Assembly (NCBI GenBank): GCA_016182655.1
Contig: JACPGB010000008.1
Span: 62,001 to 126,000, forward strand
Source of the DNA: Deltaproteobacteria bacterium
Lineage (GTDB): Bacteria; Desulfobacterota; GWC2-55-46
Length of the DNA: 64,000 nucleotides
Direction of reading: 5' to 3'
Part shown: one piece after another, positions 1 through 64,000 of the stretch
How positions within the stretch are numbered: position 1 is the first letter of the stretch
Layout of the letters: every line of letters starts with the position of its first letter
Notes under the pieces: model-generated
Database searches by the model: none
Told to the model about the DNA's origin: nothing
What the model saw: only the letters and a program-made list of their open reading frames with translations
Translations under genes and position numbers: made by a program

Positions 1-655
1 ACCTCGGGCACTTCGCGGTCTCCTGGAACTTCCAGGCCTTTTCGCTGAGCGCGACAAAGGCGAGGCCCGGGGGGAGCATGAAGGCCTTCTGCGAGCCGGA
101 GACGAGCACGTCTATGCCCCACTCGTCCATCGGGAGATCGAATACGCCGACACCGGTGATGCCGTCTACTATAAGGAGGCAGTCCCTGTCCTTTGTGATA
201 GCCGCAAGCTCCTTTATGGGATGCGCGGCTGTCGTCGAGGTCTCGGAGGCCTGCACGAGCACGCCCTTTGCCTTCGGGTTCTCATCCAGCGCCTTCTTCA
301 CTACGGCCGGATCTACGGCTTTCCCCCACTCGACGGTTATCCAGTGGACCTTCAAGCCGTAGGCTTCCGAGATCTTGCCCCACCTCTCCCCGAACTTACC
401 GCCGTTTACTACGACGACCTCGTCACCGGGGGAGTAGAGGTTTACAATCGACCCCTCCATCGCGCCCGTGCCTGAGGCGGCGAGTATGAGGACATCCTGC
501 TTGGTCTGGAATACATACTTAAGGAGGTCCGCCGTCTCCCTGAAGACCTCGGAGAACTGCGGAGTCCTGTGGTGGATGATGGGCGCGGCCATCGCGAGCA
601 GAGCCTGATCAGGCACCGGGGTGGGACCCGGGGCCAAAAGATACCTCTTTTTCAT
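1..655 (-). CDS. Class V PLP aminotransferase (serine/alanine-glyoxylate type), 3' end cut by window
   Basis: Translating the minus strand from the ATG at 655 gives 218 residues that run off the window edge. The N-terminus has the LLAPGPTPVP motif typical of serine-glyoxylate, alanine-glyoxylate and related aminotransferases. A glycine-rich ASGTGAMEG segment follows near residue 60, then VDGITGVG near 160 (PLP aspartate region) and SGSQKAF near 190, whose lysine should form the Schiff base. A strong AAGGAGGGG ribosome site precedes the start. The family moves amino groups between serine, glycine or alanine and glyoxylate or pyruvate; in many anaerobes such genes precede serA in serine synthesis, but that neighbour would lie outside the window. 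The upstream ZTP riboswitch ties this gene to one-carbon and serine/glycine metabolism. The exact substrate cannot be decided. Confidence 0.85.
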   Translation of the reverse strand, partial: MKKRYLLAPGPTPVPDQALLAMAAPIIHHRTPQFSEVFRETADLLKYVFQTKQDVLILAASGTGAMEGSIVNLYSPGDEVVVVNGGKFGERWGKISEAYGLKVHWITVEWGKAVDPAVVKKALDENPKAKGVLVQASETSTTAAHPIKELAAITKDRDCLLIVDGITGVGVFDLPMDEWGIDVLVSGSQKAFMLPPGLAFVALSEKAWKFQETAKCPR

Positions 656-784
656 GAAACCCCTCCTTAAGTTAAATACTCCAGTATTTTTATGTTTTTA
701 GAACCTTAAAGCTAACAGAGTCCAAAAGCGCAAGTCAAGGGGAAAGCTTTAGATTCAGGCCGGTCTTCCAACTCATTGAAATAC

Positions 785-934
785 AAAATAAAAAACCGCC
801 TGGACGGCTCGCGCGGCAGTTCCCTGCCATGCTTTGCCCAGACGGTCGACAATCAAACGAACGCTTCCGCTCCCCGGTGGTCGCCCACCTTCATTCCGTC
901 AGTTGCGGAAGGCCTTTTCTATTGTATACAGCGG
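785..934 (-). promoter_or_regulatory. ZTP (pfl) riboswitch with intrinsic terminator
   Basis: Read on the minus strand, the RNA has a P1 pair CUUCCGC/GCGGAAG (near 904-910 and 866-872), the conserved ACUGACG stretch, a hairpin GGUGGG-CGA-CCACC followed by GGGGAGC, then a linker and the hallmark CCGUCUGGGCA at 835-845. These match the ZTP/pfl aptamer, which senses the folate-stress signal ZMP/ZTP. The CCGUCUGG strand (838-845) can instead pair with CCAGGCGG (796-803), which is followed by a U-run, giving a terminator that encloses a small GGCAG/CUGCC hairpin. This is the usual ON-switch layout: ligand holds the CCGUCUGG strand in the aptamer and blocks termination. It lies upstream of the aminotransferase gene on the same strand. 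The match is by eye. Confidence 0.85.
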
Positions 935-940
935 CTTAGA

Positions 941-969
941 ATAATACTCCGAGGGAGGGGTTTTGTCAA
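941..969 (-). promoter_or_regulatory. Sigma-70 promoter of the riboswitch transcript
   Basis: On the minus strand TTGACA (964-969) is followed by 17 bases and TATTAT (941-946). This is near consensus and places transcription start at about 934, just before the aptamer. The stretch on its other side (970-1132) is AT-rich and holds only the promoter of the next plus-strand gene. Confidence 0.8.
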
Positions 970-1035
970 GGGGTTTTCCCAAAAACCCACCCAAGAAAAC
1001 GCGCGTTATCTTTTTAAATATTTCTTTAAAAAAGA

Positions 1036-1064
1036 TTGACATCTTTATCTACAAATATTATAAA
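1036..1064 (+). promoter_or_regulatory. Sigma-70 promoter of the phosphoesterase gene
   Basis: TTGACA (1036-1041), a 17-base spacer and TATAAA (1059-1064) form a near-consensus promoter. It would give a leader of about 60 bases before the ATG at 1133. The surrounding DNA is much richer in A and T than the genes on either side. Confidence 0.75.
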
Positions 1065-1132
1065 AGCTTGACTTTATGAACACATTAATGTCACATCTTC
1101 AAGCAAACTCATAATCAAAAAAGGATTCTTAG

Positions 1133-2368
1133 ATGCCTATTCCAAATTCGATTAAACACATTATCGTCTTAATGTTGGAAAACAGGTCCTTTGATCACAT
1201 GCTTGGTTTTTATCCGGGCGTTAACGGTCTAAATGGCACGGAAAGCATACCTATAGACCCCGATAGCCCAGCCTCGGGGTCTATAAATATAATAAAAACT
1301 TCAGATTCCGACGGGTATACAACTGACCCTGACCCGATGCACAACCTGGAAGATGTCAGTCTTCAGTTGTACGGCTCAAAAAACGCGGACTTCAGCAACA
1401 CTCCTCTCAACAACGGCTTTTTCAAGAACTATCTCTCCCGTTGCGGCAATAACGAAACTAAAGCTCGCAATATTATGAAGTGCTTCTCGCCCGAACAGCT
1501 GCCTGTTTTAATCACGCTGGCAAAAAACTTTGTCGTCTGCGACAACTGGTTCTGCTCCGTGCCTGGCCCTACATGGCCCAATAGGTTTTTTGCCCATGCC
1601 GCGACTTCACATGGGATTCTGGATAACAGATTAGCGCGAGGCCCTTTCAGGATGAAGACGATCTACAACCTTATAGAGGAGAAAAACAAGGAACTGCCGC
1701 TTCATCAGAAAATAAGCTGGCGCATATATTGGGAGAACTTCCCGCACACTTCGCTTTTCATAAAGCTTGCGGATTACAACGAGACCAACCTTTCGCATTT
1801 TAATAATTTTATAGGGGATGTTCATTTGTGCGGCGAGTCCGACCGCTTTTTCCCGAACTATGTCTTCATAGAGCCCGGGTATGAAGACGCAAAGATAGGA
1901 AAAAAGAACGACCAGCACCCGCCGGGGGACCTCAGAAAGGGAGAGGCTCTCATTGCCTATATTTACAACATACTGCGCGGCAATGAAAACTTATGGAATA
2001 GCAGCCTCTTCGTCATCCTCTATGATGAGCACGGTGGCTTTTACGACCATGTACCGCCTCCGGGAACCGTCCCGCCCGACAACAAAAGGTCGCCTGATCA
2101 TCCTGCATTCAATTTTGACAGATTGGGCTTGCGCGTCCCGGCTATCCTGATTTCGCCATATGTCGCCAAAGGCGGCGTGGATAAAACATTATATGACCAC
2201 ACCTCCCTCCTTGCCACGGTGGAAGAGAGGTTCGGCCTGCCGAACCTGACTGAACGCGACAAGAGCGCGAATAAATTTGGGAACCTTTTTTCGGATATAC
2301 GCAGGACGGATTGCCCTGCGAGGATTGACGTTCCGGCTGAGTTCAAAAAATCTGTAAATCGTTTTTGA
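1133..2368 (+). CDS. Phosphoesterase / phospholipase C-like protein (PF04185-type)
   Basis: The 411-residue product opens with IKHIIVLMLENRSFDHMLG, the signature of the phosphoesterase family that includes non-haemolytic phospholipase C and acid phosphatase AcpA. Other family marks are VVCDNWFCSVPGPTWPNR near 135, YDEHGGFYDHVPPP near 295-308 (metal and phosphate ligands) and a DHTSLLATVEERFGL block near 365. These enzymes hydrolyse phosphodiesters or phosphomonoesters, often of phospholipids. No signal peptide is visible, which is unusual because most relatives are exported by Tat; the protein may be cytoplasmic or the export signal may be atypical. The start follows a modest AAAAAAGGA site. 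A small gene follows 34 bases downstream and probably shares the transcript. Its composition is AT-richer than the core genes, which suggests acquisition. Confidence 0.85.
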   Translation: MPIPNSIKHIIVLMLENRSFDHMLGFYPGVNGLNGTESIPIDPDSPASGSINIIKTSDSDGYTTDPDPMHNLEDVSLQLYGSKNADFSNTPLNNGFFKNYLSRCGNNETKARNIMKCFSPEQLPVLITLAKNFVVCDNWFCSVPGPTWPNRFFAHAATSHGILDNRLARGPFRMKTIYNLIEEKNKELPLHQKISWRIYWENFPHTSLFIKLADYNETNLSHFNNFIGDVHLCGESDRFFPNYVFIEPGYEDAKIGKKNDQHPPGDLRKGEALIAYIYNILRGNENLWNSSLFVILYDEHGGFYDHVPPPGTVPPDNKRSPDHPAFNFDRLGLRVPAILISPYVAKGGVDKTLYDHTSLLATVEERFGLPNLTERDKSANKFGNLFSDIRRTDCPARIDVPAEFKKSVNRF

Positions 2369-2402
2369 AGCTCAGACTAAAAAAAACAAAAGGAGAAAAG
2401 CC

Positions 2403-2750
2403 ATGCCAGCAAGAGTTGAAATCACGGGAATTCAGTTAACTCTCAAAAAGCAGGACGGGTCGTCCGAAACAGTTGTAATCGACCCCAAAGTAAACGGCGC
2501 CATTTACTGGGGTGACGAGGCGGTGATGAAGACTCTTGTGCCCTACTACATGAACACTATAGTAAAGAATGGGGACGCTGGGATTGATCACCTTGTTAAA
2601 AACTTCGGACCTGGCGCAACGGAAATCGACGGCTATTCAAATAGCATGGTAAAGGGTGAATTCATAGCGCGCATATGGATGCATCCAAACGGCAACACTC
2701 TATTGCCATTCCTGGCTGTAACAAAAGGAGGCATTCCCAATAAAGGGTAA
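2403..2750 (+). CDS. Small protein of unknown function, partner of the phosphoesterase
   Basis: A 115-residue protein with a good AAAGGAG ribosome site, 34 bases after the phosphoesterase gene and ended by a clear terminator, so the two form a likely bicistron. I do not recognise the family. It has no signal peptide, membrane segment or cysteine. The sequence looks like a compact beta-rich domain (VEITGIQLTLKKQDG at the start) followed by a helical middle (VMKTLVPYYMNTIV). A role with the phosphoesterase is inferred only from position. Confidence 0.7.
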   Translation: MPARVEITGIQLTLKKQDGSSETVVIDPKVNGAIYWGDEAVMKTLVPYYMNTIVKNGDAGIDHLVKNFGPGATEIDGYSNSMVKGEFIARIWMHPNGNTLLPFLAVTKGGIPNKG

Positions 2751-2772
2751 TTTTCATTTAGTCCTTAAATGA

Positions 2773-2809
2773 AAAGGGCCGTCGTTATTTTCGATGGCCC
2801 TTTCTTTTT
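2773..2809 (+). terminator. Intrinsic terminator after the phosphoesterase bicistron
   Basis: A 12-base stem (AAAGGGCCGTCG with CGATGGCCCTTT, one G-U pair) around a short AT loop is followed by CTTTTTA. It is positioned to end the plus-strand pair and faces the end of the minus-strand SIR2 gene. Confidence 0.85.
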
Positions 2810-2842
2810 AGGCGGATTTAACAGACTAACTGATTAGGATTT

Positions 2843-3973
2843 TCAGGGCACCTTTTCAAGATATTTTTCAAGGCCGTCCTTGTAGAATTTGAGATTATTT
2901 CTACCGAACATAAGGGAGTATTTATCCTCTGAAGCCCGCCCTTTTTGAACCACCTCCACCTCAAAATCCTTTTTATTCCTTCTTGAATTCAAACCCCTTA
3001 TCAGGAGTGATTTGATGGCAAGGTCCTCCGATGGCATGGAATATTCTATCATCACCCATCTGTCAGCCTCCCTTAATCCCTGGACCGCCGATTTCCAGAT
3101 ATGAAGGAGATTAGGGTCCCTCACTTCTCGCTCAAACGAGGGCGCGACCATGATTACTTTTAAAGGGTTGCCACAGTGGCAGGTGTTGTAATAATTTTTT
3201 CCAGCGCTGAAAGCCAAGTGAAATATATCGACTTGGGTATTTATATATATGTGCTCACAAAGATCACACTTGAGCCAGTTTAATGAGCCGTGCAACTTAT
3301 AAATACGCAAATCTGCTGTTGGAGGCTGACCGTATATGATCTCTTCATCATCGACATCGCGCCAGCTGAAACCGAAATCGATTTTAGCCGTATCAAATTT
3401 TTCAAAAAGTTCATATTCAACGCTCGCGTCATAGTTGGACGTTATGAGAGTCACCTGGTCGCCGTTCATTATCTGCTCCCGTATTCTCTTAGCGAATCGC
3501 TTAAGCAAGACTATTTCCTTTTTATTATTTGTATAATCTTCATCGGGAACTACGATCTCACAAATAGCTCTATCGAAAAGCCACCTAAAATATTCCATGT
3601 CCTTGCGCTTTTTCAAAAAATTAGGCGAGGGCTCTTTCTGATTGGCTGCCATGTAATCTATTAAGGACAATACATCCGTAATGAGAGGGAATTTTTTAAA
3701 TATTTTTTCTTTCTTTTTTTTGTCTCTCCCTTGCCCTCTGCAATCCATGTAATCATTGGCAAGCTCTTCAAGGCCAGGCATAAAGACAAGAAGGATTTTT
3801 TTCAGGTCCTGCTCCATAGCCCTGAGCGTATCGGACTCCTCACCAAAAGAGGTAAAAAGGTTATTTTCACAAATCCCTTGCAGGATTTGAGGAAGAATCT
3901 CATTTGTTAGAGGAATACCGAAAGGCTTTGAGGCCCCGGCTCCGAGAAAATATACTATTTTTTTATTTTTCAT
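2843..3973 (-). CDS. SIR2-domain protein (SIR2_2-like), possible NAD-dependent effector
   Basis: The 376-residue protein starts with a hydrophobic strand and FLGAGASKPFG (residues 10-20), the NAD-binding GAGxS motif of SIR2 proteins. Further marks are TLITSNYD near 178 and IYKLHGSLNW near 227, where the histidine fits the catalytic position. CDLCEH and CHCGNP near 237 and 265 could bind zinc. VAPSFEREV and the late IEYSMPSEDLAIKSLL complete the Rossmann core. Such stand-alone SIR2 proteins act either as deacylases or, in phage-defence systems, as NAD hydrolases. No TIR, Argonaute, HerA or other known defence partner is encoded beside it. The neighbouring membrane protein is divergent rather than in operon. 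Its AT-rich composition fits a mobile accessory gene. Confidence 0.75.
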   Translation of the reverse strand: MKNKKIVYFLGAGASKPFGIPLTNEILPQILQGICENNLFTSFGEESDTLRAMEQDLKKILLVFMPGLEELANDYMDCRGQGRDKKKKEKIFKKFPLITDVLSLIDYMAANQKEPSPNFLKKRKDMEYFRWLFDRAICEIVVPDEDYTNNKKEIVLLKRFAKRIREQIMNGDQVTLITSNYDASVEYELFEKFDTAKIDFGFSWRDVDDEEIIYGQPPTADLRIYKLHGSLNWLKCDLCEHIYINTQVDIFHLAFSAGKNYYNTCHCGNPLKVIMVAPSFEREVRDPNLLHIWKSAVQGLREADRWVMIEYSMPSEDLAIKSLLIRGLNSRRNKKDFEVEVVQKGRASEDKYSLMFGRNNLKFYKDGLEKYLEKVP

Positions 3974-4129
3974 CTATTACCTGCTAACTAAATCCTAAAG
4001 AACCCAATAAATTTATTGTCACTTTAACAACAAAAAACAATCCGTTCAACTAGAATTTTAAACCATAAAAATAAATATTGCCACTTTGTATCTTTTTTGT
4101 TAAAAAAATACATTAATCGGAGGATTCGC

Positions 4130-4717
4130 ATGAATAAACGCCTGATAATACCTTTTGGACTGATTATTACTCTCCCTTTTTGGCTTACTCCTGAAGCAAT
4201 CACCTTGAAAAATTTTTCACTCGAACAATTCATGCAGGCGCTTGGTACCCTCTTCATAGTCGCACTTTTTCTGGAGCGCTCGCTGGACACATTTTTCACC
4301 CCTACTCGCTCGAAGGAAGCCGAGGCGCTCGATCAGGAAATTTCAGCTCTCGAAAAAAGGCAATCTGGAATTAATGACGATCCAAATCCGGCCTCAACAG
4401 ACAAACAGACTTTAATAGAACAACTTCAAAAAGACCTGGATAATAAAAAATCTGAACGGTTTGAGCACCGCGCAAAGACGCGCAATATCGCTACAGTAGC
4501 GGGGCTCATCATAGGCCTTTTTATAAGTGCAATAGGGCTGAGGATTTTAAATAACTTCGTTAACTTGAACATCCCGAAGGACAGGATATATCAGAAGAAC
4601 TTATTCAATCTGGTAGACGTATTCTTGACAGGAGGGCTAATAGCCGGGGGTAGCGACAATATCCATAAAATTACTGAAGTTTACAGGAGTTTTATAGAGA
4701 AAAAAAAGAGCGGCTAA
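4130..4717 (+). CDS. Membrane protein with internal coiled coil, unknown function
   Basis: I chose the ATG at 4130 because CGGAGG lies seven bases upstream; an earlier TTG at 4097 lacks a ribosome site. The 195-residue product has an N-terminal hydrophobic segment (about 5-25), a second weaker one near 35-55 (LGTLFIVALFLERSLDTFF), a charged helical stretch at 65-115 that looks like a coiled coil, a membrane segment near 120-142 (VAGLIIGLFISAIGLRIL) and a possible hairpin near 165-185. The family is not recognised. It is divergent from the SIR2 gene with a 156-bp shared AT-rich gap, so a functional link is possible but not shown. Confidence 0.65.
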   Translation: MNKRLIIPFGLIITLPFWLTPEAITLKNFSLEQFMQALGTLFIVALFLERSLDTFFTPTRSKEAEALDQEISALEKRQSGINDDPNPASTDKQTLIEQLQKDLDNKKSERFEHRAKTRNIATVAGLIIGLFISAIGLRILNNFVNLNIPKDRIYQKNLFNLVDVFLTGGLIAGGSDNIHKITEVYRSFIEKKKSG

Positions 4718-4739
4718 TATATGATGTAAAATTGTTGGG

Positions 4740-5669
4740 TTATTTTAGCGATTTAATATACTCTATCAACGCCTCTATCTCCTCCTCCTTCAATACCCCC
4801 TTCTGCGGCGGCATGACGGGAGGGAAGCCGACGACGACGTCGGAGGCAGGCTCCAGCTCCGAGCGTCTTATGTAATCCTCGTCTATAGTTACCTCCCGCT
4901 CCTTGCCATTCGTCGAGACCCGCACCTTTTTACCGAATATCCCCTTGAGCGTCGGGCCGACGAGGGGCCTGCCGTCCGTCGTATGACAGGCGACACAGCC
5001 CTTTGACTTGAATAGCTCCGCTCCCGAAGGCCCCGCTGAAGGCGTGGCAAGAGCCGCTTTTGCCTCCGGCGCGCCGGAGAGCCATGCGGCAAACTCCGCC
5101 TCTTCCATCACAACCGCCTTTGACAGCATCTGCGAATGCCCGGTGCCGCAGTACTCGGTGCAAAAGAGGTCGTACTCTCCGGTCTTTTCCGCCGTGAACC
5201 AGACCGTCCTTTCAAGACCGGGGACCGCGTCCTGCTTCATCCTGAAGGCCGGGACATAGAGCGAGTGGATGAGGTCGCGGGAGTTGAGCGCGACCTTTAC
5301 GGGCCTGCCAACCGGCGCGACGAGCCTGTCGCTCGTCACGCCATTTTCATACTCGAACGACCACGCCCACATCTGAGCGAATGCCCTGACCGTAAGCGCG
5401 CCTTCCGGGGCCTTCCGTCTGGCGTCGTATCCGAGCCAGCCGTAATAGAACATGTAGAGGACTATGAAGATCGGCAGCACCGTCCAGACCGTCTCAAGGA
5501 GCGCGTTCCCGTGGATGTCTTCTGGTATTTCCCCGTTCGACCTCCTGTAACGGAAGACGAAGTACGCGGTAAGCCCGATGATGGCGAGGAATAGCATTAC
5601 GCAGACCCCCGCTATCACGAGAAACGCGCTGTCGGTGTTGTGTCCGAGTACGGTTACCGCCCGCCCCAT
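4740..5669 (-). CDS. coxB: Cytochrome c oxidase subunit II with fused cytochrome c (caa3 type)
   Basis: This 309-residue subunit has two N-terminal membrane helices (about 14-40 and 58-80) and a periplasmic cupredoxin domain. The CuA site is visible: a histidine in DLIHSLYVP near 133 and CTEYCGTGHSQM near 170-181, with two cysteines, histidine and methionine. A C-terminal cytochrome c follows, with CVACH near 230 as heme attachment site and VMPP near 285 as the likely distal methionine. The fusion allows direct electron entry from soluble donors, as in caa3 oxidases. It is the last gene of the minus-strand oxidase operon, nine bases after subunit IV. GAGAGG precedes the start. Confidence 0.95.
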   Translation of the reverse strand: MGRAVTVLGHNTDSAFLVIAGVCVMLFLAIIGLTAYFVFRYRRSNGEIPEDIHGNALLETVWTVLPIFIVLYMFYYGWLGYDARRKAPEGALTVRAFAQMWAWSFEYENGVTSDRLVAPVGRPVKVALNSRDLIHSLYVPAFRMKQDAVPGLERTVWFTAEKTGEYDLFCTEYCGTGHSQMLSKAVVMEEAEFAAWLSGAPEAKAALATPSAGPSGAELFKSKGCVACHTTDGRPLVGPTLKGIFGKKVRVSTNGKEREVTIDEDYIRRSELEPASDVVVGFPPVMPPQKGVLKEEEIEALIEYIKSLK

Positions 5670-5678
5670 TCTAACCTC

Positions 5679-5972
5679 TCACCTGTAAGCCACATCCGAG
5701 AATACGAGCGCGCCCGAGACGATGAAGGCTATGAGCCCTATGACGACGACCCACCTTATTAGGCCCCGCTCCGTTTTTAAATGCATGAAGAACGCAAGCA
5801 CGAAGACGGCCTTTATCGCGGCTATGACGAGCGGCCCGGCGATCTTGAGCGCGCCCGCCTCAAGCCCCGCGACCGTCACCGAGAGCCAGGTAAGCCCCAT
5901 TAGCCCGAGCCAGACGAGCGCGTATGTGGCGTAGCCTGTCCTCTCCCTCCCCTCTTCTCCTCCCTCACTCAT
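5679..5972 (-). CDS. Cytochrome c oxidase subunit IV, prokaryotic type
   Basis: About 97 residues with three predicted membrane helices (ALVWLGLMGLTWLSVTVAG, then two more to the C-terminus), the pattern of the small bacterial oxidase subunit IV (COX4_pro). I prefer the ATG at 5972, which has GAGG six bases upstream; a GTG at 5984 overlaps the coxC stop and is an alternative. The family stabilises the CuB region of subunit I and has no catalytic residues. Position between subunits III and II in the operon supports the call. Confidence 0.88.
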   Translation of the reverse strand: MSEGGEEGRERTGYATYALVWLGLMGLTWLSVTVAGLEAGALKIAGPLVIAAIKAVFVLAFFMHLKTERGLIRWVVVIGLIAFIVSGALVFSDVAYR

Positions 5973-5980
5973 CCTTCGCC

Positions 5981-6598
5981 TCACGATATGAGATAGAAAA
6001 ACGGAAAAAGGAATATCCAGATGATGTCCACAAGGTGCCAGTAAAGGGCCGCGTTCTCGAGCTTTACGAAGTCGCGCTTGTTCACGATCCCGCCTGCGGT
6101 AAGCGTGGCAGTGACAGCGAGCACTATCATCCCGGCTATGACATGGAGCCCGTGGAGGCCCGTGGTGAAGAAATACAGGCCATAAAAGACCGCCTCACCG
6201 GGAGGCAGCTCAGCGAACGCATCTCCACCGGGGTAGATGCCGTGAGCGATCTTCCCCGTCCATTCGAGATACTTGTTTACGAGGAATATGCCGCCGAGCG
6301 TGATTGTCACGAATATGAAGATGAGCGTGAGCTCGGTCTTGCCTCGCCTTATGGACGCGACAGACAAGGCGGCGGTCAGGCTCGATGTAAGGAGGATGAG
6401 CGTGTTCGCAAACCCGATGGTCTTATCCAGACTCTGTGAGGCGGCATGGAAGGCCTCCGGGTGCCTGATATCGTGCATGACATAGAGGAGGAGCGGGCCG
6501 AAAAAGAGACCGAGCTCGGTAAGAAGAAAGAGCCACATCCCGAGCTTTGCCCCTGCGTAGTCCCTGTGCGATGCGACCTTCTCAACCGTCTCGTTCAT
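5981..6598 (-). CDS. coxC: Cytochrome c oxidase subunit III
   Basis: A 205-residue integral membrane protein with five predicted helices. Family marks are KLGMWLFLLTELGLFFG near the start, FFTTGLHGLHVIAGM near 140-155 and ALYWHLVDIIWIFLFPFFYL at the end. The short form without the first two helices of the mitochondrial protein is usual for caa3 oxidases. The start overlaps the stop of coxA (6595-6598), so the two are translationally coupled. Confidence 0.95.
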   Translation of the reverse strand: MNETVEKVASHRDYAGAKLGMWLFLLTELGLFFGPLLLYVMHDIRHPEAFHAASQSLDKTIGFANTLILLTSSLTAALSVASIRRGKTELTLIFIFVTITLGGIFLVNKYLEWTGKIAHGIYPGGDAFAELPPGEAVFYGLYFFTTGLHGLHVIAGMIVLAVTATLTAGGIVNKRDFVKLENAALYWHLVDIIWIFLFPFFYLIS

Positions 6599-8193
6599 CT
6601 TAAGCCTCTGAAGTCGTACGGTCCCTTGGTCACTTCAGGGATCTTTTCGAAGTTCTCACGCCCCGGCGGCGACGGTATCTTCCACTCAAGGGTCGCCCCT
6701 CCCCAGGGGTTCTCTGTAGTGCGCGCCCCCCTGAACGCGCCCCTCAAAAGATTCGCAAACATGATAATAAGCCCGGCCACAAGCACCCACGAGCCGACTA
6801 TCGAGACTATCTGCAGGGTCGAATATTGCGGCAGATAGTCGAAGTACCTACGCGGCATCCCCTCTATCCCGAGGAGGAGCATCGGGAAAAAGAGCGTGTT
6901 GAACCCGATGAAGAGTATGAGGCACGACCAGTTGGCGACCCTCGCGTTGTACATCCTACCGGTCATCTTCGGGAGCCAGTAGTGGAGCCCGGCGAAGAAG
7001 GCGAAACCCGCGCCGCCGAATTTTATGTAGTGGAAGTGGCTTACGACGAAGTAGGTGTCGTGGAGGTGGACGTTCACCGAGAGCGCGCCCAATATGAGCC
7101 CCGTGAGCCCGCCGATGGAGAATAGGAATATGAAGGCGAGCGCGAAAAAAAATGGCGTCCCGAGCCAGATCGACCCCTTGTACAGGGTCCCGACCCAGTT
7201 GAAGACCTTTATGGCGCTCGGTATGGCGACGAGGAATGTGAAGAACGAGAATATCACGCCAGCCGTGTACGACGACCCGCTTACGAACATGTGGTGTCCC
7301 CAGACGAGGGAGCCTACGCCTGCGATGCCCAACGACGAATAGGCTATGGCCCTGTACCCGAATATGACCTTCCTCGCGAAGACCGGTATTATCTCCGATA
7401 TTATCCCCATGCCCGGGAGTATCATGATGTATACGGCCGGGTGCGAGTATATCCAGAAGAGGTGCTGGTATAATATCGGGTCGCCGCCCTTGGCCGGGTC
7501 GAATACGCCAATGCCGAAGACCCTCTCGGCTATGACGAGGAGGAGGTTAACCCCGAGGATGGGGGTGGCGACTATCTGTATCCAGGCCGTCGCGTATACG
7601 GCCCAGACGAATAAAGGCATCCTCCAGAAACCCATGCCCGGCGCGCGGAGCCTGTGGACCGTCGTTACGAAGTTTATGCCGGTCAGGATGGATGAGAGCC
7701 CGAGGACGAATACGGCGAATACCGCGAGCGAGACGTAAGTCCCGGTCCTCAAGCTGTATGGCGCGTAGAAGGTCCACCCTGTGTCAGCGGGGCCGAGCGC
7801 GAGTGTGGCGAGGGCGAGCGCGGCCCCGGCCATGTAGAACCACCAGGAGAGGAGGTTGAGCTTGGGGAACGAGACGTCGTTCGCGCCTATCATTATCGGG
7901 AGGAAAAAGTTGCCGAATATGGAAGGTGTCGCAGGGATGATGAAGAGGAAGAGCATGACGACGCCGTGGAGGGTGAATACCGAGTTATAGGTCGAGGCCT
8001 CCATTATCGTAGGGCCGTGCGAGATGAGTTCGAGGCGCATGAGAAACCCCAAAGACACGCCGACGACAAAGAACGAGAGGATGGATACGAGGTAGAGTAT
8101 GCCTATCCTCTTGTGGTCGGTCGAGAATATCCATGAGGAGAGCCCGTTGGGCCCGCCCCCTCCGCCGAGGTATCCGGCCCCCTCACTCGCCAT
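6595..8193 (-). CDS. coxA: Cytochrome c oxidase subunit I, A2 subtype
   Basis: The open frame extends to 8292, but the ATG at 8193 (MASEGAGY), with GGAAGG upstream, is the sensible start and gives 532 residues overlapping the end of the SCO gene by 11 bases. Twelve helices are expected. The heme and CuB histidines are visible in TLHGVVM, WGHHMFVSG and HDTYFVVSHFHY. The helix VI motif reads YSHPAVYIMILPG, so the D-channel glutamate of A1 enzymes (HPEVY) is missing and replaced upstream by the YS pair that defines A2 oxidases; the cross-linked tyrosine is kept. The protein reduces oxygen to water at the inner membrane and pumps protons. Confidence 0.95.
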   Translation of the reverse strand: MASEGAGYLGGGGGPNGLSSWIFSTDHKRIGILYLVSILSFFVVGVSLGFLMRLELISHGPTIMEASTYNSVFTLHGVVMLFLFIIPATPSIFGNFFLPIMIGANDVSFPKLNLLSWWFYMAGAALALATLALGPADTGWTFYAPYSLRTGTYVSLAVFAVFVLGLSSILTGINFVTTVHRLRAPGMGFWRMPLFVWAVYATAWIQIVATPILGVNLLLVIAERVFGIGVFDPAKGGDPILYQHLFWIYSHPAVYIMILPGMGIISEIIPVFARKVIFGYRAIAYSSLGIAGVGSLVWGHHMFVSGSSYTAGVIFSFFTFLVAIPSAIKVFNWVGTLYKGSIWLGTPFFFALAFIFLFSIGGLTGLILGALSVNVHLHDTYFVVSHFHYIKFGGAGFAFFAGLHYWLPKMTGRMYNARVANWSCLILFIGFNTLFFPMLLLGIEGMPRRYFDYLPQYSTLQIVSIVGSWVLVAGLIIMFANLLRGAFRGARTTENPWGGATLEWKIPSPPGRENFEKIPEVTKGPYDFRGLR

Positions 8194-9016
8194 CGCGCCT
8201 TCCCTTCCTGCCCGAGTAATTGAGATAGATGAAAAGCATTGCCGAGCCGAAGAGGACGCCGAGCCCCGAGACCTTGAGCGCGTCCAGCACATAGCCCCTC
8301 GTCTCCGGGTCGTACCTGTAGCAGAGTTTCAAGAGCCTCGGCACCGTCGGCGCTGTCTTGTTCGCGGCCGTCTCGGCAATTGCCATCCTTATCTCGGCGG
8401 GGAGGAACATCTCCCCTCTTATGTACCTTACTATCTTGCCGGACTTTGAGAGCAGGATGAGCGCGGCGGGGTGGTCGAAACCGTCCGAGGACTTCCTGAA
8501 ACTTATCCCGAGGGCGGAAGCGAGCGAGGCGATATTATCCTTGTCGCCGACGAGGAACCTCCAGCCGTCATCCGGGATGTTTCCGCCGGATACGGCGAAA
8601 AAGTCCCGCTTTTTCTTAAGCGCGTCCACGGGCGTGTCTTTATCATCCATCGAGACCGCGAGTATCCTGTAGTCCGGCCCCGGAGGAAAACCTCCGGCAA
8701 TGGAGGCGAGAGACCCGGATACGGTCCGGCAGAGGTTGGAGCACCTGTAATACGAAAGGTATATTATGGTCGGCCTGTCCACGAGCGACTTGAGCGTTAC
8801 CTTTTCGCCCGATTCGTCAAAAAATACGAGGTCAGCCGGAATAACCCCGCCGAGCCTCTCCTTAACGCCTATCTCTTTCTGCGTATCGGGTTTTTCGGGT
8901 ATGGCGCGCGCCTCAAAAGGGATGAGAATGGATAGGAGGATGGTCCATATCAGTATGCCGTATCTGTCCGTCAGTATTTTCATGGACCGGGGGGAGTCTT
9001 TCAGGCCTTTTTTCAA
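8183..9016 (-). CDS. SCO1/SenC-family copper chaperone for oxidase assembly
   Basis: The product has an N-terminal membrane or signal segment (ILIWTILLSILIPFEARA), a thioredoxin fold with the copper-binding CSNLC motif near 92-96 and the partner histidine in FDHPAAL near 180, and a C-terminal membrane helix (GLGVLFGSAMLFIYLNY). SCO proteins deliver copper to the CuA centre of subunit II. The gene sits directly before coxA and overlaps it by 11 bases. The start is uncertain: 9016 is a TTG; an ATG at 8983 is equally possible and neither has a strong ribosome site. A second, C-terminal helix is a variation seen in oxidase-operon SCO proteins of several phyla. Confidence 0.88.
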   Translation of the reverse strand: MKKGLKDSPRSMKILTDRYGILIWTILLSILIPFEARAIPEKPDTQKEIGVKERLGGVIPADLVFFDESGEKVTLKSLVDRPTIIYLSYYRCSNLCRTVSGSLASIAGGFPPGPDYRILAVSMDDKDTPVDALKKKRDFFAVSGGNIPDDGWRFLVGDKDNIASLASALGISFRKSSDGFDHPAALILLSKSGKIVRYIRGEMFLPAEIRMAIAETAANKTAPTVPRLLKLCYRYDPETRGYVLDALKVSGLGVLFGSAMLFIYLNYSGRKGRRDGE

Positions 9017-9027
9017 AGGATATCAGT

Positions 9028-9528
9028 TTATTTCTCTCCGTCAAGGGAGTGTGTCAAAGGGAAGTAGACCGGGGAGGTCTTCTTGAACTCTATGAGCGAA
9101 TTGAGCGCCCTCCAGGAGCTCAAACCCGTCAGCATGGAGAGCTCTTTAATGATACTTTCGAGGTGTCCGGGGTCGTCGGCGTGTATCATGGTGTAGAGGT
9201 CGTACGGGAAGCCCTCGAACGACGGCCTTATGTAGCAGTGGCTTATCCTCGGGTGTTTCGCCATGACGCCTCCGGCGTCCTCGGCCATCTTCCCGGCCTC
9301 CCAGACGACCATCGCGTTCGACTTGAACCCGGAGTTTCTGGGCGTCAATGCCGCGCCGAACCTCCTTATTGCACCGGCCTCCTTAAGGGCCCTCGTGAGC
9401 TCGATGACCTCGTCAGGGTCCCAGCCGCGCAGCTTCGCCGCGCTTCCAAATGGGTCCCTTTCCAGATAGAGCTCCTCTATCTGGAGGACCCTTATAAGCT
9501 CTATGTATCTCGCGTCAGTCTTTATCAT
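9028..9528 (-). CDS. ahbB: Siroheme decarboxylase subunit AhbB / NirL-H type
   Basis: A 166-residue Lrp/AsnC-like protein. The N-terminal half is a degenerate winged helix; family marks are IRRFGAALTPRNSGFKSNA near 75-92, ISHCYIRPSFEGFPYDLYTMIH near 115-136, both typical of the B subunit of siroheme decarboxylase. The pair AhbA/AhbB (or NirDL-GH) removes two acetate carboxyls from siroheme to give didecarboxysiroheme, the common precursor of heme d1 and of heme b in the alternative pathway. It overlaps the preceding ahbA by 14 bases. The adjacent nirJ and nirF genes favour the heme d1 role. Confidence 0.88.
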   Translation of the reverse strand: MIKTDARYIELIRVLQIEELYLERDPFGSAAKLRGWDPDEVIELTRALKEAGAIRRFGAALTPRNSGFKSNAMVVWEAGKMAEDAGGVMAKHPRISHCYIRPSFEGFPYDLYTMIHADDPGHLESIIKELSMLTGLSSWRALNSLIEFKKTSPVYFPLTHSLDGEK

Positions 9529-10003
9529 CGAGTTTCAAGTCCACCTTTATCTTGAATACCTTGAGGGCCGGGAGGTTCTTGACCGGAGCCCCGCACTTAT
9601 CCGTTATCTCGGCTATTATGGCATCAATGGATTCGCGGGACTCCGCAATGAGCGTAAACCAGACGTTCGGCTTCCCCTTTCGGAGATAATTGTGCGTGAC
9701 CTGCGGAAAGGCGTTTATGACCTTTACCGCGTCGTAGATCCTCTCTCCCGGCACCTCCATCGCGCAGAGGGTCGATGCGTAGTCGAGCTTTTTGGCGTCG
9801 AAGAAAGGGCCGACCTTCCTTATGATCCCCCGGTCGATGAGCGCAAGGACGCGCCTTAACGCCTCGTCCCCGGCTACACCCGCTTCTTTTCCCACTTCGC
9901 CGAACGGGTCCCTTGATATCGGAAAATCCCCCTGGATGCGGTTGAGGATCTTCCTGTCCGTCTCGTCGAGCCTCGGTTCCGGGAGCTTTTCGTATGTGTG
10001 CAT
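9515..10003 (-). CDS. ahbA: Siroheme decarboxylase subunit AhbA / NirD-G type
   Basis: The ATG at 10003 with AAAGGAG five bases upstream is preferred over an in-frame GTG at 10009. The 162-residue product starts with an AsnC-type helix-turn-helix (LDETDRKILNRIQGDFPIS) and then has IIRKVGPFFDAKKLDYASTLCAM and VTHNYLRKGKPNVWFTLIAE, the marks of the A subunit of siroheme decarboxylase. Although it looks like a regulator, this family is enzymatic. It is the first gene of the minus-strand run ahbA-ahbB-SCO-cox and is divergent from nirJ, sharing an intergenic region of about 150 bases. Confidence 0.88.
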   Translation of the reverse strand: MHTYEKLPEPRLDETDRKILNRIQGDFPISRDPFGEVGKEAGVAGDEALRRVLALIDRGIIRKVGPFFDAKKLDYASTLCAMEVPGERIYDAVKVINAFPQVTHNYLRKGKPNVWFTLIAESRESIDAIIAEITDKCGAPVKNLPALKVFKIKVDLKLDDKD

Positions 10004-10151
10004 GTCCACTCCTTTGTCGTATGAACGAGCTTAACCCGTAAACACCGGTTGTCAAGCGCGCCGGACTTTTTTTTCACGAACGCTTAACAACCGTTTTTTT
10101 TCTGCTATGCTTTCCACCAAGCCCGAAAAAGAGCCCCTTGGGGAATACGTT

Positions 10152-11267
10152 ATGCTGAACATCACGGACCTTCTTGGCGGACCCGCGAGGCGCGCCCGGG
10201 GGACGCGGCCTGTAGTCGTATGGAACATAACAGGCGCGTGCGGTCTCCGTTGCCTGCACTGCTACAGCAAGGCAGGCGCGGCGGATGAGCGGGAGCTCTC
10301 GACTGATGAGGCCCTCGCCGCAATCGACGGCCTCTCCGATTACGGGGTCCATGCGCTCATATTCTCCGGCGGCGACCCGCTCGAAAGAAGCGACCTCATG
10401 GAGCTCGTCTCCCATGCCTCGAAAAGGTCATTAAAGGCCGCCATCTCCACGAGCGGGGTCACGCTCGACACGGAGACGGCAAAAAGGCTCAAGGACGCGG
10501 GAGCCTCATACATCGGCGTAAGCCTCGAGGGGGACGAGGAGGCGAACGACGCGATCAGGGGAAAAGGGTCGTTCAGGAGGGCGCTCGAAGGCATACGCGC
10601 CTCTGTCCGGACCGGGATACCTACTGGATCGAGGCTCACACTCACCAGGCTCAACATCGGGGGACTCCCCTTCATATTCCGGCTCGTCGAGGAGGAAGGC
10701 GTCGGCAGGCTCTATTTCTCGCACCTTGTCTACTCGGGCAGGGGAAGGAGAAAAGACGCGCCAGGCAACGCGGAGACCAGGCGCGCGGTCGACTCGATAA
10801 TCGGCGCGGCCGTCGATTTTTTGGAGAGGTCCGTCCCCTCCGAGATCGTCACGGGGTCGAACGAGGCCGACGGCGTATGCCTTTATTTGAAGACCAGGGA
10901 CCACGACCCGGCAATGGCGCAGTCTATCTACGCAGGCCTCGTTACGCGGGGCGGCAACACCTCGGGCGTGGGGATATGCTCGATAGACAGAGAGGGGTTC
11001 GTCCACCCGGACCAGTTCTGGTCTACCCACTCGTTCGGCAATGTCAGGGAGAGGCCTTTCGGGGAGATATGGGAGGGTAATGACGCCCTTAAGACCGCGC
11101 TCCGCAAAAGGACGGGGCTCATAAAGGGCAGGTGCGCGGCGTGCATCCACTTCGACGCATGCAACGGGAATTCGAGGCAGAGGGCGCTTGCGGAGACCGG
11201 CGACCCGTTCGGCGAGGACCCGGCCTGTTATTTAACGGACGCCGAAGTATTCGGGAGGAGACGGTGA
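10152..11267 (+). CDS. nirJ: Radical SAM heme d1 synthesis protein NirJ (AhbC-like)
   Basis: I prefer the ATG at 10152 (MLNITDLLGG), with GGGGA seven bases upstream, over the ATG at 10107, which lacks a ribosome site. The 371-residue protein has the radical SAM CGLRCLHCY motif near 33-41 with its three cluster cysteines, and a C-terminal cysteine set (CSIDREGFVHP, then CAACIHFDACNG and a late CYL) typical of the SPASM-like auxiliary cluster. NirJ replaces two propionate groups of didecarboxysiroheme with carbonyls on the way to heme d1; the closely related AhbC instead acts in heme b synthesis. The following nirF decides in favour of NirJ. Confidence 0.85.
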   Translation: MLNITDLLGGPARRARGTRPVVVWNITGACGLRCLHCYSKAGAADERELSTDEALAAIDGLSDYGVHALIFSGGDPLERSDLMELVSHASKRSLKAAISTSGVTLDTETAKRLKDAGASYIGVSLEGDEEANDAIRGKGSFRRALEGIRASVRTGIPTGSRLTLTRLNIGGLPFIFRLVEEEGVGRLYFSHLVYSGRGRRKDAPGNAETRRAVDSIIGAAVDFLERSVPSEIVTGSNEADGVCLYLKTRDHDPAMAQSIYAGLVTRGGNTSGVGICSIDREGFVHPDQFWSTHSFGNVRERPFGEIWEGNDALKTALRKRTGLIKGRCAACIHFDACNGNSRQRALAETGDPFGEDPACYLTDAEVFGRRR

Positions 11268-12457
11268 AAAAGATATTATTCGCGCTCGTGTTCTTGTTTC
11301 TCACTGCCTTTGACGGAGAGGCCGTTGAAAGGCGATACGGCACCTCGGCCCTCATGGTAGTCGTCGAGAGGGAGTCGGGGGCGGTCGTTGTCATAGACTC
11401 CGTCGAGCACGAGCTTTTGGGAAGGGTAGAGGGGCTCGGGGACCTGAGGCACGCAACGCTCGTTTTTTCGCGGGACGCGCGATTCGCGTTTACAATAGCG
11501 CGGGACGGCACGCTCTCGAAGATAGACCTCCTTACCCTTACGCTCGAAAGGCAGGCAAAGGCAGGGGACAACTCCATAGGCATCGCGATATCGAGGGACA
11601 ACAAGTATCTCATGGTATGCAACTACTCTCCGGGCGGCGCTGTCGTATTCGATGCGAGGGACCTGAGGAAAGTAAAAGAGATACCGGCGATATATAAAGA
11701 AGGGGCCGCGCCCTCGCGCACGGTAGGTCCGCTCGACACGCCGGAGAACCTCATGATCTTCGGCCTCATGGAGGGCGACTCGGTCTGGGTGGTGGACATG
11801 AAGGCAGAGGGCTTCCCCGTCGTAAAGAAGTTCGAGTCCGCCGGAGAGACCCCCTACGACCAGCTCATCACGCCTGACGGCAGGTATTACCTCGTGGGTT
11901 TTGAAAAATCCGATTGGATGGGGCTTGTGGACACATGGAGGCTCGACAGGGTCAGAAAAATTGATGTGAGCGAAAGGAACGCGGCCGACGAAGGGGCCGC
12001 GCCGATCCACCACATCCCGCACCTCGAGTCGTGGGCTATATCGGGCAGGTACGCATTCGTCCCGGCCTTCGGGCGCAGACGCGTGCTCGTGTACGACACC
12101 GAAGACTGGTCGCTTAAAAAATCGATCCCCATTTCCGGCACAGGCCTTTTCGTCGTGGCAAGGCCCGGCGGCCGAGAGGTCTGGGTAGACAATACCGGAG
12201 CGCCCGGGAGCGCGGAGGAGCGGACCATAGAGGTGATAGATACCGAGACGCTTTCCGTGAAGGACAGGATAGATGCCGGCAAGGGCGCGATAGACCCGCA
12301 GTTCACGGCCAAGGGCGAATCCGCCTATGTCTCCGTAAGGGAAGAGGACAGGGTCGTCGTATACGATACGGACACGAAGAAGGTCATAAGGGAGTTCAAG
12401 GTCAGGAGGCCTTCCGGGATATTCTCTTCCTACAGGGCGGGGCAGTTCGGATTATGA
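11264..12457 (+). CDS. nirF: Heme d1 biosynthesis protein NirF, cytochrome d1-like propeller
   Basis: The GTG at 11264 overlaps the nirJ stop as GTGA and follows GGGAGGAG. The 397-residue protein has a signal peptide (ILFALVFLFLTAFDGEA) and an eight-bladed d1-type propeller. RHATLVFSRDARFAF near 60, followed by RDGTLSKIDL, corresponds to the histidine-containing blade of NirF. NirF acts in the periplasm in a late step of heme d1 synthesis. No CxxCH is present, so it is not cytochrome cd1 itself; NirN would also carry a cytochrome c domain. The two-gene plus-strand operon is divergent from ahbA. Confidence 0.85.
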   Translation: MKKILFALVFLFLTAFDGEAVERRYGTSALMVVVERESGAVVVIDSVEHELLGRVEGLGDLRHATLVFSRDARFAFTIARDGTLSKIDLLTLTLERQAKAGDNSIGIAISRDNKYLMVCNYSPGGAVVFDARDLRKVKEIPAIYKEGAAPSRTVGPLDTPENLMIFGLMEGDSVWVVDMKAEGFPVVKKFESAGETPYDQLITPDGRYYLVGFEKSDWMGLVDTWRLDRVRKIDVSERNAADEGAAPIHHIPHLESWAISGRYAFVPAFGRRRVLVYDTEDWSLKKSIPISGTGLFVVARPGGREVWVDNTGAPGSAEERTIEVIDTETLSVKDRIDAGKGAIDPQFTAKGESAYVSVREEDRVVVYDTDTKKVIREFKVRRPSGIFSSYRAGQFGL

Positions 12458-13232
12458 GGTAACGGGGAGCCCAGTTTTTTTGATTTTTTGCCTGAAGCCT
12501 TTTCCGCTCAGCATACGCATACGACTTTGTCCGGCGTACTGTGCCTTTTCCTTTTTCGCCCTGCAGGGCATTTTTTCGGCATGGGGCTTCTCGCTACGCC
12601 CTCCCCAACCCACCGCTCGGCGCGGGGCCAATTTCAAATCGGGTCGCTTAAATCTACCTGATGCACTGCCGTCCGATACGGATTTGCCTGTCCGGCGAGG
12701 ACCGCTCGCCTCCCCTGAGCGCGATTCGCGCGTCTATCCTCCCTCCGGCTCGCGCGTCTCGTCCTCCCTTAAGGTCGCTCACCCCATGCCTGGTGGGTGA
12801 AAAACAAAAAAGCAAAAGAAGTTACCCCCTCTCCCCTTGTGGGAGAGGGCCGGGGTGAGGGGTGTTTTGTCACCCTCCCCTCTGTCCCCTCCCATCAAGG
12901 GAGGGGAAGTTAAGAGTAAAATTTTCGTTCTGTCTTTACCAACACACGGGCGCATGGCGGAGAGCGCATAAGGGAGGCCGGGGTGAGCGAGCCGAGGAGC
13001 GAGGAGCGTAGCGACTTCAGGGGCGAGCGAACGAGGAAGGAGGGGAAGAAAGCGCTCGGAGCCATCGCCGAAAGCGCGAGCGAAGCCGCGCAAAATGGCT
13101 TTTGGCAAAATGATTTCAATCAGCGTGGCGAGCGCATATCAATCAAGGATAAAAGTATCCGTGCTGCAAAAACGAATCCGCAAGGTCGATGACGCTCTGT
13201 AATACAAACCCCTCTTATGCTAATATAAAGAA
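12458..13232 (+). repeat. Non-coding stretch of 775 bases made of dispersed repeats
   Basis: No reading frame here looks real: all are short, low-complexity and rich in Arg, Ser and Pro. The stretch holds a CTGCCGT...GGCGAGG block (12666-12700) that has a diverged copy at 41143-41177, a hairpin-rich CCCCTCTCCCC / GGGAGAGGG segment (about 12826-12860), and a GTCACCCTCCCCT palindromic block (12869-12910) that recurs inverted at 41051-41091. A purine-rich tract (12960-13090) follows. The set looks like a composite intergenic repeat family; transcription termination may be a side effect. Confidence 0.6.
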
Positions 13233-13502
13233 ATGAAGTCCTGCTTCCACTGCAAGAAGCCCATCGAGACGGGAAGGCCCGGAAGGGGGGAAGCGTGTCC
13301 TCACTGCGGCTCTGACCTAAAGGCCTGCCTGAACTGCGCTTTTTATGACAGGGACTCTTACAACGAGTGCAGGGAGACCTCGGCTGAGAGGGTGAAGGAC
13401 AAGGAGAAGGCGAACTTCTGCGAGTTCTTCGAGTTCAGGGAAACGGATGCCGCCCGGAAAACGGACGACCCGTTCAAAAACCTCAAGGACCTTTTTAAGT
13501 GA
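13233..13502 (+). CDS. Small cysteine-rich zinc-ribbon-like protein
   Basis: An 89-residue protein with CFHCKKP (residues 4-10), CPHCGSDLKACLNCAFYD (near 22-38) and later NECRE and NFCEFFEF. The first two CxxC pairs form a rubredoxin-like zinc ribbon; the later cysteines may add a second site. The rest is charged and ends in DPFKNLKDLFK. I recall similar short proteins in deltaproteobacteria but know no function. It converges with the REC fusion gene, their ends touching at 13502-13503. Confidence 0.7.
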   Translation: MKSCFHCKKPIETGRPGRGEACPHCGSDLKACLNCAFYDRDSYNECRETSAERVKDKEKANFCEFFEFRETDAARKTDDPFKNLKDLFK

Positions 13503-14360
13503 TCAGGCGCTCAACACGCCCGCCACGGCCTTTCTTATCTCCCTTATCGACGATGGCTTCGGCAGGCTCTTGAGCCCGTTGTCCTTCAGGAATGCAACTG
13601 TCGATTTGTCGAGCGCGCCTGAAAAGAAAATAAACCTCTCCCTTATTCTCGGGTACTTCGTGGAGGCGGCCTTGTAGAGCTCGATCCCGTTCATCTCCGG
13701 CATCTCCATGTCGGAGATGATCACCGAGTAATACCTTTCCTCGATCTTTTCAAGCCCCTCCCTGCCGTTACTGACCGCGTCGACCAGCCCCTCTTGGTAG
13801 AGCACCTCTTTCAAGAGGTCCCTTATGTCCTCGTCGTCCTCGACTACGAGGATGCTGTCTTCCCAGACCCTCGGCAGGCCCTTTATCCTGTCGAGCAGGT
13901 CTTTGAGCTCACCCCTGCCTTCGATGAATTCCTCTATGCGCCTCTTGTGGTGCTGGACGCTGACCGCGGCATCGACGAACTCCCTGGACTCGGATTTGAG
14001 ACTATTTATAGCGAACCGGAAGAGGTCGTTCCATTCCGAGAACTCGGCTTTTACGACGCCCTCAAGGAACGCCGTCCTGTCGAGGGGCCCTCCGTCGATC
14101 ATCCTTTCGCATTTAGAGAAGTGCCCGGCCATCTCCTCCATCGCGGCCTCGTCCAGAGTAACCGGAGAGACGAAATCCCGCCCCTTTATGAACCCGGAGG
14201 CCCTCTCGATCATGAACTTGTGGGCGGCCTCCTCCACGGAGAGGGCCTTGAAAAATTCCGAAAGCTCCCTGTCATTTGCGGAAAACGCTGCAGATGCCCT
14301 TGCATAGAGCTCCTCGGCCCTGCCCTCCATCCATATAAGCCACAAAAGTAGCGCTTTCAT
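13503..14360 (-). CDS. Ferritin-like (rubrerythrin-type) domain fused to a response-regulator receiver
   Basis: The ATG at 14360 follows GGTGATCAG; an upstream GTG at 14393 would put a TATAAT-like element inside the gene, so the shorter 285-residue form is preferred. Residues about 5-150 are helical with carboxylate/histidine pairs in the order expected for a ferritin-like four-helix bundle: MEGRAEELYARA, SVEEAAHKFMIE, and later VQHHKRRIEEF. Residues about 168-285 are a receiver domain: ILVVEDDEDIRD (acidic pocket), YYSVIISDMEMPEMNG (phosphoacceptor Asp), FFSGAL and SLPKPSS (Lys). The combination suggests that a di-iron or oxygen/peroxide-sensing bundle is coupled to phosphorylation, but it could also be a degenerate scaffold. 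No output domain is present. Confidence 0.75.
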   Translation of the reverse strand: MKALLLWLIWMEGRAEELYARASAAFSANDRELSEFFKALSVEEAAHKFMIERASGFIKGRDFVSPVTLDEAAMEEMAGHFSKCERMIDGGPLDRTAFLEGVVKAEFSEWNDLFRFAINSLKSESREFVDAAVSVQHHKRRIEEFIEGRGELKDLLDRIKGLPRVWEDSILVVEDDEDIRDLLKEVLYQEGLVDAVSNGREGLEKIEERYYSVIISDMEMPEMNGIELYKAASTKYPRIRERFIFFSGALDKSTVAFLKDNGLKSLPKPSSIREIRKAVAGVLSA

Positions 14361-14659
14361 CTGATCACCGACTGATATTATACACCTTTTCACGGGTCTT
14401 TTCTATTCTTCGGGTAAACAGAAGTCTACGCCGCCGTAGCCTTTTTTACGTACGGAGCCACTGCCGCAAGTACCCGTGAATCAAGGAAAAACTCACCCCC
14501 GCGCCGGATGGGGCCCGGGCAAGGCGTAAAAACCGTTTACACCATTGCCGGAGGCCGAGAAACGCTAAAAGGAAAACCCTTTAAAAGCGCTCATTCCCCG
14601 GGCAGTGACAATGGCACCGTAATTGCTTTCTATATTGCATAATCAACTGGAGGGGACGG

Positions 14660-14983
14660 ATGGGCCTGCCGGCTATTGCGATAATCATCATACCGCTTTT
14701 TCTCGGACTCGCGACGTTCCTCACAAGGGTCTCCGGGGAAAAAGAGGCCGAGCGCCTCAAGGGAGAGATAATACTCGCACAGAGGGAGATAAACGAGCTC
14801 CGGGACAGGAACAGGGCCTTCGGCGAGAATATGGAAGAGCTCCGGATATACAGGGTCGACGTGCAAGAGAAGACGAGGTATGTGCTAGAGCTCGAAAAGA
14901 AGCTCAGGATGATAGAGAAGAACGAAAAGGAGTGCCGGACTGACGATCAAAACGGCGGAGGCTCGTTAAGCGACAGCCAGTAA
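14660..14983 (+). CDS. Small membrane-anchored coiled-coil protein
   Basis: The 107-residue product has one N-terminal membrane helix (IAIIIIPLFLGLATFLTRV) followed by about 65 residues of highly charged heptad-like sequence and a polar tail. A CTGGAGGGG site precedes the ATG. The family is unknown. The last 37 bases overlap the convergent receiver gene. The preceding gap of about 300 bases (14361-14659) shows GC-rich hairpins but nothing I can name. Confidence 0.6.
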   Translation: MGLPAIAIIIIPLFLGLATFLTRVSGEKEAERLKGEIILAQREINELRDRNRAFGENMEELRIYRVDVQEKTRYVLELEKKLRMIEKNEKECRTDDQNGGGSLSDSQ

Positions 14984-15387
14984 TCGGCTACCCCCTTCAA
15001 CACCTCCTTGTACCTTTCAAAGTCCACCGGCTTTCTTATATAGCTGTTCGCGCGGTTCCTGTAAGCGAGGTCCCTGTCCCTCTCCTCGTTAGATACCGAG
15101 AATATCACGATCGGGACCTCTTCCGTCCTCTTGTCGTCCTTGAGCCTCTTCAGGACCTCGTGTCCGGATACCTTGGGGAGGTTCAGGTCCAGCAGTACGA
15201 GATCAGGCATTCCCCTCCTCCTGCCATTGAACTTCCCGGAAGAGAAGAGGTAATCGAGCGCCTCCGAGCCGTCGAGGGCGACGGCTATGCCGCACTCGAT
15301 GCCGCACTCCCGGAACCCGATGAGCGTAAGCTCTACGGCGTCCGGGTCGTCCTCGACGAGGAGTATTCTCTTTCCATTGCTTTTCAT
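14947..15387 (-). CDS. Stand-alone response regulator (Rcp1/CheY-like)
   Basis: The 146 residues are a single receiver domain: RILLVEDDPDAVELT with the acidic pair, PDLVLLDLNLPKVSGHE with the phosphoacceptor aspartate near 67, IFSVSNEERD at the Thr/Ser switch and SYIRKPVDF with the conserved lysine. The LDYLFSSGKF insertion is typical of the Rcp1 class that pairs with phytochrome or PAS hybrid kinases. No output domain is attached. A possible partner is the PAS hybrid kinase at 16449-18329, but they are not in one operon. Confidence 0.9.
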   Translation of the reverse strand: MKSNGKRILLVEDDPDAVELTLIGFRECGIECGIAVALDGSEALDYLFSSGKFNGRRRGMPDLVLLDLNLPKVSGHEVLKRLKDDKRTEEVPIVIFSVSNEERDRDLAYRNRANSYIRKPVDFERYKEVLKGVADYWLSLNEPPPF

Positions 15388-15538
15388 AACTCGCTGGAAG
15401 GCCTCAGGGGCAAAAGGCCTTTACTATCAAGCCTAACCCCCTATGCCGCGATGTCAAACCTCGGGAAGCCGACCGGTCGGCTTCCGTTGACTTCCAAATA
15501 CTTATCTAATAACATATCGGAAGGAGGCATTGCATGGC

Positions 15539-15796
15539 ATGATGGATTCCATTACCTTACTCGGGCTTGTGGGCGGGACTCTCACGACCGTCTCTTTCCT
15601 CCCTCAGGTCTTCAAGACCTGGAAGTCGCGCTCAGCCAAGGACGTATCGCTCTGGATGTTCCTCATCCTCTCCCTCGGTATCGTCATCTGGATAATCTAC
15701 GGGTTCCTCATAGACTCCTTTCCGGTGATAGCCGCCAATATCGTATCCTTCATCCTCGTCTTCACGATCCTGATACTCAAGATCATATTCAGATGA
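15539..15796 (+). CDS. SemiSWEET-type small sugar transporter
   Basis: The ATG at 15539 lies 11 bases after AAGGAGG; a TTG at 15530 is too close to it. The 85-residue protein has three membrane helices. The first carries the PQ-loop motif SFLPQVFKTWKSRSAKDVS, the signature of SemiSWEETs, which dimerise to pass sugars along their gradient. Length and helix number match the family. Single gene between convergent and co-directional neighbours. Confidence 0.88.
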   Translation: MMDSITLLGLVGGTLTTVSFLPQVFKTWKSRSAKDVSLWMFLILSLGIVIWIIYGFLIDSFPVIAANIVSFILVFTILILKIIFR

Positions 15797-15910
15797 CAGC
15801 CTCCGAGGGCCCGCCTGTGGGAGACGCGGACAGCCCGTCGATTTTATGATAAAATTAAGAAAGATTACGCGTGGTTGCGCTTTAAGCGGCCATTTAACGG
15901 AGGTGTTTGG

Positions 15911-16384
15911 ATGAATACGGAAAAGTCGATCTTTGCCGCCGGGTGTTTCTGGGGGGTGGAGGAGGCTTTCAGGAATGTAGCCGGAGTCGTCTCGACAAGG
16001 GTAGGCTACACGGGCGGGGATACCGAAAACCCCTCTTATGAAGACGTTTGCACCGGGCTTACGGGACACGCCGAATCGGTGCTTGTGGAGTTCGACCCGG
16101 CCGTCGTCTCCTACGAGACGCTTATGGAGGTCTTCTGGTCGATACACGACCCCACGACCCTGAACAGGCAGGGGCCGGACGTAGGGAACCAGTACAGGTC
16201 CGCCATCTTCTATTTCGATAAGGAGCAGGAAAGGATCGCGCGCGCCTCAAAAAAGAGGCTCGAGGAAAAGGGCGCCCACAAAAGGCCGGTAGTCACCGAT
16301 ATATCGCCCGCCGGCCCGTTCTATGACGCGGAGGAATACCATCAGAGATATCTGGAAAAAAGAGGGCTTTCGCATTGCAGATGA
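15911..16384 (+). CDS. msrA: Peptide methionine sulfoxide reductase MsrA
   Basis: The ATG at 15911 follows ACGGAGG; the frame opens earlier at 15875 without a ribosome site. The 157-residue protein has the catalytic [10 protein letters not shown] motif near residue 11-20, [27 protein letters not shown] and the [10 protein letters not shown] block, all hallmarks of MsrA. A cysteine next to the C-terminus (LSHCR) could act in thiol recycling. It reduces methionine-S-sulfoxide in proteins, using thioredoxin. The short form without a fused MsrB is usual. Confidence 0.95.
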
Positions 16385-16448
16385 GCGTGCGTTTTTTTAC
16401 CGAAGGCCCGCGCCCTCTCCTGGCATGAAGACTGAACGGGCCTCCCGT

Positions 16449-18329
16449 TCAATTATCGGATAGCGCGGACCTTACCGCCTCGCTCAGGCCCTTCATATTG
16501 AAGGGCTTTGCTATGGCCCCCTTAAGCCCGTATCTTCCATAATCGGCCATTATCGGGTCGTTCGAGTACCCGCTTGATACCATCGCTTTCACCCCGGGGT
16601 CCATCTCCTTGAGCCTCGCAAGCGCCTCCTTGCCCCCTGTCCCGCCCGGTACGGTAAGGTCGAGGATGACGAGGTCAAAGGGAACGCCAGCCTCTTTCGC
16701 CTTCGTATATTTTTTAACGGCCTCATCCCCGTCCCTGGAGACCTCGACCTCATAGCCGAGCGACGGGAGGATCTCCGCGGCGAGTTCCCGTATCATCTCC
16801 TCGTCGTCCATGAGGAGGACCTTTTTGCCGGAAGTCCCGAGGCCGCCTCCGGCCTCGCCGTTATCCACGGTCTTTAAAGCCGCCGGCAGGTACATAATGA
16901 ACACGCTCCCTCTGCCCGGGGCCGACTTTACGGTCAGATGCCCTTCATGCCCCTTTACTATGGAATACACGGCAGAGAGCCCGAGCCCGCTCCCCCTCTC
17001 TTTTGTGGTAAAAAACGGGTCGAAGATCCTCGGCAGGTCCTCTTCCTTTATGCCGCGCCCCTCGTCACCTATGGAGACCGTCACATACCCGCCCTTCCGG
17101 GCCGTGAGCCCGTCGCTAAAAGCGTCCTCGTTCCTTGCCGCGACTCTTACGACACCGCTTCCGTCCATCGCCTCAACGGCGTTCATAACAAGGTTCCGTA
17201 CGGCCTGCGAGACCTGCCCCTCGTCGATATAGGCGTCCCTTAAGTGTTCGTCGATATCGTATTCGCACTTCGCCTGCGCCCCCCGCGAGGCCACGGCGCA
17301 CCACTCGGGTATGAGCGGGGCGATGGATACCGCTTTTTTTACCGGGGCCCCGCCCCTTGAGAATGTAAGGAGCTGTTTTGTGAGGTCCCCTGCCCGCAAT
17401 GACGCCGACTCGGCGCGCAGGATCGCCTCGTAGGGCTTGCCCGTAGGGCAGAGCATCATCTTTGCGAGCGAGATGTTCCCGTATATGCCGGTCAAGATGT
17501 TATTGAACTCGTGGGCGATGCCTCCGGCGAGGAGGCCGATGGACTCGAGCTTCTGGGCCTTGAGCATCTCGGCCTCCAGCTTCTTGACCTCGGTCAGGTC
17601 CCTGAAGATCCCGAGTATGAGTTTCTTGTCTCCGAGTGAGAGCGCCTCGGCGCTTATGTGGACGATCACTATCGTCCCGTCCTTCCTCTCCACCTCGCCG
17701 ACATAGTCGGCGAGCTTGCCCCTGTCGACATGGAGCGCGAACTTTCCGCGGTATTCCTCGGCCTTGCCCGACGGATGGAGGGCCGACTGATGCATTCCTA
17801 TTATCTCTTCGCGGGGCCTTCCGAGGAGCTCCTCGCCCTTTTTGTTAGTCTCGAGCAGGACGCCCGTTGAGGCGTCGGCGAGGAGCGCCGCGTCGTTCAG
17901 GTGCTCGAAGAGGTGCCTGTACTTCTCCTCCGATTGCCTGAGCCTCTCCTGCGCGTCCTTGAGCTCGGTTAAGTCGCGCGAGTTGACGACGATCCCCGAG
18001 ACCTCGCCGTCCTCGCCGATAAACGGGTAATAGACTACGTTCATGTACCTCCTGCCTGTACCCGCGAAGTCTATCCACGCCGAGAAGTTTACGACCTCTC
18101 CCGCCAGGGCGCTGTCGAGATAGCCCTTGATCCGGAGGAATATCTCCTCTCCGAGGAGGTCCGCGACCGTTCTCCCGACGATCTCCTCCCGCTTTCTCCC
18201 GTGCGCGGCAAGATAGACGTCGTTCACCACCATATAGCGATAGTCCCTGCTTACAATCGAGATGTGGTCCGGGGCCGGTGCGATGAAACGCTGGAACTTC
18301 ATGATAGTATCTACGCTCAGGATGTCCAT
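16449..18329 (-). CDS. PAS-PAS hybrid sensor histidine kinase
   Basis: The 626-residue soluble kinase has two PAS domains (about 15-120 and 140-255), the first with FIAPAPDHISIVSRDYRY and the second with LFEHLNDAALLADASTG. The phosphorylated histidine lies in AGGIAHEFNNILTGI near 273. The ATP-binding domain shows NAVEAM (N box), GDEGRGI (G1) and GSGLGLSAVYSIVKGHEG (G2). A C-terminal receiver (KVLLMDDEEMIREL with Asp in LVILDLTVPGG) completes the hybrid. No membrane segment is visible, so it senses a cytoplasmic signal. The HEFNN form is typical of single-gene hybrids that pass phosphate to separate regulators. A GAACGGG hairpin overlaps the 3' end. Confidence 0.9.
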   Translation of the reverse strand: MDILSVDTIMKFQRFIAPAPDHISIVSRDYRYMVVNDVYLAAHGRKREEIVGRTVADLLGEEIFLRIKGYLDSALAGEVVNFSAWIDFAGTGRRYMNVVYYPFIGEDGEVSGIVVNSRDLTELKDAQERLRQSEEKYRHLFEHLNDAALLADASTGVLLETNKKGEELLGRPREEIIGMHQSALHPSGKAEEYRGKFALHVDRGKLADYVGEVERKDGTIVIVHISAEALSLGDKKLILGIFRDLTEVKKLEAEMLKAQKLESIGLLAGGIAHEFNNILTGIYGNISLAKMMLCPTGKPYEAILRAESASLRAGDLTKQLLTFSRGGAPVKKAVSIAPLIPEWCAVASRGAQAKCEYDIDEHLRDAYIDEGQVSQAVRNLVMNAVEAMDGSGVVRVAARNEDAFSDGLTARKGGYVTVSIGDEGRGIKEEDLPRIFDPFFTTKERGSGLGLSAVYSIVKGHEGHLTVKSAPGRGSVFIMYLPAALKTVDNGEAGGGLGTSGKKVLLMDDEEMIRELAAEILPSLGYEVEVSRDGDEAVKKYTKAKEAGVPFDLVILDLTVPGGTGGKEALARLKEMDPGVKAMVSSGYSNDPIMADYGRYGLKGAIAKPFNMKGLSEAVRSALSDN

Positions 18330-18515
18330 CGGAATTCCCCCGTTGTAATGGCGATCGGCTATAATGACCGCGGGTAAGACAACATACCATGTTTTATGGA
18401 TTCAAGGTATTTTTTGAACCTCAAGGGAAGAGTCTATCGGATTTCGGCAGGGCGCGTCAAAACTGTTTAAATATTCCTTATTTTAGCCGAAAGATAAGGC
18501 AGGGGGCTTGTCGCC

Positions 18516-19424
18516 ATGCGCATGAGCGGAAGGTTCTGGATATACGGGGCGGCGCTTATAGTCATCACGTGCTCGGTCGCGCTCTGGTCCGACTCGGTAT
18601 TAAGGGGGACCGCGTTCAGGGACGCGCCTTACGTGCTCAAGTGGCCGACGGCCGATGGGCGGGTCACCTCCATTGTCATAGAGGAAGACCCGCGCATGAA
18701 GGCGCGGCGCTTCAATGCGAGGATGGAGTACGCCTACCAGGTGAAGGACGAGCGGTTCTTCGGAGAGGCGCCCCTTTCCCACATAGGTAAGACGCCTGAG
18801 GAGGTAATGGCGAATCTCCGGGCGTTCATCGAAGACGCCGACTCTCTTAAATGGAGCGAACGGTCGACACCATCGGGCCGGGTCCTCTACGCCTCTCCCC
18901 GAAAGACCGTAACGGTCCGCTACAACCCTGACGACCCGGCGCTCTCGGTCATCAAATGGGAGGGGCCGGGCGCGGGCGAGTCTTTTACGGCGGTTTTCCT
19001 TGCATTTCTCGCTGTGCCTGCCGTTATCGGCCTGTCCGTCCTCGTCTATTGGCGGCTCAAAGCGCCGCGCCCTCTTGCAAAAAGGTTCGCGAAAGGGCCG
19101 TTCCTCTACGGCAAGAACCGGCTTTCCTGGAAAGAGGACGCGGAGGAGCTCCTGGACGAGGGCAGGCATAAAGACGCGCTTCTTTGCTTCGAGAGGTCGC
19201 TTGATCTGAGCCCGAAAGAGGAGGAGGGCTCGCTTGCGTATTGCGAGAGCCTCCTCGGCAAGGGCAGGTGTTTATACGAGCTCAAGAGGCTCGAAGAGGC
19301 GCGCGCGGCGCTCAAGGAGGCGGCGGAAAAATTAAAGAAAATAAAGGACGAGGAGCTATTGAGCGAGGCCCTCTCGTGCCTGGAGCTCGCGGAGCAGGGG
19401 CTTAAGTCACCAAAAGAGGCGTAA
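18516..19424 (+). CDS. DUF3592-type membrane protein with C-terminal TPR region
   Basis: The 302-residue protein begins with a membrane helix (FWIYGAALIVITCSVALW), followed by an extracytoplasmic beta-rich part with VRYNPDDPALSVI near 145, the typical DUF3592 ending, then a second helix (AFLAVPAVIGLSVLVYW) and a cytoplasmic tail. From about 205 the tail has TPR-like helices (DEGRHKDALLCFERSLDLSP, LGKGRCLYELKRLEEARAALKEA). The ATG at 18516 has GCAGGGGG upstream; the second ATG at 18522 is possible. DUF3592 has no known activity. The TPR tail points to protein binding. It is monocistronic; a hairpin GGGCCCCCTCTC/GAGAGGG follows the stop but lacks a proper T-run. Confidence 0.7.
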   Translation: MRMSGRFWIYGAALIVITCSVALWSDSVLRGTAFRDAPYVLKWPTADGRVTSIVIEEDPRMKARRFNARMEYAYQVKDERFFGEAPLSHIGKTPEEVMANLRAFIEDADSLKWSERSTPSGRVLYASPRKTVTVRYNPDDPALSVIKWEGPGAGESFTAVFLAFLAVPAVIGLSVLVYWRLKAPRPLAKRFAKGPFLYGKNRLSWKEDAEELLDEGRHKDALLCFERSLDLSPKEEEGSLAYCESLLGKGRCLYELKRLEEARAALKEAAEKLKKIKDEELLSEALSCLELAEQGLKSPKEA

Positions 19425-19470
19425 AGTCGGGCGGGCCCCCTCTCTTGGAGAGGGAGCCCGTAAAAAAATC

Positions 19471-20226
19471 TTAAGGCATGAACGTCCCGCCGTTCACATG
19501 GATATACTGCCCGGTCACGAACCTTGCCAGGTCTGATGCGAGGAACGTGACGGCCCCGGCGATGTCGTCAGGCGAGCCGATGCGTTTCAAGGGCGTCGAG
19601 TTCGCGATGAAGTCGAACATCTCTTTCGGGAACCCTGCCGTCGCGTCCGTGGGGATGAGCCCCGGGCCTATGACGTTTACGGTAATGCCCATGGGCCCGA
19701 GCTCCTTTGCCATCACGCGCGCACCGCTGTCCATCGCGGCCTTTGCCGCGGCGTGGGTAAAGAAGTTCTCCGAAGCGCAGCGGGACAGGCCGCTCGAGAT
19801 GTGGATTATCCTCCCGTGCTTCCTCTTGATCATGTCCCTGGCCGCGGCCTGGGTCGTGAAAAATATCCCCTTCATCTCGCCGGTCAGCTTCGCCTCGGCC
19901 TCTTCCCACGAGTGGTCCATGAACGGCTTCATCGGAAACCCTATCGCCGCGTTGTTTACGAGTATGTCCACTTTGCCGAACCGTTTTATCGTCTCGGCTA
20001 TCATCGCGTCGACTTCGCCCTTGTCCGTGACATCGGCCTTTATCGCGAACGCATCGCCGCCGGAGCTTGCTATCCCTCCGGCGATTGCCTCGGCCAGGCC
20101 GGTCGACTTGAGGTAATTGACGGCCACCATCGCCCCTGCCCTCCCCAGCGCCTTCGCTATAGCCGCCCCTATGCCGCGGCTGCCTCCGGTGACGATCGCC
20201 GACTTGCCGTTGAGACCGAGTTCCAT
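19471..20226 (-). CDS. Short-chain dehydrogenase/reductase, FabG-like, catalytic Tyr replaced
   Basis: The ATG at 20226 has GGAGAGG five bases upstream. The product is a classical-size SDR: nucleotide motif TGGSRGIG near 12-19, DV near 62-66, NNAAIG near 89-94 and the late PG(L)IPT. The serine of the catalytic set is in IIHISSGLS near 145. The expected YxxxK reads HAAAK near 160-164, so tyrosine is replaced by histidine while lysine is kept. Substrate cannot be inferred. It may use another residue, act with an atypical substrate, or be non-catalytic. It is monocistronic. Confidence 0.8.
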   Translation of the reverse strand: MELGLNGKSAIVTGGSRGIGAAIAKALGRAGAMVAVNYLKSTGLAEAIAGGIASSGGDAFAIKADVTDKGEVDAMIAETIKRFGKVDILVNNAAIGFPMKPFMDHSWEEAEAKLTGEMKGIFFTTQAAARDMIKRKHGRIIHISSGLSRCASENFFTHAAAKAAMDSGARVMAKELGPMGITVNVIGPGLIPTDATAGFPKEMFDFIANSTPLKRIGSPDDIAGAVTFLASDLARFVTGQYIHVNGGTFMP

Positions 20227-20390
20227 AAGCACCTCTCCAGTGGGATAGATTCACTCCAATATAGTCCAAAATCATACGAATCTCAACTCCCGCGGCTCCG
20301 GAGACCCGCGCCATATTGAAACCGGGCGCTTTTGAGGTAGAATTATAGCAGGAAGTTGAAAACGGTTTTCAACAAGAGGAGGTGATCTGA

Positions 20391-20645
20391 ATGAAGTACC
20401 TTCTTGAGACTCCGCACACCAAGGAAGAGTGTCTTAGGGAGCTGGACGGCCTGCTCGCAAAGGGGCCGGATGTCCTCGACAAGTTCTATTGGGGGTGCTC
20501 CAAGGGCGACCACACGGGCTATGCCCTCGTGGACGCAAAGAACGAATCCGACGCGAAGAACCTCGTTCCCGAGTTCATACGCGGAAAGGCCAAGATAATC
20601 GAGTTGGCGAAATTCACGCCGGAGCAGATCAAGTCTTTCCATTAG
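20391..20645 (+). CDS. Small conserved-looking protein of unknown function
   Basis: An 84-residue protein with a strong AGAGGAGGTGATC ribosome site. It looks like a small alpha/beta domain of ferredoxin-like topology: a strand (KYLLETPH), a helix (ECLRELDGLLAKG), a strand-turn-strand with WGCSKGDHTGYALVDA, a helix (ESDAKNLVPEFI) and a last strand (AKIIELAKF). No membrane segment. Single cysteine. I do not recognise a named family. It is followed by a strong terminator. Confidence 0.7.
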   Translation: MKYLLETPHTKEECLRELDGLLAKGPDVLDKFYWGCSKGDHTGYALVDAKNESDAKNLVPEFIRGKAKIIELAKFTPEQIKSFH

Positions 20646-20668
20646 GGTTCAGTGCGCGCCCATTCGCC

Positions 20669-20704
20669 AAAAAAGGGTTACGGCATCGCCGTAACCCTTT
20701 TTTT
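20669..20704. terminator. Bidirectional intrinsic terminator
   Basis: A long stem (AAAAAAGGGTTACGGC with its complement) around ATC has a T-run on both strands. It serves the small gene on plus and the radical SAM operon on minus. The same AAGGGTTACGG hairpin core recurs at 34461 and within the scars at 42416 and 44107. Confidence 0.9.
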
Positions 20705-20771
20705 ACAAGCCGGCTTGCGAACAGGTTGCAAGGACGCAAAAACGAGCCCCTTCCAATATGACGCTTATCGG

Positions 20772-21149
20772 TCAGAGCTTATTGATTATCGCCGACATGC
20801 CTGAAAGCGCTTCCAATCCGACGGTGTTAACGCCTTCCAGTTTTCCCCTGAAGTCGGACACTATCTCCTTGGAGAACTTGCCCCACTGGGCCTCATTTAC
20901 AAGATATATTTCGCCCTTAAAATGGAGATGGGGTACGGGGATCCCGGGGAACCCCTTCTTGCCTTTTGCGAGCGGAAGCTTTATCTTTGAGTTGTTCGCC
21001 GTAATCGCTATTTGCGTGCGGGCCAGGTTTTCCCTTTTTATGAAATTAGCCACGGACACCGCATGATTCACCCACAACTCCTTCCTTCCGCCGTTTTCCC
21101 AGCCCCGCAACAAGTCGAAACTTTTCCCGAAGCCATTCGTTAAGCCCAT
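20772..21149 (-). CDS. Cysteine-free 125-residue partner of the radical SAM enzyme (candidate precursor)
   Basis: The ATG at 21149 has AGGAGGG upstream and lies 13 bases after the stop of the radical SAM/SPASM gene; the open frame extends further but runs into that gene. The product has no cysteine, signal peptide or membrane segment. It has a basic, Asn/Lys-rich middle (ANNSKIKLPLAKGKKG), a Gly/Pro/His stretch GIPVPHLHF near 70, and tryptophans near 17, 26 and 88. The position directly after a SPASM enzyme suggests a substrate peptide or recognition partner. It is longer than most RiPP precursors and lacks a clear leader/core boundary, so it could also be a folded accessory protein. No named family recognised. 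Confidence 0.7.
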   Translation of the reverse strand: MGLTNGFGKSFDLLRGWENGGRKELWVNHAVSVANFIKRENLARTQIAITANNSKIKLPLAKGKKGFPGIPVPHLHFKGEIYLVNEAQWGKFSKEIVSDFRGKLEGVNTVGLEALSGMSAIINKL

Positions 21150-21162
21150 CGAACCCTCCTTT

Positions 21163-22305
21163 TTATTGGTTTTTAGTACCCGCCTCAGCCCCTTCCATGC
21201 AACTGTTCGCGGCCGGCCTGCCTGAAAAATGCTCCATGAACGTAGCCGCGCCGACCTCCTGATCAAGACGCTCGAAGGCCTTGAATGCGGCTGAAAGAAG
21301 CGCCTTTTCAGACGCGCACTGAAAAGGACTCACGCGGTTGTAAAAACCCGAGGAAAAATAATTCGAGCACCCGCACCAGTTCATGCAATAGGGCCTGACG
21401 GTGCAGGAGAGGCATTCATGGTTCAATTCTCCTTTTGGGACGGTCCTGCAGGACATTAGCCCGGGATCGCAACCGTTGTCCAGGCTACCTATGGCGCCTT
21501 CGCCCGTATCGGGCCCGATAAGCCTTTCGCATGGGTATATCAGCCCTGAAGGGGAGATGGCGAACTCGCCTGTCCCCATGCTGCAACGCTCCTGGGGCTC
21601 GTAGCCGTTCCTCATTATTACCGCTATCTTGTCGTCGAGCGGTGAGATGTGGATGGGCCTGCCCTCGAGATAGCAATTCACATAGAAGTCAGCGACACCT
21701 CCGTAAGCCTCGGAGAGGGCCTGCGCGTCTTTCATGTCCCACCCCGCCGAGTAGTCGGGGTTGAAGTATATGCGCCTCAGTCCGAGACCGGCGAGGTATT
21801 TGACGACCTCGGGAAGCGACCTGAATGTCGCCGGTGTATAAACGGCGTTTACGACCACGGAAGGCAGCTCTTCAATGGCTCTCCTGATATTCCTCTCCAC
21901 GACATGCGAGCTCGGCGAGCCGTCGCTGAAGCGCCTGTTCGCGTCCTGAAGACGGGGAGGGCCGTCGATGCTCAGGCAGAAGTTTATCTCCTCCTCTACG
22001 ATGTACCTTGCTATCTCCCGGTCGAATATTGTGCCGTTGGTCGTGACGGTAAAACTTATCCCCTTGGGGTCGTACTTCGGGTGCTCCTTTATCATCGACA
22101 CGATCTTTTTAAGGAGTCCGAATTCAAGCAGCGGCTCTCCGCCGAAAAACCCTATCGAGGCCTCTTCACCAGGCCTTTTTTTCCCGAAGATGAAATCAAC
22201 CGCCTTGCGGGCGGTCTGGAGCGGCATGGTCTCATGCTTTTTTTTGATGTAGCAATAACCGCACCTGAGATTGCAGTCCTGCGTTATCGAAAGAGTGAAT
22301 TTCAT
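21163..22305 (-). CDS. Radical SAM/SPASM enzyme, peptide-maturase type
   Basis: The 380-residue protein has the radical SAM motif CNLRCGYCY at 11-19 and FFGGEPLLE near 53-61. The C-terminal SPASM part has CSMGTGEFAISPSGLIYPC near 240-258 and then CLSCTVRPYCMNWCGC near 297-312 and a late FQC, enough cysteines for two auxiliary iron-sulfur clusters. This layout is that of anaerobic sulfatase maturases and RiPP maturases that cross-link or epimerise peptides. No sulfatase gene is near; the only co-transcribed gene is the cysteine-free protein downstream, so a thioether product is unlikely from that partner. No PqqD-like recognition domain is visible within the enzyme. The upstream 120 bases are AT-rich and likely hold the promoter. 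Confidence 0.85.
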   Translation of the reverse strand: MKFTLSITQDCNLRCGYCYIKKKHETMPLQTARKAVDFIFGKKRPGEEASIGFFGGEPLLEFGLLKKIVSMIKEHPKYDPKGISFTVTTNGTIFDREIARYIVEEEINFCLSIDGPPRLQDANRRFSDGSPSSHVVERNIRRAIEELPSVVVNAVYTPATFRSLPEVVKYLAGLGLRRIYFNPDYSAGWDMKDAQALSEAYGGVADFYVNCYLEGRPIHISPLDDKIAVIMRNGYEPQERCSMGTGEFAISPSGLIYPCERLIGPDTGEGAIGSLDNGCDPGLMSCRTVPKGELNHECLSCTVRPYCMNWCGCSNYFSSGFYNRVSPFQCASEKALLSAAFKAFERLDQEVGAATFMEHFSGRPAANSCMEGAEAGTKNQ

Positions 22306-22524
22306 TTATTTACTCTATACCCTAATGGTTTTAATCCTTATATTCAAAAACAATAATTATGTCAATATATATTTACCATGCAAACCCTTTCATTTCGCAA
22401 TATTCAGCATTCATTAAAAAATAGCGGTGGCAATGCAACCCTGCGATTATTTACGCAAGGTTGTCCCGCGCCTTCCGTTATTGGATTTTTTCCGGAGGGA
22501 TGAGCTGGAGAAGGTATGGCTGAC

Positions 22525-22992
22525 TCAATCTATCGCGGCCCTGCCGCTCGTGGCGTTTACCGCGACCCTGTATTTGAGGGCGTTCTCGACATCCTTTACG
22601 CAGATGACCGCGGAGTCCGTAGACCCGTTCGTCTTGAACCTGACGGTGAGGTCAGCGGTCCCGTCGCAGGCCGACCCGCTCGACCACTTGACCTCGGTCG
22701 CGAGCTCTGTCCACGGATCGCCGGTCCATACCGTTGAACCGGAGGAACGGTTGCCGGTTGCGAGCCTGAACCTCCTGGCGTCGATATCGAACTCGACCCT
22801 GTGCTCGAGGTTTGTGGAAAGTGAAGAGTCCCTCGCGAGCCGGAAGGCCGCGACTACCCCCCAGGCGGCTTCCTTGTACAACGCGGACTGACGCCATGTA
22901 TAGAACCTGGGGATGGCTATCGCGGAGACAGACGCGACTATCGCGAGCACGACGAGCGTCTCTAAAAGCGTATAACCCTTTTCACTTCTCAT
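22525..22992 (-). CDS. Minor pseudopilin, GspH/FimT-like
   Basis: The ATG at 22992 (MRSEKGYTLLETL) overlaps the end of the lipoprotein gene and gives 155 residues. A short charged leader is followed by G and the class III prepilin segment YTLLETLVVLAIVASVSAIAIP, with glutamate at mature position 5. The hydrophobic helix continues to about 30, then a globular part with a cysteine pair (SACDG and VICVKD) follows, as in FimT/GspH proteins. It is the last gene of the pilin operon. Minor pilins prime pilus assembly and, in FimT, can bind DNA. Confidence 0.85.
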   Translation of the reverse strand: MRSEKGYTLLETLVVLAIVASVSAIAIPRFYTWRQSALYKEAAWGVVAAFRLARDSSLSTNLEHRVEFDIDARRFRLATGNRSSGSTVWTGDPWTELATEVKWSSGSACDGTADLTVRFKTNGSTDSAVICVKDVENALKYRVAVNATSGRAAID

Positions 22993-23839
22993 CGTCCACC
23001 TTGAGCTCAAAGCGCTGGAAGGCCTCCCCGCCGTTGCCGTCGTCGGCCGAGAGCACGACCCCGAACGCGCCTTTCCGCCCCTTTGTATCCCATTCAAGCC
23101 TCCCCCCTTCCATCTTCATCCCCTCAGGGCCTTTTACGACGGAAAACTTCACCTCGTCCCCGTCATGGTCGGAGGCTTTGGGTGTGTAGATGAACAAGCC
23201 TGAAAAATCATCGGGCGGGACCGAGACGAACCTGGGTTGGGCGTTCATTGCGGCCCCGGCGTCCGTACGGAACTCACTTGACCCTTCACGGTCTGAAGAT
23301 ACTACCAGCACCGAGACGGCGTCACCCCTCTTGAAGTATCTTCCGTCAAGGGCCGCTCCGCTCTCTTCGTATACCCTCTCGTTGTTGACGTACCACTCAT
23401 ATTCGTACTCAATGGCATCATTGTCCGGGTCGCGCCCATCCGCCACGGCCTTTACACCCGTGGACTTGTTGAAGGGCTTCGGGCTCATGTCGATGGACCT
23501 GATCACCGGCGGAGAGTTGAGTAGTATCGATTCGGCCGAGGCCTCCCTTCCTCCAGAGGTCACGACGACGCCGACCCTCTCTCCCTTCCTGAAGCCGGAG
23601 GTGTCGAGTACGTCGGCGGCGTTCTCCATCGCCTCTCCGTTCCGCTCCCAGCGGAAAGACGCTTCATTCCCTCCGGTTACGACGGCCCTGACGGCATCCC
23701 CGGCCCTCGGGGCCTCAGGGATGAGACTTACCGAGAACGCTCCGGTCTTCCCACGCTCCGTTGCGGAAGGGACCGGGGCGCGTCCGCACGCCTGCATCAA
23801 AAACGCCAGAAAGAGAATTGCTATGAATGATCTTTTCAT
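22982..23839 (-). CDS. Lipoprotein with Ig/cadherin-like repeats in the pilin operon
   Basis: The ATG at 23839 starts a lipoprotein signal with the lipobox FLMQAC; a GTG at 23851 overlapping the previous stop is an alternative. After the lipid-attached cysteine come three beta-sandwich-like parts: VSLIPEAPRAGDAVRAVVTG, then NSPPVIRSIDMSPKPFNKST with DGRDPDNDAIEYEYEWYVN (calcium-loop-like acidic motif) and a last VSVPPDDFSGLFIYTPKASD repeat ending in a cadherin-like strand. These are typical of surface or periplasmic binding proteins. Its place between the PilY1 gene and the fimT-like gene suggests that it helps assemble or anchor the pilus tip; this is inference. No named family. Confidence 0.75.
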   Translation of the reverse strand: MKRSFIAILFLAFLMQACGRAPVPSATERGKTGAFSVSLIPEAPRAGDAVRAVVTGGNEASFRWERNGEAMENAADVLDTSGFRKGERVGVVVTSGGREASAESILLNSPPVIRSIDMSPKPFNKSTGVKAVADGRDPDNDAIEYEYEWYVNNERVYEESGAALDGRYFKRGDAVSVLVVSSDREGSSEFRTDAGAAMNAQPRFVSVPPDDFSGLFIYTPKASDHDGDEVKFSVVKGPEGMKMEGGRLEWDTKGRKGAFGVVLSADDGNGGEAFQRFELKVDDEK

Positions 23840-23847
23840 ATTTTTTC

Positions 23848-24195
23848 TCACGGTATCTGCATGTACTCGTATCTGTATCTTTCCTTGCCGCTTATGTACT
23901 TCGGGAGAAAGTATATTTTCTCGGCGTCTATCGACCCATCCTCACCCGGCGTGCCCTCGACATAGAGCCATTTGTACTCCGAGAGCCTGTACATGCTTGA
24001 GTCGTTGCCGCTCGAATCGAAGAACCTCGTCTCTGCCTTTATGTTGATCGTCTGTCTCTCGTTGAGGACTAACGAGGATGTCCCGTACGAGCTTATTATG
24101 CCCTGGATGAACCTCTCCTCTCCTTCCTCCCCCGCAAACACGGCGGACGCGGAAGCGATCATCGCGACCATCATCATCGCAAGAAGCCTTTCCAT
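23848..24195 (-). CDS. Small secreted protein (DUF5666-like barrel) in the pilin operon
   Basis: A 115-residue protein with a clear signal peptide (LLAMMMVAMIASASAVFA) and a small beta-rich domain: FIQGIISSYGTSSLVLNERQTINI, then TRFFDSSG and WLYVEGTPGEDGSIDAEKIYFLP. This pattern resembles the DUF5666/OB-like domains that follow a metal or ligand-independent fold. The start has GGAGG and overlaps the pilY1 stop (TGATG). Its role in pilus biogenesis is inferred from position only. Confidence 0.7.
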   Translation of the reverse strand: MERLLAMMMVAMIASASAVFAGEEGEERFIQGIISSYGTSSLVLNERQTINIKAETRFFDSSGNDSSMYRLSEYKWLYVEGTPGEDGSIDAEKIYFLPKYISGKERYRYEYMQIP

Positions 24196-27100
24196 CAGCG
24201 CACCTCCCTCCAGTAAGTGGGAATGGATGAGCCGCCCTGCCGGACATCCGGGTTAACGATAGAGCCTCCGGAGCCGATGAGGGCTGTAAACCCGTTGGGG
24301 CCGACTACGGTGACCACACCCGAGGCAATGCCCGAGCCTATCTCCTTTGACCTGTCGGTTGCGTCCTTTACGGCCCCGGACTGCGTGTCGTTCGATGTAT
24401 TGTAGTTGTAGGCCGCCCCGGCCGTGAGGTACTCGAGCGAGTACAGCCTCGAAGTGCCTGCCCCGGCCGAGCAGATGTTCACGACACTCGAGGGCTCGTA
24501 TGTCGTGTAATACGCGGCCTTTCCGAAGACCGCGGCCTGCGCAAGCGACTTCTCCCCGGCGTTCGTCGAGAGCTTTATGTACCACCCGTAGTAGGGCGAG
24601 ATGTTTACGGACGACGCGTTTGTTGCGTCGATCAAGTCGGTCTCGGTCTTTGTCGAGGCCTGGCCGGTATCTTTCACCGCGTACAATCTGTCGACCGTGC
24701 CGGTCGATACCGGGTGTTCCCTGTCTCCGGTCCCGAGGAATAGCAACTCGTATCCGGTCTCGAGCGTCACGGCGGGCTTGTAAAACATCTTCCTCCCCGA
24801 GGATGCGTCGGCGCCCGGGTTGGACTGGAAGATCTTCTTGCCGCTCCAGGATGAAGTGAGACTGCCGCCGACGTCGAACCTCCACACGCCTGCTCCCGCG
24901 TCCCCGGCGTAGAGCCTGTCCACGTAGCCGTTGCCGTTCGCGTCGAGCGCGGAAAGCTGCGACGGTATGGACCTCGTAAGCGCGGAGTTCTCCGCGGCCG
25001 TGTACCCCCAGACCTTCCTGCCGCTCGATGAGAACGAGGGGACACCGTTTACAAGGGTCGCTATCTCTATCGCGTATACGCCCCTGCCCCTGGTGGACGA
25101 GGGCGCGGGCTCCTGGTCCTCGGACGAGTTGTCGTAGCCCGCGCCGACGAATGCCACTACCTTCGTGACATCCGTGCCGCCTGACTCTATCGCAACCTTC
25201 GTCATGACCGGCTCCGACCATGTCTCGGCCAGCTCCGAATAATCGGTGTTTACGCCCGAGGGCGATTCCGTCGAGCCGAGCCTCCACAGATAGACCGGCG
25301 CTGACGGGTCCGAGACGTCGAGCGCGTAATAAAAGCCCCCGCCCCTCCTCTCGCCGAATACGATCACTACCTTGTCGCCGTTCGCGGTCTCTATATAGCC
25401 GTTGGAGTTGGCGTCATAGGCATAGACCGACGGCGATGAGTCGGCGAAGTATGTATGCGTGGCGCCGTAGAGGTGCTTGAGGTTCGGCAATTGGTCCTGC
25501 GGTATGAACGCCCATGCCTCTGACCCGTCGCAGTCCTTGAAGGCGTGGAGCATGCCGTCGTTGCCGCCGAGAAAGATCATCGACCTGTTCAAAGAGCAGT
25601 CGTTCTCCTCCGCTGAAGAATAAGTCGAGTACGCGACGACCGTCGGCTTCGAGTGCAGTATGTCGCCAAGTATCCAGTCCCTCTTCTCATCCGTTATGCC
25701 GTTGCCGTCCTCGTCATAAGCATCATACCCGTGGACGTAATTTACAAGGCGCGTCTTCTCGGTATCGTCGGCGACCGCGAGCGCGGAGGCCGTCACAAGG
25801 GCGTTGGATGAAGTAAAGGCGTTTGCCGATACGGTAAGGCCGGCGTTCGTCCCCATGTAGGTGTAGATGTTCCTTGAGAGCGACCTCGTAAGGAGGAGCG
25901 CTCCAGCGCCTCCCCTTTCGACCTCGCCCGCGTCGGCGACCGTGTTCCAGTATGAAACGGCGTTCTCCCTTATCGAGCCGTCGGAGTTGGTCGCCGGGTC
26001 TCCGTACCTGTCCACGATGTTGCCGTCGGAGTCGAGCCCGAATTTCTTGAGGTTCCCGGACCAGAAGGCCTTGTTCTTGGGCATGAAGAACCCCATGTAG
26101 AGCCGGTCGCCGGTGTAGGTGCGGTTCTCGGGGCTGACCGGGAGGACCGGGGCGACGAAAGAGGTGTTCTCCTCGACGATGGAGGCGAGTATCTGGCGTA
26201 GAGACTCGCTTAAGCCCGCGGTCGACGAGGCCGAGTAGTAGACGCCGCCGCCGTTGTACGCCGTCTCCTGAAGGAGGTCCTCGGCGTAGGCCACGCCCGA
26301 GAGCCCGAAGCCAACGGTGTACGTGAGGACCGTCTGCCTGCCGAGGGTCTTTTCATCGGAAGTATCGGGCAGGAGGTCGTTGTCAAAAAGATATTTCGCG
26401 ACGTCGTCGAGGTAGTCCGAGCCCTGGTAATTGTAGACCTTGTTCGGGTCGTTCGCCGGTTCGAACCCGTCGCCGTCGCAGTCTCCCTGGTTGCAGATGG
26501 TCTTCAATACCGGCGACCTGTCCTCTGTCGACATGCCGTCGGTGATCAAGATGACATAGTTCTTCTGGCAACTGTACTCGACCGGGGTGGTGTAGGTAAT
26601 GTTTCCGTTAAAGCTCGTGCCCTGTCCCTTGTAGTAGTTCATCGCCTCGAAGAGCGTCTCTGCCAGAGGCGTCCAGGTCGAGGGGTCTATGCCGTTTACG
26701 GTGTTCACGAGAGCCGTCCTGTTCGTGGTAGTGCCGGAGAAGACGGCGTCCATGTCCTTCACATAGGCGTTATAACCGTTGTAGCCGTACTGGTCGCCGA
26801 CCCCGGCTATGTGGCCGCCGTTCGACTGGTTGAATATCATGAGGCCGAACTTCACGCCCGAGGTCGTGTTGAGGAGGTTCGTAAGGACCTCCTTGGCTAT
26901 CTCCATCTTTGAGCGGTAGCCCCCGCCGATGGTGAGCCAGTTGATGTAGTTGCCGAGGGAGTAACTGCCGGAGTTGTTGGTGCACGCGCCCGAGGTCTTG
27001 AGCTTGCCCTGGTAGGTGCCGGTAGTAAGGAGCGCGTTCTTTGCAGACGGGCAGGTGATCGAGTTGACGTCGTTTATGTACTGGACCCATTTGCCCTCTA

Positions 27101-27371
27101 TCGCCCTCCATCTGTAGACCTTGTCGGTCTCGCAAGGCTGTCCCTGACAGCCGTTCGTGGCGGCGTAGACCGTCGAGGGATTGTAGGGGTCGCCCGAGAC
27201 GATCGTCTCGCTCATAGACCCGGAGTTGTCGAGTATTATGAGGACGTTCGGTTGTAGCGTATCCGTCGAGACGCCGTAGATGACGGCGTCCCCGGGGTAC
27301 TGGTCGAGGGCGCCGGCGAACGGCGCGAACAACAACAGGGCAACAATGGCAAGAAGGACGGGTCTCATCAT
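24195..27371 (-). CDS. pilY1: PilY1-like type IV pilus tip protein
   Basis: The 1058-residue protein has a signal peptide and a von Willebrand A-like domain with the MIDAS motif DNSGSMSE near 48-55. The C-terminal half is a PilC-type beta-propeller with calcium-loop motifs such as DANSNGYIE near 650 and DANGNGYVDRLYAGDAGAGVWRFD near 835, the PilY1 hallmark. Cysteine pairs (CQGQPCE, CNQGDCDGDG) suggest disulfides. PilY1 proteins sit at the pilus tip, bind calcium, and act in adhesion and surface sensing. It overlaps the previous gene stop (start 27371, or ATG at 27368). It is embedded in a minor pilin operon as in Pseudomonas and Geobacter. Confidence 0.92.
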   Translation of the reverse strand: MMRPVLLAIVALLLFAPFAGALDQYPGDAVIYGVSTDTLQPNVLIILDNSGSMSETIVSGDPYNPSTVYAATNGCQGQPCETDKVYRWRAIEGKWVQYINDVNSITCPSAKNALLTTGTYQGKLKTSGACTNNSGSYSLGNYINWLTIGGGYRSKMEIAKEVLTNLLNTTSGVKFGLMIFNQSNGGHIAGVGDQYGYNGYNAYVKDMDAVFSGTTTNRTALVNTVNGIDPSTWTPLAETLFEAMNYYKGQGTSFNGNITYTTPVEYSCQKNYVILITDGMSTEDRSPVLKTICNQGDCDGDGFEPANDPNKVYNYQGSDYLDDVAKYLFDNDLLPDTSDEKTLGRQTVLTYTVGFGLSGVAYAEDLLQETAYNGGGVYYSASSTAGLSESLRQILASIVEENTSFVAPVLPVSPENRTYTGDRLYMGFFMPKNKAFWSGNLKKFGLDSDGNIVDRYGDPATNSDGSIRENAVSYWNTVADAGEVERGGAGALLLTRSLSRNIYTYMGTNAGLTVSANAFTSSNALVTASALAVADDTEKTRLVNYVHGYDAYDEDGNGITDEKRDWILGDILHSKPTVVAYSTYSSAEENDCSLNRSMIFLGGNDGMLHAFKDCDGSEAWAFIPQDQLPNLKHLYGATHTYFADSSPSVYAYDANSNGYIETANGDKVVIVFGERRGGGFYYALDVSDPSAPVYLWRLGSTESPSGVNTDYSELAETWSEPVMTKVAIESGGTDVTKVVAFVGAGYDNSSEDQEPAPSSTRGRGVYAIEIATLVNGVPSFSSSGRKVWGYTAAENSALTRSIPSQLSALDANGNGYVDRLYAGDAGAGVWRFDVGGSLTSSWSGKKIFQSNPGADASSGRKMFYKPAVTLETGYELLFLGTGDREHPVSTGTVDRLYAVKDTGQASTKTETDLIDATNASSVNISPYYGWYIKLSTNAGEKSLAQAAVFGKAAYYTTYEPSSVVNICSAGAGTSRLYSLEYLTAGAAYNYNTSNDTQSGAVKDATDRSKEIGSGIASGVVTVVGPNGFTALIGSGGSIVNPDVRQGGSSIPTYWREVR

Positions 27372-27817
27372 CAGCTCCTCGGGATTATCCTCGCTACATT
27401 CGTCTCCACCATTGCCTGGGCATTGGCCGGGCCGGTACCCTGGGCGGAGATCACGAAAAAGTTGGCCTCGAACTCGGTAGCGTCCATGCCCGAGCCCCTC
27501 GGCGGGTTGCCTTTGGACAGGAATGTCACGGACCCGCTTGCGTCGCTCCTTGCGTCGGAGAGGCTCACTCCGGTAAGCGGTATGTTCACCGTGCCGGTCC
27601 CTATCTGCGTGTAGATGTTCATGTCGGACCTTCCGTATTCAAGCGCCCGTTCGGCCGCGTAGAACGCGTCCTGCTTGACTCTCCAGTTCCTCGCGGCCTT
27701 TGTCTCGGACGACGAGTTCGCGTGCATCATGGTACCCAAGAGCCCCATGAGAAAGAGCGCGATGAGTGCTATGACGAGCGCCATGCCTTTTTCATTTCCG
27801 ACGATTTTTTTGAACAT
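27371..27817 (-). CDS. PilX-like minor pilin/assembly protein
   Basis: The ATG at 27817 (MFKKIVGNEKGMALV) has GGAGAAATGT upstream. The product has the N-terminal PilX motif: a short charged leader, then GMALVIALIALFLMGLLG with a membrane helix, followed by SSSETKAARNWRVKQDAFYAAERALEYG, the typical region of PilX_N proteins where residues pair with other pilins. The rest is a small polar domain. The operon order pilV-pilW-pilX-pilY1 matches type IV minor pilin clusters. The usual glutamate at position 5 is absent, as in many PilX proteins. Confidence 0.82.
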   Translation of the reverse strand: MFKKIVGNEKGMALVIALIALFLMGLLGTMMHANSSSETKAARNWRVKQDAFYAAERALEYGRSDMNIYTQIGTGTVNIPLTGVSLSDARSDASGSVTFLSKGNPPRGSGMDATEFEANFFVISAQGTGPANAQAMVETNVARIIPRS

Positions 27818-27862
27818 ACATTTCTCCATTGTTTTGGCTACCTGAAAAAAAACAGGAATTTT

Positions 27863-28762
27863 TTATCTGTTCCTTAGTCTTGCCGATGCGTTCATCTCCC
27901 TTACCTTGGCAACGCCGTTCGAGAGCCCCTTCGTGGCCTCGGTCTGGGCGTTCAAGGCTATCTTTATGTCCCTTATTTGCGATGCGTCGGCAGGGGCCGA
28001 AGTGACCGAGCCGTTATCGAGCACATAGCTCAACTGAAAGTCACTTATGTTGCTTGCCGCTATCGACCCTTCATCCGCGCTCCCGTTGACTATCCTCATG
28101 AGGCAGTTCCCAGCCGGGCAGGCGACGTCCGGGGCGCACCCGGCGGAAGGCCCGAGGCAGTACCGTATCGTGTTCGGGTAGGTGTCAGGGGCCGAGGCCC
28201 CGGTCTTTACGATGAGAAAGCCCCTTTTAAAGTCAGTGGCACCTGCGCTTGAGGACGGCGTGATGGTCACTGACGGGACAGAAGAGTCCACGGCTGAAAC
28301 GACAAAGGCCGACGCCGCCGGCTGGGATTTGTCCCCGGGGTTTATGACCCTGACGGCGTCGCCGGGGGTCAAAATGGCGGCTTCGTCGGCTGAGGCGATG
28401 GTAAAAGCGATCGCCGAGCCGGATGAGACGTTGACGGTCGTGTCGGCGTTTATGCGCGCCACGGTCCCGGCGGCAGAGGCCGTATTAAGGACGACTATGT
28501 CCGATCCGCTCACTCCGGAGTTGTTCTGGATGAGGGCCACGGGGAACTCTCCGCCCGTGAGCGCAAAGCCCGCCATCCGGAGGTCCCTCGTTATGCTTTC
28601 CACGGCCAGCCTCTGGTTCTGCTGTACGTCGACAACATCGGCTTCAATATGCGTCACCTTGTGCTGGGTGTTGTAGAGCGAGAATATCCCGGCGGTCAGG
28701 ACGCCGAGTATCGCCATGGCTATCACGAGCTCGATTATCGTAAAGCCCCTATCGTCTCTCAT
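27863..28762 (-). CDS. PilW-like minor pilin
   Basis: The ATG at 28762 (MRDDRGFTIIELVIAM) has GAAAGG six bases upstream; an ATG at 28774 is also in frame. A class III leader ends in G before FTIIELVIAMAILGVLTAGIF with glutamate at position 5. The helix continues through NTQHKVTHIEADVVDVQQNQRLAVESITRDLRMAG, the signature of PilW. The remainder is a beta-rich globular domain with a CLGPSAGCAPDVACPAGNC cysteine cluster near 205-223. About 299 residues, typical for the family. Confidence 0.85.
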   Translation of the reverse strand: MRDDRGFTIIELVIAMAILGVLTAGIFSLYNTQHKVTHIEADVVDVQQNQRLAVESITRDLRMAGFALTGGEFPVALIQNNSGVSGSDIVVLNTASAAGTVARINADTTVNVSSGSAIAFTIASADEAAILTPGDAVRVINPGDKSQPAASAFVVSAVDSSVPSVTITPSSSAGATDFKRGFLIVKTGASAPDTYPNTIRYCLGPSAGCAPDVACPAGNCLMRIVNGSADEGSIAASNISDFQLSYVLDNGSVTSAPADASQIRDIKIALNAQTEATKGLSNGVAKVREMNASARLRNR

Positions 28763-28776
28763 GGCCCTTTCCATAG

Positions 28777-29193
28777 CTACACAGTCCCCTTGAACGCTGT
28801 GAAGCTTACGCTTCTTACTCCGCTTGAGACCGTTACATCGACCTTTGAGACCCCTGTAACGGGGTTATTGACCGACACCGAATAAGTCGCCGAATAGACC
28901 CTGCCGCTCACATTTTTGGCAGTCGCGGCGGTATCCGGGTCGAGGTCGTATGTCGCGCCTGTTACGGTTGCGTTGAATATGGCGTCGTTTGAGTCCCTCG
29001 ATGTTATGTCCTCGATTACCGAGGAGCCGAGAGCCCCCTCGACGGTTATCATCTGCGAGAGCCTGTCGGTGCCGATGCCCATAGAGAGCATCGTAGCCGT
29101 GCCGAGGAGCCCGAAGGATAGGATGAACATCGCTATCAGCAACTCGAGTAATGTAAACCCATCTTCTTTTTTCATGGTCGGTTTCATAGTCAT
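28777..29193 (-). CDS. PilV-like minor pilin, first gene of the pilin operon
   Basis: The 138-residue product has the prepilin motif DGFTLLELLIAMFILSFGLLG after a short lysine-containing leader. Two later methionines (29187, 29175) could also be used. The helix includes TATMLSMGIGTDRLSQMITVEGALG and the PilV-like SSVIEDITSRD. The end of the protein is a beta-rich domain. The candidate sigma-54 promoter lies immediately upstream, so this is the operon's first gene. Confidence 0.82.
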   Translation of the reverse strand: MTMKPTMKKEDGFTLLELLIAMFILSFGLLGTATMLSMGIGTDRLSQMITVEGALGSSVIEDITSRDSNDAIFNATVTGATYDLDPDTAATAKNVSGRVYSATYSVSVNNPVTGVSKVDVTVSSGVRSVSFTAFKGTV

Positions 29194-29200
29194 GTTTTAA

Positions 29201-29227
29201 CTCCATGCAATTGCAAAACATGTGCCT
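29201..29227 (-). promoter_or_regulatory. Candidate sigma-54 promoter of the minor pilin operon
   Basis: On the minus strand AGGCAC (29222-29227), five bases, and TTGCA (29212-29216) match the -24/-12 consensus TGGCAC-N5-TTGCW with one change. The predicted start is near 29201, only eight bases before the first ATG, so the leader would be very short or a later ATG is used. The upstream gene encodes a sigma-54 activator, which supports the call. Confidence 0.65.
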
Positions 29228-29309
29228 AAAGTCACATTACCATGTAACATATTGATATATATAGTATTTTATTTATAACTCGGGATACGCGCGGGAGTCC
29301 AGGTGAAAA

Positions 29310-29325
29310 GGTGTGCGGTTTTGGC
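29310..29325 (-). promoter_or_regulatory. 16-bp direct repeat, proximal copy (candidate activator site)
   Basis: GCCAAAACCGCACACC on the minus strand, identical to a copy at 29412-29427. It lies about 110 bases upstream of the predicted sigma-54 start, the usual range for enhancer sites. Confidence 0.6.
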
Positions 29326-29411
29326 CTATTGTTTAACCCAAGCCTGTGGGTCTGAATCAAATTATTTGTTGAAAAATGGCATATTACGCTTCAGAGGTGT
29401 GTACAGTCAGG

Positions 29412-29427
29412 GGTGTGCGGTTTTGGC
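29412..29427 (-). promoter_or_regulatory. 16-bp direct repeat, distal copy (candidate activator site)
   Basis: Exact second copy of the 16-mer, 102 bases from the first (close to ten helical turns, so both face the same side of the DNA). It sits directly after the stop codon of the enhancer-binding protein gene. Confidence 0.6.
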
Positions 29428-29433
29428 AGGCCT

Positions 29434-30774
29434 TCACGATATGGAGTACTTCTCAAGCTTTCTTAAAAGGGCCCTTCTGCTAATTCCAAGCACCCTTGCG
29501 GCCTCGGACCTGTTCCCGGCTGAGGCGGCAAGTGTTGAAAGTATATGCCTTTTTACGACTTCTTCGAGGGTCCCGGATGAATGGGCCTCAAGGGCCGGTC
29601 TTTCAGGGCCTATCGCAGTGACCGTTGCCGGAAGGTGTTCGGCCTTGAGGAACGGCTCGCTCGCGAGTATCGCGGCGTACTCTATCGCGTTCTCGAGCTC
29701 CCTGACGTTCCCCGGCCAGTCGTATGAAAGGAGCGCCTTCTGGGCGGGCCTGGAGATGCCGTCGACCTTTTTCCCTGTCTTTGATGAAAACCTCTCTAAA
29801 ATGTGCCTGCTTAAAAGCTGTATGTCGTCCTTGCGCTCCCTTAATGGCGGGACCGTCAGGGTGAGCGGGGTCAGCCTGTAGAAGAGGTCCTCCCTGAAAC
29901 GCCCCTCCCTCACCTCATTTGCGAGGTCCCTGTTAGTCGCGGCTATCACCCGGCAGTTGGCCATAAGGGTCTTAGGCCCCCCGACCTTCCTGAACTCTCC
30001 GTTCTGGAGGACCCGGAGGAGATGCGGCTGGAAAGATAGGGGCATGTCCCCTATCTCGTCAAGGAAGAGGACCCCGGAGCCGGCGGCCTCGAACATCCCC
30101 TTTTTGTCGGCGTCGGCTCCGGTGAACGCCCCCTTTACATGGCCGAATAGCTCGGATTCTATGAGCGTCTCGACCATTCCGCCGCAGTTGCACGCTACGA
30201 ACGGCTCTTTCGCGGCAGGGCTTATGGCGTGGAGGGCGCGGGCCATCGCCTCCTTCCCCGTGCCGGTCTCGCCGGTTATGGTGACGGTCTTGAAGTAGGG
30301 GGCGATCTTCCGGAGGAAACGGAACGCGTCGAGCATCTGCGGGTTTTTCGCGACGACACCCGCGAAGGTGTACTTCTCGACGAGGAGCTTTTCTATCTCG
30401 TCGGTCTCGTTACGTATGGCGGCTTGAACTGCGACTTCTTCGAGGCTCTCGGCGAACCTCTCTTTGTCGAGCGGGAGGCCGAAGCAGGCTGAAGCGCCCC
30501 TCTTTATGGTGTCGAGGGCCTCGGACTCGGACACCCCTACAAGGAAGATCTCGACCCTCGGGTCGACCGCGGCCATGTACTGGACGTACTGGACCATCTC
30601 GCGTCCGCTTTTGGCGATGACGAGGTCATACCCGCCCTCGATGAGCTTTATGAGGGCGTTCTCGCTTTCCTTGACGGGGTCGACAGTATGATTATCGAGG
30701 AGCCCGGAGAGCTCCTCTTGAAGCCCCTGGGGCAGGAGCATGATCTTCAGGCTGTATGGGCGAGTCGACGGCAT
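29434..30774 (-). CDS. Sigma-54-dependent enhancer-binding protein with divergent receiver-like domain
   Basis: The 446-residue activator has three parts. Residues 1-115 look like a receiver domain but lack a clear acidic triad and phosphorylation site (the region reads DLVIAKSGREMVQY), so control may not be by phosphorylation. The AAA+ domain from about 140 has GETGTGKE (Walker A), ELFGHVKGAFTGAD (the sigma-54 contact loop), GVLFLDEIGDM (Walker B) and the arginine fingers in FREDLFYRL. The C-terminus has a Fis-type helix-turn-helix (NRSEAARVLGISRRALLRKLEK). It probably activates the pilin operon downstream, whose control region holds a sigma-54 promoter and two identical 16-bp repeats. Confidence 0.9.
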   Translation of the reverse strand: MPSTRPYSLKIMLLPQGLQEELSGLLDNHTVDPVKESENALIKLIEGGYDLVIAKSGREMVQYVQYMAAVDPRVEIFLVGVSESEALDTIKRGASACFGLPLDKERFAESLEEVAVQAAIRNETDEIEKLLVEKYTFAGVVAKNPQMLDAFRFLRKIAPYFKTVTITGETGTGKEAMARALHAISPAAKEPFVACNCGGMVETLIESELFGHVKGAFTGADADKKGMFEAAGSGVLFLDEIGDMPLSFQPHLLRVLQNGEFRKVGGPKTLMANCRVIAATNRDLANEVREGRFREDLFYRLTPLTLTVPPLRERKDDIQLLSRHILERFSSKTGKKVDGISRPAQKALLSYDWPGNVRELENAIEYAAILASEPFLKAEHLPATVTAIGPERPALEAHSSGTLEEVVKRHILSTLAASAGNRSEAARVLGISRRALLRKLEKYSIS

Positions 30775-30834
30775 ATGCGGTAATCATATTGATTTATGGG
30801 AAAATATTCAACTGATTTGAAAAGAGGGGGACGT

Positions 30835-30990
30835 ATGAACTGGGTTGGAATTTACGGCTTCCACGCTTATTCCAAATCGATACCGGCGGAGTCGATCCAC
30901 CCCGCATCCACTCCATATGGGACATGTGTGCGAAGAAGGCTACAGGGATCGATGACTACAAAATACCTTAACCTTGAATTCTCGTCCTGA
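30835..30990 (+). CDS. Possible small ORF, unknown
   Basis: A 51-residue frame starting at an ATG with GAGGGGG four bases upstream (MNWVGIYGFHAY...). It has no recognised feature and could be a remnant or chance. The rest of the 30775-31058 gap shows nothing else. Confidence 0.25.
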   Translation: MNWVGIYGFHAYSKSIPAESIHPASTPYGTCVRRRLQGSMTTKYLNLEFSS

Positions 30991-31058
30991 TGCCTTCCTA
31001 TGATTTTGCCTCCGCAACCCGGGAGGTATTTTGTCAAAACATTCCCAAAGACGGCAAC

Positions 31059-31760
31059 TCAATTACGTCCGCTCGCATTTTGGTCATATTCGTCGTTTAC
31101 CAAGGGCGAACTCCTCAAGACCAATTCCCTTTTATTTGATACAAACGGCGCAGGTTTCTCGCTTTTGACGGGTAGCAAGGTTGTTTTTGTGACGCTGATA
31201 TTCTGTTTTCTGGGAGCATCGATAGTCCCCACGTGATATCTGTCTATCTCATCAGCACAACAACCTTTCTCCACGGAGCTTAATTGTACCGGCGTCCCCT
31301 CTTTTATACGAAGGGGCAGGATGTTATCAAAGACATATTGTTCCTTTACTACAAAGCCATCCCTGTCGCCAAACCAGATGAGGGTGGAATTGCCTTCGGC
31401 GCAGTGTGCATGCCCCGCGTAAAATACATCCAGCCGTCCGTCGGCATCGACATCGTGCAAGGAAAAAGTGTCCATATAGCCCTGGTCGGTAAACAACACA
31501 TCAATAAAAGAACAATATTCTTTCTCTTTCTCCTTTCCGGCCTCGCTCGATAAATATGCCTTTCTTAGCAGTTCTTTGTTTTTTGCCAGAAACGCCCTGT
31601 CCACCTTGCGCATCTTGTTTACCGGCGTCCATGAGAGGGTCTCAGGGAACAATATCGACGATGTAGCCGTGTAATCATGCTCCGTCACCTCCGCGCGAGG
31701 AGCGCTACATAGCGGAGGGAGGAATAGTAGGCAGAACAGTATTATGAATATTCTCGTCAT
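31059..31760 (-). CDS. Secreted protein with one FG-GAP/VCBS-like motif, unknown function
   Basis: The ATG at 31760 has AGAGG five bases upstream. The 233-residue protein has a signal peptide (IFIILFCLLFLPPLCSA) and, near 105-115, HDVDADGRLDVFYAG, a calcium-loop motif of the FG-GAP repeat type followed by HAHCAEGNSTLIWFGDRDG. Only one repeat is seen, fewer than in integrin-like propellers. A vicinal CC near 170 is unusual. The family is not recognised. It lies between the pilin activator and the BrnTA genes with no clear operon. Confidence 0.6.
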   Translation of the reverse strand: MTRIFIILFCLLFLPPLCSAPRAEVTEHDYTATSSILFPETLSWTPVNKMRKVDRAFLAKNKELLRKAYLSSEAGKEKEKEYCSFIDVLFTDQGYMDTFSLHDVDADGRLDVFYAGHAHCAEGNSTLIWFGDRDGFVVKEQYVFDNILPLRIKEGTPVQLSSVEKGCCADEIDRYHVGTIDAPRKQNISVTKTTLLPVKSEKPAPFVSNKRELVLRSSPLVNDEYDQNASGRN

Positions 31761-31862
31761 CACGGCCTCTTTTGAGTGTTCAGGTCTGACATCCGCACCC
31801 TTGCCAATGTTGCCCGATATGCTCGTGTGGCAAGCGGCTATTAAATCTGCCGACCTCCTGCG

Positions 31863-32141
31863 TCACTTCGCGGCATGCATCTCCTCATCCACCTTCTCTG
31901 CCAGGAATATCTTCAGCAAGGACTGATAAGGGACGTCACGCTTGCTGGCCAGGGCCTTCAGGTGTTCGATGAGGGACTCCGGCAACCTTATGGATATGGT
32001 CCTGGTAGAGGGCTTAAGGTTGGGGAATACCGCCTTCCTGCCCTTGGAGTAATCGATGTACCCGGTCGAGTCGTGCTTCGCCCAGAACTCCCTCTCTTCT
32101 TCCTCGCTCTTGAATTTGGGGGTCTTATTCCGTTTCTTCAT
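31863..32141 (-). CDS. brnA: BrnA-type antitoxin (ribbon-helix-helix)
   Basis: The 92-residue protein has KFKSEEEEREFWAKHDSTGYIDYSKG, the usual N-terminal part of BrnA/CopG-like antitoxins, then a ribbon-helix-helix segment TRTISIRLPESLIEHLKALASKRDVPYQSLLKIFLAEKV. It overlaps the toxin gene end by 17 bases, so the order is toxin first, as in BrnTA. The antitoxin binds toxin and represses the operon; the palindrome before brnT is its likely operator. Confidence 0.85.
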   Translation of the reverse strand: MKKRNKTPKFKSEEEEREFWAKHDSTGYIDYSKGRKAVFPNLKPSTRTISIRLPESLIEHLKALASKRDVPYQSLLKIFLAEKVDEEMHAAK

Positions 32142-32433
32142 AGACCTTCCTCTCTTTTTTGCTCATATCCCTCGCGGATATTATCCTTATCCTGTTTTTC
32201 CTTATCGTGAAGACCAGGAAAAGCGGACGACCGTTGTCCGTTTTTCCCAAAACATAATTACGCACTTCCGTGGCCGAATGCGCGGTATCGTTTCTTACAA
32301 GCAGCGGCGAGTTGAAAAAGACCTCTTCGCACTCGATATGGCTGACGTCATGCCTTTCCCAATTCTTAAGGAAATTTCCCTTATCCCAATCAAAGCCTTC
32401 TATGTCAGAAAAGATGTCTTCTTGATATTTCAT
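32125..32433 (-). CDS. brnT: BrnT-type ribonuclease toxin
   Basis: The 102-residue protein shows the BrnT pattern: FDWDKGNFLKNWERHDVSHIECEEVFFN near 14-41, VRNYVLGKTDNGRPLFLVFTIRKNRIRIISARDMSKKERKVYEE to the end. BrnT is a RelE-fold ribonuclease that halts translation under stress. The catalytic basic residues (Arg and Lys in the last strands) are present. The ATG at 32433 sits directly after the palindromic operator and lacks a ribosome site, so the transcript may be nearly leaderless. Confidence 0.88.
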   Translation of the reverse strand: MKYQEDIFSDIEGFDWDKGNFLKNWERHDVSHIECEEVFFNSPLLVRNDTAHSATEVRNYVLGKTDNGRPLFLVFTIRKNRIRIISARDMSKKERKVYEETE

Positions 32434-32436
32434 AAA

Positions 32437-32457
32437 TGTATATACTCAATATATACA
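32437..32457. promoter_or_regulatory. Palindromic operator before brnTA
   Basis: TGTATATA and TATATACA are separated by CTCAA, a perfect 8-bp inverted repeat. It overlaps the -10 region of the brnT promoter and is the likely site for BrnA autorepression. Confidence 0.7.
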
Positions 32458-32476
32458 AAAAGACTGCGTCCGTCAA
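32448..32476 (-). promoter_or_regulatory. brnTA promoter
   Basis: Minus-strand TTGACG (32471-32476), 17 bases and TATATT (32448-32453). The predicted start lies within the palindrome, close to the brnT ATG. Confidence 0.6.
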
Positions 32477-32582
32477 TACCGCCCGATATACCCGGCAAGG
32501 GAAGCGGGCTGCCCATTTGACAGCTTTTTCCTATTGTGTAATCATATCCTTAACCCTCGGCAACGCGTCCCATTCTATCGTG

Positions 32583-34430
32583 ATGATTCATCAGCTTGAC
32601 TTAACCCCATTGGCGGACCTTTTGATGGAACAGATCGACATACAAAAAATAAACTCAGCCGATATAAGCCACGCCGTCGAGATAGGGGAAAAGGTCTGGT
32701 GGGTCGGGCAATACATGCCCGACGACCTCTTCCAGTGCAACGCGTACCTTATTGAGCACGGCGACCAGTCGGTCCTCATAGACCCGGGCGGGCACCTCAC
32801 CTTTGAAAACGTCCGGAGGAAGGTCGAGGAGGTCATACCCTTCTCAAATATCCGCTACTTCGTCTGCCATCATCAGGACCCCGACATAACGGCGTCGCTT
32901 AAGCTGATAGAGAAGATCCCGGGGCTTCGCACCGACGCGGTCGTCGTAACGCACTGGAGGGCCCGCGAGCTCGTCAAGCATTACGCGCTAAGCCTCCCCT
33001 TCTGGGAGATAGAGGAGAACCACTGGCAACTCGACATAGGCGGGCGGCTCCTCCTCTTCGTCTTTACGCCGTACCTGCACTTCCCCGGCGCGTTCTGCAC
33101 CTTCGACGTCACTACAGGCATACTCTTTTCAAGCGATATCTTCGGCGGCATGACCCGCGAGTGGAGCCTTGTGGCGCGGGACGAGTCGTACTTCGAGGAC
33201 ATCCGCCCCTTCCACGAGCACTATATGCCGAGCAGAGAGATACTCTTGCACGGTCTTTTGAGGATAGAGGAGCTTCCGCTTAAGCTAATCGCCCCGCAAC
33301 ACGGCTCCATACTCCACGGCGGCCTCATAAACTTCATCATCGGCAGGCTCAAGCAACTGGACTGCGGCATATTCGCGCTGGCAAACGACAACACCGACAT
33401 CCGCCGCCTCTCTTTCCTCAATAAGACCTTGAAGGACATCACCAATACCGTCATCATCTACCGGGACTTCCGCGATATCGCGAACGCGCTCCTGGATATC
33501 CTCCGGAGGACTCTGCCCGTCGCTTCGGTCGAATTCCATACCGCGACAGCCGACGGGAAGCCTCTTTACCTCGCCCCGGAGACGCGTTACCGGAGCGTCG
33601 TCGAAAGCCTTCCCGAGGAACTATCCGGCGTCATCGGTAAAGACAAGGCCTCGTGGTACGCTGACAATACGGCAAGCTACAAAAAGTTACTCATGCAGGC
33701 GGGGCCCGTTCAGATGAGGGGGAACCTCAAGGAGTGGTGCCTCCTCATACCGCTCTTCCCGCTCGAGGGCGGCAGGGCCGAGGCGGCCGCCGTAATACGC
33801 CTCTCACATGATATAAAGATGACCGAGGACATAGACCGGTTGCTCGGACAGATGAGCGGCACGTTCGCGGTCGCGGTCGAGCGCGAGATCTTTTACCATA
33901 TGCTCGACTTCGAGCGGGCCAAGTTCTACGAGCAGTCCATAAGGGACCCCCTTACCGGCCTCTACAGCCGTTTCTACATGGAAGAGACGCTTAAAAGGCT
34001 CATGCACGCCCACGACCGAAATGAAAAATACGGCATATCGGTCGCCATGTTCGACCTCGATCATTTCAAGCAGGTCAACGACACCCACGGACACGGGGCC
34101 GGGGACGAGGTCATAAGGAAGGTCGCTTCCACGCTCACGGCCTCGATAAGGGCGAGCGACATAGCGGTACGCTACGGGGGAGAGGAGTTCGCGGTATTCC
34201 TCATGGGGAACACGGAGGAAGGGAGCGTGGCGATGGCCGAGAAGATAAGAAAGGCAGTGGGGGAGACAGTATTGGAAGGAGCGATGAGCGGGCATAGGCT
34301 CTCGGTGAGCGCCGGGGTGGCCAGCCGGCGGCAGAAGGAGCCTTTGGCCGAGTTCCTCCGGAGGGCGGACACGGCCCTCTATCACGCAAAGGCCTCCGGG
34401 CGCGACAGGGTCGTCTCGCTCGAAGACTGA
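32583..34430 (+). CDS. ODP-like metallo-beta-lactamase/di-iron domain fused to GGDEF diguanylate cyclase
   Basis: I use the ATG at 32583 (615 residues); an ATG at 32625 with GGCGGA upstream is an alternative and the frame opens at 32436. Residues about 28-270 are a metallo-beta-lactamase fold of the oxygen-binding di-iron (ODP/FprA) type: VLIDPGG, the ligand set HHQDPD at 96-101, YLHFPGAF, LFSSDIFGG and APQHGSIL. Residues about 300-440 may form a GAF-like region. The GGDEF domain has IRDPLTGLYSRFYME, FDLDHFKQVNDTHGH and YGGEEF (532-536), with RASD five residues before it as an inhibitory site. It should make cyclic di-GMP in response to oxygen or NO bound at the iron site; this is inferred from the domains. 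Confidence 0.88.
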   Translation: MIHQLDLTPLADLLMEQIDIQKINSADISHAVEIGEKVWWVGQYMPDDLFQCNAYLIEHGDQSVLIDPGGHLTFENVRRKVEEVIPFSNIRYFVCHHQDPDITASLKLIEKIPGLRTDAVVVTHWRARELVKHYALSLPFWEIEENHWQLDIGGRLLLFVFTPYLHFPGAFCTFDVTTGILFSSDIFGGMTREWSLVARDESYFEDIRPFHEHYMPSREILLHGLLRIEELPLKLIAPQHGSILHGGLINFIIGRLKQLDCGIFALANDNTDIRRLSFLNKTLKDITNTVIIYRDFRDIANALLDILRRTLPVASVEFHTATADGKPLYLAPETRYRSVVESLPEELSGVIGKDKASWYADNTASYKKLLMQAGPVQMRGNLKEWCLLIPLFPLEGGRAEAAAVIRLSHDIKMTEDIDRLLGQMSGTFAVAVEREIFYHMLDFERAKFYEQSIRDPLTGLYSRFYMEETLKRLMHAHDRNEKYGISVAMFDLDHFKQVNDTHGHGAGDEVIRKVASTLTASIRASDIAVRYGGEEFAVFLMGNTEEGSVAMAEKIRKAVGETVLEGAMSGHRLSVSAGVASRRQKEPLAEFLRRADTALYHAKASGRDRVVSLED

Positions 34431-34460
34431 GGGGGGCCGCCCTCAAAAAACCGGGATGCA

Positions 34461-34497
34461 AAAAGGGTTACGGCGGTCCGTAACCCTTTCTATTTTT
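34461..34497 (+). terminator. Terminator after the diguanylate cyclase gene
   Basis: AAAGGGTTACGG pairs with CCGTAACCCTTT and is followed by CTATTTTT. Same hairpin core as at 20669 and in the scars at 42416. Confidence 0.8.
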
Positions 34498-34542
34498 GGG
34501 GCAACCACTGCTACGCGCTCATCCTCATCTTCTTTGCAAGAG

Positions 34543-35028
34543 TTAACCACGGACCGCCATTCTCACCCGCTTCATCTCAAAATCTTCCCAAGTCTCGGCG
34601 ACCTTGCTTTCGAGGTCGAACCTGATGTCGTTCACCCTGACCCTGTACCCCATGGGCCCGATGACGGCCATTACTATCATGGAGAGCGGACAGCTTATGA
34701 ACGCCGACCCTGTCTCCCTGTAAAGGCGGGAGAAGGCCTCTATGCCCACGAGATTTACCCATTTGCAGTACATCCCTTTCTCGGTAGTCGGGTCTATTAT
34801 GACGTCCTCTACAAACCCCTTTTCGACAAACGAACTGATTATATTGGCGACCGTGTCCTCGACGGTATCGCTTTCCCTGAACTCCATGCCGAACTCTTTC
34901 AGGTAGGAGATGAGGTTACTGCCTATCTCGCGCGAGATGTTTTCGATCTCTGAGGGCGGACATTTCGAGAGCATGACGCCGTAGCCGTATATCATCGCGT
35001 TCAAAAGGACCTTTTCAAAATCTTTCAT
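34543..35028 (-). CDS. Protein of unknown function, soluble, about 161 residues
   Basis: The ATG at 35028 has AGGAGGA six bases upstream; the ATG at 35034 overlaps that site. The protein is mostly alpha-helical in its first half (DFEKVLLNAMIYGYGVMLSKCPPSEIENISREIG) and alpha/beta in the second, with GMYCKWVNLVGIEAFSRLYRE and a hydrophobic FISCPLSMIVMAVIGPMGY. Three cysteines, no CxxC. The layout is reminiscent of small ligand-binding domains such as V4R, but the match is too weak to name it. Monocistronic. Confidence 0.6.
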   Translation of the reverse strand: MKDFEKVLLNAMIYGYGVMLSKCPPSEIENISREIGSNLISYLKEFGMEFRESDTVEDTVANIISSFVEKGFVEDVIIDPTTEKGMYCKWVNLVGIEAFSRLYRETGSAFISCPLSMIVMAVIGPMGYRVRVNDIRFDLESKVAETWEDFEMKRVRMAVRG

Positions 35029-35194
35029 CTTCATTCCTCCTGTTTAATTTTAACACGAATGCGGAGTTCCTTGAGAGGCCGTGAAATCAAGGGCCGCAAA
35101 CATCCCGCCATCCGTAGAGGACAGGCTCGGGAGGTCGTACGTATCCGGTCTTACCGGCATGGTCCCCCAATGCACATCGCCCGAGATCATCAGG

Positions 35195-35587
35195 GCCTAT
35201 CCGGCGCGGTGCGGACGATGGAAGGGTTGCGCTACGGGGGAAATCTCGAAGAAGAGGCGGATAAAAGGGGATGGAGCTTCTGGTAAGGGCGGGTATCGAC
35301 CCCGGGGGGATGGTCGGGTTTTTTGAATACCTCTGGGAATGCGAGTGCAAGAAGGAAAAGAAGACAAAAAGGCGAGCGTCCTTGAGTACCTCTCGACCCA
35401 TCCCCCCCCCACGGAGAACAGGGTCGAATATCTTAAAAAGAACCTTGAGTCAGTCTCACCCCGGGATTACGAGCCCCTGCTACCGGGAGTCGACTGGGAG
35501 AAGGTCAAGAATTCGTGCTCGGGCGGGCCGCCCGGCGGTAAAGATAAACAGGACGAAGAAGCGCCGAAGACAAACGAAGCCTTATAG
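35195..35587 (+). pseudogene. Remnant of an M48-type metallopeptidase, two frameshifts
   Basis: Three overlapping frames carry successive pieces of one protein. The first (ending near 35275) reads NLEEEADKRG; the second (35271-35340) reads MELLVRAGIDPGGMVGFFEYL; the third (from about 35345) reads ASVLEYLSTHPPPTENRVEYLKKN. In M48 (Oma1/BepA-like) peptidases these follow one another: EEEAD is the third zinc ligand region and STHP-TxxR the C-terminal helix. The HExxH part is missing. The gene is thus truncated at its 5' end and shifted twice. The 35029-35194 stretch upstream holds nothing I can assign. Confidence 0.7.
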
Positions 35588-35700
35588 GTTGGGTTGCGTC
35601 TTCAAACCCAACAATTAGTCGTACTAGTCGTACGGCTTTATTCAAGATTTTGAGATTCTCTTGCATAAAGTTGGGTTACGCTTCGCTAACCCAACCTACG
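35586..35700 (+). repeat. Dispersed intergenic repeat, copy 1 (GTTGGGTTACGC family)
   Basis: The stretch has two inverted arms, GGTTGGGTT and AACCCAACC, and an inner GATTCTCTTGC(A/G)TAAAGTTGGG. A diverged copy of about 100 bases lies at 41794-41894, and a short piece at 44176-44200. It is non-coding and probably a miniature repeat. Confidence 0.7.
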
Positions 35701-35766
35701 AGGCTATGCCTCTGCAACAAAAAAACCAGTACCCCTTATCTTCAAGCGTATACACCTTATATCCCC

Positions 35767-37083
35767 CTATTTAGCATTGGAATTGAATTCTGTTCGATAT
35801 ATCCAGACCGATGAACCGTCTGATTCTTTTTCATGCGAATTCCCCACGGCTATAAACGCGCCGTCTCCTGCCGGGATCGCCTGATGAATATGCGCATTCT
35901 TAACCGGCAGGAATTTTTTTATTGATTTAATCTTGCCGGACGATGAAAGGGTCGCCGCCCATATCCTTTCCTGCTCATTTTCGCATGTTTGTCCAACCGC
36001 GACGATTTCATCCTTATCCGCCGTCCAAAGGCCTTTGATGCCGCAAATCCCTGGAATATTTATCTTGCTTCTCCACTTCAAATCCCCATTATTTGCAAGC
36101 TTGCTTAGCCAAACAGAACCTCCGAGCGGCTGGATAATAGCTTTCCTTTGCGTAGAGTGTATGTCTTCATTTATTTCCTTAATATCTAAATACTCTACCC
36201 CGTTGCCTGTAATTATGCTGCCGTCCTTTAATTCTGCGAGAACACGGCTTGAGGCCGTAGATACAAACTTTTTATCAATGTCAGAGTTAAATTTTCTTTC
36301 CCACAGGACCTTTCCGCGAGCGGAAATGTAAGCAAGCCAAGTGTTAAAGGAATTATTGTTACGGTCGATCAAATCACCCTCAATAACAATCCCGCCGTTT
36401 CGTAAGGGGATAATAACATCAGGCCAAACGCTATGTTCCCTTTCAACCTCGATACGCCTTTCCCAGACGACTCCGCCTTTGGCATCGAGCATCCAGACGA
36501 TGGGGGTATCGCTGATGCCGTATCTGAGAAAACCGGCTATTATTATCCTGTCTCCTACGACCTTCGCATCCGTCGCAAGGATGGAAGGCATGACCTCTAT
36601 TTCAATGTCCTCATATTCGAGTCTTTCTTTCAACCTCAGCTTCTTTTCCCACTCCACGGACCCGTCTTCAGCCAACTTTACGACCCATCCCGACGCAGAG
36701 GCGAAAGTCCCGGCCTGCCACTGGGGTTTGTATGAAATATCCGTAGCCCCCGCAAGGACGGCCCTGTCTCCCATGGCTGCCGCCTTGACAAAATTATAAT
36801 AATTGTAGCTCTCGCCGATTGTTTTTTCCCACAGCTTATCGCCGCTTTTATCTATCTTTACGGCCCACCCGAGGCAACATTGACCGTCCTTGTCACGGGC
36901 GCTCCCCGCGACGATATACCCGCCCCTGGTCTCGGCGATACTGCTTCCAGAGGCATGAGTTCCTATTATTTTGTAGAGTTCATCCTGCCGCTCAGAGGCA
37001 TTTGCCTGGAACGGATGCGACGTCAACAAAGCCAAAACAAAAAGGATGTTTGAAAAAACAGCCGGTCTTCTAAAAAAATCCAT
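35767..37083 (-). CDS. Secreted repeat protein, probable beta-propeller, unknown function
   Basis: The 438-residue protein has a signal peptide (NILFVLALLTSHPFQANA). The mature part has repeated blocks of the form GGYIVAGSARDKDG...WAVKIDKSGDKLWEKTIG, with a Trp-Glu-(Lys/Arg) ending that recurs six or seven times, the style of PQQ-like or Kelch-like propellers. Cysteines occur in QCC near 68 and in CGIKG and TCEN near 345 and 365. No catalytic or heme motif is seen. The gene is alone, in AT-richer DNA than the ABC block that follows. Confidence 0.65.
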   Translation of the reverse strand: MDFFRRPAVFSNILFVLALLTSHPFQANASERQDELYKIIGTHASGSSIAETRGGYIVAGSARDKDGQCCLGWAVKIDKSGDKLWEKTIGESYNYYNFVKAAAMGDRAVLAGATDISYKPQWQAGTFASASGWVVKLAEDGSVEWEKKLRLKERLEYEDIEIEVMPSILATDAKVVGDRIIIAGFLRYGISDTPIVWMLDAKGGVVWERRIEVEREHSVWPDVIIPLRNGGIVIEGDLIDRNNNSFNTWLAYISARGKVLWERKFNSDIDKKFVSTASSRVLAELKDGSIITGNGVEYLDIKEINEDIHSTQRKAIIQPLGGSVWLSKLANNGDLKWRSKINIPGICGIKGLWTADKDEIVAVGQTCENEQERIWAATLSSSGKIKSIKKFLPVKNAHIHQAIPAGDGAFIAVGNSHEKESDGSSVWIYRTEFNSNAK

Positions 37084-37265
37084 CTCTCTAAGCCTTCTAT
37101 TAAATTTTAGTGAGGATTATTTTAAATGAACATACTATACATAAGTCTTTTTTTCTACCAATAAAAATATATCTACTCGGTTTTGTTGATAAAATAACTC
37201 TTTTTTATTTCGCCCAGAGAACTTTCATCGAAACCCATTAACCCACCCCTGTAGAACGTTTTATC

Positions 37266-37294
37266 TTGACAAATCGCGGGATGTAAGATAGTAA
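37266..37294 (+). promoter_or_regulatory. Promoter of the tetR-ABC block
   Basis: TTGACA (37266-37271) is followed after 17 bases by TAGTAA, a weak -10. The operator overlaps the -10. Confidence 0.6.
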
Positions 37295-37308
37295 TTAATT
37301 ACTATCTT
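37285..37308. promoter_or_regulatory. Perfect 24-bp palindromic operator before tetR
   Basis: The half-site AAGATAGTAATT is followed directly by its exact inverted complement. It covers the -10 and transcription start, 18 bases before the ribosome site of the TetR gene, so autorepression is likely. Confidence 0.8.
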
Positions 37309-37326
37309 TTCTCGGGAGGCATTCCC

Positions 37327-37935
37327 ATGGAACATAACCCCAGACACCTTCCGGCCGACGAGCGCCGGGCAGTCACCATAGAGGCGGTCGTTGAGCTCGC
37401 CGCCGAGCAGAACCCGAGCGAGATAACAACGGCGTCCATCGCCAAGCGCATGAAATTGACGCAGGGTGCGCTCTTCCGCCACTTCCCCTCCAAAAAAGCC
37501 ATCTGGAAGGCCGTGATGGAGTGGGTGGCCGAGCGTCTGCTGGCCAGAACGGATAAGGCAGAGCAAACGGCCCCGACCCCGCTCGCGGCCCTGGAGTCCG
37601 TGTTCATGGCCCACATCGACTTCATAGCCAGACACCCGGGGGTCCCTCGCATGATCTTCGGCGAGCTTCAAAGCGCCTCCGACACCCCGGCCAAGCTCAT
37701 GGTGCGTACGCTCATCGACAACTACAAAAAGCGCCTGCAAGCGCTCATAGAGAAGGGAAAGTCGCGGGGAGATCTGGCCCTGGAGGTCGATTCCGCGGCC
37801 GCCGCCACCCTCTTTATCGGGACCGTCCAGGGCCTGGTGATACAGTCGATGCTCGACGGGGGCGTAAAACGCCTCAGGGCCGAGGCCCCGGCGGTCTTCG
37901 CCATCTACATGCGCGGCATAAGGAGCGCGCCATGA
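37327..37935 (+). CDS. TetR/AcrR-family repressor
   Basis: The 202-residue protein has an N-terminal TetR helix-turn-helix (ITTASIAKRMKLTQGALFRHFPSKKAIWKAVMEW, near 33-66) and a helical ligand-binding half. The start has GGGAGG. It overlaps the adaptor gene start (ATGA-like, 37932-37935), so the regulator is the first gene of the export block and probably controls it through the 24-bp palindrome upstream. The ligand is unknown. Confidence 0.92.
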   Translation: MEHNPRHLPADERRAVTIEAVVELAAEQNPSEITTASIAKRMKLTQGALFRHFPSKKAIWKAVMEWVAERLLARTDKAEQTAPTPLAALESVFMAHIDFIARHPGVPRMIFGELQSASDTPAKLMVRTLIDNYKKRLQALIEKGKSRGDLALEVDSAAAATLFIGTVQGLVIQSMLDGGVKRLRAEAPAVFAIYMRGIRSAP

Positions 37936-39099
37936 AAAAGCGCCTCTCCGAACACGGCCGCAAGCTTGCCCTTATCGCCGTGCTCGCGCCCTTGTCCGCC
38001 CTCTTTATATATGTGGCGCTCCGCTCCGGGCCTCTGGCCCCTGTACCCGTGACCGTGGCGACCGTAGAAACACGCTCGATAACACCCGCCCTCTTCGGCG
38101 TCGGGACGGTCGAGGCCCGTTACACATACAGGATCGGCCCGACTGTCGCCGGGCGCGTCAAACGGGTGGACGTGCACGTGGGCGACAGCGTCCGCTCCGG
38201 CCAACTCCTTGGCGAGATGGACCCGGTCGACCTGGATGAGCGGGTCGTCGGGCAGGAGGCCGCGCTCAAAAGGGCGGAGGCCGCGGTTCTGGCCGCTGAG
38301 GCCCAGGTGCGGGACAACTCTGCCCGCCTCTCCTATGCCGATGCCCAGGCGAAACGCTATGAAAAGCTCCTGCCGACCGGGGCGATAAGCCAGTCGGCGT
38401 TCGACGCTACGAGACAGGAGTTGCAGGTGGCTGAGGCGGGCCTTGCCTCTGCTGGCGCGAACCTCAACGCCGCGCTTCAGGAAAAGGCGCGAGTCCGCTC
38501 CGAGCGCGGGGGTATTGCGAAGCAACGCGCCAACCTGCGCCTCGTAGCCCCGGTTGACGGGCTGGTCGCGGCCCGCGAGGCCGACCCGGGCACCACGCTC
38601 GTCGCCGGGCAGTCGGTCATTGAGATAATCGACCCGAAGAGCCTCTGGATAAATACGCGATTCAATCAACTCGGCTCCTCGGGCCTCCGCCTCGGACCCC
38701 GGGCGCTCCTCCGCCGGTCAGGTGCTTCGGGTGGAGCCTTTGGCGGACGCGGTGACTGAAGAGACGCTTGCAAGGGTCGTTTTCGACGCGCCGCCTGCGC
38801 CTTTGCCGCCCGTCGGTGAATTGGCGGAGGTCACAGTGGCGTTGCCAGCACTGCCCGAGGCGATAGTAGTGCCGAACGCGAGCCTTAAGCGCGTCAACGG
38901 CCAAACGGGCGTCTGGGTTATAGACGACGGCAAGCCGAGGTTCGTACCGGTCAAGACAGGCTCGACGGACCTTGACGGCCGGGTACAGGTGCTCGAGGGG
39001 TTGCAGGCCGGAGAGCGCGTGGTCGTCTACAGCCAGCGCGCCCTTAACGACCGCAGCCGCGTGAAAATCGTAGAGCGCCTGCCCGGTGTGCCGCAATGA
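37932..39099 (+). pseudogene. HlyD-family periplasmic adaptor, frameshifted
   Basis: Two frames carry one adaptor. The first (from 37932) has an N-terminal membrane anchor, VAGRVKRVDVHVGDSVRSGQLL (lipoyl half), a coiled-coil region and the second lipoyl half LRLVAPVDGLVAAREADPGTTL, ending in LWINTRFNQLGSSG near 245. The frame then goes astray. A second frame from about 38701 resumes with GQVLRVEPLADAVTEETLARVVFD and the C-terminal barrel to the stop at 39099. The shift lies about 38690-38705 in a GC-rich run. It may be real decay or a sequencing error; permease and ATPase downstream are intact, which slightly favours an error. The adaptor would link the inner-membrane permease to an outer-membrane channel. 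Confidence 0.8.
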
Positions 39100-40298
39100 T
39101 CAGCCTTGCCGGGCGCGACATACTCCACTCCTGGGCCAAGTTCGTCTTCACCGGCGTGGGTCTCGGGCTCTTGATAGGCGTGACGCTCACCATGGCCGGG
39201 GTCTACCGCGGCATGGTCGACGACGCCAAAGCACTCCTCGACAACAGCGGCGCCGACCTCTGGGTCGTGCAGAAGGACACCCTCGGCCCGTACGCCGAAT
39301 CCTCCAGCATATATGACGACGCATACCGCGGCATCCGCGGCATGGAGGGGGTGGCGCGAGCGGCAAACGTCACGTATCTGACCATGCAGGTGCGTAGAGG
39401 CGAAACCGACGTGCGGGCCATGGTGGTAGGGGTCGTCCCCGGCGGATACGGCGAGCCGGGCCAGCCCCGGTACCTCGTCGCGGGCCGCCACATAACGCGC
39501 GGGCATTACGAGGCCGTCGCAGACCTGTCCGCAGGGTTCAGGCTCGGAGAGCACGTTCAGGTCAGACGGAACCTCTACACCGTGGTAGGGCTTACGCGGC
39601 GCATGGTATCCTCCAGCGGCGACCCGATGGTCTTTATCCCGCTCAAGGACGCGCAGGAAGCTCAGTTCCTCAAGGACAACGACGCGATCGTCCAGCAACG
39701 CCGCCGCACCGCGGAGAACCCCGCGTTCAACCGCCCAGGCGTCCCAGGGCTCACGGACTCGGTCATAGCCTCGCAAAGCGCAAACCCCTATGTCAATGCG
39801 GTGCTGGTGCAGATAGAGCCGGGCTTTTCGCCAGAGGACGTGGCCGGGCCGATACGCCGCTGGAAGCGTCTCCAGGTATACACCCGCTCTCAGATGGAGG
39901 GGATACTCGTCGGGAAGCTCATAGCCACTTCGGCAAGGCAGATAGGCATGTTCCTTGTCATCCTCGCCATCGTCAGCGCGGCCATAGTCGCGTTCATCAT
40001 CTATACGCTTACAATGGGCAAGGTGCGCGAGATAGCGGTATTGAAGCTCATCGGCACGAGGAACAGGACGATCGCCTTCATGATACTCCAGCAGGCGGTC
40101 GGGCTCGGCGTCATAGGGTTCGTCGTCGGCAAGGTCGCCGCCACTTTCTGGGCGCCGTTCTTCCCGAAGTACGTCCTCCTTGAGCCGGGGGACGCCGCGC
40201 GCGGATTCGTAGCCGTGGTGATTATCTGCGTCCTTGCGAGCGTGCTGGCCATCCAGGCCGCGCTCAAGGTGGACCCCGCGGAGGCGATCGGTGGATAG
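39096..40298 (+). CDS. ABC transporter permease, FtsX/DevC-like
   Basis: The 400-residue protein has one N-terminal membrane helix (FVFTGVGLGLLIGVTLTMAGVY), a large periplasmic domain (about 45-275) and three C-terminal helices (MFLVILAIVSAAIVAFIIYTL, then two more), the FtsX/MacB permease layout. KVREIAVLKLIGTRNRTI is the conserved loop before the second C-terminal helix and contacts the ATPase; ALKVDPAEAI is the usual ending. With a HlyD-type adaptor it resembles DevBCA exporters. Overlaps the adaptor stop by four bases. Confidence 0.9.
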   Translation: MISLAGRDILHSWAKFVFTGVGLGLLIGVTLTMAGVYRGMVDDAKALLDNSGADLWVVQKDTLGPYAESSSIYDDAYRGIRGMEGVARAANVTYLTMQVRRGETDVRAMVVGVVPGGYGEPGQPRYLVAGRHITRGHYEAVADLSAGFRLGEHVQVRRNLYTVVGLTRRMVSSSGDPMVFIPLKDAQEAQFLKDNDAIVQQRRRTAENPAFNRPGVPGLTDSVIASQSANPYVNAVLVQIEPGFSPEDVAGPIRRWKRLQVYTRSQMEGILVGKLIATSARQIGMFLVILAIVSAAIVAFIIYTLTMGKVREIAVLKLIGTRNRTIAFMILQQAVGLGVIGFVVGKVAATFWAPFFPKYVLLEPGDAARGFVAVVIICVLASVLAIQAALKVDPAEAIGG

Positions 40299-41007
40299 GG
40301 CGCATGCACAGGGGATCGTGATTGAAGGTCTCAGCAAACGCTACGGCGAGGGAGAGACGGCCGTCGAGGCGCTAAAGGGCGTGGATATGAAAGTGGCCCC
40401 CGGAGAGGTGGTGGGTCTTGTCGGCCCGTCGGGCTCGGGCAAGACCACGCTCCTTAAATGCCTCGGCGCGGTCATTGAGCCGACTGCGGGGCGCATGACG
40501 CTCGGCGCTGAGGAGATATACGACAACGGCTGGAAGATACGGGACTTAAGGGCGCTCCGCCGCGACAATATCGGCTTTGTCTTTCAGGCGCCGTACCTCA
40601 TACCTTTTCTCGACGTCACCGACAACGTCGCGCTCCTCCCGATGCTCGCCGGACGGCCAAACGGAGAGGCGCGGAAAGCCGCAATAGAGCTCCTCGGGGC
40701 GCTGGACGTCGCGCACCGCGCCAGGGCCATGCCGTCCCAGCTCTCCGGCGGAGAGCAACAGAGGGTGGCAATAGCTCGCGCGCTTGTAAACAGGCCTCCG
40801 GTAATACTCGCGGATGAGCCGACCGCGCCGCTCGACAGCGAGCGAGCGCTCGCTGTCATACGCATACTCAACCAGATGGCGCGCCAGTACGAGACCGCCG
40901 TCATAGTCGTGACCCATGACGAGAAGATCATCCCGACCTTCAAGCGGATATACCACATCCGCGACGGCCGCACCCATGAGGAGGCCGGCGAAGGCAGGGC
41001 GTTTTGA
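40291..41007 (+). CDS. ABC transporter ATPase, LolD/MacB/DevA-like
   Basis: The GTG at 40291 has GGAGG six bases upstream and overlaps the permease stop; the frame opens earlier at 40234 without a start signal. The 238-residue protein has Walker A GPSGSGKTT near 45-53, the Q-loop (FVFQAPYLIPF), signature LSGGEQQRVAIARAL near 145 and Walker B VILADEPTAPLD. The family powers export by mechanotransmission through FtsX-like permeases. The substrate is unknown. Confidence 0.93.
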   Translation: MDRAHAQGIVIEGLSKRYGEGETAVEALKGVDMKVAPGEVVGLVGPSGSGKTTLLKCLGAVIEPTAGRMTLGAEEIYDNGWKIRDLRALRRDNIGFVFQAPYLIPFLDVTDNVALLPMLAGRPNGEARKAAIELLGALDVAHRARAMPSQLSGGEQQRVAIARALVNRPPVILADEPTAPLDSERALAVIRILNQMARQYETAVIVVTHDEKIIPTFKRIYHIRDGRTHEEAGEGRAF

Positions 41008-41050
41008 ATGAACTACTCGCAGCAAGCTGCGGGGTATCTCTACCTTAATT

Positions 41051-41220
41051 CCTCCCCTCCCTCGACGGGAGGGGATAGAGGGGAGGGTGACTGCTTGGCG
41101 CAGGGGCAAAGCCTTGACCGAAGTCCCTGGCATCCGAACTCCCTGCCGTTCGTTACGAATTTGCCTGCCCGGCCAGGGCTTCACCCCCAACCCAACCTTC
41201 CCCCATCAAGGGGGAAGGGG
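41051..41220 (+). repeat. Intergenic repeat cluster (inverted copy of the 12.9-kb repeat and others)
   Basis: 41051-41091 is the inverted counterpart of 12869-12910 (CCTCCCCTCCCTCGACGGGA form). 41143-41177 is a diverged copy of 12666-12700. A further palindrome CTTCCCCCATCAAGGGGGAAG lies at about 41196-41218. All lie between the ATPase gene and the cytochrome gene. Confidence 0.7.
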
Positions 41221-41250
41221 ATTAAAACGCTGCAACTTCAAGGAGGCTTA

Positions 41251-41700
41251 ATGAAGAGAAGGATTACCACTTTGGTACTGGCCGCTGGTCTTGTCCTCGG
41301 CTCGACATGGGCCATAGCCGAAACCGGCGCTATCTCAGGCGAGGCTCTCGCACTCCGGTCCATCATGAAAGACCTGGGAGCCAACATGCAGGCCGTAACC
41401 GACGGCATCTCGAGGGAGGACTGGGCGCTCGTTACGAAGACCGCGCCGCTCATCGCCGACCACCCGCAGCCGCCGTTTACCGAAAAGGTCCGCATAATGG
41501 CCTTCATGGGAACGAACATGGGCAGGTTCAAAGGCTATGACGAGGAGACGCACAAGGCCGCCGAGTCCCTGCAAGAGGCCGCCGCAAAAGGGGACGGCCA
41601 GGCGGCGATCGCCGCGTTTCAAGCCGTTCAGACCGCCTGCTACGGATGCCACAGGGATTTCCGGAAGCCCTTTCTGGAGCACTTTTACGGAGCGCGCTGA
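41251..41700 (+). CDS. Cytochrome c-prime-like (class II) periplasmic cytochrome
   Basis: The ATG at 41251 has AAGGAGG upstream. The 149-residue protein has a signal peptide (ITTLVLAAGLVLGSTWAIA), four predicted helices, and its only heme site near the C-terminus, CYGCHRDFR at about 130-138. That late CxxCH on a helical bundle is the mark of cytochrome c-prime and cytochrome c556. Such proteins bind NO or carry electrons. It follows the export block but is separated by repeats, so a shared transcript is uncertain. Confidence 0.88.
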   Translation: MKRRITTLVLAAGLVLGSTWAIAETGAISGEALALRSIMKDLGANMQAVTDGISREDWALVTKTAPLIADHPQPPFTEKVRIMAFMGTNMGRFKGYDEETHKAAESLQEAAAKGDGQAAIAAFQAVQTACYGCHRDFRKPFLEHFYGAR

Positions 41701-41744
41701 TGGCGAGGCTTTAAGCCTGTAGATTGGAAAAATGGAGGATGCAG

Positions 41745-41773
41745 AAAAGGGGCCGCGGACAGCGGCCCCTTTT
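41745..41773 (+). terminator. Intrinsic terminator after the cytochrome gene
   Basis: AAAAGGGGCCGC and GCGGCCCCTTTT around GGACA, followed by GCATTTT. Strong stem. The T-run is within the stem end. Confidence 0.8.
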
Positions 41774-41793
41774 GCATTTTGGAAGGCTTGTGG

Positions 41794-41894
41794 TTTGGGT
41801 TGTGTCCTTGAACACAACAATCCATCGTGCGGCTGTACTCAAGCTTTGAATGGATTCTCTTGCGTAAAGTTGGGTTACGCTACGCTAACTCAAC
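41794..41894 (+). repeat. Dispersed intergenic repeat, copy 2 (GTTGGGTTACGC family)
   Basis: Diverged counterpart of 35586-35700: TTTGGGTTGTGTC...GGATTCTCTTGCGTAAAGTTGGGTT and ACGCTACGCTAAC in the same order. Non-coding. Confidence 0.7.
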
Positions 41895-41913
41895 GAACCG
41901 CGCGTATCAGCGC

Positions 41914-42291
41914 TTATATTCTGCTTTCAAGGGCCGCGATCTCGTTTTCCAATCTTTGTATCTTCTCGCGCAGGTCCGTCCTGGGGTCGCTGCTGATTGT
42001 CACTATCGCCTTTTCCCCTGTGGTGGGACAAACGGGGGCATCGGCTCTCATCTGCTCGTCAGCGGCGTCTATTTTGATTATCGCGTCCTCATACGCCCGC
42101 AGCTCCTCTTTCTTATAGTGAAGCTCCTGCTGAATATCGGCGGAACTGGCCCGAGACATCCTTATTGACGCGCCTTTCTCGACAACAAAGCTCTTTATGC
42201 CGTACAGGGCGGAATCCTGCCGGACAGGCAGGAAATACAAGGCGACAACCGCGCCGGTCAAAAGAACCGCACCGTAAAAGATTTTTCTCAT
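41914..42291 (-). CDS. Small membrane-anchored coiled-coil protein
   Basis: The 125-residue protein has an N-terminal helix (IFYGAVLLTGAVVALYFL) and a long charged helical part with heptad spacing (SADIQQELHYKKEELRAYEDAIIKIDA and the terminal LREKIQRLENEIAALESRI). GAGGGGTGATCTG precedes the ATG. The single VCPTTGE segment is unremarkable. Function unknown; it is cargo behind the scar at 42305-42488. Confidence 0.65.
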   Translation of the reverse strand: MRKIFYGAVLLTGAVVALYFLPVRQDSALYGIKSFVVEKGASIRMSRASSADIQQELHYKKEELRAYEDAIIKIDAADEQMRADAPVCPTTGEKAIVTISSDPRTDLREKIQRLENEIAALESRI

Positions 42292-42304
42292 CAGATCACC
42301 CCTC

Positions 42305-42488
42305 GGTTAAATCCTACATTCATCACCTTTTCATATCGCCCGTGACCCTAAAAACTGTACCTGTACACTCGTACAGTCCATCCCTCAACGAAAAAAAACT
42401 GCGCCATGAAATGCAAAAAGGGTTACGGGAAACCCGTAACCCTTTTATATCTCGGCGGGTCGCGCCGGGATAGGACCGGCGGCCAGCC
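42305..42488 (-). repeat. Scar A: leader, hairpin and degenerate tRNA 3'-end-like sequence
   Basis: On the minus strand, a piece resembling a tRNA T-arm and acceptor (GCCGG-TCCTATC-CCGGC then GCGACCC, at 42452-42486) is followed by a hairpin (42416-42446, AAAAGGGTTACGGG stem) and a leader with CATTTCATGG and CGGGCGATATG. The same order is seen in the copies at 44030, 44800 and 46090. The CCA end is altered to CCG, so this is the most decayed copy. Confidence 0.65.
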
Positions 42489-42494
42489 GGTTTA

Positions 42495-43418
42495 TTATCC
42501 CTTGGCCTTCGGTTCCACATGTTTTACGACGCTCATGGCCGTTGCGATGATGGAGGACATGTCTCCAAAATTGGAAGGCAGTATCAGCGTGTTTGTCGCC
42601 TTGGCGAGATGTCCGAATTGCTCTACCGTTTTTTCCGCAACGCGTAACTGAACCGCTTCCATCCCGCCGTTGGCCGTGATTGCTTCAGCTACTTTTTTAA
42701 GCCCCTCCGCTGTAGCTGTCGCAATCTCGGTAATTGCCCTGGCCTGCCCTTCCGCTTCGTTGATCTGCTTGATCTTATAAGCCTCGGATTCCAGCTCAAC
42801 CTTCTTTTTTTGCCCTTCCGCGACGTTTATCGCGGAAAGCCTTGCGCCTTCCGACTCCAGGACGATGGCCCTTTTTTCTCTTTCAGCCTGCATCTGTTTT
42901 TCCATCGCAACCAGGACGGATTTGGGCGGCACAATATTTTTTATCTCATACCGCAATACCTTAACGCCCCATAATTTGGCGGCCTCATCGATTGAACCGA
43001 CAATCGATGCGTTTATGGTCGTCCTTTCCTCAAATGTCTTGTCGAGGTCTATTTTACCCATTTCGCTCCGCATCGTCGTCTGGGCAAGCTGGGTTATGGC
43101 GAAGAAGTAGTTTTGGATCCCATACGAAGCCATCTTTGCGTCTATTACCTGAATGAATACGACGCCGTCGACCCCCACCTGAACGTTATCCTTGGTGATA
43201 CAGACCTGCTCCGGGATATCAATAGCCTGTTCCTTCAAGCTGTGCTGATAAGCGACTCTGTCGACAAAGGGGATTATGTAGCTGATGCCGGCATGCAATG
43301 TGGCATAATATTTACCCAGGCGCTCAATGACATACGCGCTTTGCTGCGGCACGATCCTGACGCCTTTAAAAATTACGATGACCACGACAATAACAAAACC
43401 GATCAACACATATTCCAT
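42495..43418 (-). CDS. Slipin / SPFH-band 7 protein (QmcA-like)
   Basis: The ATG at 43418 has GGAGG five bases upstream; the ATG at 43436 overlaps the NfeD stop and is an alternative. After one N-terminal membrane helix (YVLIGFVIVVVIVIFKGV), the SPFH domain runs to about 190: RIVPQQSAYVIERLGKY, then TLHAGISYIIPFVDRV, ERTTINASIVGSIDEAAKLWGVKVLRYEIKNI. A coiled coil with AEREKRAIVLESEGAR and EAEGQARAI follows, as in QmcA/HflK-like slipins. They form ring-like membrane assemblies and act with NfeD proteins in membrane quality control. The NfeD gene is directly upstream. Confidence 0.92.
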   Translation of the reverse strand: MEYVLIGFVIVVVIVIFKGVRIVPQQSAYVIERLGKYYATLHAGISYIIPFVDRVAYQHSLKEQAIDIPEQVCITKDNVQVGVDGVVFIQVIDAKMASYGIQNYFFAITQLAQTTMRSEMGKIDLDKTFEERTTINASIVGSIDEAAKLWGVKVLRYEIKNIVPPKSVLVAMEKQMQAEREKRAIVLESEGARLSAINVAEGQKKKVELESEAYKIKQINEAEGQARAITEIATATAEGLKKVAEAITANGGMEAVQLRVAEKTVEQFGHLAKATNTLILPSNFGDMSSIIATAMSVVKHVEPKAKG

Positions 43419-43437
43419 CCATTCCTCCACTGACATG

Positions 43438-43890
43438 CTACGATATTTTTCTTACCTTGACCCTTATGCCTTCCGTACCGATTATCTCCGCCATACTGCC
43501 TGAGGGGATCGCTTCATTTGAATCGCTAAACGCAATCCATTCAGACCCTCTATAGGAAACGGCGCCTTCGCCGTTAACCGATATCGCCCTGGTAACCTTT
43601 ACTTTTTGTCCGATGAATTCCTGTGATATGTCAGACTTCCTGAAAAACTGCTTTTTTGCGAAGGTCCTCAAAATCAGCAGCATGCCTAAAGAAGAGATCG
43701 AAAAAACCAACAGTTGGCTTGTAAAATCAGGAGTGATCCCAAGCCAGGTCAAAAACGCGGTCAAAAGAGACCCTAAACCGAAGAAAACCAGTACAAATGC
43801 CATCGTCATCAATTCGGCGACGATCAAGACAATGCCGAGGATAGCCCATACGGTGCTGTACGATAAAACGCCGATTGACAGAATATCCAT
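43438..43890 (-). CDS. NfeD-like membrane protein
   Basis: The 150-residue protein has three or four membrane helices in its first 85 residues (VWAILGIVLIVAELMTMAFVLVFFGLGSLLTAFLTWLG...) and a C-terminal OB-fold (IGQKVKVTRAISVNGEGAVSYRGSEWIAFSD ... VRKIS). This short form without the N-terminal protease domain is the usual partner of QmcA-type slipins. The start follows GGGAG. It forms an operon with the slipin, which begins within a few bases of its stop. Confidence 0.9.
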   Translation of the reverse strand: MDILSIGVLSYSTVWAILGIVLIVAELMTMAFVLVFFGLGSLLTAFLTWLGITPDFTSQLLVFSISSLGMLLILRTFAKKQFFRKSDISQEFIGQKVKVTRAISVNGEGAVSYRGSEWIAFSDSNEAIPSGSMAEIIGTEGIRVKVRKIS

Positions 43891-44029
43891 TGGTATATTC
43901 TCCCAGAAATCTTCTTTGTTTTAAACTTATTTATTACGAAAGGGGCGCCAGTCAGATTTAAAATACTATCATAGGCCGGAAGCTTATAGTAGCTCAATTC
44001 TCTTATCTTCCGAAAGCCCTGGAGTGGCA

Positions 44030-44175
44030 TGAATGACAATAGCCAGCCTCCCTGCTGACTTTTTGAGCCGCAAATCTACCGGACAAAAACCGGACCCTGA
44101 AATGTAAAAAGGCTACGGATAATCCGTAACCCCTTTGATTTTCTTGGTGGCGAGGAATCCCAACGGCTTTGGCGG
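44030..44175 (-). repeat. Scar B: leader, hairpin and CCA-like end
   Basis: On the minus strand CCACCAAGAAAATC (near 44134-44147) precedes a hairpin GGTTACGGAT / ATCCGTA (44107-44135) and a leader with CAGGGTCCGGTTTTTGTCCGG. The upstream part TTGGGATTCCTCG resembles a decayed T-arm but is not a clear tRNA. Same order as scars C and D. Confidence 0.55.
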
Positions 44176-44200
44176 CTGGGTTACGCTACGCTAACCCAAC
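44176..44200 (+). repeat. Short piece of the GTTGGGTTACGC repeat family
   Basis: TGGGTTACGCTACGCTAACC, part of the family at 35586 and 41794. It ends directly at the stop codon of the acetyltransferase gene. Confidence 0.6.
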
Positions 44201-44761
44201 TTACTGGACTTCGATTTTGTAAACAATCTCGTTCAGAGTTGCCCCTGACATGCTTTTCCGAACTCTTTCCTCAAGGACAACGCCGCCCAACGATTCCGCA
44301 ATCTTCCGGCTTGGAATATTGTCGCGGTCGACCGGGTAGATTAAATATGAAAAAAGGAGATTTTTCATTGCCCATTCTGCCAGATATCGAACAGCTTCCT
44401 TTCCCAATTTCTTTCCATGAGCGCTCTTTTTGATCCATACCCCAAGCTCAGGCACTTGCGGGTCATTATTTCCGTGAATGGCACATATTCCTAAAAATTC
44501 CCCGCTGTCAACTTTTGTTATCGCAAGGACGAGTTCAAGTCCAGCTTTCATGTTTTTCCTGCATGTATCGACGAACTCATAAGCATGCGCCATATCGCTA
44601 AGTGGTTTTGGCATCATATGGCGCGTTATATCTTCGGTAAATTCATGGAAGATGTCTTGAGCATGTTCTTCAGATACAGGCGATAAGACAATCCTCTCCC
44701 CATCGATTCTCGTTGCGAGAAAATCTGCTGGCGCGGCACTCTTAGTTTTAAATGGATTCAT
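44201..44761 (-). CDS. GNAT acetyltransferase, RimJ/RimL type
   Basis: The 186-residue protein has the GNAT fold: RIVLSPVSEEHAQDIFHEFTEDITRHM near 23-49, EFLGICAIHGNNDPQVPELGVWIKKSAHGKKLGKEAVRYLAEWA near 88-131 (motif A with the acetyl-CoA loop) and PVDRDNIPSRKIAESLGGVVLEE near 143-165. It resembles RimJ/RimL-type enzymes and related ribosomal or antibiotic acetyltransferases; the substrate is unknown. It sits between scars B and C and is a single cargo gene. Confidence 0.88.
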   Translation of the reverse strand: MNPFKTKSAAPADFLATRIDGERIVLSPVSEEHAQDIFHEFTEDITRHMMPKPLSDMAHAYEFVDTCRKNMKAGLELVLAITKVDSGEFLGICAIHGNNDPQVPELGVWIKKSAHGKKLGKEAVRYLAEWAMKNLLFSYLIYPVDRDNIPSRKIAESLGGVVLEERVRKSMSGATLNEIVYKIEVQ

Positions 44762-44789
44762 GATTTAAGCTCTCGGGGTGGGGTAATGA

Positions 44790-44945
44790 CATCCCTTCTT
44801 TTGTGTATACCATACCCATACTTGTTTACCATACCATATCACCCGACTCCATCACACCCCTTTACAGCCCCTATTTCCCAACTGGACAGTAAAATGCAAA
44901 AGGGGCTACAGATTTCTCTGTAACCCCTTGATTTAATTGGTGGCC
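44790..44945 (-). repeat. Scar C: leader, hairpin and CCACCAA end
   Basis: On the minus strand CCACCAAT precedes a hairpin (44900-44929, AAGGGGTTACAGA stem) that is nearly identical to scar D, then CATTTTACTGTCCAGTTGGG and GGGTGATATGGTATGG. Copies C and D are the most alike. Upstream of CCACCA the sequence is no longer tRNA-like. Confidence 0.7.
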
Positions 44946-44971
44946 ACGCAAAAAAAATTGGCGTAGCCCTC

Positions 44972-45463
44972 CTACTCACTATTTCGGCTTCGAATGAAAT
45001 GATAAGAAGCGTATAAATATTCATTACAGGTTTTGCATTGTGGCGCGGTGAAATACATGTAGGCAACAAGAAACAGCATTCCAATCCACATATTTATATA
45101 AGCGATCACAAACCATAATAGACTTATAGGAAGAAGTATTAATGAAGAAAACCAAGACCATGACCTGTCATAAGATTGGTGGGATTTACAAAAAGGGCAG
45201 TAAATTATTTTACAATTTCCGCAGTATCGACCCGAAGATAATTTCTTACCACATAAAAGGCAGCTATTTTCATAACAGCTTTTACAAATGTATTTGCTAG
45301 AATTATGGACCGTCACCAGGTAAACACCAAGAAAAAATTGAAATATTAGGGACGGAAGACCAAATAGCAAACCGAATGGCAAACATGAGATCATCAACAT
45401 TTGCCCGAGGTCTTCAACTTTTATAATTTTCTGTTCTTTTTGACAGAGTTTGCAGTGTATCAT
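44972..45463 (-). CDS. Membrane protein with zinc-ribbon-like cysteine clusters
   Basis: The 163-residue protein begins with CKLCQKE, then has a hydrophobic stretch (MLMISCLPFGLLFGLPSLIFQFFLGVYLV), a cysteine-rich middle with CKSC, CLLCGKKL, CGNC and CPFC (residues about 62-92), a second hydrophobic part with two helices (WFSSLILLPISLLWFVIAYINMWIGMLFLVAYMYF) and a final CKTCNE. The paired CxxC motifs suggest two or three zinc ribbons on the cytoplasmic side. Function unknown. AT-rich. Confidence 0.6.
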   Translation of the reverse strand: MIHCKLCQKEQKIIKVEDLGQMLMISCLPFGLLFGLPSLIFQFFLGVYLVTVHNSSKYICKSCYENSCLLCGKKLSSGRYCGNCKIIYCPFCKSHQSYDRSWSWFSSLILLPISLLWFVIAYINMWIGMLFLVAYMYFTAPQCKTCNEYLYASYHFIRSRNSE

Positions 45464-45505
45464 AACGAACCCGGAATCAAGTATAGATGTTTAAAAGCAC
45501 CACAA

Positions 45506-46057
45506 TTAACTCAGCAGCAAATTAATAAGCCGCAATTTCGCGTTAGAATAATGAACCAAAAAAAGGAGTGCTATAAAAAAAAAGGAACTGAAAGCTGCGA
45601 ATAGTAAAGGTGAATATGAAAGTTTACTTTTTGATGCTCGTATCATATTACGCGTTAGGAAAGCTGCCAACAAAAAGCTATGAAACGAGCATGATAAAAG
45701 CAACAGTAACATTATTGCGAAGTCAGAGAAAGGAGTTATGTCAGAGTAAGACCCAGATATCTTTGGATTTGCCTGTACCTCAATAATTGAATGGATAAAT
45801 GAATAAAACAGGGCTGCAAGAATTATTACGAAATACAATTTCAAATTATCTATCCGTTCCTCTCTGAACTCCTTTAGAAAATAAAGATATAACGGATAAC
45901 CTGCAATTAGCGTTACAATAAATACGGCAAATCCGATTAGACAGATAATCAGAAAATCGAAATATAAGTCATACAGGACTCCTGTATGAGAATAAGCGGG
46001 CTGGGGAATGAGACCAACCAGAGCTAAACCTGATATAATCCAACAAGATCTCTTCAT
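45506..46057 (-). CDS. Multi-pass membrane protein, unknown function
   Basis: The 183-residue protein has a signal-like N-terminus (CWIISGLALVGLIPQPAYS) and four further hydrophobic helices (FLIICLIGFAVFIVTLIAGYPLYLYF, YFVIILAALFYSFIHSI, FAIMLLLLLSCSFHSFLLAAFL, SPLLFAAFSSFFFIALLFLV). No catalytic motif is visible. It is the first gene after scar D and lies 42 bases before the zinc-ribbon gene on the same strand, so the two form one cargo unit. Strongly AT-rich. Confidence 0.6.
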   Translation of the reverse strand: MKRSCWIISGLALVGLIPQPAYSHTGVLYDLYFDFLIICLIGFAVFIVTLIAGYPLYLYFLKEFREERIDNLKLYFVIILAALFYSFIHSIIEVQANPKISGSYSDITPFSDFAIMLLLLLSCSFHSFLLAAFLTRNMIRASKSKLSYSPLLFAAFSSFFFIALLFLVHYSNAKLRLINLLLS

Positions 46058-46089
46058 CTTTTTTTGTGAGTTTTAAATCTAATCATATA

Positions 46090-46271
46090 TTTTATTTTTC
46101 ATACACCTTACCATATCGCCCGAAACCCAGTAAACCTGTACTCCCTGACAGCCCCATTCACGCCAACTGGACAAAAACGGGACAGTGAAATGCACAAGGG
46201 GCTACAGATTTCTCTGTAACCCCTTGATATTCTTGGTGGGCCGCGCTGGGATCGAACCAGCGACCCGCTGA
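46090..46271 (-). repeat. Scar D: intact tRNA 3' half, hairpin and leader (attachment-like)
   Basis: On the minus strand a 38-base piece ends in CCA at 46234. It has T stem GCTGG/CCAGC around the 7-base loop TTCGATC, followed by GCGGCCC, discriminator A and CCA, and begins near the 3' side of an anticodon stem (CAGCGGGTC). It is the 3' half of a tRNA (Lys-like, identity not certain); no 5' half is present. The hairpin AAGGGGTTACAGA/TCTGTAACCCC (46195-46225) and a leader with CACTGTCCCGTTTTTGTCC follow. This is what tyrosine recombinase integration at a tRNA gene leaves behind. Confidence 0.75.
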
Positions 46272-46438
46272 GAAACTTTACTTGACGCCTCTCCGATTAT
46301 TTCAATATCCTTAACCAGAGCGAGCGTCAATTGGCGATTATTGTCAAGGTCGCTTATTTTCTTGCCAGATGCAAACAAACGAGCTTCTTTAGCTGCGTCC
46401 AGCATATGTTTTAAACGGATTAAATCATCTTTCCGCAT
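46202..46438 (-). pseudogene. hepT: HepT-type toxin truncated and fused to a tRNA fragment
   Basis: The frame opens as HepT (DUF86): KDDLIRLKHMLDAAKEARLFASG...VKDIEIIGEASSKVS, 57 residues. It then continues in frame through the tRNA 3' end of scar D (QRVAGSIPARPTK) and the hairpin to a chance stop. HepT proteins are about 110-140 residues and carry the RxxxxHxY RNase motif near the C-terminus, which is lost here. The toxin is therefore probably inactive. It overlaps mntA by 14 bases as in intact MntA-HepT operons. Confidence 0.85.
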
Positions 46439-46733
46439 ATTCTACCAGTGCAGATGAAACAATTTCTTCTCTGAAATATTTGCTGAGTTCGTTAGGAGTC
46501 CGCAGGTCGACCTTTCTCCCCAGGATTTCTGAAAGCTCAAGCTCCATATGAGAAAGACCGATTAACCCTGGACCCATACCAGGAAGGAACTCCACAAGTA
46601 TATCCACATCACTATCCGGCCCAAAATCACCTCTGAGGACCGAGCCGAAAAAAGATAACTTTTGAATATGGTTCCTCCGGCAGAACTCCACTACCTTCTC
46701 GTGGGGGATATTTATTTGTATTCTGTTATTCAA
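46425..46733 (-). CDS. mntA: MntA-type nucleotidyltransferase antitoxin
   Basis: The 102-residue protein has the minimal nucleotidyltransferase motif GSVLRGDFGPDSDVDILVEF near 30-49 with the two metal-binding aspartates. MntA antitoxins AMPylate and thereby silence HepT. The following hepT is truncated, so MntA is now an orphan. The 183-base gap upstream (46734-46916) is AT-rich and holds nothing else. Confidence 0.88.
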   Translation of the reverse strand: MNNRIQINIPHEKVVEFCRRNHIQKLSFFGSVLRGDFGPDSDVDILVEFLPGMGPGLIGLSHMELELSEILGRKVDLRTPNELSKYFREEIVSSALVEYAER

Positions 46734-46916
46734 TCAGAGATTCCCTGTTATTAAATATCAATCGCATCATATACAGATTTTAGAATAAGTCTTCAATTTT
46801 AATCAAGCAAATAAAGAAAATCTGAACTGCACCTCTTCAAGGCGATGACAAAATTATAGCAAAGGCGTCGATATCTGGCAACAAGGCATCAGTCGAACCT
46901 GATCATCCAATCTATT

Positions 46917-48143
46917 TCACAATTCAACAAATGGCAAGGCGGTTATTCCAGTCCCCAGCGGCAGGCGCACATCTCCGGTATGGAGCACATAGCCTGGCGC
47001 GACCCTTTCCTTGAAGTCCTCCTGAAATACCTTTATGCACGATGCCATCGCCGGTCGTGGCGTGGAAGACAGCTTCACCTCTACAGGTATCAACCTTTGT
47101 TCAGACTCGATGATTATATCCACCTCTGAGCCGGCTGATGTTCTCCAAAAGTATATCTGCGGGTCTATACCACGGTGTATAAGCGTCTTGAATATCTCGG
47201 AAACCGCCGCGGTCTCAAGAATAGCCCCTCCCATCGGTCCGGATGCCGCATGTTCAGTATCCCTGAGTCCTGCAAGGTAGCAGAGCGTGCCCACATCGGT
47301 AAAATAGACCTTTGGTGTTTTTACGAGCCGTTTCCCGATATTCGCGAAATAGGGCCGAAGCACTATTACCTGGTAGGTTGCTTCCAGCACGGACCGCCAT
47401 GCCTTGACGGTATTTACGGCTATGCCTAAATCCCGCGAGAGGTCTGAGAGGTCAAGGAGTTGTGCGCTTCGGGCCGCCAGGGCCCGCAGGAAGTTCTGGA
47501 ATTGGGTCAGGTCTCCTATTTGTCGTAGAGTCCTGAGGTCGCGCTCAAGGTACGTCTGTATATACGCTGAATGCCACAGGGCCGCGTCCCTCCTGGGATG
47601 CGCCGTAAGCTCAGGGTAGCTCCCACGAAGGAACCCGCTCCAGATCTTCCTGTGAGATATTTTCAGTTCCTTGCCTGGTTGTTTAAGCTCCCAGGGGAGG
47701 AGCTTCCCGGGGACACCTTCCATCTCGCGCCTTGTAAGGGGTAGGAGCTTGAGCATCGCCGCCCGTCCAGCAAGGGACTCCGTGACCTGCTCGACAAGCA
47801 GAAGGTTCTGTGAGCCGGTTATTAGATACCTGCCATAGGCACCCCTGTCGGCGTCTATCTTTTCCTTTATATAAGGCAATAGGTCCGGTGCGTACTGTAT
47901 CTCGTCAAAGATTACCGGCGGCGGATACATTTCAATGAAGCCGCGCGGGTCTTTGTTAGCGGCGATCCTTACATCAGGCGGTTCGACGGATACATATCTG
48001 TGCTTTTCACCAAAAAGGTGTTTTAAAAGGGTAGTTTTCCCTGACTGGCGTGGTCCGGTAAGCACAACGGCGGGGAATTCCCTGACCGCTTTCCTGAGTA
48101 AGGGCTCGATAGTCCTTTTAAGGTATGGGTTCTGAGTGGACAT
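46917..48143 (-). CDS. ATPase with AAA_14 and DUF4143 domains
   Basis: About 408 residues with an AAA_14 ATPase: PAVVLTGPRQSGKTTLLKHLF (Walker A near 30-45), VIFDEIQYAPDLLPYIKEKID (Walker B), YLITGSQNLLL (sensor). The C-terminal DUF4143 part has YIQTYLERDLRTL, WRSVLEATYQVIVLRPYF and TSAGSEVDIIIE, a PD-(D/E)xK-nuclease-like ending. These proteins are common accessory genes in free-living bacteria and archaea; their function is not known. The start is the ATG at 48143 or at 48152; neither has a ribosome site and the palindrome lies directly upstream. Confidence 0.88.
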   Translation of the reverse strand: MSTQNPYLKRTIEPLLRKAVREFPAVVLTGPRQSGKTTLLKHLFGEKHRYVSVEPPDVRIAANKDPRGFIEMYPPPVIFDEIQYAPDLLPYIKEKIDADRGAYGRYLITGSQNLLLVEQVTESLAGRAAMLKLLPLTRREMEGVPGKLLPWELKQPGKELKISHRKIWSGFLRGSYPELTAHPRRDAALWHSAYIQTYLERDLRTLRQIGDLTQFQNFLRALAARSAQLLDLSDLSRDLGIAVNTVKAWRSVLEATYQVIVLRPYFANIGKRLVKTPKVYFTDVGTLCYLAGLRDTEHAASGPMGGAILETAAVSEIFKTLIHRGIDPQIYFWRTSAGSEVDIIIESEQRLIPVEVKLSSTPRPAMASCIKVFQEDFKERVAPGYVLHTGDVRLPLGTGITALPFVEL

Positions 48144-48153
48144 ATCTTGCATA

Positions 48154-48172
48154 TTTGCATTTTAAATGCAAA
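48154..48172. promoter_or_regulatory. Palindrome upstream of the AAA_14 gene
   Basis: TTTGCATTTTAAATGCAAA is a perfect 9-bp inverted repeat around one central base. It lies at the start codon of the ATPase gene and after the fic gene, and could be an operator. No regulator is assigned. Confidence 0.5.
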
Positions 48173-48236
48173 ATTGCAAGAGGTTTTATCTCGAAAAAAG
48201 CCCTTTCTACACCATCTGATCAACTTCACAACAAAC

Positions 48237-49250
48237 CTAAACCAGAGTATACTTTCCGGTCTTATGCCCGCCCACTCTTTTTATCAGGTCCTTTTCCAGA
48301 AGAGGCTTAATAAGAAAATGCGCCCCTTGTTTCGTCACATCCAATTGAACTTGTATTTCCCTTATACCGAGCGGCCCAGCCTGTAAGAGATTAAGAAAGC
48401 GTTCCTGCTTCGGCGATAAAGCTATATCTCCCTTTTTTTCCGAGATGCGGACAGTCTCGACCCTCGACAAAACCCGCTCAAGGGTAAGCTCGACGGCTTC
48501 TGCCGAGAATTCGAGCCAGCTGGTAAGGTCTTCGTTCTCTTTTCTTACAATATCGAGCGCGTTGTAGTATCTTTGCCTGTTCTCAAGGAAAACCTCGTCA
48601 ACCGAAAAGATGTGGTGAGTATCGAACTTCCTTCTATAAAGCTCCCACAAAGCCAGAAGTCTGCCAGCCCTGCCGTTACCGTCACCGAAAGGGTGGATAT
48701 ACTCAAACTGATAATGGAGAATGGCGGATGAGAATACCGCTGGCAACGCCTGCCCTCGTCCGTTCAGCCATTCGAGTAAACCCTCCATGAGACGCCCCGC
48801 GTCCCTTGCCTTCGGCGGTACGTGGTCCCCCACATAAACCTGATAATCCCTATATGCGCCGAGAGGGCCTCTATCCAGCACGTCTTTGCCGATGACTGTG
48901 TATATCTTAAAGACGTCTTGCGCTGAAATCGTCTTTTTGTTTCCATGTTCAGAGATGAACTTGAGCGCGGCAAGGTAATTCGTCACCTCTTTTATATGCT
49001 TGGGCCTGGCCTGGGGGATGTCTCCGCCCTCAGCGAGTATCTGGACTTCTTTCAGGGATAGCGGGTTGCCCTCGATGGCCGTTGAGGAATGCGCCGTACG
49101 TGCAAAGGCATCTTTCGCAAGAGTCGGCACCCAAGCCACCGACACGGTCGAAAGCTCAATTTTCGTCTTCAGCGAGGCGATGCTTTCAAGGAGCCTCAAA
49201 AGGTGGGCGGTTACCAAATACTTGGGCTCGTATACAGCTGGTTTATTCAT
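48237..49250 (-). CDS. Fic-domain protein with N-terminal inhibitory motif and C-terminal winged helix
   Basis: The 337-residue protein has the Fic motif HPFGDGNGRAGR near 188-199, which transfers AMP (or another nucleotide) to target hydroxyls. An inhibitory motif SSTAIEGN near 55-62 (the S/T-xxx-E-G/N type) places it in class II, where an N-terminal helix blocks the active site. The C-terminal 60 residues form a winged helix (SPKQERFLNLLQAGPLGIREIQVQLDVTKQGAHFLIKPLLE) that suggests DNA binding. The target is unknown. It precedes the AAA_14 gene by about 85 bases on the same strand. Confidence 0.9.
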   Translation of the reverse strand: MNKPAVYEPKYLVTAHLLRLLESIASLKTKIELSTVSVAWVPTLAKDAFARTAHSSTAIEGNPLSLKEVQILAEGGDIPQARPKHIKEVTNYLAALKFISEHGNKKTISAQDVFKIYTVIGKDVLDRGPLGAYRDYQVYVGDHVPPKARDAGRLMEGLLEWLNGRGQALPAVFSSAILHYQFEYIHPFGDGNGRAGRLLALWELYRRKFDTHHIFSVDEVFLENRQRYYNALDIVRKENEDLTSWLEFSAEAVELTLERVLSRVETVRISEKKGDIALSPKQERFLNLLQAGPLGIREIQVQLDVTKQGAHFLIKPLLEKDLIKRVGGHKTGKYTLV

Positions 49251-49350
49251 TCCATAAGTATAGTATAAGTCAAGTAAAAGGTAAAGTAGGTAATCCAGTC
49301 CGGAATTGAAAAATTTACTCCCCTCATGAATATGATACTATCAGTCTCAT

Positions 49351-51546
49351 ATGCGCTCATCAATGACGGATAAGCCCAGCGCTCCTCTTGAGCACCTTGC
49401 AGGCACGGTGGAGCGGGTTACTTACCATAGCCCGGAGACCGGCTTTTGCGTGCTCAGGATAAATGTGGCCGGCCAGAAAGAACCCGTATCGGTTGTAGGC
49501 TCTGCGGCCAACGTGTCTCCAGGGGAGTACCTGGAATGCGAAGGCGCCTGGAGCAACGACAGGACCTATGGGCTCCAGTTCAAGACCACATTCTTGAAAA
49601 TCGTCCCACCTGGCACGGTCGAGGGCATTGAGAAGTATCTTGGCTCTGGCATGGTCAAGGGGGTTGGACCTCATTTCGCCAAAGTCCTTGTTAGCGCCTT
49701 CGGCGAGGAGGTCTTTAATGTCATCGAAAATGACCCTAAGCGGCTCCTTAAACTCCCCGGCATAGGCAGGCACCGCATGGAGCGCATTACAGGCGCGTGG
49801 GCAGTGCAGAAGGCCGTAAGAGAGATCATGGTCTTCCTGCAGTCCCACGGCATAGGCTCTGCCCGCGCCTTCAGGATTTATAAAACTTACGGCGACGATG
49901 CCATAAAAAAGGTAAAAGAAGACCCCTACAGGCTCTCGCTCGATATCCACGGCCTGGGATTCAAGACGGCGGACATGCTCGCCCAGAAGTTAGGGGTAGC
50001 CGCGGACTCCCTCATGCGCGCACAGGCCGGAGTGCGCCATGTCTTGCAGGAGATATCTTCTGCCGGCCACTGCGCGGAGGCGCGCAAGCGTCTTGCCGAG
50101 ACCGCGGCCCGGCTCCTTGAAATACCGGAGGCTGTAATAGAATCGGCTATCGACCACGAAGTCCGGGAAGGAAACATCATCGAGGACGATATCGGCGGAA
50201 AGCCCTGCCTCTATCTTGCGCATCTTTTCCGTGCCGAGACGGGTGTGGCTGATAACCTCACCCGCCTCTTAAAGGGCAAGGCCCCGTGGGCCGGCATAGA
50301 CACTGAAAAGGCCATCCCCTGGGTGGAGAATAAGACCGGCCTTAAGCTTTCAGAATCCCAGCAAGAGGCAGTAAGGCTCGTACTCAATAACAAGGCGGCT
50401 GTCATAACCGGCGGCCCCGGAGTGGGCAAGACCACCATAGTCAAGAGTATCCTCAAGATAATCCTCGCCAAAAAGATCGATATCGCGCTCTGCGCGCCAA
50501 CCGGCAGGGCCGCCAAAAGACTCTCCGAAGCTACCGGCATGGAGTCCAAGACCGTTCACAGGCTCCTCGAATACGACCCGATGACGAACGGCTTCAAAAG
50601 GGGCAAGGAGAACCCCCTCGATGCATCCCTTGTTGTCATGGACGAGGCATCGATGGCGGACGTGGCGCTTATGAACAGACTCCTTTCGGCCATACCCGAC
50701 CATGCCGGCCTTTTGATCGTGGGCGACATTGACCAGCTGCCCTCAGTAGGTCCCGGAGCGGTGCTTTCGGATATCATAGAATCAGGCGTTATTTCGACGG
50801 TCAGGCTCATGGAGATATTCAGGCAGGCCGCCTCGTCCAAAATAATCGTAAACGCGCACAGGATAAACAGTGGCGAGATGCCTGTGAAGGCCGAGCCGGA
50901 TGAGCCGACCGATTTCTATTTCATTTCCGCCGGAACGCCGGAGGAGATACATGAAAGGCTAATAAGCTCGGTGACCGAGCGCATCCCGAAGAGGTTCGGC
51001 CTGCATCCGGTGAGGGACATACAGGTCCTTACCCCCATGAACAAGGGCTCCTTAGGCGTTAAGTCCCTGAACATAGAACTTCAGAAGATCCTCAATCCTC
51101 AGGCAAAGGCCGGCATAACCCGCTTCGGTATAACATTCGCCACCGGGGACAAGGTCATGCAGACCGTCAACAACTATGACAAAGAGGTCTTCAACGGCGA
51201 CATCGGCTGGATTACAGGGGTGGATTCAGAGGATGGAATTGTAAAAGTGAATTTTGACGGAAGGCCCGTTGCGTATGAGATCGGTGAACTGGACGAGCTG
51301 TCGCTCGCCTATGCGGCGACCATACACAAGAGCCAGGGCTCCGAATATCCGGCGGTGGTAATACCGCTTTCGACCGAGCATTACGTCCTTCTTGAGAGGA
51401 ACCTTCTTTATACGGCCGTGACAAGGGGGAAGAGGCTCGTGGTCATCATAGGCCAGCCCAGGGCGTTGGAGATGGCTGTACGGAACCGGAAGGCAAACAG
51501 GAGGGTGACGAAGCTGAGGGAAAGGCTTAAAAAGACCGGACCATAA
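49351..51546 (+). CDS. recD2: RecD2-type DNA helicase
   Basis: The 731-residue protein has the RecD2 layout: an N-terminal OB-like part (EHLAGTVERVTYHSPETGFCVLRI), a helix-hairpin-helix region (LLKLPGIGRHRMERI, DPYRLSLDIHGLGFKTADMLAQKLG), and a superfamily 1 helicase core with GGPGVGKTTIV (motif I, near 352-362), VVMDEASMADV (motif II), VGDIDQLPSVGPGAVL (motif III) and VTRGKRLVVIIG (motif VI). The usual length is 710-820. RecD2 acts as a 5'-3' helicase in repair outside RecBCD. The start could be 49351 or 49363. Confidence 0.95.
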   Translation: MRSSMTDKPSAPLEHLAGTVERVTYHSPETGFCVLRINVAGQKEPVSVVGSAANVSPGEYLECEGAWSNDRTYGLQFKTTFLKIVPPGTVEGIEKYLGSGMVKGVGPHFAKVLVSAFGEEVFNVIENDPKRLLKLPGIGRHRMERITGAWAVQKAVREIMVFLQSHGIGSARAFRIYKTYGDDAIKKVKEDPYRLSLDIHGLGFKTADMLAQKLGVAADSLMRAQAGVRHVLQEISSAGHCAEARKRLAETAARLLEIPEAVIESAIDHEVREGNIIEDDIGGKPCLYLAHLFRAETGVADNLTRLLKGKAPWAGIDTEKAIPWVENKTGLKLSESQQEAVRLVLNNKAAVITGGPGVGKTTIVKSILKIILAKKIDIALCAPTGRAAKRLSEATGMESKTVHRLLEYDPMTNGFKRGKENPLDASLVVMDEASMADVALMNRLLSAIPDHAGLLIVGDIDQLPSVGPGAVLSDIIESGVISTVRLMEIFRQAASSKIIVNAHRINSGEMPVKAEPDEPTDFYFISAGTPEEIHERLISSVTERIPKRFGLHPVRDIQVLTPMNKGSLGVKSLNIELQKILNPQAKAGITRFGITFATGDKVMQTVNNYDKEVFNGDIGWITGVDSEDGIVKVNFDGRPVAYEIGELDELSLAYAATIHKSQGSEYPAVVIPLSTEHYVLLERNLLYTAVTRGKRLVVIIGQPRALEMAVRNRKANRRVTKLRERLKKTGP

Positions 51547-51940
51547 AAACTTCACAACCCGGCTCTCTGCCTGCACACGCGTTCAGTGGACTCTTTTTCC
51601 AAACAGATGGCACTATAATAGCAGAGGCGATTAATGTCTGACAACAAAGGAATACAGGGTAATAGTTGTGAGCTCTTTGTGGAGACATAACTATAATATA
51701 TATATGTACACGAGAAATTCATCAAGAATGCTGCCGTATGCTTAGCTTCTTCCCGGTGGGCGAGGCCGCCTGATTCTAAGGCGGACTCGCGAGTAAAGTC
51801 TCCAGTGCCATTTGGTCCTCCTTTTAATCTTTGAACGGGGTATTTATGGCGCGTGTCGCTTTACCATTAATCTGGATTTAATGCTGGGCGTCCTCCCCTC
51901 TCAAAAAAGTACGTGAACAGTCATTGAAGCTTTTTGTGGC
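51547..51940. other. 394-base intergenic stretch without a recognised element
   Basis: AT-rich around 51680-51720 and with a hairpin CCGCCT-GATTCTA-AGGCGG near 51768-51786, but no tRNA, promoter or terminator that I can support. Confidence 0.5.
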
Positions 51941-53659
51941 CTATGCGAAGAGAACTCGATCACGGATCTTTCGAGCATCGGTATAGTACTCGGCCCACCA
52001 AGCCTTCTCCCCCGGTTTTCGCGGTGGCTTGGTTAGTTGCAGCTTCTTCTTCGCCTTCTTCGATTCCTGCTGAGCTACCCTGAAATGGTAGTGGTCGAAT
52101 AGGCGCAATGCCTCGATGGTGTAGGAAACCGCAATACGACGGTCACGGATGAGAAGCAGATTCTCTCCATTCTTAGTGTCTGCGGGATCGGAGAAATTGT
52201 AGGAGCCAAGGTAGACCCGGGCGGTCGGCTTATCGAAATCTACAACGAGAAACTTATGGTGCATGCGATTGCCGCCGCCTCCCGTCGGTTCCGACTTGAA
52301 CGGTTCCGGAACTGTTTTCTTGGTGAGTGCTGAGGGAAAGACCGGAGACACATTGCCGTTCGGCTTCTGTAGATCGATACCACTGACCTTTCGGTCGGAA
52401 ACGCCATAGACGAAAATCCTCTTGTCCTTCGAAACTTTCTTAATTGCATTTTGCATGACCCCAGGGGTCTGATAGAGAAATGCCAGCGAATAGAACAAAC
52501 ACGATGTGGTCTTCTTGCCGATATCGTCTGCTATCGATTGCAGCAGTGCGTTCGACTTGGAGTGCGGCGAAAAGGCGACTTTCGCGTTGATGCCGTCAAG
52601 GCCGAGGTCCGACCATTTCGCCGAGCCCGTCTTTCCAAAGCTACCCGGCGTTTCTTTATTCCAGTAATCGTCAAACGCCGTAAGGAACGGTTCGACCGCG
52701 CTCTTACCCCGCAAAACCATAGCGTTGTTGGATTGAACGAATAAACCGCGCCAGGTGAAGTTAGTCGAACCGCATACGACAGCTTTCACATTTGGGCCGT
52801 CAACCACAATGGTCTTATTGTGCTGCAACTTGCCCATGTGCTGCCGCTTCACGTTATTCTTCCCTGCCGAGACAGCCAGGCGCTTTTCGGCCTGGGCTTC
52901 CCCTGAATGGGGCTTGCCATGGGAACCGTCATCGTCGATGATCACCTTGAGCCTCGAACCCAGCTTTTCGAGACGGGCCACGATATCGGGCTCACTCAGG
53001 TCGTAGGCCACCACCCTGACCTGGGCCAGCTTGTCGGAAATTGCCTGATCGAGCACCTCAAGGATGGCGTCTCGCGCCTCAAAGCCCATCCACGCCAGTG
53101 CCTCCTTGGCCTTGGGGTGAGTCGGAACAAATGTCAGCCCCTCATCCGCTTTTTTCGGCAAAAGCTTGGAGATCGGCGCGACTGATTCATATCTATCGAC
53201 GAAAGCCTGCGAAGATACGAAGCCGCGGGTAAATGTGACATTGAGTTTTCCCGGATAGGTTTCTCGCCGGAGCTCGATTGCGGCCGTCTGCGCCTCGCCA
53301 TAGCTCAGCTCATCCTGATCGTTCATGAAGACAGGCGTTACTCTGTAGGTGAATTCTCCGGATAGCTCGGCATTCCGTGGAAAATGCACCCAGCGGAACT
53401 TCTGGATCGGCGAGCGCAAGGTCGAAAGGCGGTTTGCATCAACCTCGCCGTTAGGGCCGGGAAAAGACAGCCGGTTCTTTAGAGCGAAGAACCTGTCACC
53501 CCCAGGCTCCTTGTATTCGATAGCGAAGCCGACGAGGTTCTTTGGCGGCTTTTCATTTTTCCAGTTCATCGCGATAAGGGTCATGCCATCACCACGATGA
53601 AGTTTTAGCGTAAATTGCGCTCCCGCATTTTGGCCATCGACCTGAAATTCACCAGCCAT
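51941..53659 (-). CDS. Phospholipase D-like protein with two HKD motifs
   Basis: The 572-residue protein has an N-terminal fibronectin/Ig-like part (about 10-135) and two PLD-type catalytic halves. Motif 1 reads HNKTIVVDGPNVKAVVCGSTNFT near 281-303, motif 2 HHKFLVVDFDKPTARVYLGSYNFS near 470-493; both have the His, Lys and Asp-like residues of HxKx4D. No signal peptide or toxin-delivery domain is visible, and the tail is very lysine-rich (ESKKAKKKLQLTKPPRKPGEK). GGAGG precedes the ATG. The family covers nucleases and lipases; which activity applies is unknown. A stand-alone role in phage or plasmid defence is possible but unsupported. Confidence 0.85.
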   Translation of the reverse strand: MAGEFQVDGQNAGAQFTLKLHRGDGMTLIAMNWKNEKPPKNLVGFAIEYKEPGGDRFFALKNRLSFPGPNGEVDANRLSTLRSPIQKFRWVHFPRNAELSGEFTYRVTPVFMNDQDELSYGEAQTAAIELRRETYPGKLNVTFTRGFVSSQAFVDRYESVAPISKLLPKKADEGLTFVPTHPKAKEALAWMGFEARDAILEVLDQAISDKLAQVRVVAYDLSEPDIVARLEKLGSRLKVIIDDDGSHGKPHSGEAQAEKRLAVSAGKNNVKRQHMGKLQHNKTIVVDGPNVKAVVCGSTNFTWRGLFVQSNNAMVLRGKSAVEPFLTAFDDYWNKETPGSFGKTGSAKWSDLGLDGINAKVAFSPHSKSNALLQSIADDIGKKTTSCLFYSLAFLYQTPGVMQNAIKKVSKDKRIFVYGVSDRKVSGIDLQKPNGNVSPVFPSALTKKTVPEPFKSEPTGGGGNRMHHKFLVVDFDKPTARVYLGSYNFSDPADTKNGENLLLIRDRRIAVSYTIEALRLFDHYHFRVAQQESKKAKKKLQLTKPPRKPGEKAWWAEYYTDARKIRDRVLFA

Positions 53660-53990
53660 AGCACCTCCAGGGTTTAATAAAACACCTAGTCCAAGCGTAG
53701 CTGTAACGGTTTCAATTTATCTGCAGTTGCGAACTGATTGAAGATTAGACTCTCAGGTAAGATTTGGGCTGACCAAGTTAGAGATTGCGATCTGGGAGCC
53801 AGCGGCCAGATAGCCAATCTCTGTTGAATTAGCTCTACAAGAGGGACAACCCATGAAGGTGATCCCATGCGCGTTTTGGGCCCCAAGGCTGGTACTCAAC
53901 GTGGTCTCGCGCCATAGTCGAGCCAGTTTTTTTCCGTTAGATATTCGTTTTCTTCAAATTTAGCTTCGGATTTTTGAGTAGCTACCCATA
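53660..53990. other. 331-base intergenic stretch without a recognised element
   Basis: Between the PLD gene (start) and the PBP1C gene (stop). No convincing reading frame, repeat or hairpin with a T-run is seen. Confidence 0.5.
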
Positions 53991-56156
53991 TTAATTTTCC
54001 GTATCGTTCCCTTTCACAACAAAAGATACCGAATCGAGGACGAGGTCTTCCGTATCCACAAGCGTGAGCAGATGTTTTCCGGGGTTGGGCGTCCAGCTCA
54101 GGAAAGACCCTTCCCCGACGAATTCACCATCGATCAGCCATTTCATATTGTTATCACCGGAATCCGTTTCAAATAACATCATTTGCTGTCCTTCAGGTAT
54201 ATCAGGATCGAGGGCGAGGATCATCCCCTGTGCAGGGTAGACGATCCTGGGTTTTGCTTTCATGGCGAATCGACTCTCTTTTTCCTGAGGCTCGGTCCCT
54301 TTTATAAACCATTCTTTTCGCTCAGGCTCCAAACCAGAAAAAGATATCCTCTTTGCAACTACGCCGGGAGGCGGCTTTAATTTAAGTACCGGGCCGTTAT
54401 GATGTAGCCAGTTCGTTATCTCTGCCCATACAGGCGCCGCGCCGGTTACGCCGCTGACATTCCACATCGGCTCTCCTGAAAAATTCCCCACCCAGACCCC
54501 GACGGTGTACTTATCCGAATAGCCGATACACCAGTTATCACGCATGTCCTTGCTTGTTCCAGTCTTCACTGCCGCGCTGAACCTTACCGATAGAGGGTTT
54601 TCCAGGCCGAATGTCTGGCTTCTTGCCTCTCTGTCCGAGAGAATGTCCGAGATTATAAAAGCCGCTTCTTTTGAGAACACTTTTCTGCTGACCTGTGTTG
54701 TCTTGTCTCCTGAAGCAATCCTTAATTCACTCCACAGCCCTCCGTTAGCAAGGGTGCGGTAGGCATTTACCATTTCCCAGAGGCTCACATCAGCGGAGCC
54801 GAGGGCAAGGGAGGGGCCGTAAAAATCATCCGCTTCGTCAAGCCCCTCTATGCCGAGGGTCCTTAATTTCAGCAAAAATGTTTCTATGCCTGCAATCTGC
54901 AATACTTTTACGGCCGGGACATTCAAAGACGAAGCGAGCGCAGTGCGAGCCGTCACCAGTCCTTTAAACTGGCTGTCGTAATTACTCGGGCGGTAGACCC
55001 CGTTTACTGCCGGGATATCAAGCGGGCTGTCATCGATAACGGATCCTGCGGTCAGGATTCTATTATCGACCGCAAGAGAGTATAGAAAAGGCTTTAGTAT
55101 GGACCCTGCCTGTCTCTTTGCACGCACGCCGTCAACAAGTGCTGATTCGGACAGTTCACCGCTGCTGCCTACATATGCGAGGACATCGCCGGTCTTGTTC
55201 TCAACGACCAGGACCGCTCCGTCCTGTACATTTTGCGAGCTTACCGATAAAAGGTGCTGTCTGAGGGTCTCTATTGCAAATAGCTGCAAACTGCCGTCTA
55301 AAGTGCTTTCGACAAGGTTCTTATCATTTGAGCCTGTTTTTAACAACTGTACCGCAACATGCGGGGCCAAGGCCATCCGGGGCTTTATGAAGTGAGGGCC
55401 GGAAAGCGCCCCTTTTACCGCTGACTCAACGGCCTCTCGCCTTAGATCAAGGCCCGTTGCATTTCCAAGGAGATAAGCCCTGTTTATAACCTGCTCGATG
55501 GAGGCGTTCGGTGACCTTAGGAGCGAAACCAATATCAGCGACTCCATATCATTCAGCCCGTGCGGGTCTTTTCCGAATAGTCCCCTTGAAGCCGATGTAA
55601 TGCCCTGCAACTCACCTCGAAAAGAAACGAGGTTGAGGTACGATTCAAGTATCTCCTGTTTTGACCATCCATTTTCCAGTGCGGTCGCATACCGTATCTG
55701 CTCCCACTTCTGGCGGAGCGACCTCCTGTTTTTTGGCTGAAGCCCCTTATCCAGCAGGGACGCGAGTTGCATCGTAATGGTGCTCGCCCCCCTCTTCCTC
55801 GCCAAAACCAGGTTCTTTATGGATGCGGACGCTATAGCCTGCCAGTCTACGCCTCTGTGGTCATAGAATTTCCTGTCCTCGGAGTGAATTATGATTTTCT
55901 GCAAAACGGGGGAGATATCTTTCAGATCAGCCCACTCAAGCCTTCTGCCTTTTTCATCTATCCTCAGTTCATGAATTACCTCGCCATATCTGTCAAGCAG
56001 GACGGCGTCGGAGGTTTTATAGGAATCACGAACCGTCCTGAAGTCAGGCGGAGTTTTAGACGGCCTCTGGAGCAGGGCAAAAATCGAAATAAATACCGAT
56101 ACAGGAAGGAGCACAAAAAGCACTGCCACTGTTTTTAAGAGAGTTTTTCTTCTCAT
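53991..56156 (-). CDS. pbpC: Penicillin-binding protein 1C
   Basis: The ATG at 56156 is chosen; a GTG at 56159 is possible. The 721-residue protein has an N-terminal membrane anchor (VAVLFVLLPVSVFISIFALL), a glycosyltransferase 51 domain with IIIHSEDRKFYDHRGVDW (catalytic Glu near 94) and RGASTITMQLA, a transpeptidase domain with the active serine in QAGSILKPF near 352 and KTGTS near 548, and a C-terminal BiPBP_C part (IVYPAQGMILALDPDIPEGQQ). PBP1C proteins occur with bacterial alpha-2-macroglobulins, as here, where they may rebuild the wall at sites of damage. Confidence 0.93.
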   Translation of the reverse strand: MRRKTLLKTVAVLFVLLPVSVFISIFALLQRPSKTPPDFRTVRDSYKTSDAVLLDRYGEVIHELRIDEKGRRLEWADLKDISPVLQKIIIHSEDRKFYDHRGVDWQAIASASIKNLVLARKRGASTITMQLASLLDKGLQPKNRRSLRQKWEQIRYATALENGWSKQEILESYLNLVSFRGELQGITSASRGLFGKDPHGLNDMESLILVSLLRSPNASIEQVINRAYLLGNATGLDLRREAVESAVKGALSGPHFIKPRMALAPHVAVQLLKTGSNDKNLVESTLDGSLQLFAIETLRQHLLSVSSQNVQDGAVLVVENKTGDVLAYVGSSGELSESALVDGVRAKRQAGSILKPFLYSLAVDNRILTAGSVIDDSPLDIPAVNGVYRPSNYDSQFKGLVTARTALASSLNVPAVKVLQIAGIETFLLKLRTLGIEGLDEADDFYGPSLALGSADVSLWEMVNAYRTLANGGLWSELRIASGDKTTQVSRKVFSKEAAFIISDILSDREARSQTFGLENPLSVRFSAAVKTGTSKDMRDNWCIGYSDKYTVGVWVGNFSGEPMWNVSGVTGAAPVWAEITNWLHHNGPVLKLKPPPGVVAKRISFSGLEPERKEWFIKGTEPQEKESRFAMKAKPRIVYPAQGMILALDPDIPEGQQMMLFETDSGDNNMKWLIDGEFVGEGSFLSWTPNPGKHLLTLVDTEDLVLDSVSFVVKGNDTEN

Positions 56157-56217
56157 CACAATCTATGGGCTAAAGAGCCGGGAGTGACACATCAAAAGCG
56201 CACCAATGGATCAAATT

Positions 56218-56901
56218 TTATCGGGCTATGGGTCCCCTCTGATTTAAAATAAACTCTCGGGCTTTAAATGGGTCCGTTCTTTGCAAACCTAAAAAGTCCT
56301 CTTCATCGTGAATCAGACTGTTTAGTTTTGTTGCCTTTATTCTTACTTCTGGATCTCTCCCTGGCATGGCCCTTAATCTCTCTTCCCTTGTCAGCACCTT
56401 CGGAAGCTCCACAATACCTAAGACAGCCTTCATCTTTGTAGCTTCAGCTCCTGCTTTCCATGGCTCTCTGAATAAGACTTCTTTTGTGACCCCAATTCCT
56501 CCTGAAAAAAAATCTTCGAAGCCTATGTCCATGCCTTTTATCGGATACACCCTTCCGTTTGGAAAATTGCCGTATCCCGGCTTGTATATGATGAAGTCCG
56601 TCACATACTCCCATGACAGGGGCTGAGTTAGAGTTGTGTAGGATGGAAAATGGAATTCCCCATTCCTGTCCGTTAAAGTCTCCTTCACATCAATTATTAC
56701 AGTGTAAGATTCGGCTATACCGATCGTCTTCTTGTTATAAATGGCTACCGCCACGGCTCCCTCTATCGGCTCCTTTGTTTCCGCATCTATCACCTTGCCA
56801 TGAAAAGCCGGCTTGTGAAAAACAAGCCAATCCGCAAAGGACGGGGATGACGCAAAGACTGAAATCAATATTGTGATGAATGAGACCAAGCCTTTCTTCA
56901 T
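56218..56901 (-). CDS. Secreted CarboxypepD_reg-like protein, paralogue 1
   Basis: The ATG at 56901 starts a signal peptide (GLVSFITILISVFASSPSFA). The mature part has HGKVIDAETKEPIEGAVAVAIYNKKT near 35-60, a carboxypeptidase-regulatory-like Ig fold, then ETLTDRNGEFHFPSYTT, IYKPGYGNFPNGRVYP and a conserved end GIVELPKVLTREERLRAMP. It shares all these blocks with the next gene. The family binds other proteins or sugars in the envelope; no enzyme motif is present. Confidence 0.8.
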   Translation of the reverse strand: MKKGLVSFITILISVFASSPSFADWLVFHKPAFHGKVIDAETKEPIEGAVAVAIYNKKTIGIAESYTVIIDVKETLTDRNGEFHFPSYTTLTQPLSWEYVTDFIIYKPGYGNFPNGRVYPIKGMDIGFEDFFSGGIGVTKEVLFREPWKAGAEATKMKAVLGIVELPKVLTREERLRAMPGRDPEVRIKATKLNSLIHDEEDFLGLQRTDPFKAREFILNQRGPIAR

Positions 56902-56929
56902 ATCGACCCTTATTAGAAGCTTAAACTCC

Positions 56930-57559
56930 TCATCTTGCACCCCTTTTCATATGAGATGGTTGCAACCCTAAGTCAACCCGTTCTTTATTCATTGATTCAA
57001 GCAATCTCGGCATCTTGTCGTTTGGAATTGAAGGCGGAATGCTGCGGATTGTCAAAAGCCTCTCTTTCCTCGTCTTGAGCTTCGGCAACTCAACAATGCC
57101 GAATATTACCTTAATTTTTTCTTCTCTGTCATAGTCCCACCCTATCTCCCCTGGCTTCCCTGTCTCCCTTAAAAAGAACTCCTCGATAGCATCTGTTGAC
57201 AGGCCCCTTGGCGGACCAACCCTGTGTTCAGGGAAATTTCCGTACCCAGGCTTGAAGATCGTGAAATAAGGGCCTCTGATATAGCTTATGATAGGGAAGA
57301 AATTCATGGGTCTATAAGACGGTATCTCGAATCTGCCGTCTTTATCCGTTAAGACCTCTTTTGAATTGTAGAAGTAAGAGCTATCACCGTTCGGAGTCCT
57401 GTATGCTCTATCCCATATCGCAAGCACTACTGCGCCTTCGAGAGGCTCCTTGGTTTCAGCATCTATGACCCTTCCTTTCCACGGCCCTGCGGCAAAGGAT
57501 TGGACCGACACAAAGGCTAAAGCCAAAATAGCGAATAGGGGGATTAAGAGTTTTTTCAT
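56930..57559 (-). CDS. Secreted CarboxypepD_reg-like protein, paralogue 2
   Basis: The 209-residue protein has a signal peptide (LIPLFAILALAFVSVQSFA) and the same blocks as its neighbour: GRVIDAETKEPLEGAVVLAIWD, EVLTDKDGRFEIPSYR, TIFKPGYGNFPEHRVGP and GIVELPKLKTRKERLLTI. Identity between the two is clearly partial, so the duplication is old. The pair lies between the alpha-2-macroglobulin gene and pbpC on one strand with short gaps (54 and 28 bases), which points to one operon. Confidence 0.8.
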   Translation of the reverse strand: MKKLLIPLFAILALAFVSVQSFAAGPWKGRVIDAETKEPLEGAVVLAIWDRAYRTPNGDSSYFYNSKEVLTDKDGRFEIPSYRPMNFFPIISYIRGPYFTIFKPGYGNFPEHRVGPPRGLSTDAIEEFFLRETGKPGEIGWDYDREEKIKVIFGIVELPKLKTRKERLLTIRSIPPSIPNDKMPRLLESMNKERVDLGLQPSHMKRGAR

Positions 57560-57613
57560 TTCAATGCCATACCTGCATGTTTAAATTCCATGCCTTTAAA
57601 GGCCGCCTTGTTG

Positions 57614-60600
57614 TCAATGCGTGACTTCAAACCTCCCGTTGGGTATCTCTCCGAACATCTCAGGCGAATACAACGCCTCAACCCTGGTCGATGGAAGGTG
57701 GAAGGAGCCGCTCTGGTTGAGCCTTACCGTGTACTCCACTGAAAAAACGCCTTTCGGCACGAACTCATAATATGACCTGAACGATTCAAATGAACGCTCT
57801 TCGAAGGCAGGCCATACCCGTCCAGTTTTCCTCTCTCCCGTTGTTGCGATTTTCGAGTCCCGCCCAAGCCCGCTTCCGAGTATGGCCGCTCCCGCCGGAA
57901 TAGGATCGTTTATTACTACCCATGTCATGTCTGACTGCGCGTCAACCTCAAGCTTTACTCTTACTATATCTCCTCTCGACCAACTACCCTTCTGTTTCTG
58001 CTCGACCGGGATAAGGGATTTTTTGATCCTGTACCCGCTTGAGAAAGGTTCCTTTAATGGAATCGCTGCCAGGCTCTGGACAGTCGCCCAGGGTTTGCCG
58101 CTCCCGTCATGGTTGATTACAAGCTCCTCTTTGGTTGAAGGCCATGAGAATGCGATCCCGTCTTTCTCTTTCTTTGCGCCTTCGTTCCAGTCGATGCTGC
58201 CGGTTTTTTCTGATAATCTCGCCCGTGTGATACCGGTTACCGGCTCTTTCTCAAATGCCGCAGAGAATTTTTCGAGCGCCAGCACCCCCCATGCGTTCGA
58301 GACCGTAAGGTCCCATGCGCCTCTCTTTTGCCGGCCCAATGCTCCCCGCACCATCCTGGGCATATCCTCTTTCCACTTCTCGGAATCGAGCATAGAAAGG
58401 ATCAGCTTTACGGAGTTGGTATCGTTCGAGACCATCAGCCACCAGAGGTTGTCCGTGCCCTCGGTTGAAAAGCCCATCGTAGTGCCCTGAAAATTAAGGC
58501 GCGACCTCAATATCTGCTCGGCTTCCTTGAGCCTCTTCTCCCTGTCCGGTATGCCGTCATGCCTTTTCAGGATATTGTACCAATCGATTGCGGTCGATGT
58601 CGGCCAGAGGTTCGGCTCTATCGATATCGAATTTAAAAGCTCGACCTTAAACTTCATTGCCCGCGAAACCGCTTCTATCGCCATGACCTTCCTGATCGCT
58701 AAGTCCGCCGTGGGCATCGATGACCATCTGGTTAGAGACCCTTCCGCGAACCTGTTAAGGGCGGAGAGCATTTTAGCCTTGACCTCATCGGGGATATCCA
58801 ACCCGGCCTCGTTCGAAATGGATATGATATAGGAAGTGAGGACTTCGCTCCCCTCTCTCATCGACGGGAAGTATTTTGCAAGACCGTTTGAGTCGAGATA
58901 GCCTGGCATCTCCGCGACTATCTGCTTCCAGAGGGATTCATCCCTTAGCGCGACCGCGCGTGAGACCCTCTGCTCCAGACATGTATAAGGATACAATTTC
59001 ATGTATTCGATAACCCCGCCGAGCCCGTCCGAGAGTTTGGAACGAAGTCCTATATTTATCCCTCCACGACCCGGAAGAGCGTCTTCAGGCCGCTTTACCG
59101 TAAGGCTTAAGTCCTTGTCGAGCTGCGTTATAGTCGCCTGAAAAGTCCTGACAGCCACGGCAGGCACTACCTTCTGCCTGACCGTGAGCTTATCCATGCT
59201 GCCGTCGGCCTCTTTTGCCTCTATCTCATAATCAAGAGATGTTCTGCCAAAAGGCGAGGTGACATCCCAGCCCGTCTCCCTGGCCTCTCCCGGAGAAAGT
59301 GAGACTGCAATCGGCTTCAAAGGCTCAGGCAGCCCTTTTACACGGCCGGAGAGCTCCACCTCCATTATGCGATCCGTGGTATTGCGGAGAGTGAACTCGG
59401 ACCTGAAGCTGTCGCCCTCTCTTACCAGGGGCGCTATGCCTGACAATATGATCAGGTCCTGCGTGGACCTTACGGATGTGTAGCCGGTCCCGAAGAGGCT
59501 CGCTCCGCCGGTGGCTATCGCCACTATTCTAAAACCTGTAATCGAATCGTTGATAGGGACCTCTACCTCGGCTTCCCCTTTACTGTCGAGCTTGACCCTG
59601 CCTTTCCATAACAAAAGGGTATCGAAAAGCTCCCTTGTGGCCTGCTTCCCGCCGCCTCCTCCCTGGGGCAGGGCCTTCAACCCGAAATGCCTTTTCCCCA
59701 CGATATGCATCTGGGCGGTTGCCGTATCGATCTCATATCCCCGCCTGCCCATCATGGCCTTTAAAATCTCCCAGCTGTTGTTAGGCATGAGCTCAAGGAG
59801 CCCTTCGTCCACTGCGGCCAGAGCAATTTCGCTGCCCGCCGGAGGGACCTGCCCATACGCTGTCCTCACGGAAACCTTAACCCTTGCCTTTTCCCTTACC
59901 TTGTAGACCTTTCGTTCCGTTGATACATCGACCTTTAATTCATGGGACTTCCAGCCGACATTTATCTCGGTGATCCCTAGTTTATAGGCGGGCTTTCCGA
60001 GATCGACCATCGCCGTGGGCTGGATTCCGCCGACCCTGCCCCTTACGGCAAGCGCCGATACAAAGATATTCGGGCCGTAATTACCTTTTATCGGAATCTC
60101 GAGCACAGGCGATTTACCGGAGACCCTTTTTACGATTTTATCAAGGATGCCTTCCCTTTCGATTGTGACCAGGACGGTAGCGTCCCTGAAAGGCATCCTT
60201 ACCTGAAACCTGGCTACCTCGCCAGGCTCGTAGTGTTTCTTTTCAGGCAGAAGATCGATCCGGTCGCTGTCGCCGACGTCAAACCACCACTGATTCTTTC
60301 CCGCTACCCAGATATCCTTGTGTACGAAATCAATATTCCCATCATCGTCTTTTACACTGGCCTGCAGGATGGCCTGTCCGGAGACCGGGGACCTCCCTTC
60401 ACAGATAAGGAGCCCTGCCCTGTCTGTTTTACCTTCGCAGAAGGTATCTATCCTCTTAATTTCCGTAAAGTGCTCATAAGCATAAAACCCGCCGACCAGC
60501 CGCTTCCTGTGCGAGTAATTCTTTTGTTCGAATATATCCACCTTGACCGGGGTGTCAGGCGCCGGCGCTCCCTTAAGGTCCACGACCCCGACATAGAATT

Positions 60601-63304
60601 TCATCGACTCCTTTGATGCGGCCCATGATTCAGGCCTTATCCCGACCAGACGCTTAGACGACCAGAGAGGTATTCTGGAAGAGACGGTCTGAATCTCGCC
60701 GTTCGGGTCCTTGAACTCAAGCTCGGTCAGGACTTCAGCTGGCCCTCTCATCCCTGCAAGCCCGGATATCATAGTTTTTGCAGACCCGGACCTATCCAGT
60801 GTAAGCTCTTCGCTTTTCAATACAAGTTTCTTTTTCTCCTCATCAGTCTCTTCTGAATCGTCATAGTCGGAAAACCCTCTCCTCCGGGAGAGACCTTCCT
60901 TGACAGGGCCGTTCGAGAACTCCAAACCCTCGAACCCTTTGAATTCCGGAAGACGCCTTGGCTGCACCTGGCTTCTAAACCTTACCTGCGCCCCTCCAGC
61001 GCCACCCCCGGCTAAATATGCCACCGCAAGGTCGACGGGTATCTGTGCGGCCTGGACCATTGTCCCGTCAGGGGGCTTGATGATGCCTTTCATAAGAGGT
61101 ACACGGAATTCTTCCACCCTGAAAGAGCCCGAATCAAATTGAGGTGAGCTTGAATATCGGTCAGCAAAGCCATCGGAGCTGCCGGAACCCTTATCGCCGA
61201 CAAAGAACGTTTGATAATTCCCGAGCTTCGCTTCCCCCGGGATATCCCAGACCGTCTCGGCTATACCGTTGCCATCCCATTTAAGCGGGAACTCGTAGGT
61301 CTGGTCGCTGCCCGAGTGCCTGATGCTCAAAGTCTTCGGGGAAAAAGATTCAGGGACAGACACGCCGTACATGTTATGTCTTCTTAAAAAGTGTTTCATA
61401 TGCAGGGTCTCTCCGGCACGGAGCAGCGACCTATCAAAGACTGTGTGCGCCATTATTGGCCAGCTATCGTATTCTTTTGGGAGTTGAAACCTCCATGGCT
61501 CTATCCCGTTTGTCCAGCCTGAATGGACAAAGGCCATGTCTTTTGCCAAACGGGCCGTAACAAAGAGGCCCCTGCCGTACGCTCCGTTGCCGCAGTTAGG
61601 GACTGCGCTCTCCACGGGCAATCTGCCCAGATCAGCGATACCGTTCGAATCGGTTTTGCCTTTCCACAATATTTTCCCGGCACAGTCCTTCACATCGACC
61701 ATAGCCCCATTTACGGGCCTGCCGGTATCAAGGGCCGTAACCCAGGCGATGGAAGATTCCCTGCCCCATTTAAAATGGACGGACAGATTCGTGACCAGCA
61801 CGGTAGCCGGGACAAACACAGGCTCTGGTCTTCCAAGGAGCGATGAGCCAAGTATGGCGCTTTCGACCTCGACGACATAGAAACCAGACTCCTTGAACTG
61901 TATCCCTATGACCTCAAACGCCCTTGCTCCGCCCGGTTTTGGAATGGAAAGCTTTTTTGCACTGCTCTTCTCCTGATTGCTGAAAACAGATGACCCCCTG
62001 TCTTCTTCATCGTTATACATGTACATCCTATTCAGCCATGAGACTATCTCGTTCTCATTCCCCTTTTTAAGGGAATCGACCTTTAAGATCTGCCCGGTAT
62101 AACTTTCAAGGATGTTTTTGATCTTCCCTATGCCGCCACTGCCGGGCTTAACTATCCGCGCCAGAACCTCGGGCTCGATATTCCTGACTGTAAGGGGAAG
62201 GGCCGGCTGGGCATTAAGCTCAAGTATCCCGAAGCGCGCGGCGAATTTGGCCAGGGGCGGGTATTTATCGGTGCTGACTTTTAACGGGAATTTATCCTTG
62301 TTTATAAGTTTTCTGCCGCCTTCGTCGTTGATTTCCTCAGGGAGTTCCACCATGAAATCCGTATTCTCAGGGAACGGGGCCTTAAAATAGACCGAGTTTA
62401 CGACTATATCGCCGTTTTCGGCCTGCTCTTCAGGCTTTAAAGCCTGGTTTTTCGGGCCTCTTAAAATTATCTTCCCAGCCTGTTTCCACGAAACCGGCGC
62501 TGAAAAACTTACCTCCATCTGCGAGATAGGGATGCAGCCTGCCTGAGGGCTCTCCCTCTCGCAGTGGAACTCTACGGTAAAAGGCTTTCTCGATTTATAA
62601 TTAAATCTCTGCTCAGCATCTGTCGGTACGCCGCTCTTCGATAAAATATCTTTTCCCCAGACCAGGGTCACCGCTGAATCATTCGGGAACCTTTGCCTTG
62701 ATTGGAGGATTATGAACGGCCCTTGCTTCTTCCTGCCCCTTAATCTGCTGATTTGCTGTTTAAGCTCCCCTGAAATAATATTCACGCCGATGCGTTCATT
62801 GATACCCTCTACCAAAAAGAACACATTTGAGAGGACCGATTCTTCGGAGACTTCCGAGTCAAGCTCTATTAAAAAAGCGTTATCTTCAGCTATGCTGTTT
62901 GAGCCTGCGTACGGAGATATAGATCTGACGGCGGGGCCTCCCGTTGAAAAAAAGAATTTTTTCCGCCCCTGTATCTCCTTTCCTGCCAATGTCCTGGTGT
63001 CGGGTTTAAGTGTGAACTCACAGATAATCCCGGCAGGCAAATCCCTTTCAAAGTCATAGACCCAGTTCTTCCCATCCGCCCATCTCTCGGAACCTTTCTC
63101 AGTGCAGCTGATATCAAACGGCTCAACAAGGGCGGGGGAGCCGAAGGGGACCATCTGTTCCGAAAACCTTACGCTCACCTGTCGAACCCCTTTCACGACC
63201 CCTTCGGGGGAAAACATCTCAACGTGAGGACCTTCTTCGGCATGGAGCAGGCTTGATGACAACAACACCAAAAGGATCAGTAAGACCCGCAGTTTGAATT
63301 TCAT
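57614..63304 (-). CDS. Bacterial alpha-2-macroglobulin (YfhM-like)
   Basis: The 1896-residue protein has a signal peptide without a lipobox cysteine (VLLILLVLLSSSLLHA), so unlike E. coli YfhM it may be soluble in the periplasm. MG-type Ig domains fill the first 1000 residues (for example FDRSLLRAGETLHMKHFLRR near 625). The thioester motif is intact: YPYTCLEQRVSR near 1425, in an alpha-helical TED domain. The end has the BAM/anchor-like region with EERSFESFRSYYEFVPKGVF. These proteins trap invading proteases by covalent capture and usually work with PBP1C, which is encoded downstream. The start has GGAGG four bases upstream. Confidence 0.95.
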   Translation of the reverse strand: MKFKLRVLLILLVLLSSSLLHAEEGPHVEMFSPEGVVKGVRQVSVRFSEQMVPFGSPALVEPFDISCTEKGSERWADGKNWVYDFERDLPAGIICEFTLKPDTRTLAGKEIQGRKKFFFSTGGPAVRSISPYAGSNSIAEDNAFLIELDSEVSEESVLSNVFFLVEGINERIGVNIISGELKQQISRLRGRKKQGPFIILQSRQRFPNDSAVTLVWGKDILSKSGVPTDAEQRFNYKSRKPFTVEFHCERESPQAGCIPISQMEVSFSAPVSWKQAGKIILRGPKNQALKPEEQAENGDIVVNSVYFKAPFPENTDFMVELPEEINDEGGRKLINKDKFPLKVSTDKYPPLAKFAARFGILELNAQPALPLTVRNIEPEVLARIVKPGSGGIGKIKNILESYTGQILKVDSLKKGNENEIVSWLNRMYMYNDEEDRGSSVFSNQEKSSAKKLSIPKPGGARAFEVIGIQFKESGFYVVEVESAILGSSLLGRPEPVFVPATVLVTNLSVHFKWGRESSIAWVTALDTGRPVNGAMVDVKDCAGKILWKGKTDSNGIADLGRLPVESAVPNCGNGAYGRGLFVTARLAKDMAFVHSGWTNGIEPWRFQLPKEYDSWPIMAHTVFDRSLLRAGETLHMKHFLRRHNMYGVSVPESFSPKTLSIRHSGSDQTYEFPLKWDGNGIAETVWDIPGEAKLGNYQTFFVGDKGSGSSDGFADRYSSSPQFDSGSFRVEEFRVPLMKGIIKPPDGTMVQAAQIPVDLAVAYLAGGGAGGAQVRFRSQVQPRRLPEFKGFEGLEFSNGPVKEGLSRRRGFSDYDDSEETDEEKKKLVLKSEELTLDRSGSAKTMISGLAGMRGPAEVLTELEFKDPNGEIQTVSSRIPLWSSKRLVGIRPESWAASKESMKFYVGVVDLKGAPAPDTPVKVDIFEQKNYSHRKRLVGGFYAYEHFTEIKRIDTFCEGKTDRAGLLICEGRSPVSGQAILQASVKDDDGNIDFVHKDIWVAGKNQWWFDVGDSDRIDLLPEKKHYEPGEVARFQVRMPFRDATVLVTIEREGILDKIVKRVSGKSPVLEIPIKGNYGPNIFVSALAVRGRVGGIQPTAMVDLGKPAYKLGITEINVGWKSHELKVDVSTERKVYKVREKARVKVSVRTAYGQVPPAGSEIALAAVDEGLLELMPNNSWEILKAMMGRRGYEIDTATAQMHIVGKRHFGLKALPQGGGGGKQATRELFDTLLLWKGRVKLDSKGEAEVEVPINDSITGFRIVAIATGGASLFGTGYTSVRSTQDLIILSGIAPLVREGDSFRSEFTLRNTTDRIMEVELSGRVKGLPEPLKPIAVSLSPGEARETGWDVTSPFGRTSLDYEIEAKEADGSMDKLTVRQKVVPAVAVRTFQATITQLDKDLSLTVKRPEDALPGRGGINIGLRSKLSDGLGGVIEYMKLYPYTCLEQRVSRAVALRDESLWKQIVAEMPGYLDSNGLAKYFPSMREGSEVLTSYIISISNEAGLDIPDEVKAKMLSALNRFAEGSLTRWSSMPTADLAIRKVMAIEAVSRAMKFKVELLNSISIEPNLWPTSTAIDWYNILKRHDGIPDREKRLKEAEQILRSRLNFQGTTMGFSTEGTDNLWWLMVSNDTNSVKLILSMLDSEKWKEDMPRMVRGALGRQKRGAWDLTVSNAWGVLALEKFSAAFEKEPVTGITRARLSEKTGSIDWNEGAKKEKDGIAFSWPSTKEELVINHDGSGKPWATVQSLAAIPLKEPFSSGYRIKKSLIPVEQKQKGSWSRGDIVRVKLEVDAQSDMTWVVINDPIPAGAAILGSGLGRDSKIATTGERKTGRVWPAFEERSFESFRSYYEFVPKGVFSVEYTVRLNQSGSFHLPSTRVEALYSPEMFGEIPNGRFEVTH

Positions 63305-63396
63305 CCGGCCTCCATAGTAAAAAGGAAAACAGTTATTCCTACACTGCTACAAGCCTCTGCCGCAAATACATCTATCACAAGCACGATATTGCCCTA

Positions 63397-63747
63397 TTAG
63401 AACCCTCTACTTAGTCTGAATTCAAACCGGCCGCTCTTTAAGTCCTTATATTTCGGCTCGGCGGTGACAAGCTTTGAGCCTTTAATCGCATCGAGCAATG
63501 CCTGCCTATCGATTGTAACCGTATTCGCTTCCATTTTACCGATATAGCTCCAGCTGTTTTCGCCAGTTTTACAATTATTGCCGGTTGCTTTATCAAACAG
63601 GAGAATTGCTCTTAAAGGCATTCCCGAGGGGACGAATATATATTCCTTCTCCGCATCTTCGTCCATATCCAGGTCAAAAATCACACAGTCTTTTTTTCTG
63701 GCGCATACAGACAAGGCATCGCCGTCATATGAAAGGTCTGTTTTTCC
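63397..63747 (-). pseudogene. 5'-truncated gene of unknown function, cut near an IS end
   Basis: The frame is open from 63747 to the stop at 63397 but has no ATG with a ribosome site; a TTG at 63714 is the first start-like codon. The sequence GKTDLSYDGDALSVCARKKDCVIFDLD, then FVPSGMPLRAILLFDKATGNNCK, looks like the inner part of a secreted protein with cysteine pairs. The N-terminus, including any signal peptide, is missing, and the insertion sequence end lies just upstream. It probably once preceded the alpha-2-macroglobulin gene. Confidence 0.5.
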
Positions 63748-63808
63748 TTATATGCCCTGAACGATATTTGCGTTTACAGTAGGTCTCCCGGTTAAGGCAC
63801 TTCTGAGT

Positions 63809-64000
63809 TTACATCACCGCCTCCTTTTCCTCCATAGGATTTTCATAGACGTACTTTTGATAGAGCTCCATGCCATCTAAAAAGGTCTGCAACGGGGTAC
63901 GCCCCTGGCAGTACCGGCCCTGGTTGGTGCGCTCGGCGTTATACAGGCCATGAAGGCATCGAGGTCGGCCTGTATCTCCTCGATTGTCTTGTAGAGCTTC
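63809..64000 (-). mobile_element. 3' end of an IS481/IS3-like transposase gene, frameshifted and cut by window
   Basis: The minus strand encodes KLYKTIEEIQADLDAFM, then after a one-base shift YNAERTNQGRYCQGRTPLQ and TFLDGMELYQKYVYENP to the stop at 63809. The pattern Y-N-x-E-R-x-x-Q-G and the GRTP block are typical of the C-terminal integrase core of IS481-like and IS3-like transposases. The frameshift near 63950 shows that this copy is inactive, or is a sequencing error. The right end of the element should lie between 63750 and 63809, but no clear inverted repeat can be judged from one end. Confidence 0.75.

Follow-up and report, generated by a model that had tools for sequence, protein, structure and literature searches.

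We describe a 285-residue protein in which a putative ferritin-like di-iron bundle is joined to a receiver domain. The combination recurs, and both modules (all six candidate metal ligands and the phosphoacceptor Asp217) are intact in one chain in 72 of the 88 members of its family. This recurrence of the joined protein with both halves intact suggests a so far undescribed oxygen or redox switch. The parts are of known kinds; the combination, the ligand set and the spread are new, and among the papers listed by searches of open-licence PMC full text, none was described as dealing with such a bundle-receiver architecture. We favour, tentatively and at somewhat less than an even chance, an intracellular redox- or O2-responsive receiver, in which a di-iron-type site would sense and the receiver would be the part that is tuned.

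Table 1. Positions of the fusion gene, its domains, its candidate functional residues and its neighbours in the window
Feature	Position	Strand	Details
Bundle-receiver fusion gene	13503..14360	-	285 aa plus stop; translation
N-terminal ferritin-like helical bundle (predicted)	13866..14360	-	Residues 1-165; family profile matches and bundle-only model
E12, helix 1 candidate ligand	14325..14327	-	84/88 members
E44xxH47, helix 2 candidate ligands	14220..14231	-	E44 86/88, H47 83/88
E106xxE109, helix 3 candidate ligands	14034..14045	-	E106 88/88 (invariant), E109 86/88
H138, helix 4 candidate ligand	13947..13949	-	87/88; position -3 not Glu
Receiver domain	13524..13853	-	Residues 170-279; PF00072 (Response_reg), E 7e-17, Pfam search
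D217, phosphoacceptor aspartate	13710..13712	-	Asp in 79/88 members, Glu in 5/88
Cys-rich zinc-ribbon protein	13233..13502	+	89 aa; convergent neighbour of the fusion gene
Single-domain receiver protein	14947..15387	-	Upstream, same strand; PF00072, E 7.8e-18
PAS-PAS-HisKA-HATPase-REC hybrid kinase	16449..18329	-	Candidate partner; upstream, same strand
Cytochrome oxidase subunit I and SCO1 genes	6595..9016	-	~4.5-8 kb downstream of the fusion gene

The fusion gene and its receiver half

The fusion gene lies on the minus strand of the window, by which we mean the whole stretch of 64,000 nucleotides that was analysed. The initial annotation had placed it at 13503-14360 without stating a strand; the coordinates hold, and the plus strand of this interval is interrupted by stops. 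The gene starts with an ATG at 14360 and its stop codon ends at 13503. An alternative in-frame start, a GTG, is found at 14393, and the homologues mostly use the same Met as start. The protein consists of a helical N-terminal half (residues 1-165) followed by a complete receiver (170-279). The completeness of the receiver, already claimed when the DNA was first read, was confirmed by the PF00072 match and by the presence of the key residues, namely the acidic pair E174/D175, D217, S247 and K268. PF00072 was matched in 84 of the 88 members at E<=0.001, and a receiver is carried by all 88 member genes. It is interrupted in a single one, L096, where it sits further on in another frame, past an insertion, making this the sole member without an in-frame receiver. 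L096 was considered as a receiver-less member and rejected as such, the receiver having been found beyond the insertion. No Cys is present in the receiver part of the window protein (residues 167-285), and the four-Cys Fe-S motif of the FixT type is absent from it. No DNA-binding or catalytic output domain was recognised in the fusion protein.

Similarity of the N-terminal half to ferritin-like proteins

A domain search of the bundle residues had been suggested with the first reading of the DNA. For the single sequence it failed: the N-terminal half alone matched no family in Pfam, NCBIfam or PHROGs and no PDB relative by phmmer, two nulls that count against the sensor reading, and PF02915 (Rubrerythrin) did not match the 285-residue protein itself. 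At the family level, in contrast, relatives were found. A profile built from 41 homologous bundles matched 2fzf in the PDB (E 4.9e-6), titled there as a hypothetical protein and which we take to be rubrerythrin-like. The same profile matched designed di-iron proteins at E 2e-4 to 8e-4, and also a Mn-cluster peptide and MiaE. With a profile of 88 bundles, the top match improved to 2e-7, and TM1526 (1vjx), a putative ferritin-like diiron-carboxylate protein, was matched at 0.0026 over residues 2-106. PF02915 matched 25 of the 41 homologues at E<=10 and 13 of the 88 members at E<=0.001. The bundle profile also retrieved proteins of rubrerythrin type from within the class. By profile, the helix 1 Glu and the helix 2 ExxH align with those of rubrerythrin and ferritin-like proteins (PF02915; 2fzf, TM1526/1vjx), and the matches to rubrerythrin-like proteins are carried mainly by helices 1-2. 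Family-level profiles support a ferritin-like di-iron bundle.

Structure models were computed with AF2 from an input of two sequences, the window protein and its relative L001. The full-length model had a pLDDT of 42.7 and was left unused. For the bundle alone, one of five models reached a pLDDT of 62.7 (the others 37.8-42.8) with a pTM of 0.53. Its helices span residues 2-26, 31-58, 71-90, 95-107, 109-121, 126-147 and 150-160, giving four long helices with an extra helix in the crossover between helices 2 and 3. In this model, the helix order fits an up-down-down-up arrangement with a long crossover, and the predicted bundle is similar to that of rubrerythrin and ferritin-like proteins. Foldseek with the bundle-only model gave nothing at E<=0.001, the best match being YciF (E 0.3). 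With VIA-align, nearly all of the 50 matches listed were ferritin-like di-metal proteins (YciF, TM1526, bacterioferritin, rubrerythrin and T4MO, for example) at Z 9-11. These values are below the tool's safe level for bundles and in a range that helical bundles may reach by their common arrangement. The moderate model confidence, the Foldseek null and the bundle-range Z count against the sensor reading, and the fold models are supportive of a ferritin-like bundle and not decisive. A mean-field coevolution analysis of 87 sequences (Neff 77) gave antiparallel and parallel diagonals of about equal score, near noise, and for this reason no topology is claimed from it.

The candidate metal site

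The initial annotation had named the lack of six metal ligands in an alignment or fold prediction as the result that would speak against a di-iron bundle. The family alignment has six near-invariant candidates, E12, E44, H47, E106, E109 and H138, and all six are kept together in 80 of the 88 members (Table 1). Because they are retained although the window bundle is only 22-91% identical to the bundles of other members, these positions are under strong selection, and judged from the alignment their joint retention is far above chance. Other well-kept bundle positions are Y19 (87/88) and N111 (85/88). All six residues would be metal ligands. The site would then be made of a Glu from helix 1, ExxH from helix 2, ExxE from helix 3 and a His from helix 4, thus four Glu and two His, which is the usual composition of a di-iron site. 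The ExxE of helix 3 (106/109) presumably resembles Glu94/Glu97 of rubrerythrin.

Of the carboxylate-histidine pairs of rubrerythrin type described at first, the ExxH of helix 2 stands, whereas the helix 4 pair is missing. In 81 of the 88 members, position 135, where its Glu would be expected, is occupied by I, V, M or L; at the neighbouring position 134, 29 members have Glu, and the window protein has Ser. The candidate ligand set is therefore different from that of textbook rubrerythrin, lacking the helix 4 ExxH and having a second Glu on helix 3, and this non-canonical helix 4 counts against the di-iron sensor reading. Hemerythrin has a different fold and a His-rich site, with five His in the classical site; in the bundle alignment, the His columns conserved at >=90% are H47 and H138 only, not the several His of a hemerythrin.

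Distribution of the family

Searching contigs with the whole protein gave 80 loci, among which one full-length relative (L001, 88% identical); the remaining 79 match mainly the receiver end. With residues 1-167 as query, 37 of 59 related genomes gave matches, and almost every match falls in an open frame of ~280-390 codons. The pairing, first described as rare, is thus not rare within the lineage. Outside it, none was found in 50 genomes reached via other loci (mostly other phyla by title) at 1e-6, a search with no positive control inside, the same profile finding members in the class and phylum sets. Within the class, 49 of 63 genomes contain a match to the 41-bundle profile at E<=0.001; some of these matches are weak and correspond to ordinary rubrerythrins, with frames of ~160-215 codons. 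In a sample of the phylum, 31 of 395 genomes matched the bundle profile at 1e-7, several of the matches being of rubrerythrin size, and in another class of the phylum 23 of 277 genomes matched at 1e-12. On plasmids, none of the 420 records matching by tblastn covers 80% of the query, and the matches listed are to the receiver part only.

The search for the same architecture in other genomes, also proposed at the outset, led to a recurrent family of 88 distinct members, counted as distinct sequences above a 60-bit cut. From these sequences, the fusion is a real family, common in its class and with a patchy presence in the rest of the phylum. The counts leave out fragmented copies, which occur in G059 and G061. 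L165 (G372) appears in a 67-member table, falls below the 60-bit cut and is excluded from the 88; it was rejected as a family member, as it has no receiver match and only a rubrerythrin match.

Proposed mechanism and alternative explanations

In the mechanism that we propose, E12, E44, H47, E106, E109 and H138 would hold a two-metal, probably di-iron, site inside a ferritin-like four-helix bundle, and the receiver could be phosphorylated at D217. If the site were oxidised, or bound O2 or peroxide, the packing of the bundle would change, and this in turn would change the phosphorylation of the receiver by a histidine kinase or its restraint of one. Since no output domain is recognised, the protein may act by protein-protein contact, as a phosphate sink, a kinase brake or an adaptor, in the manner of FixT on FixL. 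By analogy with FixT, hemerythrin fusions and a chemotaxis diiron protein, we assign the input to the bundle and regard the receiver as the part that is tuned; the main rivals are a bundle acting as output and an adaptor. The sequences themselves establish the fusion, its conservation, the near-invariant residues and those of the receiver, and from them we strongly infer the ferritin-like fold and the metal site. We presume that O2 or redox state is the signal, that it passes from the metal site to the receiver, and that the output is feedback on a kinase.

Natural variants bear on how the two halves are coupled. Among the 80 members with the full site, residue 217 is Asp in 72, Glu in 4, and Cys, Ala and Thr in one each; in one further member (L096) the receiver is split off. 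In the eight members without the full site it is Asp (7) or Glu (1). The site is thus kept about as well as the phosphoacceptor (six ligands in 80/88, Asp217 in 79/88), as would be expected if the bundle were the output, with a kinase phosphorylating the receiver to switch on or off a di-iron enzyme for O2, peroxide or NO reduction or for iron handling. Classical response regulators, in which the receiver drives an effector domain, work in this direction. Most of them have the receiver first, however, and here it is C-terminal; moreover, no electron-donor domain of rubredoxin type is fused, and the eight full-site members without a readable Asp217 (including L096 with its split receiver) would be unregulated enzymes. 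We regard a bundle acting as output as unlikely.

A tandem pair of family genes in G037 (L094:1462-3337) shows complementary losses between its copies: copy 1 has all six ligands and Ala at 217, and copy 2 has lost five of the six ligands and kept the receiver residues. Here the modules fail separately, which fits work in trans and an adaptor, whose receiver would dock to a kinase or signalling complex and bring along an oxidant-scavenging or metal-storing bundle with no allosteric coupling. The 72 members with both modules intact in one chain argue for coupling instead, and the G037 pair is one event, so that we find a pure adaptor rather improbable. A histidine-phosphotransfer or dimerisation bundle, with H138 phosphorylated and no metal site, is suggested by a helical bundle beside a receiver and a near-invariant His on the last helix, and is very improbable given that four Glu are near-invariant and another His stands at ferritin ExxH spacing, that the profile matches are to di-iron proteins and not to kinases or Hpt, and that the sequence around H138 (HKxxIExF) does not look like an Hpt or DHp motif.

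Two-component sensors normally feed in at the kinase. If the redox-responsive receiver is the right reading, a metal bundle on a receiver would let the signal enter downstream of the kinase, as for FixT, with di-iron instead of Fe-S. With 88 distinct members, the family is large enough for testing, and members that have lost either the site alone or the Asp alone are natural point mutants. The ligand set would be a variant of interest to di-iron protein research.

Comparison with known systems

Compared with rubrerythrin, the fusion protein has H138 alone on helix 4, no rubredoxin part and a receiver attached. FixT of Caulobacter is described as an Fe-S single-domain receiver that inhibits FixL and serves as a second oxygen or redox sensor (PMC7078487). 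The likeness would be an iron-cofactor receiver protein as a second redox/O2 input combined with a kinase brake, here proposed; the Fe-S cluster of FixT is held by a four-Cys motif (PMC7078487), whereas the fusion protein has a Cys-free receiver and its candidate metal site in a separate bundle. Hemerythrin domains are described as controlling a DGC and an HD-GYP (VcBhr-DGC and Bhr-HD-GYP; PMC8846402). These are likewise non-heme di-iron helical bundles fused to a signalling domain, with a c-di-GMP enzyme as partner (PMC8846402); in the fusion protein the partner is a receiver, and the candidate site has four Glu and two His. ODP of Treponema denticola, which serves chemotaxis, is a further case of a diiron protein sensing O2 in two-component-type signalling; it is described as a separate protein, genetically coupled to an MCP homologue and not receiver-fused (PMC7666581). 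Finally, the bundle model aligns at Z 9.7 with residues 6-171 of 3ezu, a GGDEF protein from Geobacter sulfurreducens whose function is unknown. This would be another helical bundle beside a signalling domain, differing by its GGDEF output. 3ezu is absent among the matches listed for the sequence profiles, and a figure legend gives its bound ligand as unidentified.

Genomic surroundings

The zinc-ribbon gene is also convergent with a family member in G001, G003, G004 and, in another genus, G010. Three further genomes of the genus (L142, L143 and L144) have a kinase ~0.5-1.1 kb from a member. Of the 65 members whose loci extend 2 kb to either side, however, only 9 have a kinase within 1.5 kb, which counts against the sensor reading. 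In the window, a gene for an MsrA-type methionine sulfoxide reductase (15875-16384) is located between the hybrid kinase and the fusion gene, and likewise in G003 (L142).

Downstream of the fusion gene come, in this order, the zinc-ribbon gene, heme d1-type genes, SCO1 and cytochrome oxidase (Table 1). In both G024 and G029, COX1, CtaB, SCO1 and the member are contiguous on the same strand, and 13 of the 48 genomes searched have a heme-copper oxidase subunit I gene within ~12 kb of a member. Counted by genus (one genome for each of 29 genera), proximity within 12 kb was observed in 5 of 29 against 1.26 expected (P 0.006), in a test devised post hoc with counts compiled by hand; within 5 kb, 2 were observed against 0.6 expected (P 0.12), which counts against the association. 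The oxidase neighbours thus lend weak, post hoc support to an oxygen link of the family. It is possible, though we lean towards doubt, that the family is a new redox-receiver class, in which a rearranged di-metal site would sense O2 or redox state and feed two-component signalling at the receiver, partly tied to the terminal oxidase, and in which one lineage would have split into paired metal-sensing and phosphate-receiving copies.

Between SCO1 and the fusion gene, the interval 9028-12457 of the window contains two NirDL-type siroheme decarboxylase genes (minus strand), a radical SAM/SPASM gene and a cytochrome d1-type propeller (both plus strand). This block looks inserted, because SCO1 lies only ~0.45 kb past the member in G003. 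Clustering of conserved neighbours over 61 loci gave no partner common to most loci. Two proteins with no Pfam match, at L104:5550-6158 and L104:3553-4338, are each found beside the family in 6 of these 61 loci.

Follow-up and report, generated by a model that had tools for sequence, protein, structure and literature searches.

A conserved two-gene unit of a radical SAM/SPASM enzyme and a cysteine-free small protein, its probable substrate

The nearest characterised relatives of the enzyme described here, PapB, QhpD and the SCIFF maturases, form thioethers from cysteine. PapB (NF047865; freyrasin) links Cys to Asp or Glu, in the CX3D pattern, within PapA (PMC9413430), and QhpD, which makes Cys-Asp/Glu thioethers, provides the precedent for a working protein as the substrate of such an enzyme (PMC11002830). 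Histidine is also a recorded target of radical SAM enzymes: the triceptide enzymes HaaB and YhhB form C2(His)-Cbeta links, and in bicyclostreptin (HghA-D) a His-Gly-His precursor is cross-linked (PMC11002830). The bicyclostreptin system comprises two radical SAM enzymes together with an RRE protein, and precursors of the triceptide type are typically much shorter than the protein considered below. Proteins can also be matured without a leader or RRE system, as they are by the anaerobic sulfatase maturase (anSME), a SPASM enzyme that acts on Cys or Ser of sulfatases. The gene pair analysed here was found in a window of 64,000 nt (the whole stretch of DNA that was analysed) from a Deltaproteobacteria bacterium, and is apparently undescribed in the open-licence literature, judged mostly from titles and abstracts.

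Both genes lie on the minus strand and are separated by 13 nt: first a radical SAM/SPASM enzyme of 380 residues (P0002; 21163..22305), and second a partner of 125 residues (P0001; 20772..21149, ATG at 21149), its probable substrate. An earlier note on this DNA had described a tight two-gene unit, comprising an enzyme with all SPASM cluster cysteines and a partner without cysteine, signal peptide or known family, and each of these points is borne out by what follows. It had further credited the unit with its own terminator. An intrinsic terminator is indeed present at 20669..20703, with a perfect 16-bp stem and A/T tails (-29 kcal/mol, z -4.3), but it is bidirectional, lies between the partner stop and a convergent ORF of 84 residues (20391-20645) and serves both sides, so that 'own' was slightly too strong. 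The convergent ORF itself has a good ribosome-binding site and a DUF3764 match that is sub-threshold only. A sequence scan found no convincing promoter upstream of the enzyme gene; the probable promoter is an AT-rich region immediately 5' of it (22306..22420, minus strand), in which there are weak sigma-70-like matches only. The pair looks like a separate transcription unit because the nearest upstream ORF on the same strand, belonging to a pilus-like cluster, ends about 220 nt before the enzyme start, with an AT-rich stretch between. There is no Rfam match near the pair, whose neighbours are the pilus-like cluster and an SDR. The cluster is of type IV pilus-like character (22525-27371) and includes two small exported-looking proteins; among its ORFs are one that is prepilin-like (22525-23097) and one of 1058 residues that is PilY1/PilC-like, with a weak PilC match (24195-27371). 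A Shine-Dalgarno sequence, GGAGGG (AAAAAGGAGGG; 21154..21159, minus strand), is located inside the 13-nt gap, four bases 5' of the partner ATG. Ribosome-binding sites are strong before the partner genes of the window and of most relatives but weak before the window enzyme gene, which is the pattern expected for a substrate made in excess.

The radical SAM domain of the enzyme is recognised by Pfam (PF04055, 1.1e-16). Its CxxxCxxC motif for the SAM-binding [4Fe-4S] cluster (C11, C15 and C18; 22252..22275, minus strand) is invariant in 13 aligned enzymes, as are the SPASM cysteines C241, C259, C298, C301, C307, C311 and C330 (21316..21585, minus strand) and a further one, C313, in WCGC[ST]N; both auxiliary-cluster sets are present, in the order C-x17-C ... 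CxxCx5Cx3C ... C. Some ten residues precede the first cluster cysteine; an N-terminal RRE is therefore absent, and neither enzyme nor partner has a Pfam or NCBIfam match to an RRE/PqqD domain. PapB is the top NCBIfam model for the window enzyme (206.8 bits) and for seven orthologues (G600, G643, G790, G507, G468, G422 and G640), and the SPASM cysteines are a further likeness; however, at 168-215 bits the scores miss the curated cut-off of 340, and the partner here is free of cysteine and 119-160 residues long. The next models, for nif11, CcpM, CXXX-repeat and QhpD maturases, are all far under their cut-offs. QhpD (TIGR03906) belongs to the same enzyme branch and gives 139.5 bits for the window enzyme, below its cut-off of 453, and amine dehydrogenase genes are absent beside the window pair. 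Likewise, anSME (TIGR03942) gives 70.9 bits against a cut-off of 349, and no sulfatase is found at the pair. None of the cyclophane models (GrrM/OscB, YhhB, AmcB) was passed: the best was GrrM/OscB with 62.7 bits (cut-off 310), and YhhB (NF041707) reached only 58.7 bits (cut-off 445). For the pair, PADLOC reported nothing beyond a general likeness of the radical SAM core to viperins.

The partner-linked enzymes (15 tested) form one clade against other SPASM proteins, with support of 100/98, and the orthologues share 37-50% identity across two phyla. One enzyme of the second phylum, from G643, clusters with those of G000 and G468 (support 92/95), a grouping that suggests either exchange of the gene between phyla or an ancient shared origin. 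Among the sequences sampled, the closest outgroup enzymes come from Paraclostridium plasmids, where genes for a peptidase and for an ABC transporter lie alongside; one of these two loci (L039) additionally encodes a Cys-rich peptide of 52 residues. A large, cysteine-free partner is thus a property of the enzyme clade described here. Both Paraclostridium sordellii loci (L039 and L040) contain three adjacent radical-SAM genes, an S8 peptidase and the ABC transporter in a RiPP-like cluster, and L039 also carries agr-like genes. An enzyme match on a Novosphingobium plasmid (H4), by eye a QhpD-like protein of 488 residues with cytochrome-like and propeller-like ORFs adjacent, was set aside.

The window partner has no relative in Pfam, NCBIfam, PADLOC or PDB. 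Eighteen partners, each searched against Pfam, NCBIfam and PHROGs, gave nothing significant, including to the leader families Nif11 and NHLP, and a profile of their alignment had no match in PDB. Judged by these searches, neither the enzyme nor the partner gene belongs to a named family. Searched directly, nearby genomes yielded a single clear partner homologue (G012, E 1.1e-14); a two-sequence profile led to G422, a three-sequence profile to G468, and a four-sequence profile run on 395 genomes of the phylum of Dyadobacter recovered 19 more, down to E 4e-25 and one copy each; many of these 19 genomes are closely related. Profile searches covered the host phylum and that of Dyadobacter; for the all-genomes collection the query was the window partner by itself, a scan that reports on close relatives only. 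No relatives were found in phage, plasmid or viral collections. As it stands, the family comprises members from four host-phylum genomes and 19 of the 395 in the second phylum, and as homologues that match it in core and approximate length occur in two phyla, the partner is a genuine gene and no chance ORF.

Alignment of the homologues delimits that core to the C-terminal residues 67-125 (20775..20951, minus strand). Within it, a G-x4-H-x-H block (G69, H74 and H76; 20922..20945, minus strand) is invariant in 18/18 and 15/15 sequences, and a Tyr82...Gln88-Trp89..Phe92 block (20874..20906, minus strand) is nearly so (Y 13/15, Q 14/15, W 14/15, F 13/15), with Q88 and W89 kept in 17 of the 18 partners. 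P73 and an N-terminal motif of the form G-I-P-A-D-F-W are common among partners. A single-sequence AlphaFold2 model of the partner has a pLDDT of 32. Convincing transmembrane or signal segments are absent throughout the family, and the window partner lacks a hydrophobic N-terminus. Every intact partner is free of cysteine: 15 of them contain none in 2029 residues against about 33 expected from the surrounding genes, the partners being related and their absences therefore not independent. An intramolecular thioether on the partner, which the earlier note had already ruled out for the window protein, is thereby excluded for the family, and no precursor of the CX3D type, with Cys and Asp/Glu, accompanies the enzyme. 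In one genome (G696; L093, 7943-8344) the partner is frameshifted inside the motif, reading GGLKTPTCTTKV in place of GGLKxPHLHYKG beside an intact enzyme, as a result of either a sequencing error or a recent loss. Two resemblances of the partner were rejected. Firstly, EF-Tu is the usual sub-threshold match of the partner in many genomes, the similarity lying between the segment GIPVPHLHFKGEIYLV (20897-20945, minus strand) and the beginning of EF-Tu domain 3 (PHLHFKGEVYVL in Dyadobacter); at 13-16 bits over some 26-28 residues, and with no Pfam EF-Tu domain match, the likeness is taken as chance. Secondly, G-x4-H-x-H-x3-[DE] resembles cupin motif 1, but no cupin model matches.

An orthologous enzyme adjoins the partner in 22 of 23 genomes, and in the 23rd (G012) a fragment of another SPASM protein does so; no partner was found without a radical-SAM/SPASM gene. 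Neither of the two outcomes that would have contradicted the earlier note, membership of the partner in a known enzyme family or its presence in most genomes without the radical SAM gene, was observed, and the interpretation given there is supported. The converse search gave no case of an enzyme without a partner in the roughly 500 genomes where both were sought, and in a draw of 395 host-phylum genomes the two genes occurred in exactly the same two. Two classes were searched completely (63 and 46 genomes): enzyme orthologues returned E-values of about 1e-208 to 1e-214 against 6e-45 for the next SPASM protein, so that the orthologue group is sharply bounded, and the partner is adjacent in all three genomes with an orthologue (G000, G422 and G468). 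In the second phylum, where the test ran from partner to enzyme only, the adjacency holds in 19/19; the enzymes of G845 and G778 extend past contig ends. The enzyme comes first in G000, G422, G468, G643 and G507 and the partner first in the remaining genomes, and adjacency has been kept despite this change in gene order. Identity matrices of partner and enzyme are correlated (r = 0.83, permutation p 1e-4), a value in which species relatedness is still included. Comparison of all ORFs around 22 loci identified no third recurrent gene; the other neighbour clusters, none of them common to more than four loci, have the look of synteny among closely related genomes, and no peptidase, transporter or RRE gene recurs among the roughly 22 loci. 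Several of the second-phylum neighbours may fit green sulfur bacteria.

Two loci depart from the common arrangement. The G012 partner lies 23 nt after its SPASM-protein fragment, which is truncated by the contig end and belongs to a non-orthologous protein. It is followed in this locus (L031; G012:C144, 3743-6741) by a secreted Cys-rich protein of 103 residues, a DUF2589 protein (PF11655, 3.4e-28) and two more proteins; for the two larger ones, similar genes of DUF2589 type occur in pairs on plasmids of Vibrio and deltaproteobacteria. A link to DUF2589 was rejected, as DUF2589 and related genes adjoin the partner in G012 only; a search of G000 gave no DUF2589 match, a weak result given that the controls were silent too, and a PHxH protein is absent from the DUF2589 plasmid loci examined. 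The most divergent pair, that of G507 (L094, 6899-10987), has exchanged Tyr for Val and Trp for Phe and kept G-x4-H-x-H. A second radical-SAM gene directly adjoins the first in G507, which is also the only genome with a geranylgeranyl-reductase-family flavoprotein nearby, weakly similar to QhpG.

We consider it fairly probable that the pair works as a post-translational modification system of two genes, with a maturase of the PapB/QhpD branch acting on its small, cysteine-free neighbour. The enzyme would be dedicated to this single protein, probably its substrate, and would bind it directly, most plausibly through the conserved C-terminal domain, since an RRE is found neither as a domain of the enzyme nor as a gene of its own. 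It would cleave SAM to yield a 5'-deoxyadenosyl radical, which may then take a hydrogen from a residue in or near the G-x4-H-x-H, Tyr and Gln-Trp block. As the partner has no cysteine, and can form no Cys thioether within itself, the expected product would be a C-C, C-O or C-N cross-link, an oxidation or an epimerisation. A cross-link would be placed most simply within His-x-His, where His74-x-His76 would allow one from the aromatic ring (i) to C-beta (i+2), and for which the His motifs targeted by HaaB, YhhB and bicyclostreptin are a chemical precedent. Because exporter, protease and signal peptide are all lacking, the modified partner most likely remains in the cytoplasm as a working protein; it is in modifying a working protein and not a released peptide that QhpD resembles the role proposed here. 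More tentatively, and with considerable doubt on our part, the enzyme might install a protein-derived cofactor or metal site, namely a cross-linked or oxidised His-x-His/Tyr/Trp, making the partner a cytoplasmic catalyst, sensor or electron carrier. This would imply, with the same doubt, an enzyme of the PapB/QhpD branch that has abandoned Cys chemistry and, lacking an RRE, takes a folded protein as its substrate.

Several observations weigh against this main reading. The closest characterised relatives of the enzyme make thioethers, and Cys-independent chemistry would depart from the branch; in G012 the partner stands beside a non-orthologous SPASM fragment, and in G507 the Tyr and Trp are missing and there are two radical-SAM genes. 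Co-occurrence would also be expected if the partner served as a regulator or chaperone. One form of such a role would make it a recognition or chaperone subunit, standing in for an RRE and bringing an unlinked peptide or protein to an enzyme that, unlike the bicyclostreptin system, has no RRE at its locus; a single-copy protein in one-to-one association with the enzyme is what would be expected of an accessory subunit. We regard this as unlikely. With no third recurrent gene, a substrate other than the partner would need to be encoded elsewhere in each of the genomes, the best-conserved set (His-x-His, Tyr and Gln-Trp) is more like a site than the core of a generic fold, and the strong ribosome-binding sites of the partner genes fit a substrate.

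A conventional RiPP pathway would retain the partner as the modified product, but as a long precursor: its C-terminal part would be cyclised, perhaps into a His-based three-residue cyclophane, and then cut out and exported by unlinked housekeeping proteases and transporters. The His-based cross-links of HaaB, YhhB and bicyclostreptin (PMC11002830) lend this some chemical plausibility, as does the Gly-Gly that precedes the motif in most partners; in the window partner, however, it is Pro-Gly. At 119-160 residues the partners are long for such precursors, some 50 more residues, conserved in part, come after the motif, which is not how a short variable core would look, and no protease or exporter recurs in about 22 loci, all of which makes such a pathway improbable. 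Finally, some radical SAM proteins act on targets other than peptides, yet an enzyme acting on a small molecule or RNA, with a structural or regulatory partner merely sharing its operon, is very improbable when the best family models are nearly all peptide or protein maturases and the adjacency of the two genes outlasts gene-order change and spans two phyla.

The modification of a ribosomal product by a radical SAM/SPASM enzyme is already known, and on the best reading the new part is the partner, a cysteine-free protein without a family name. Where the nearest characterised enzymes build thioethers from cysteine, a conserved clade found in at least two phyla, whose sole partner never contains cysteine and which lacks any RRE, protease or exporter, suggests that both the reaction and the way the substrate is recognised differ, and the invariant His-x-His would offer a specific candidate target within the partner.
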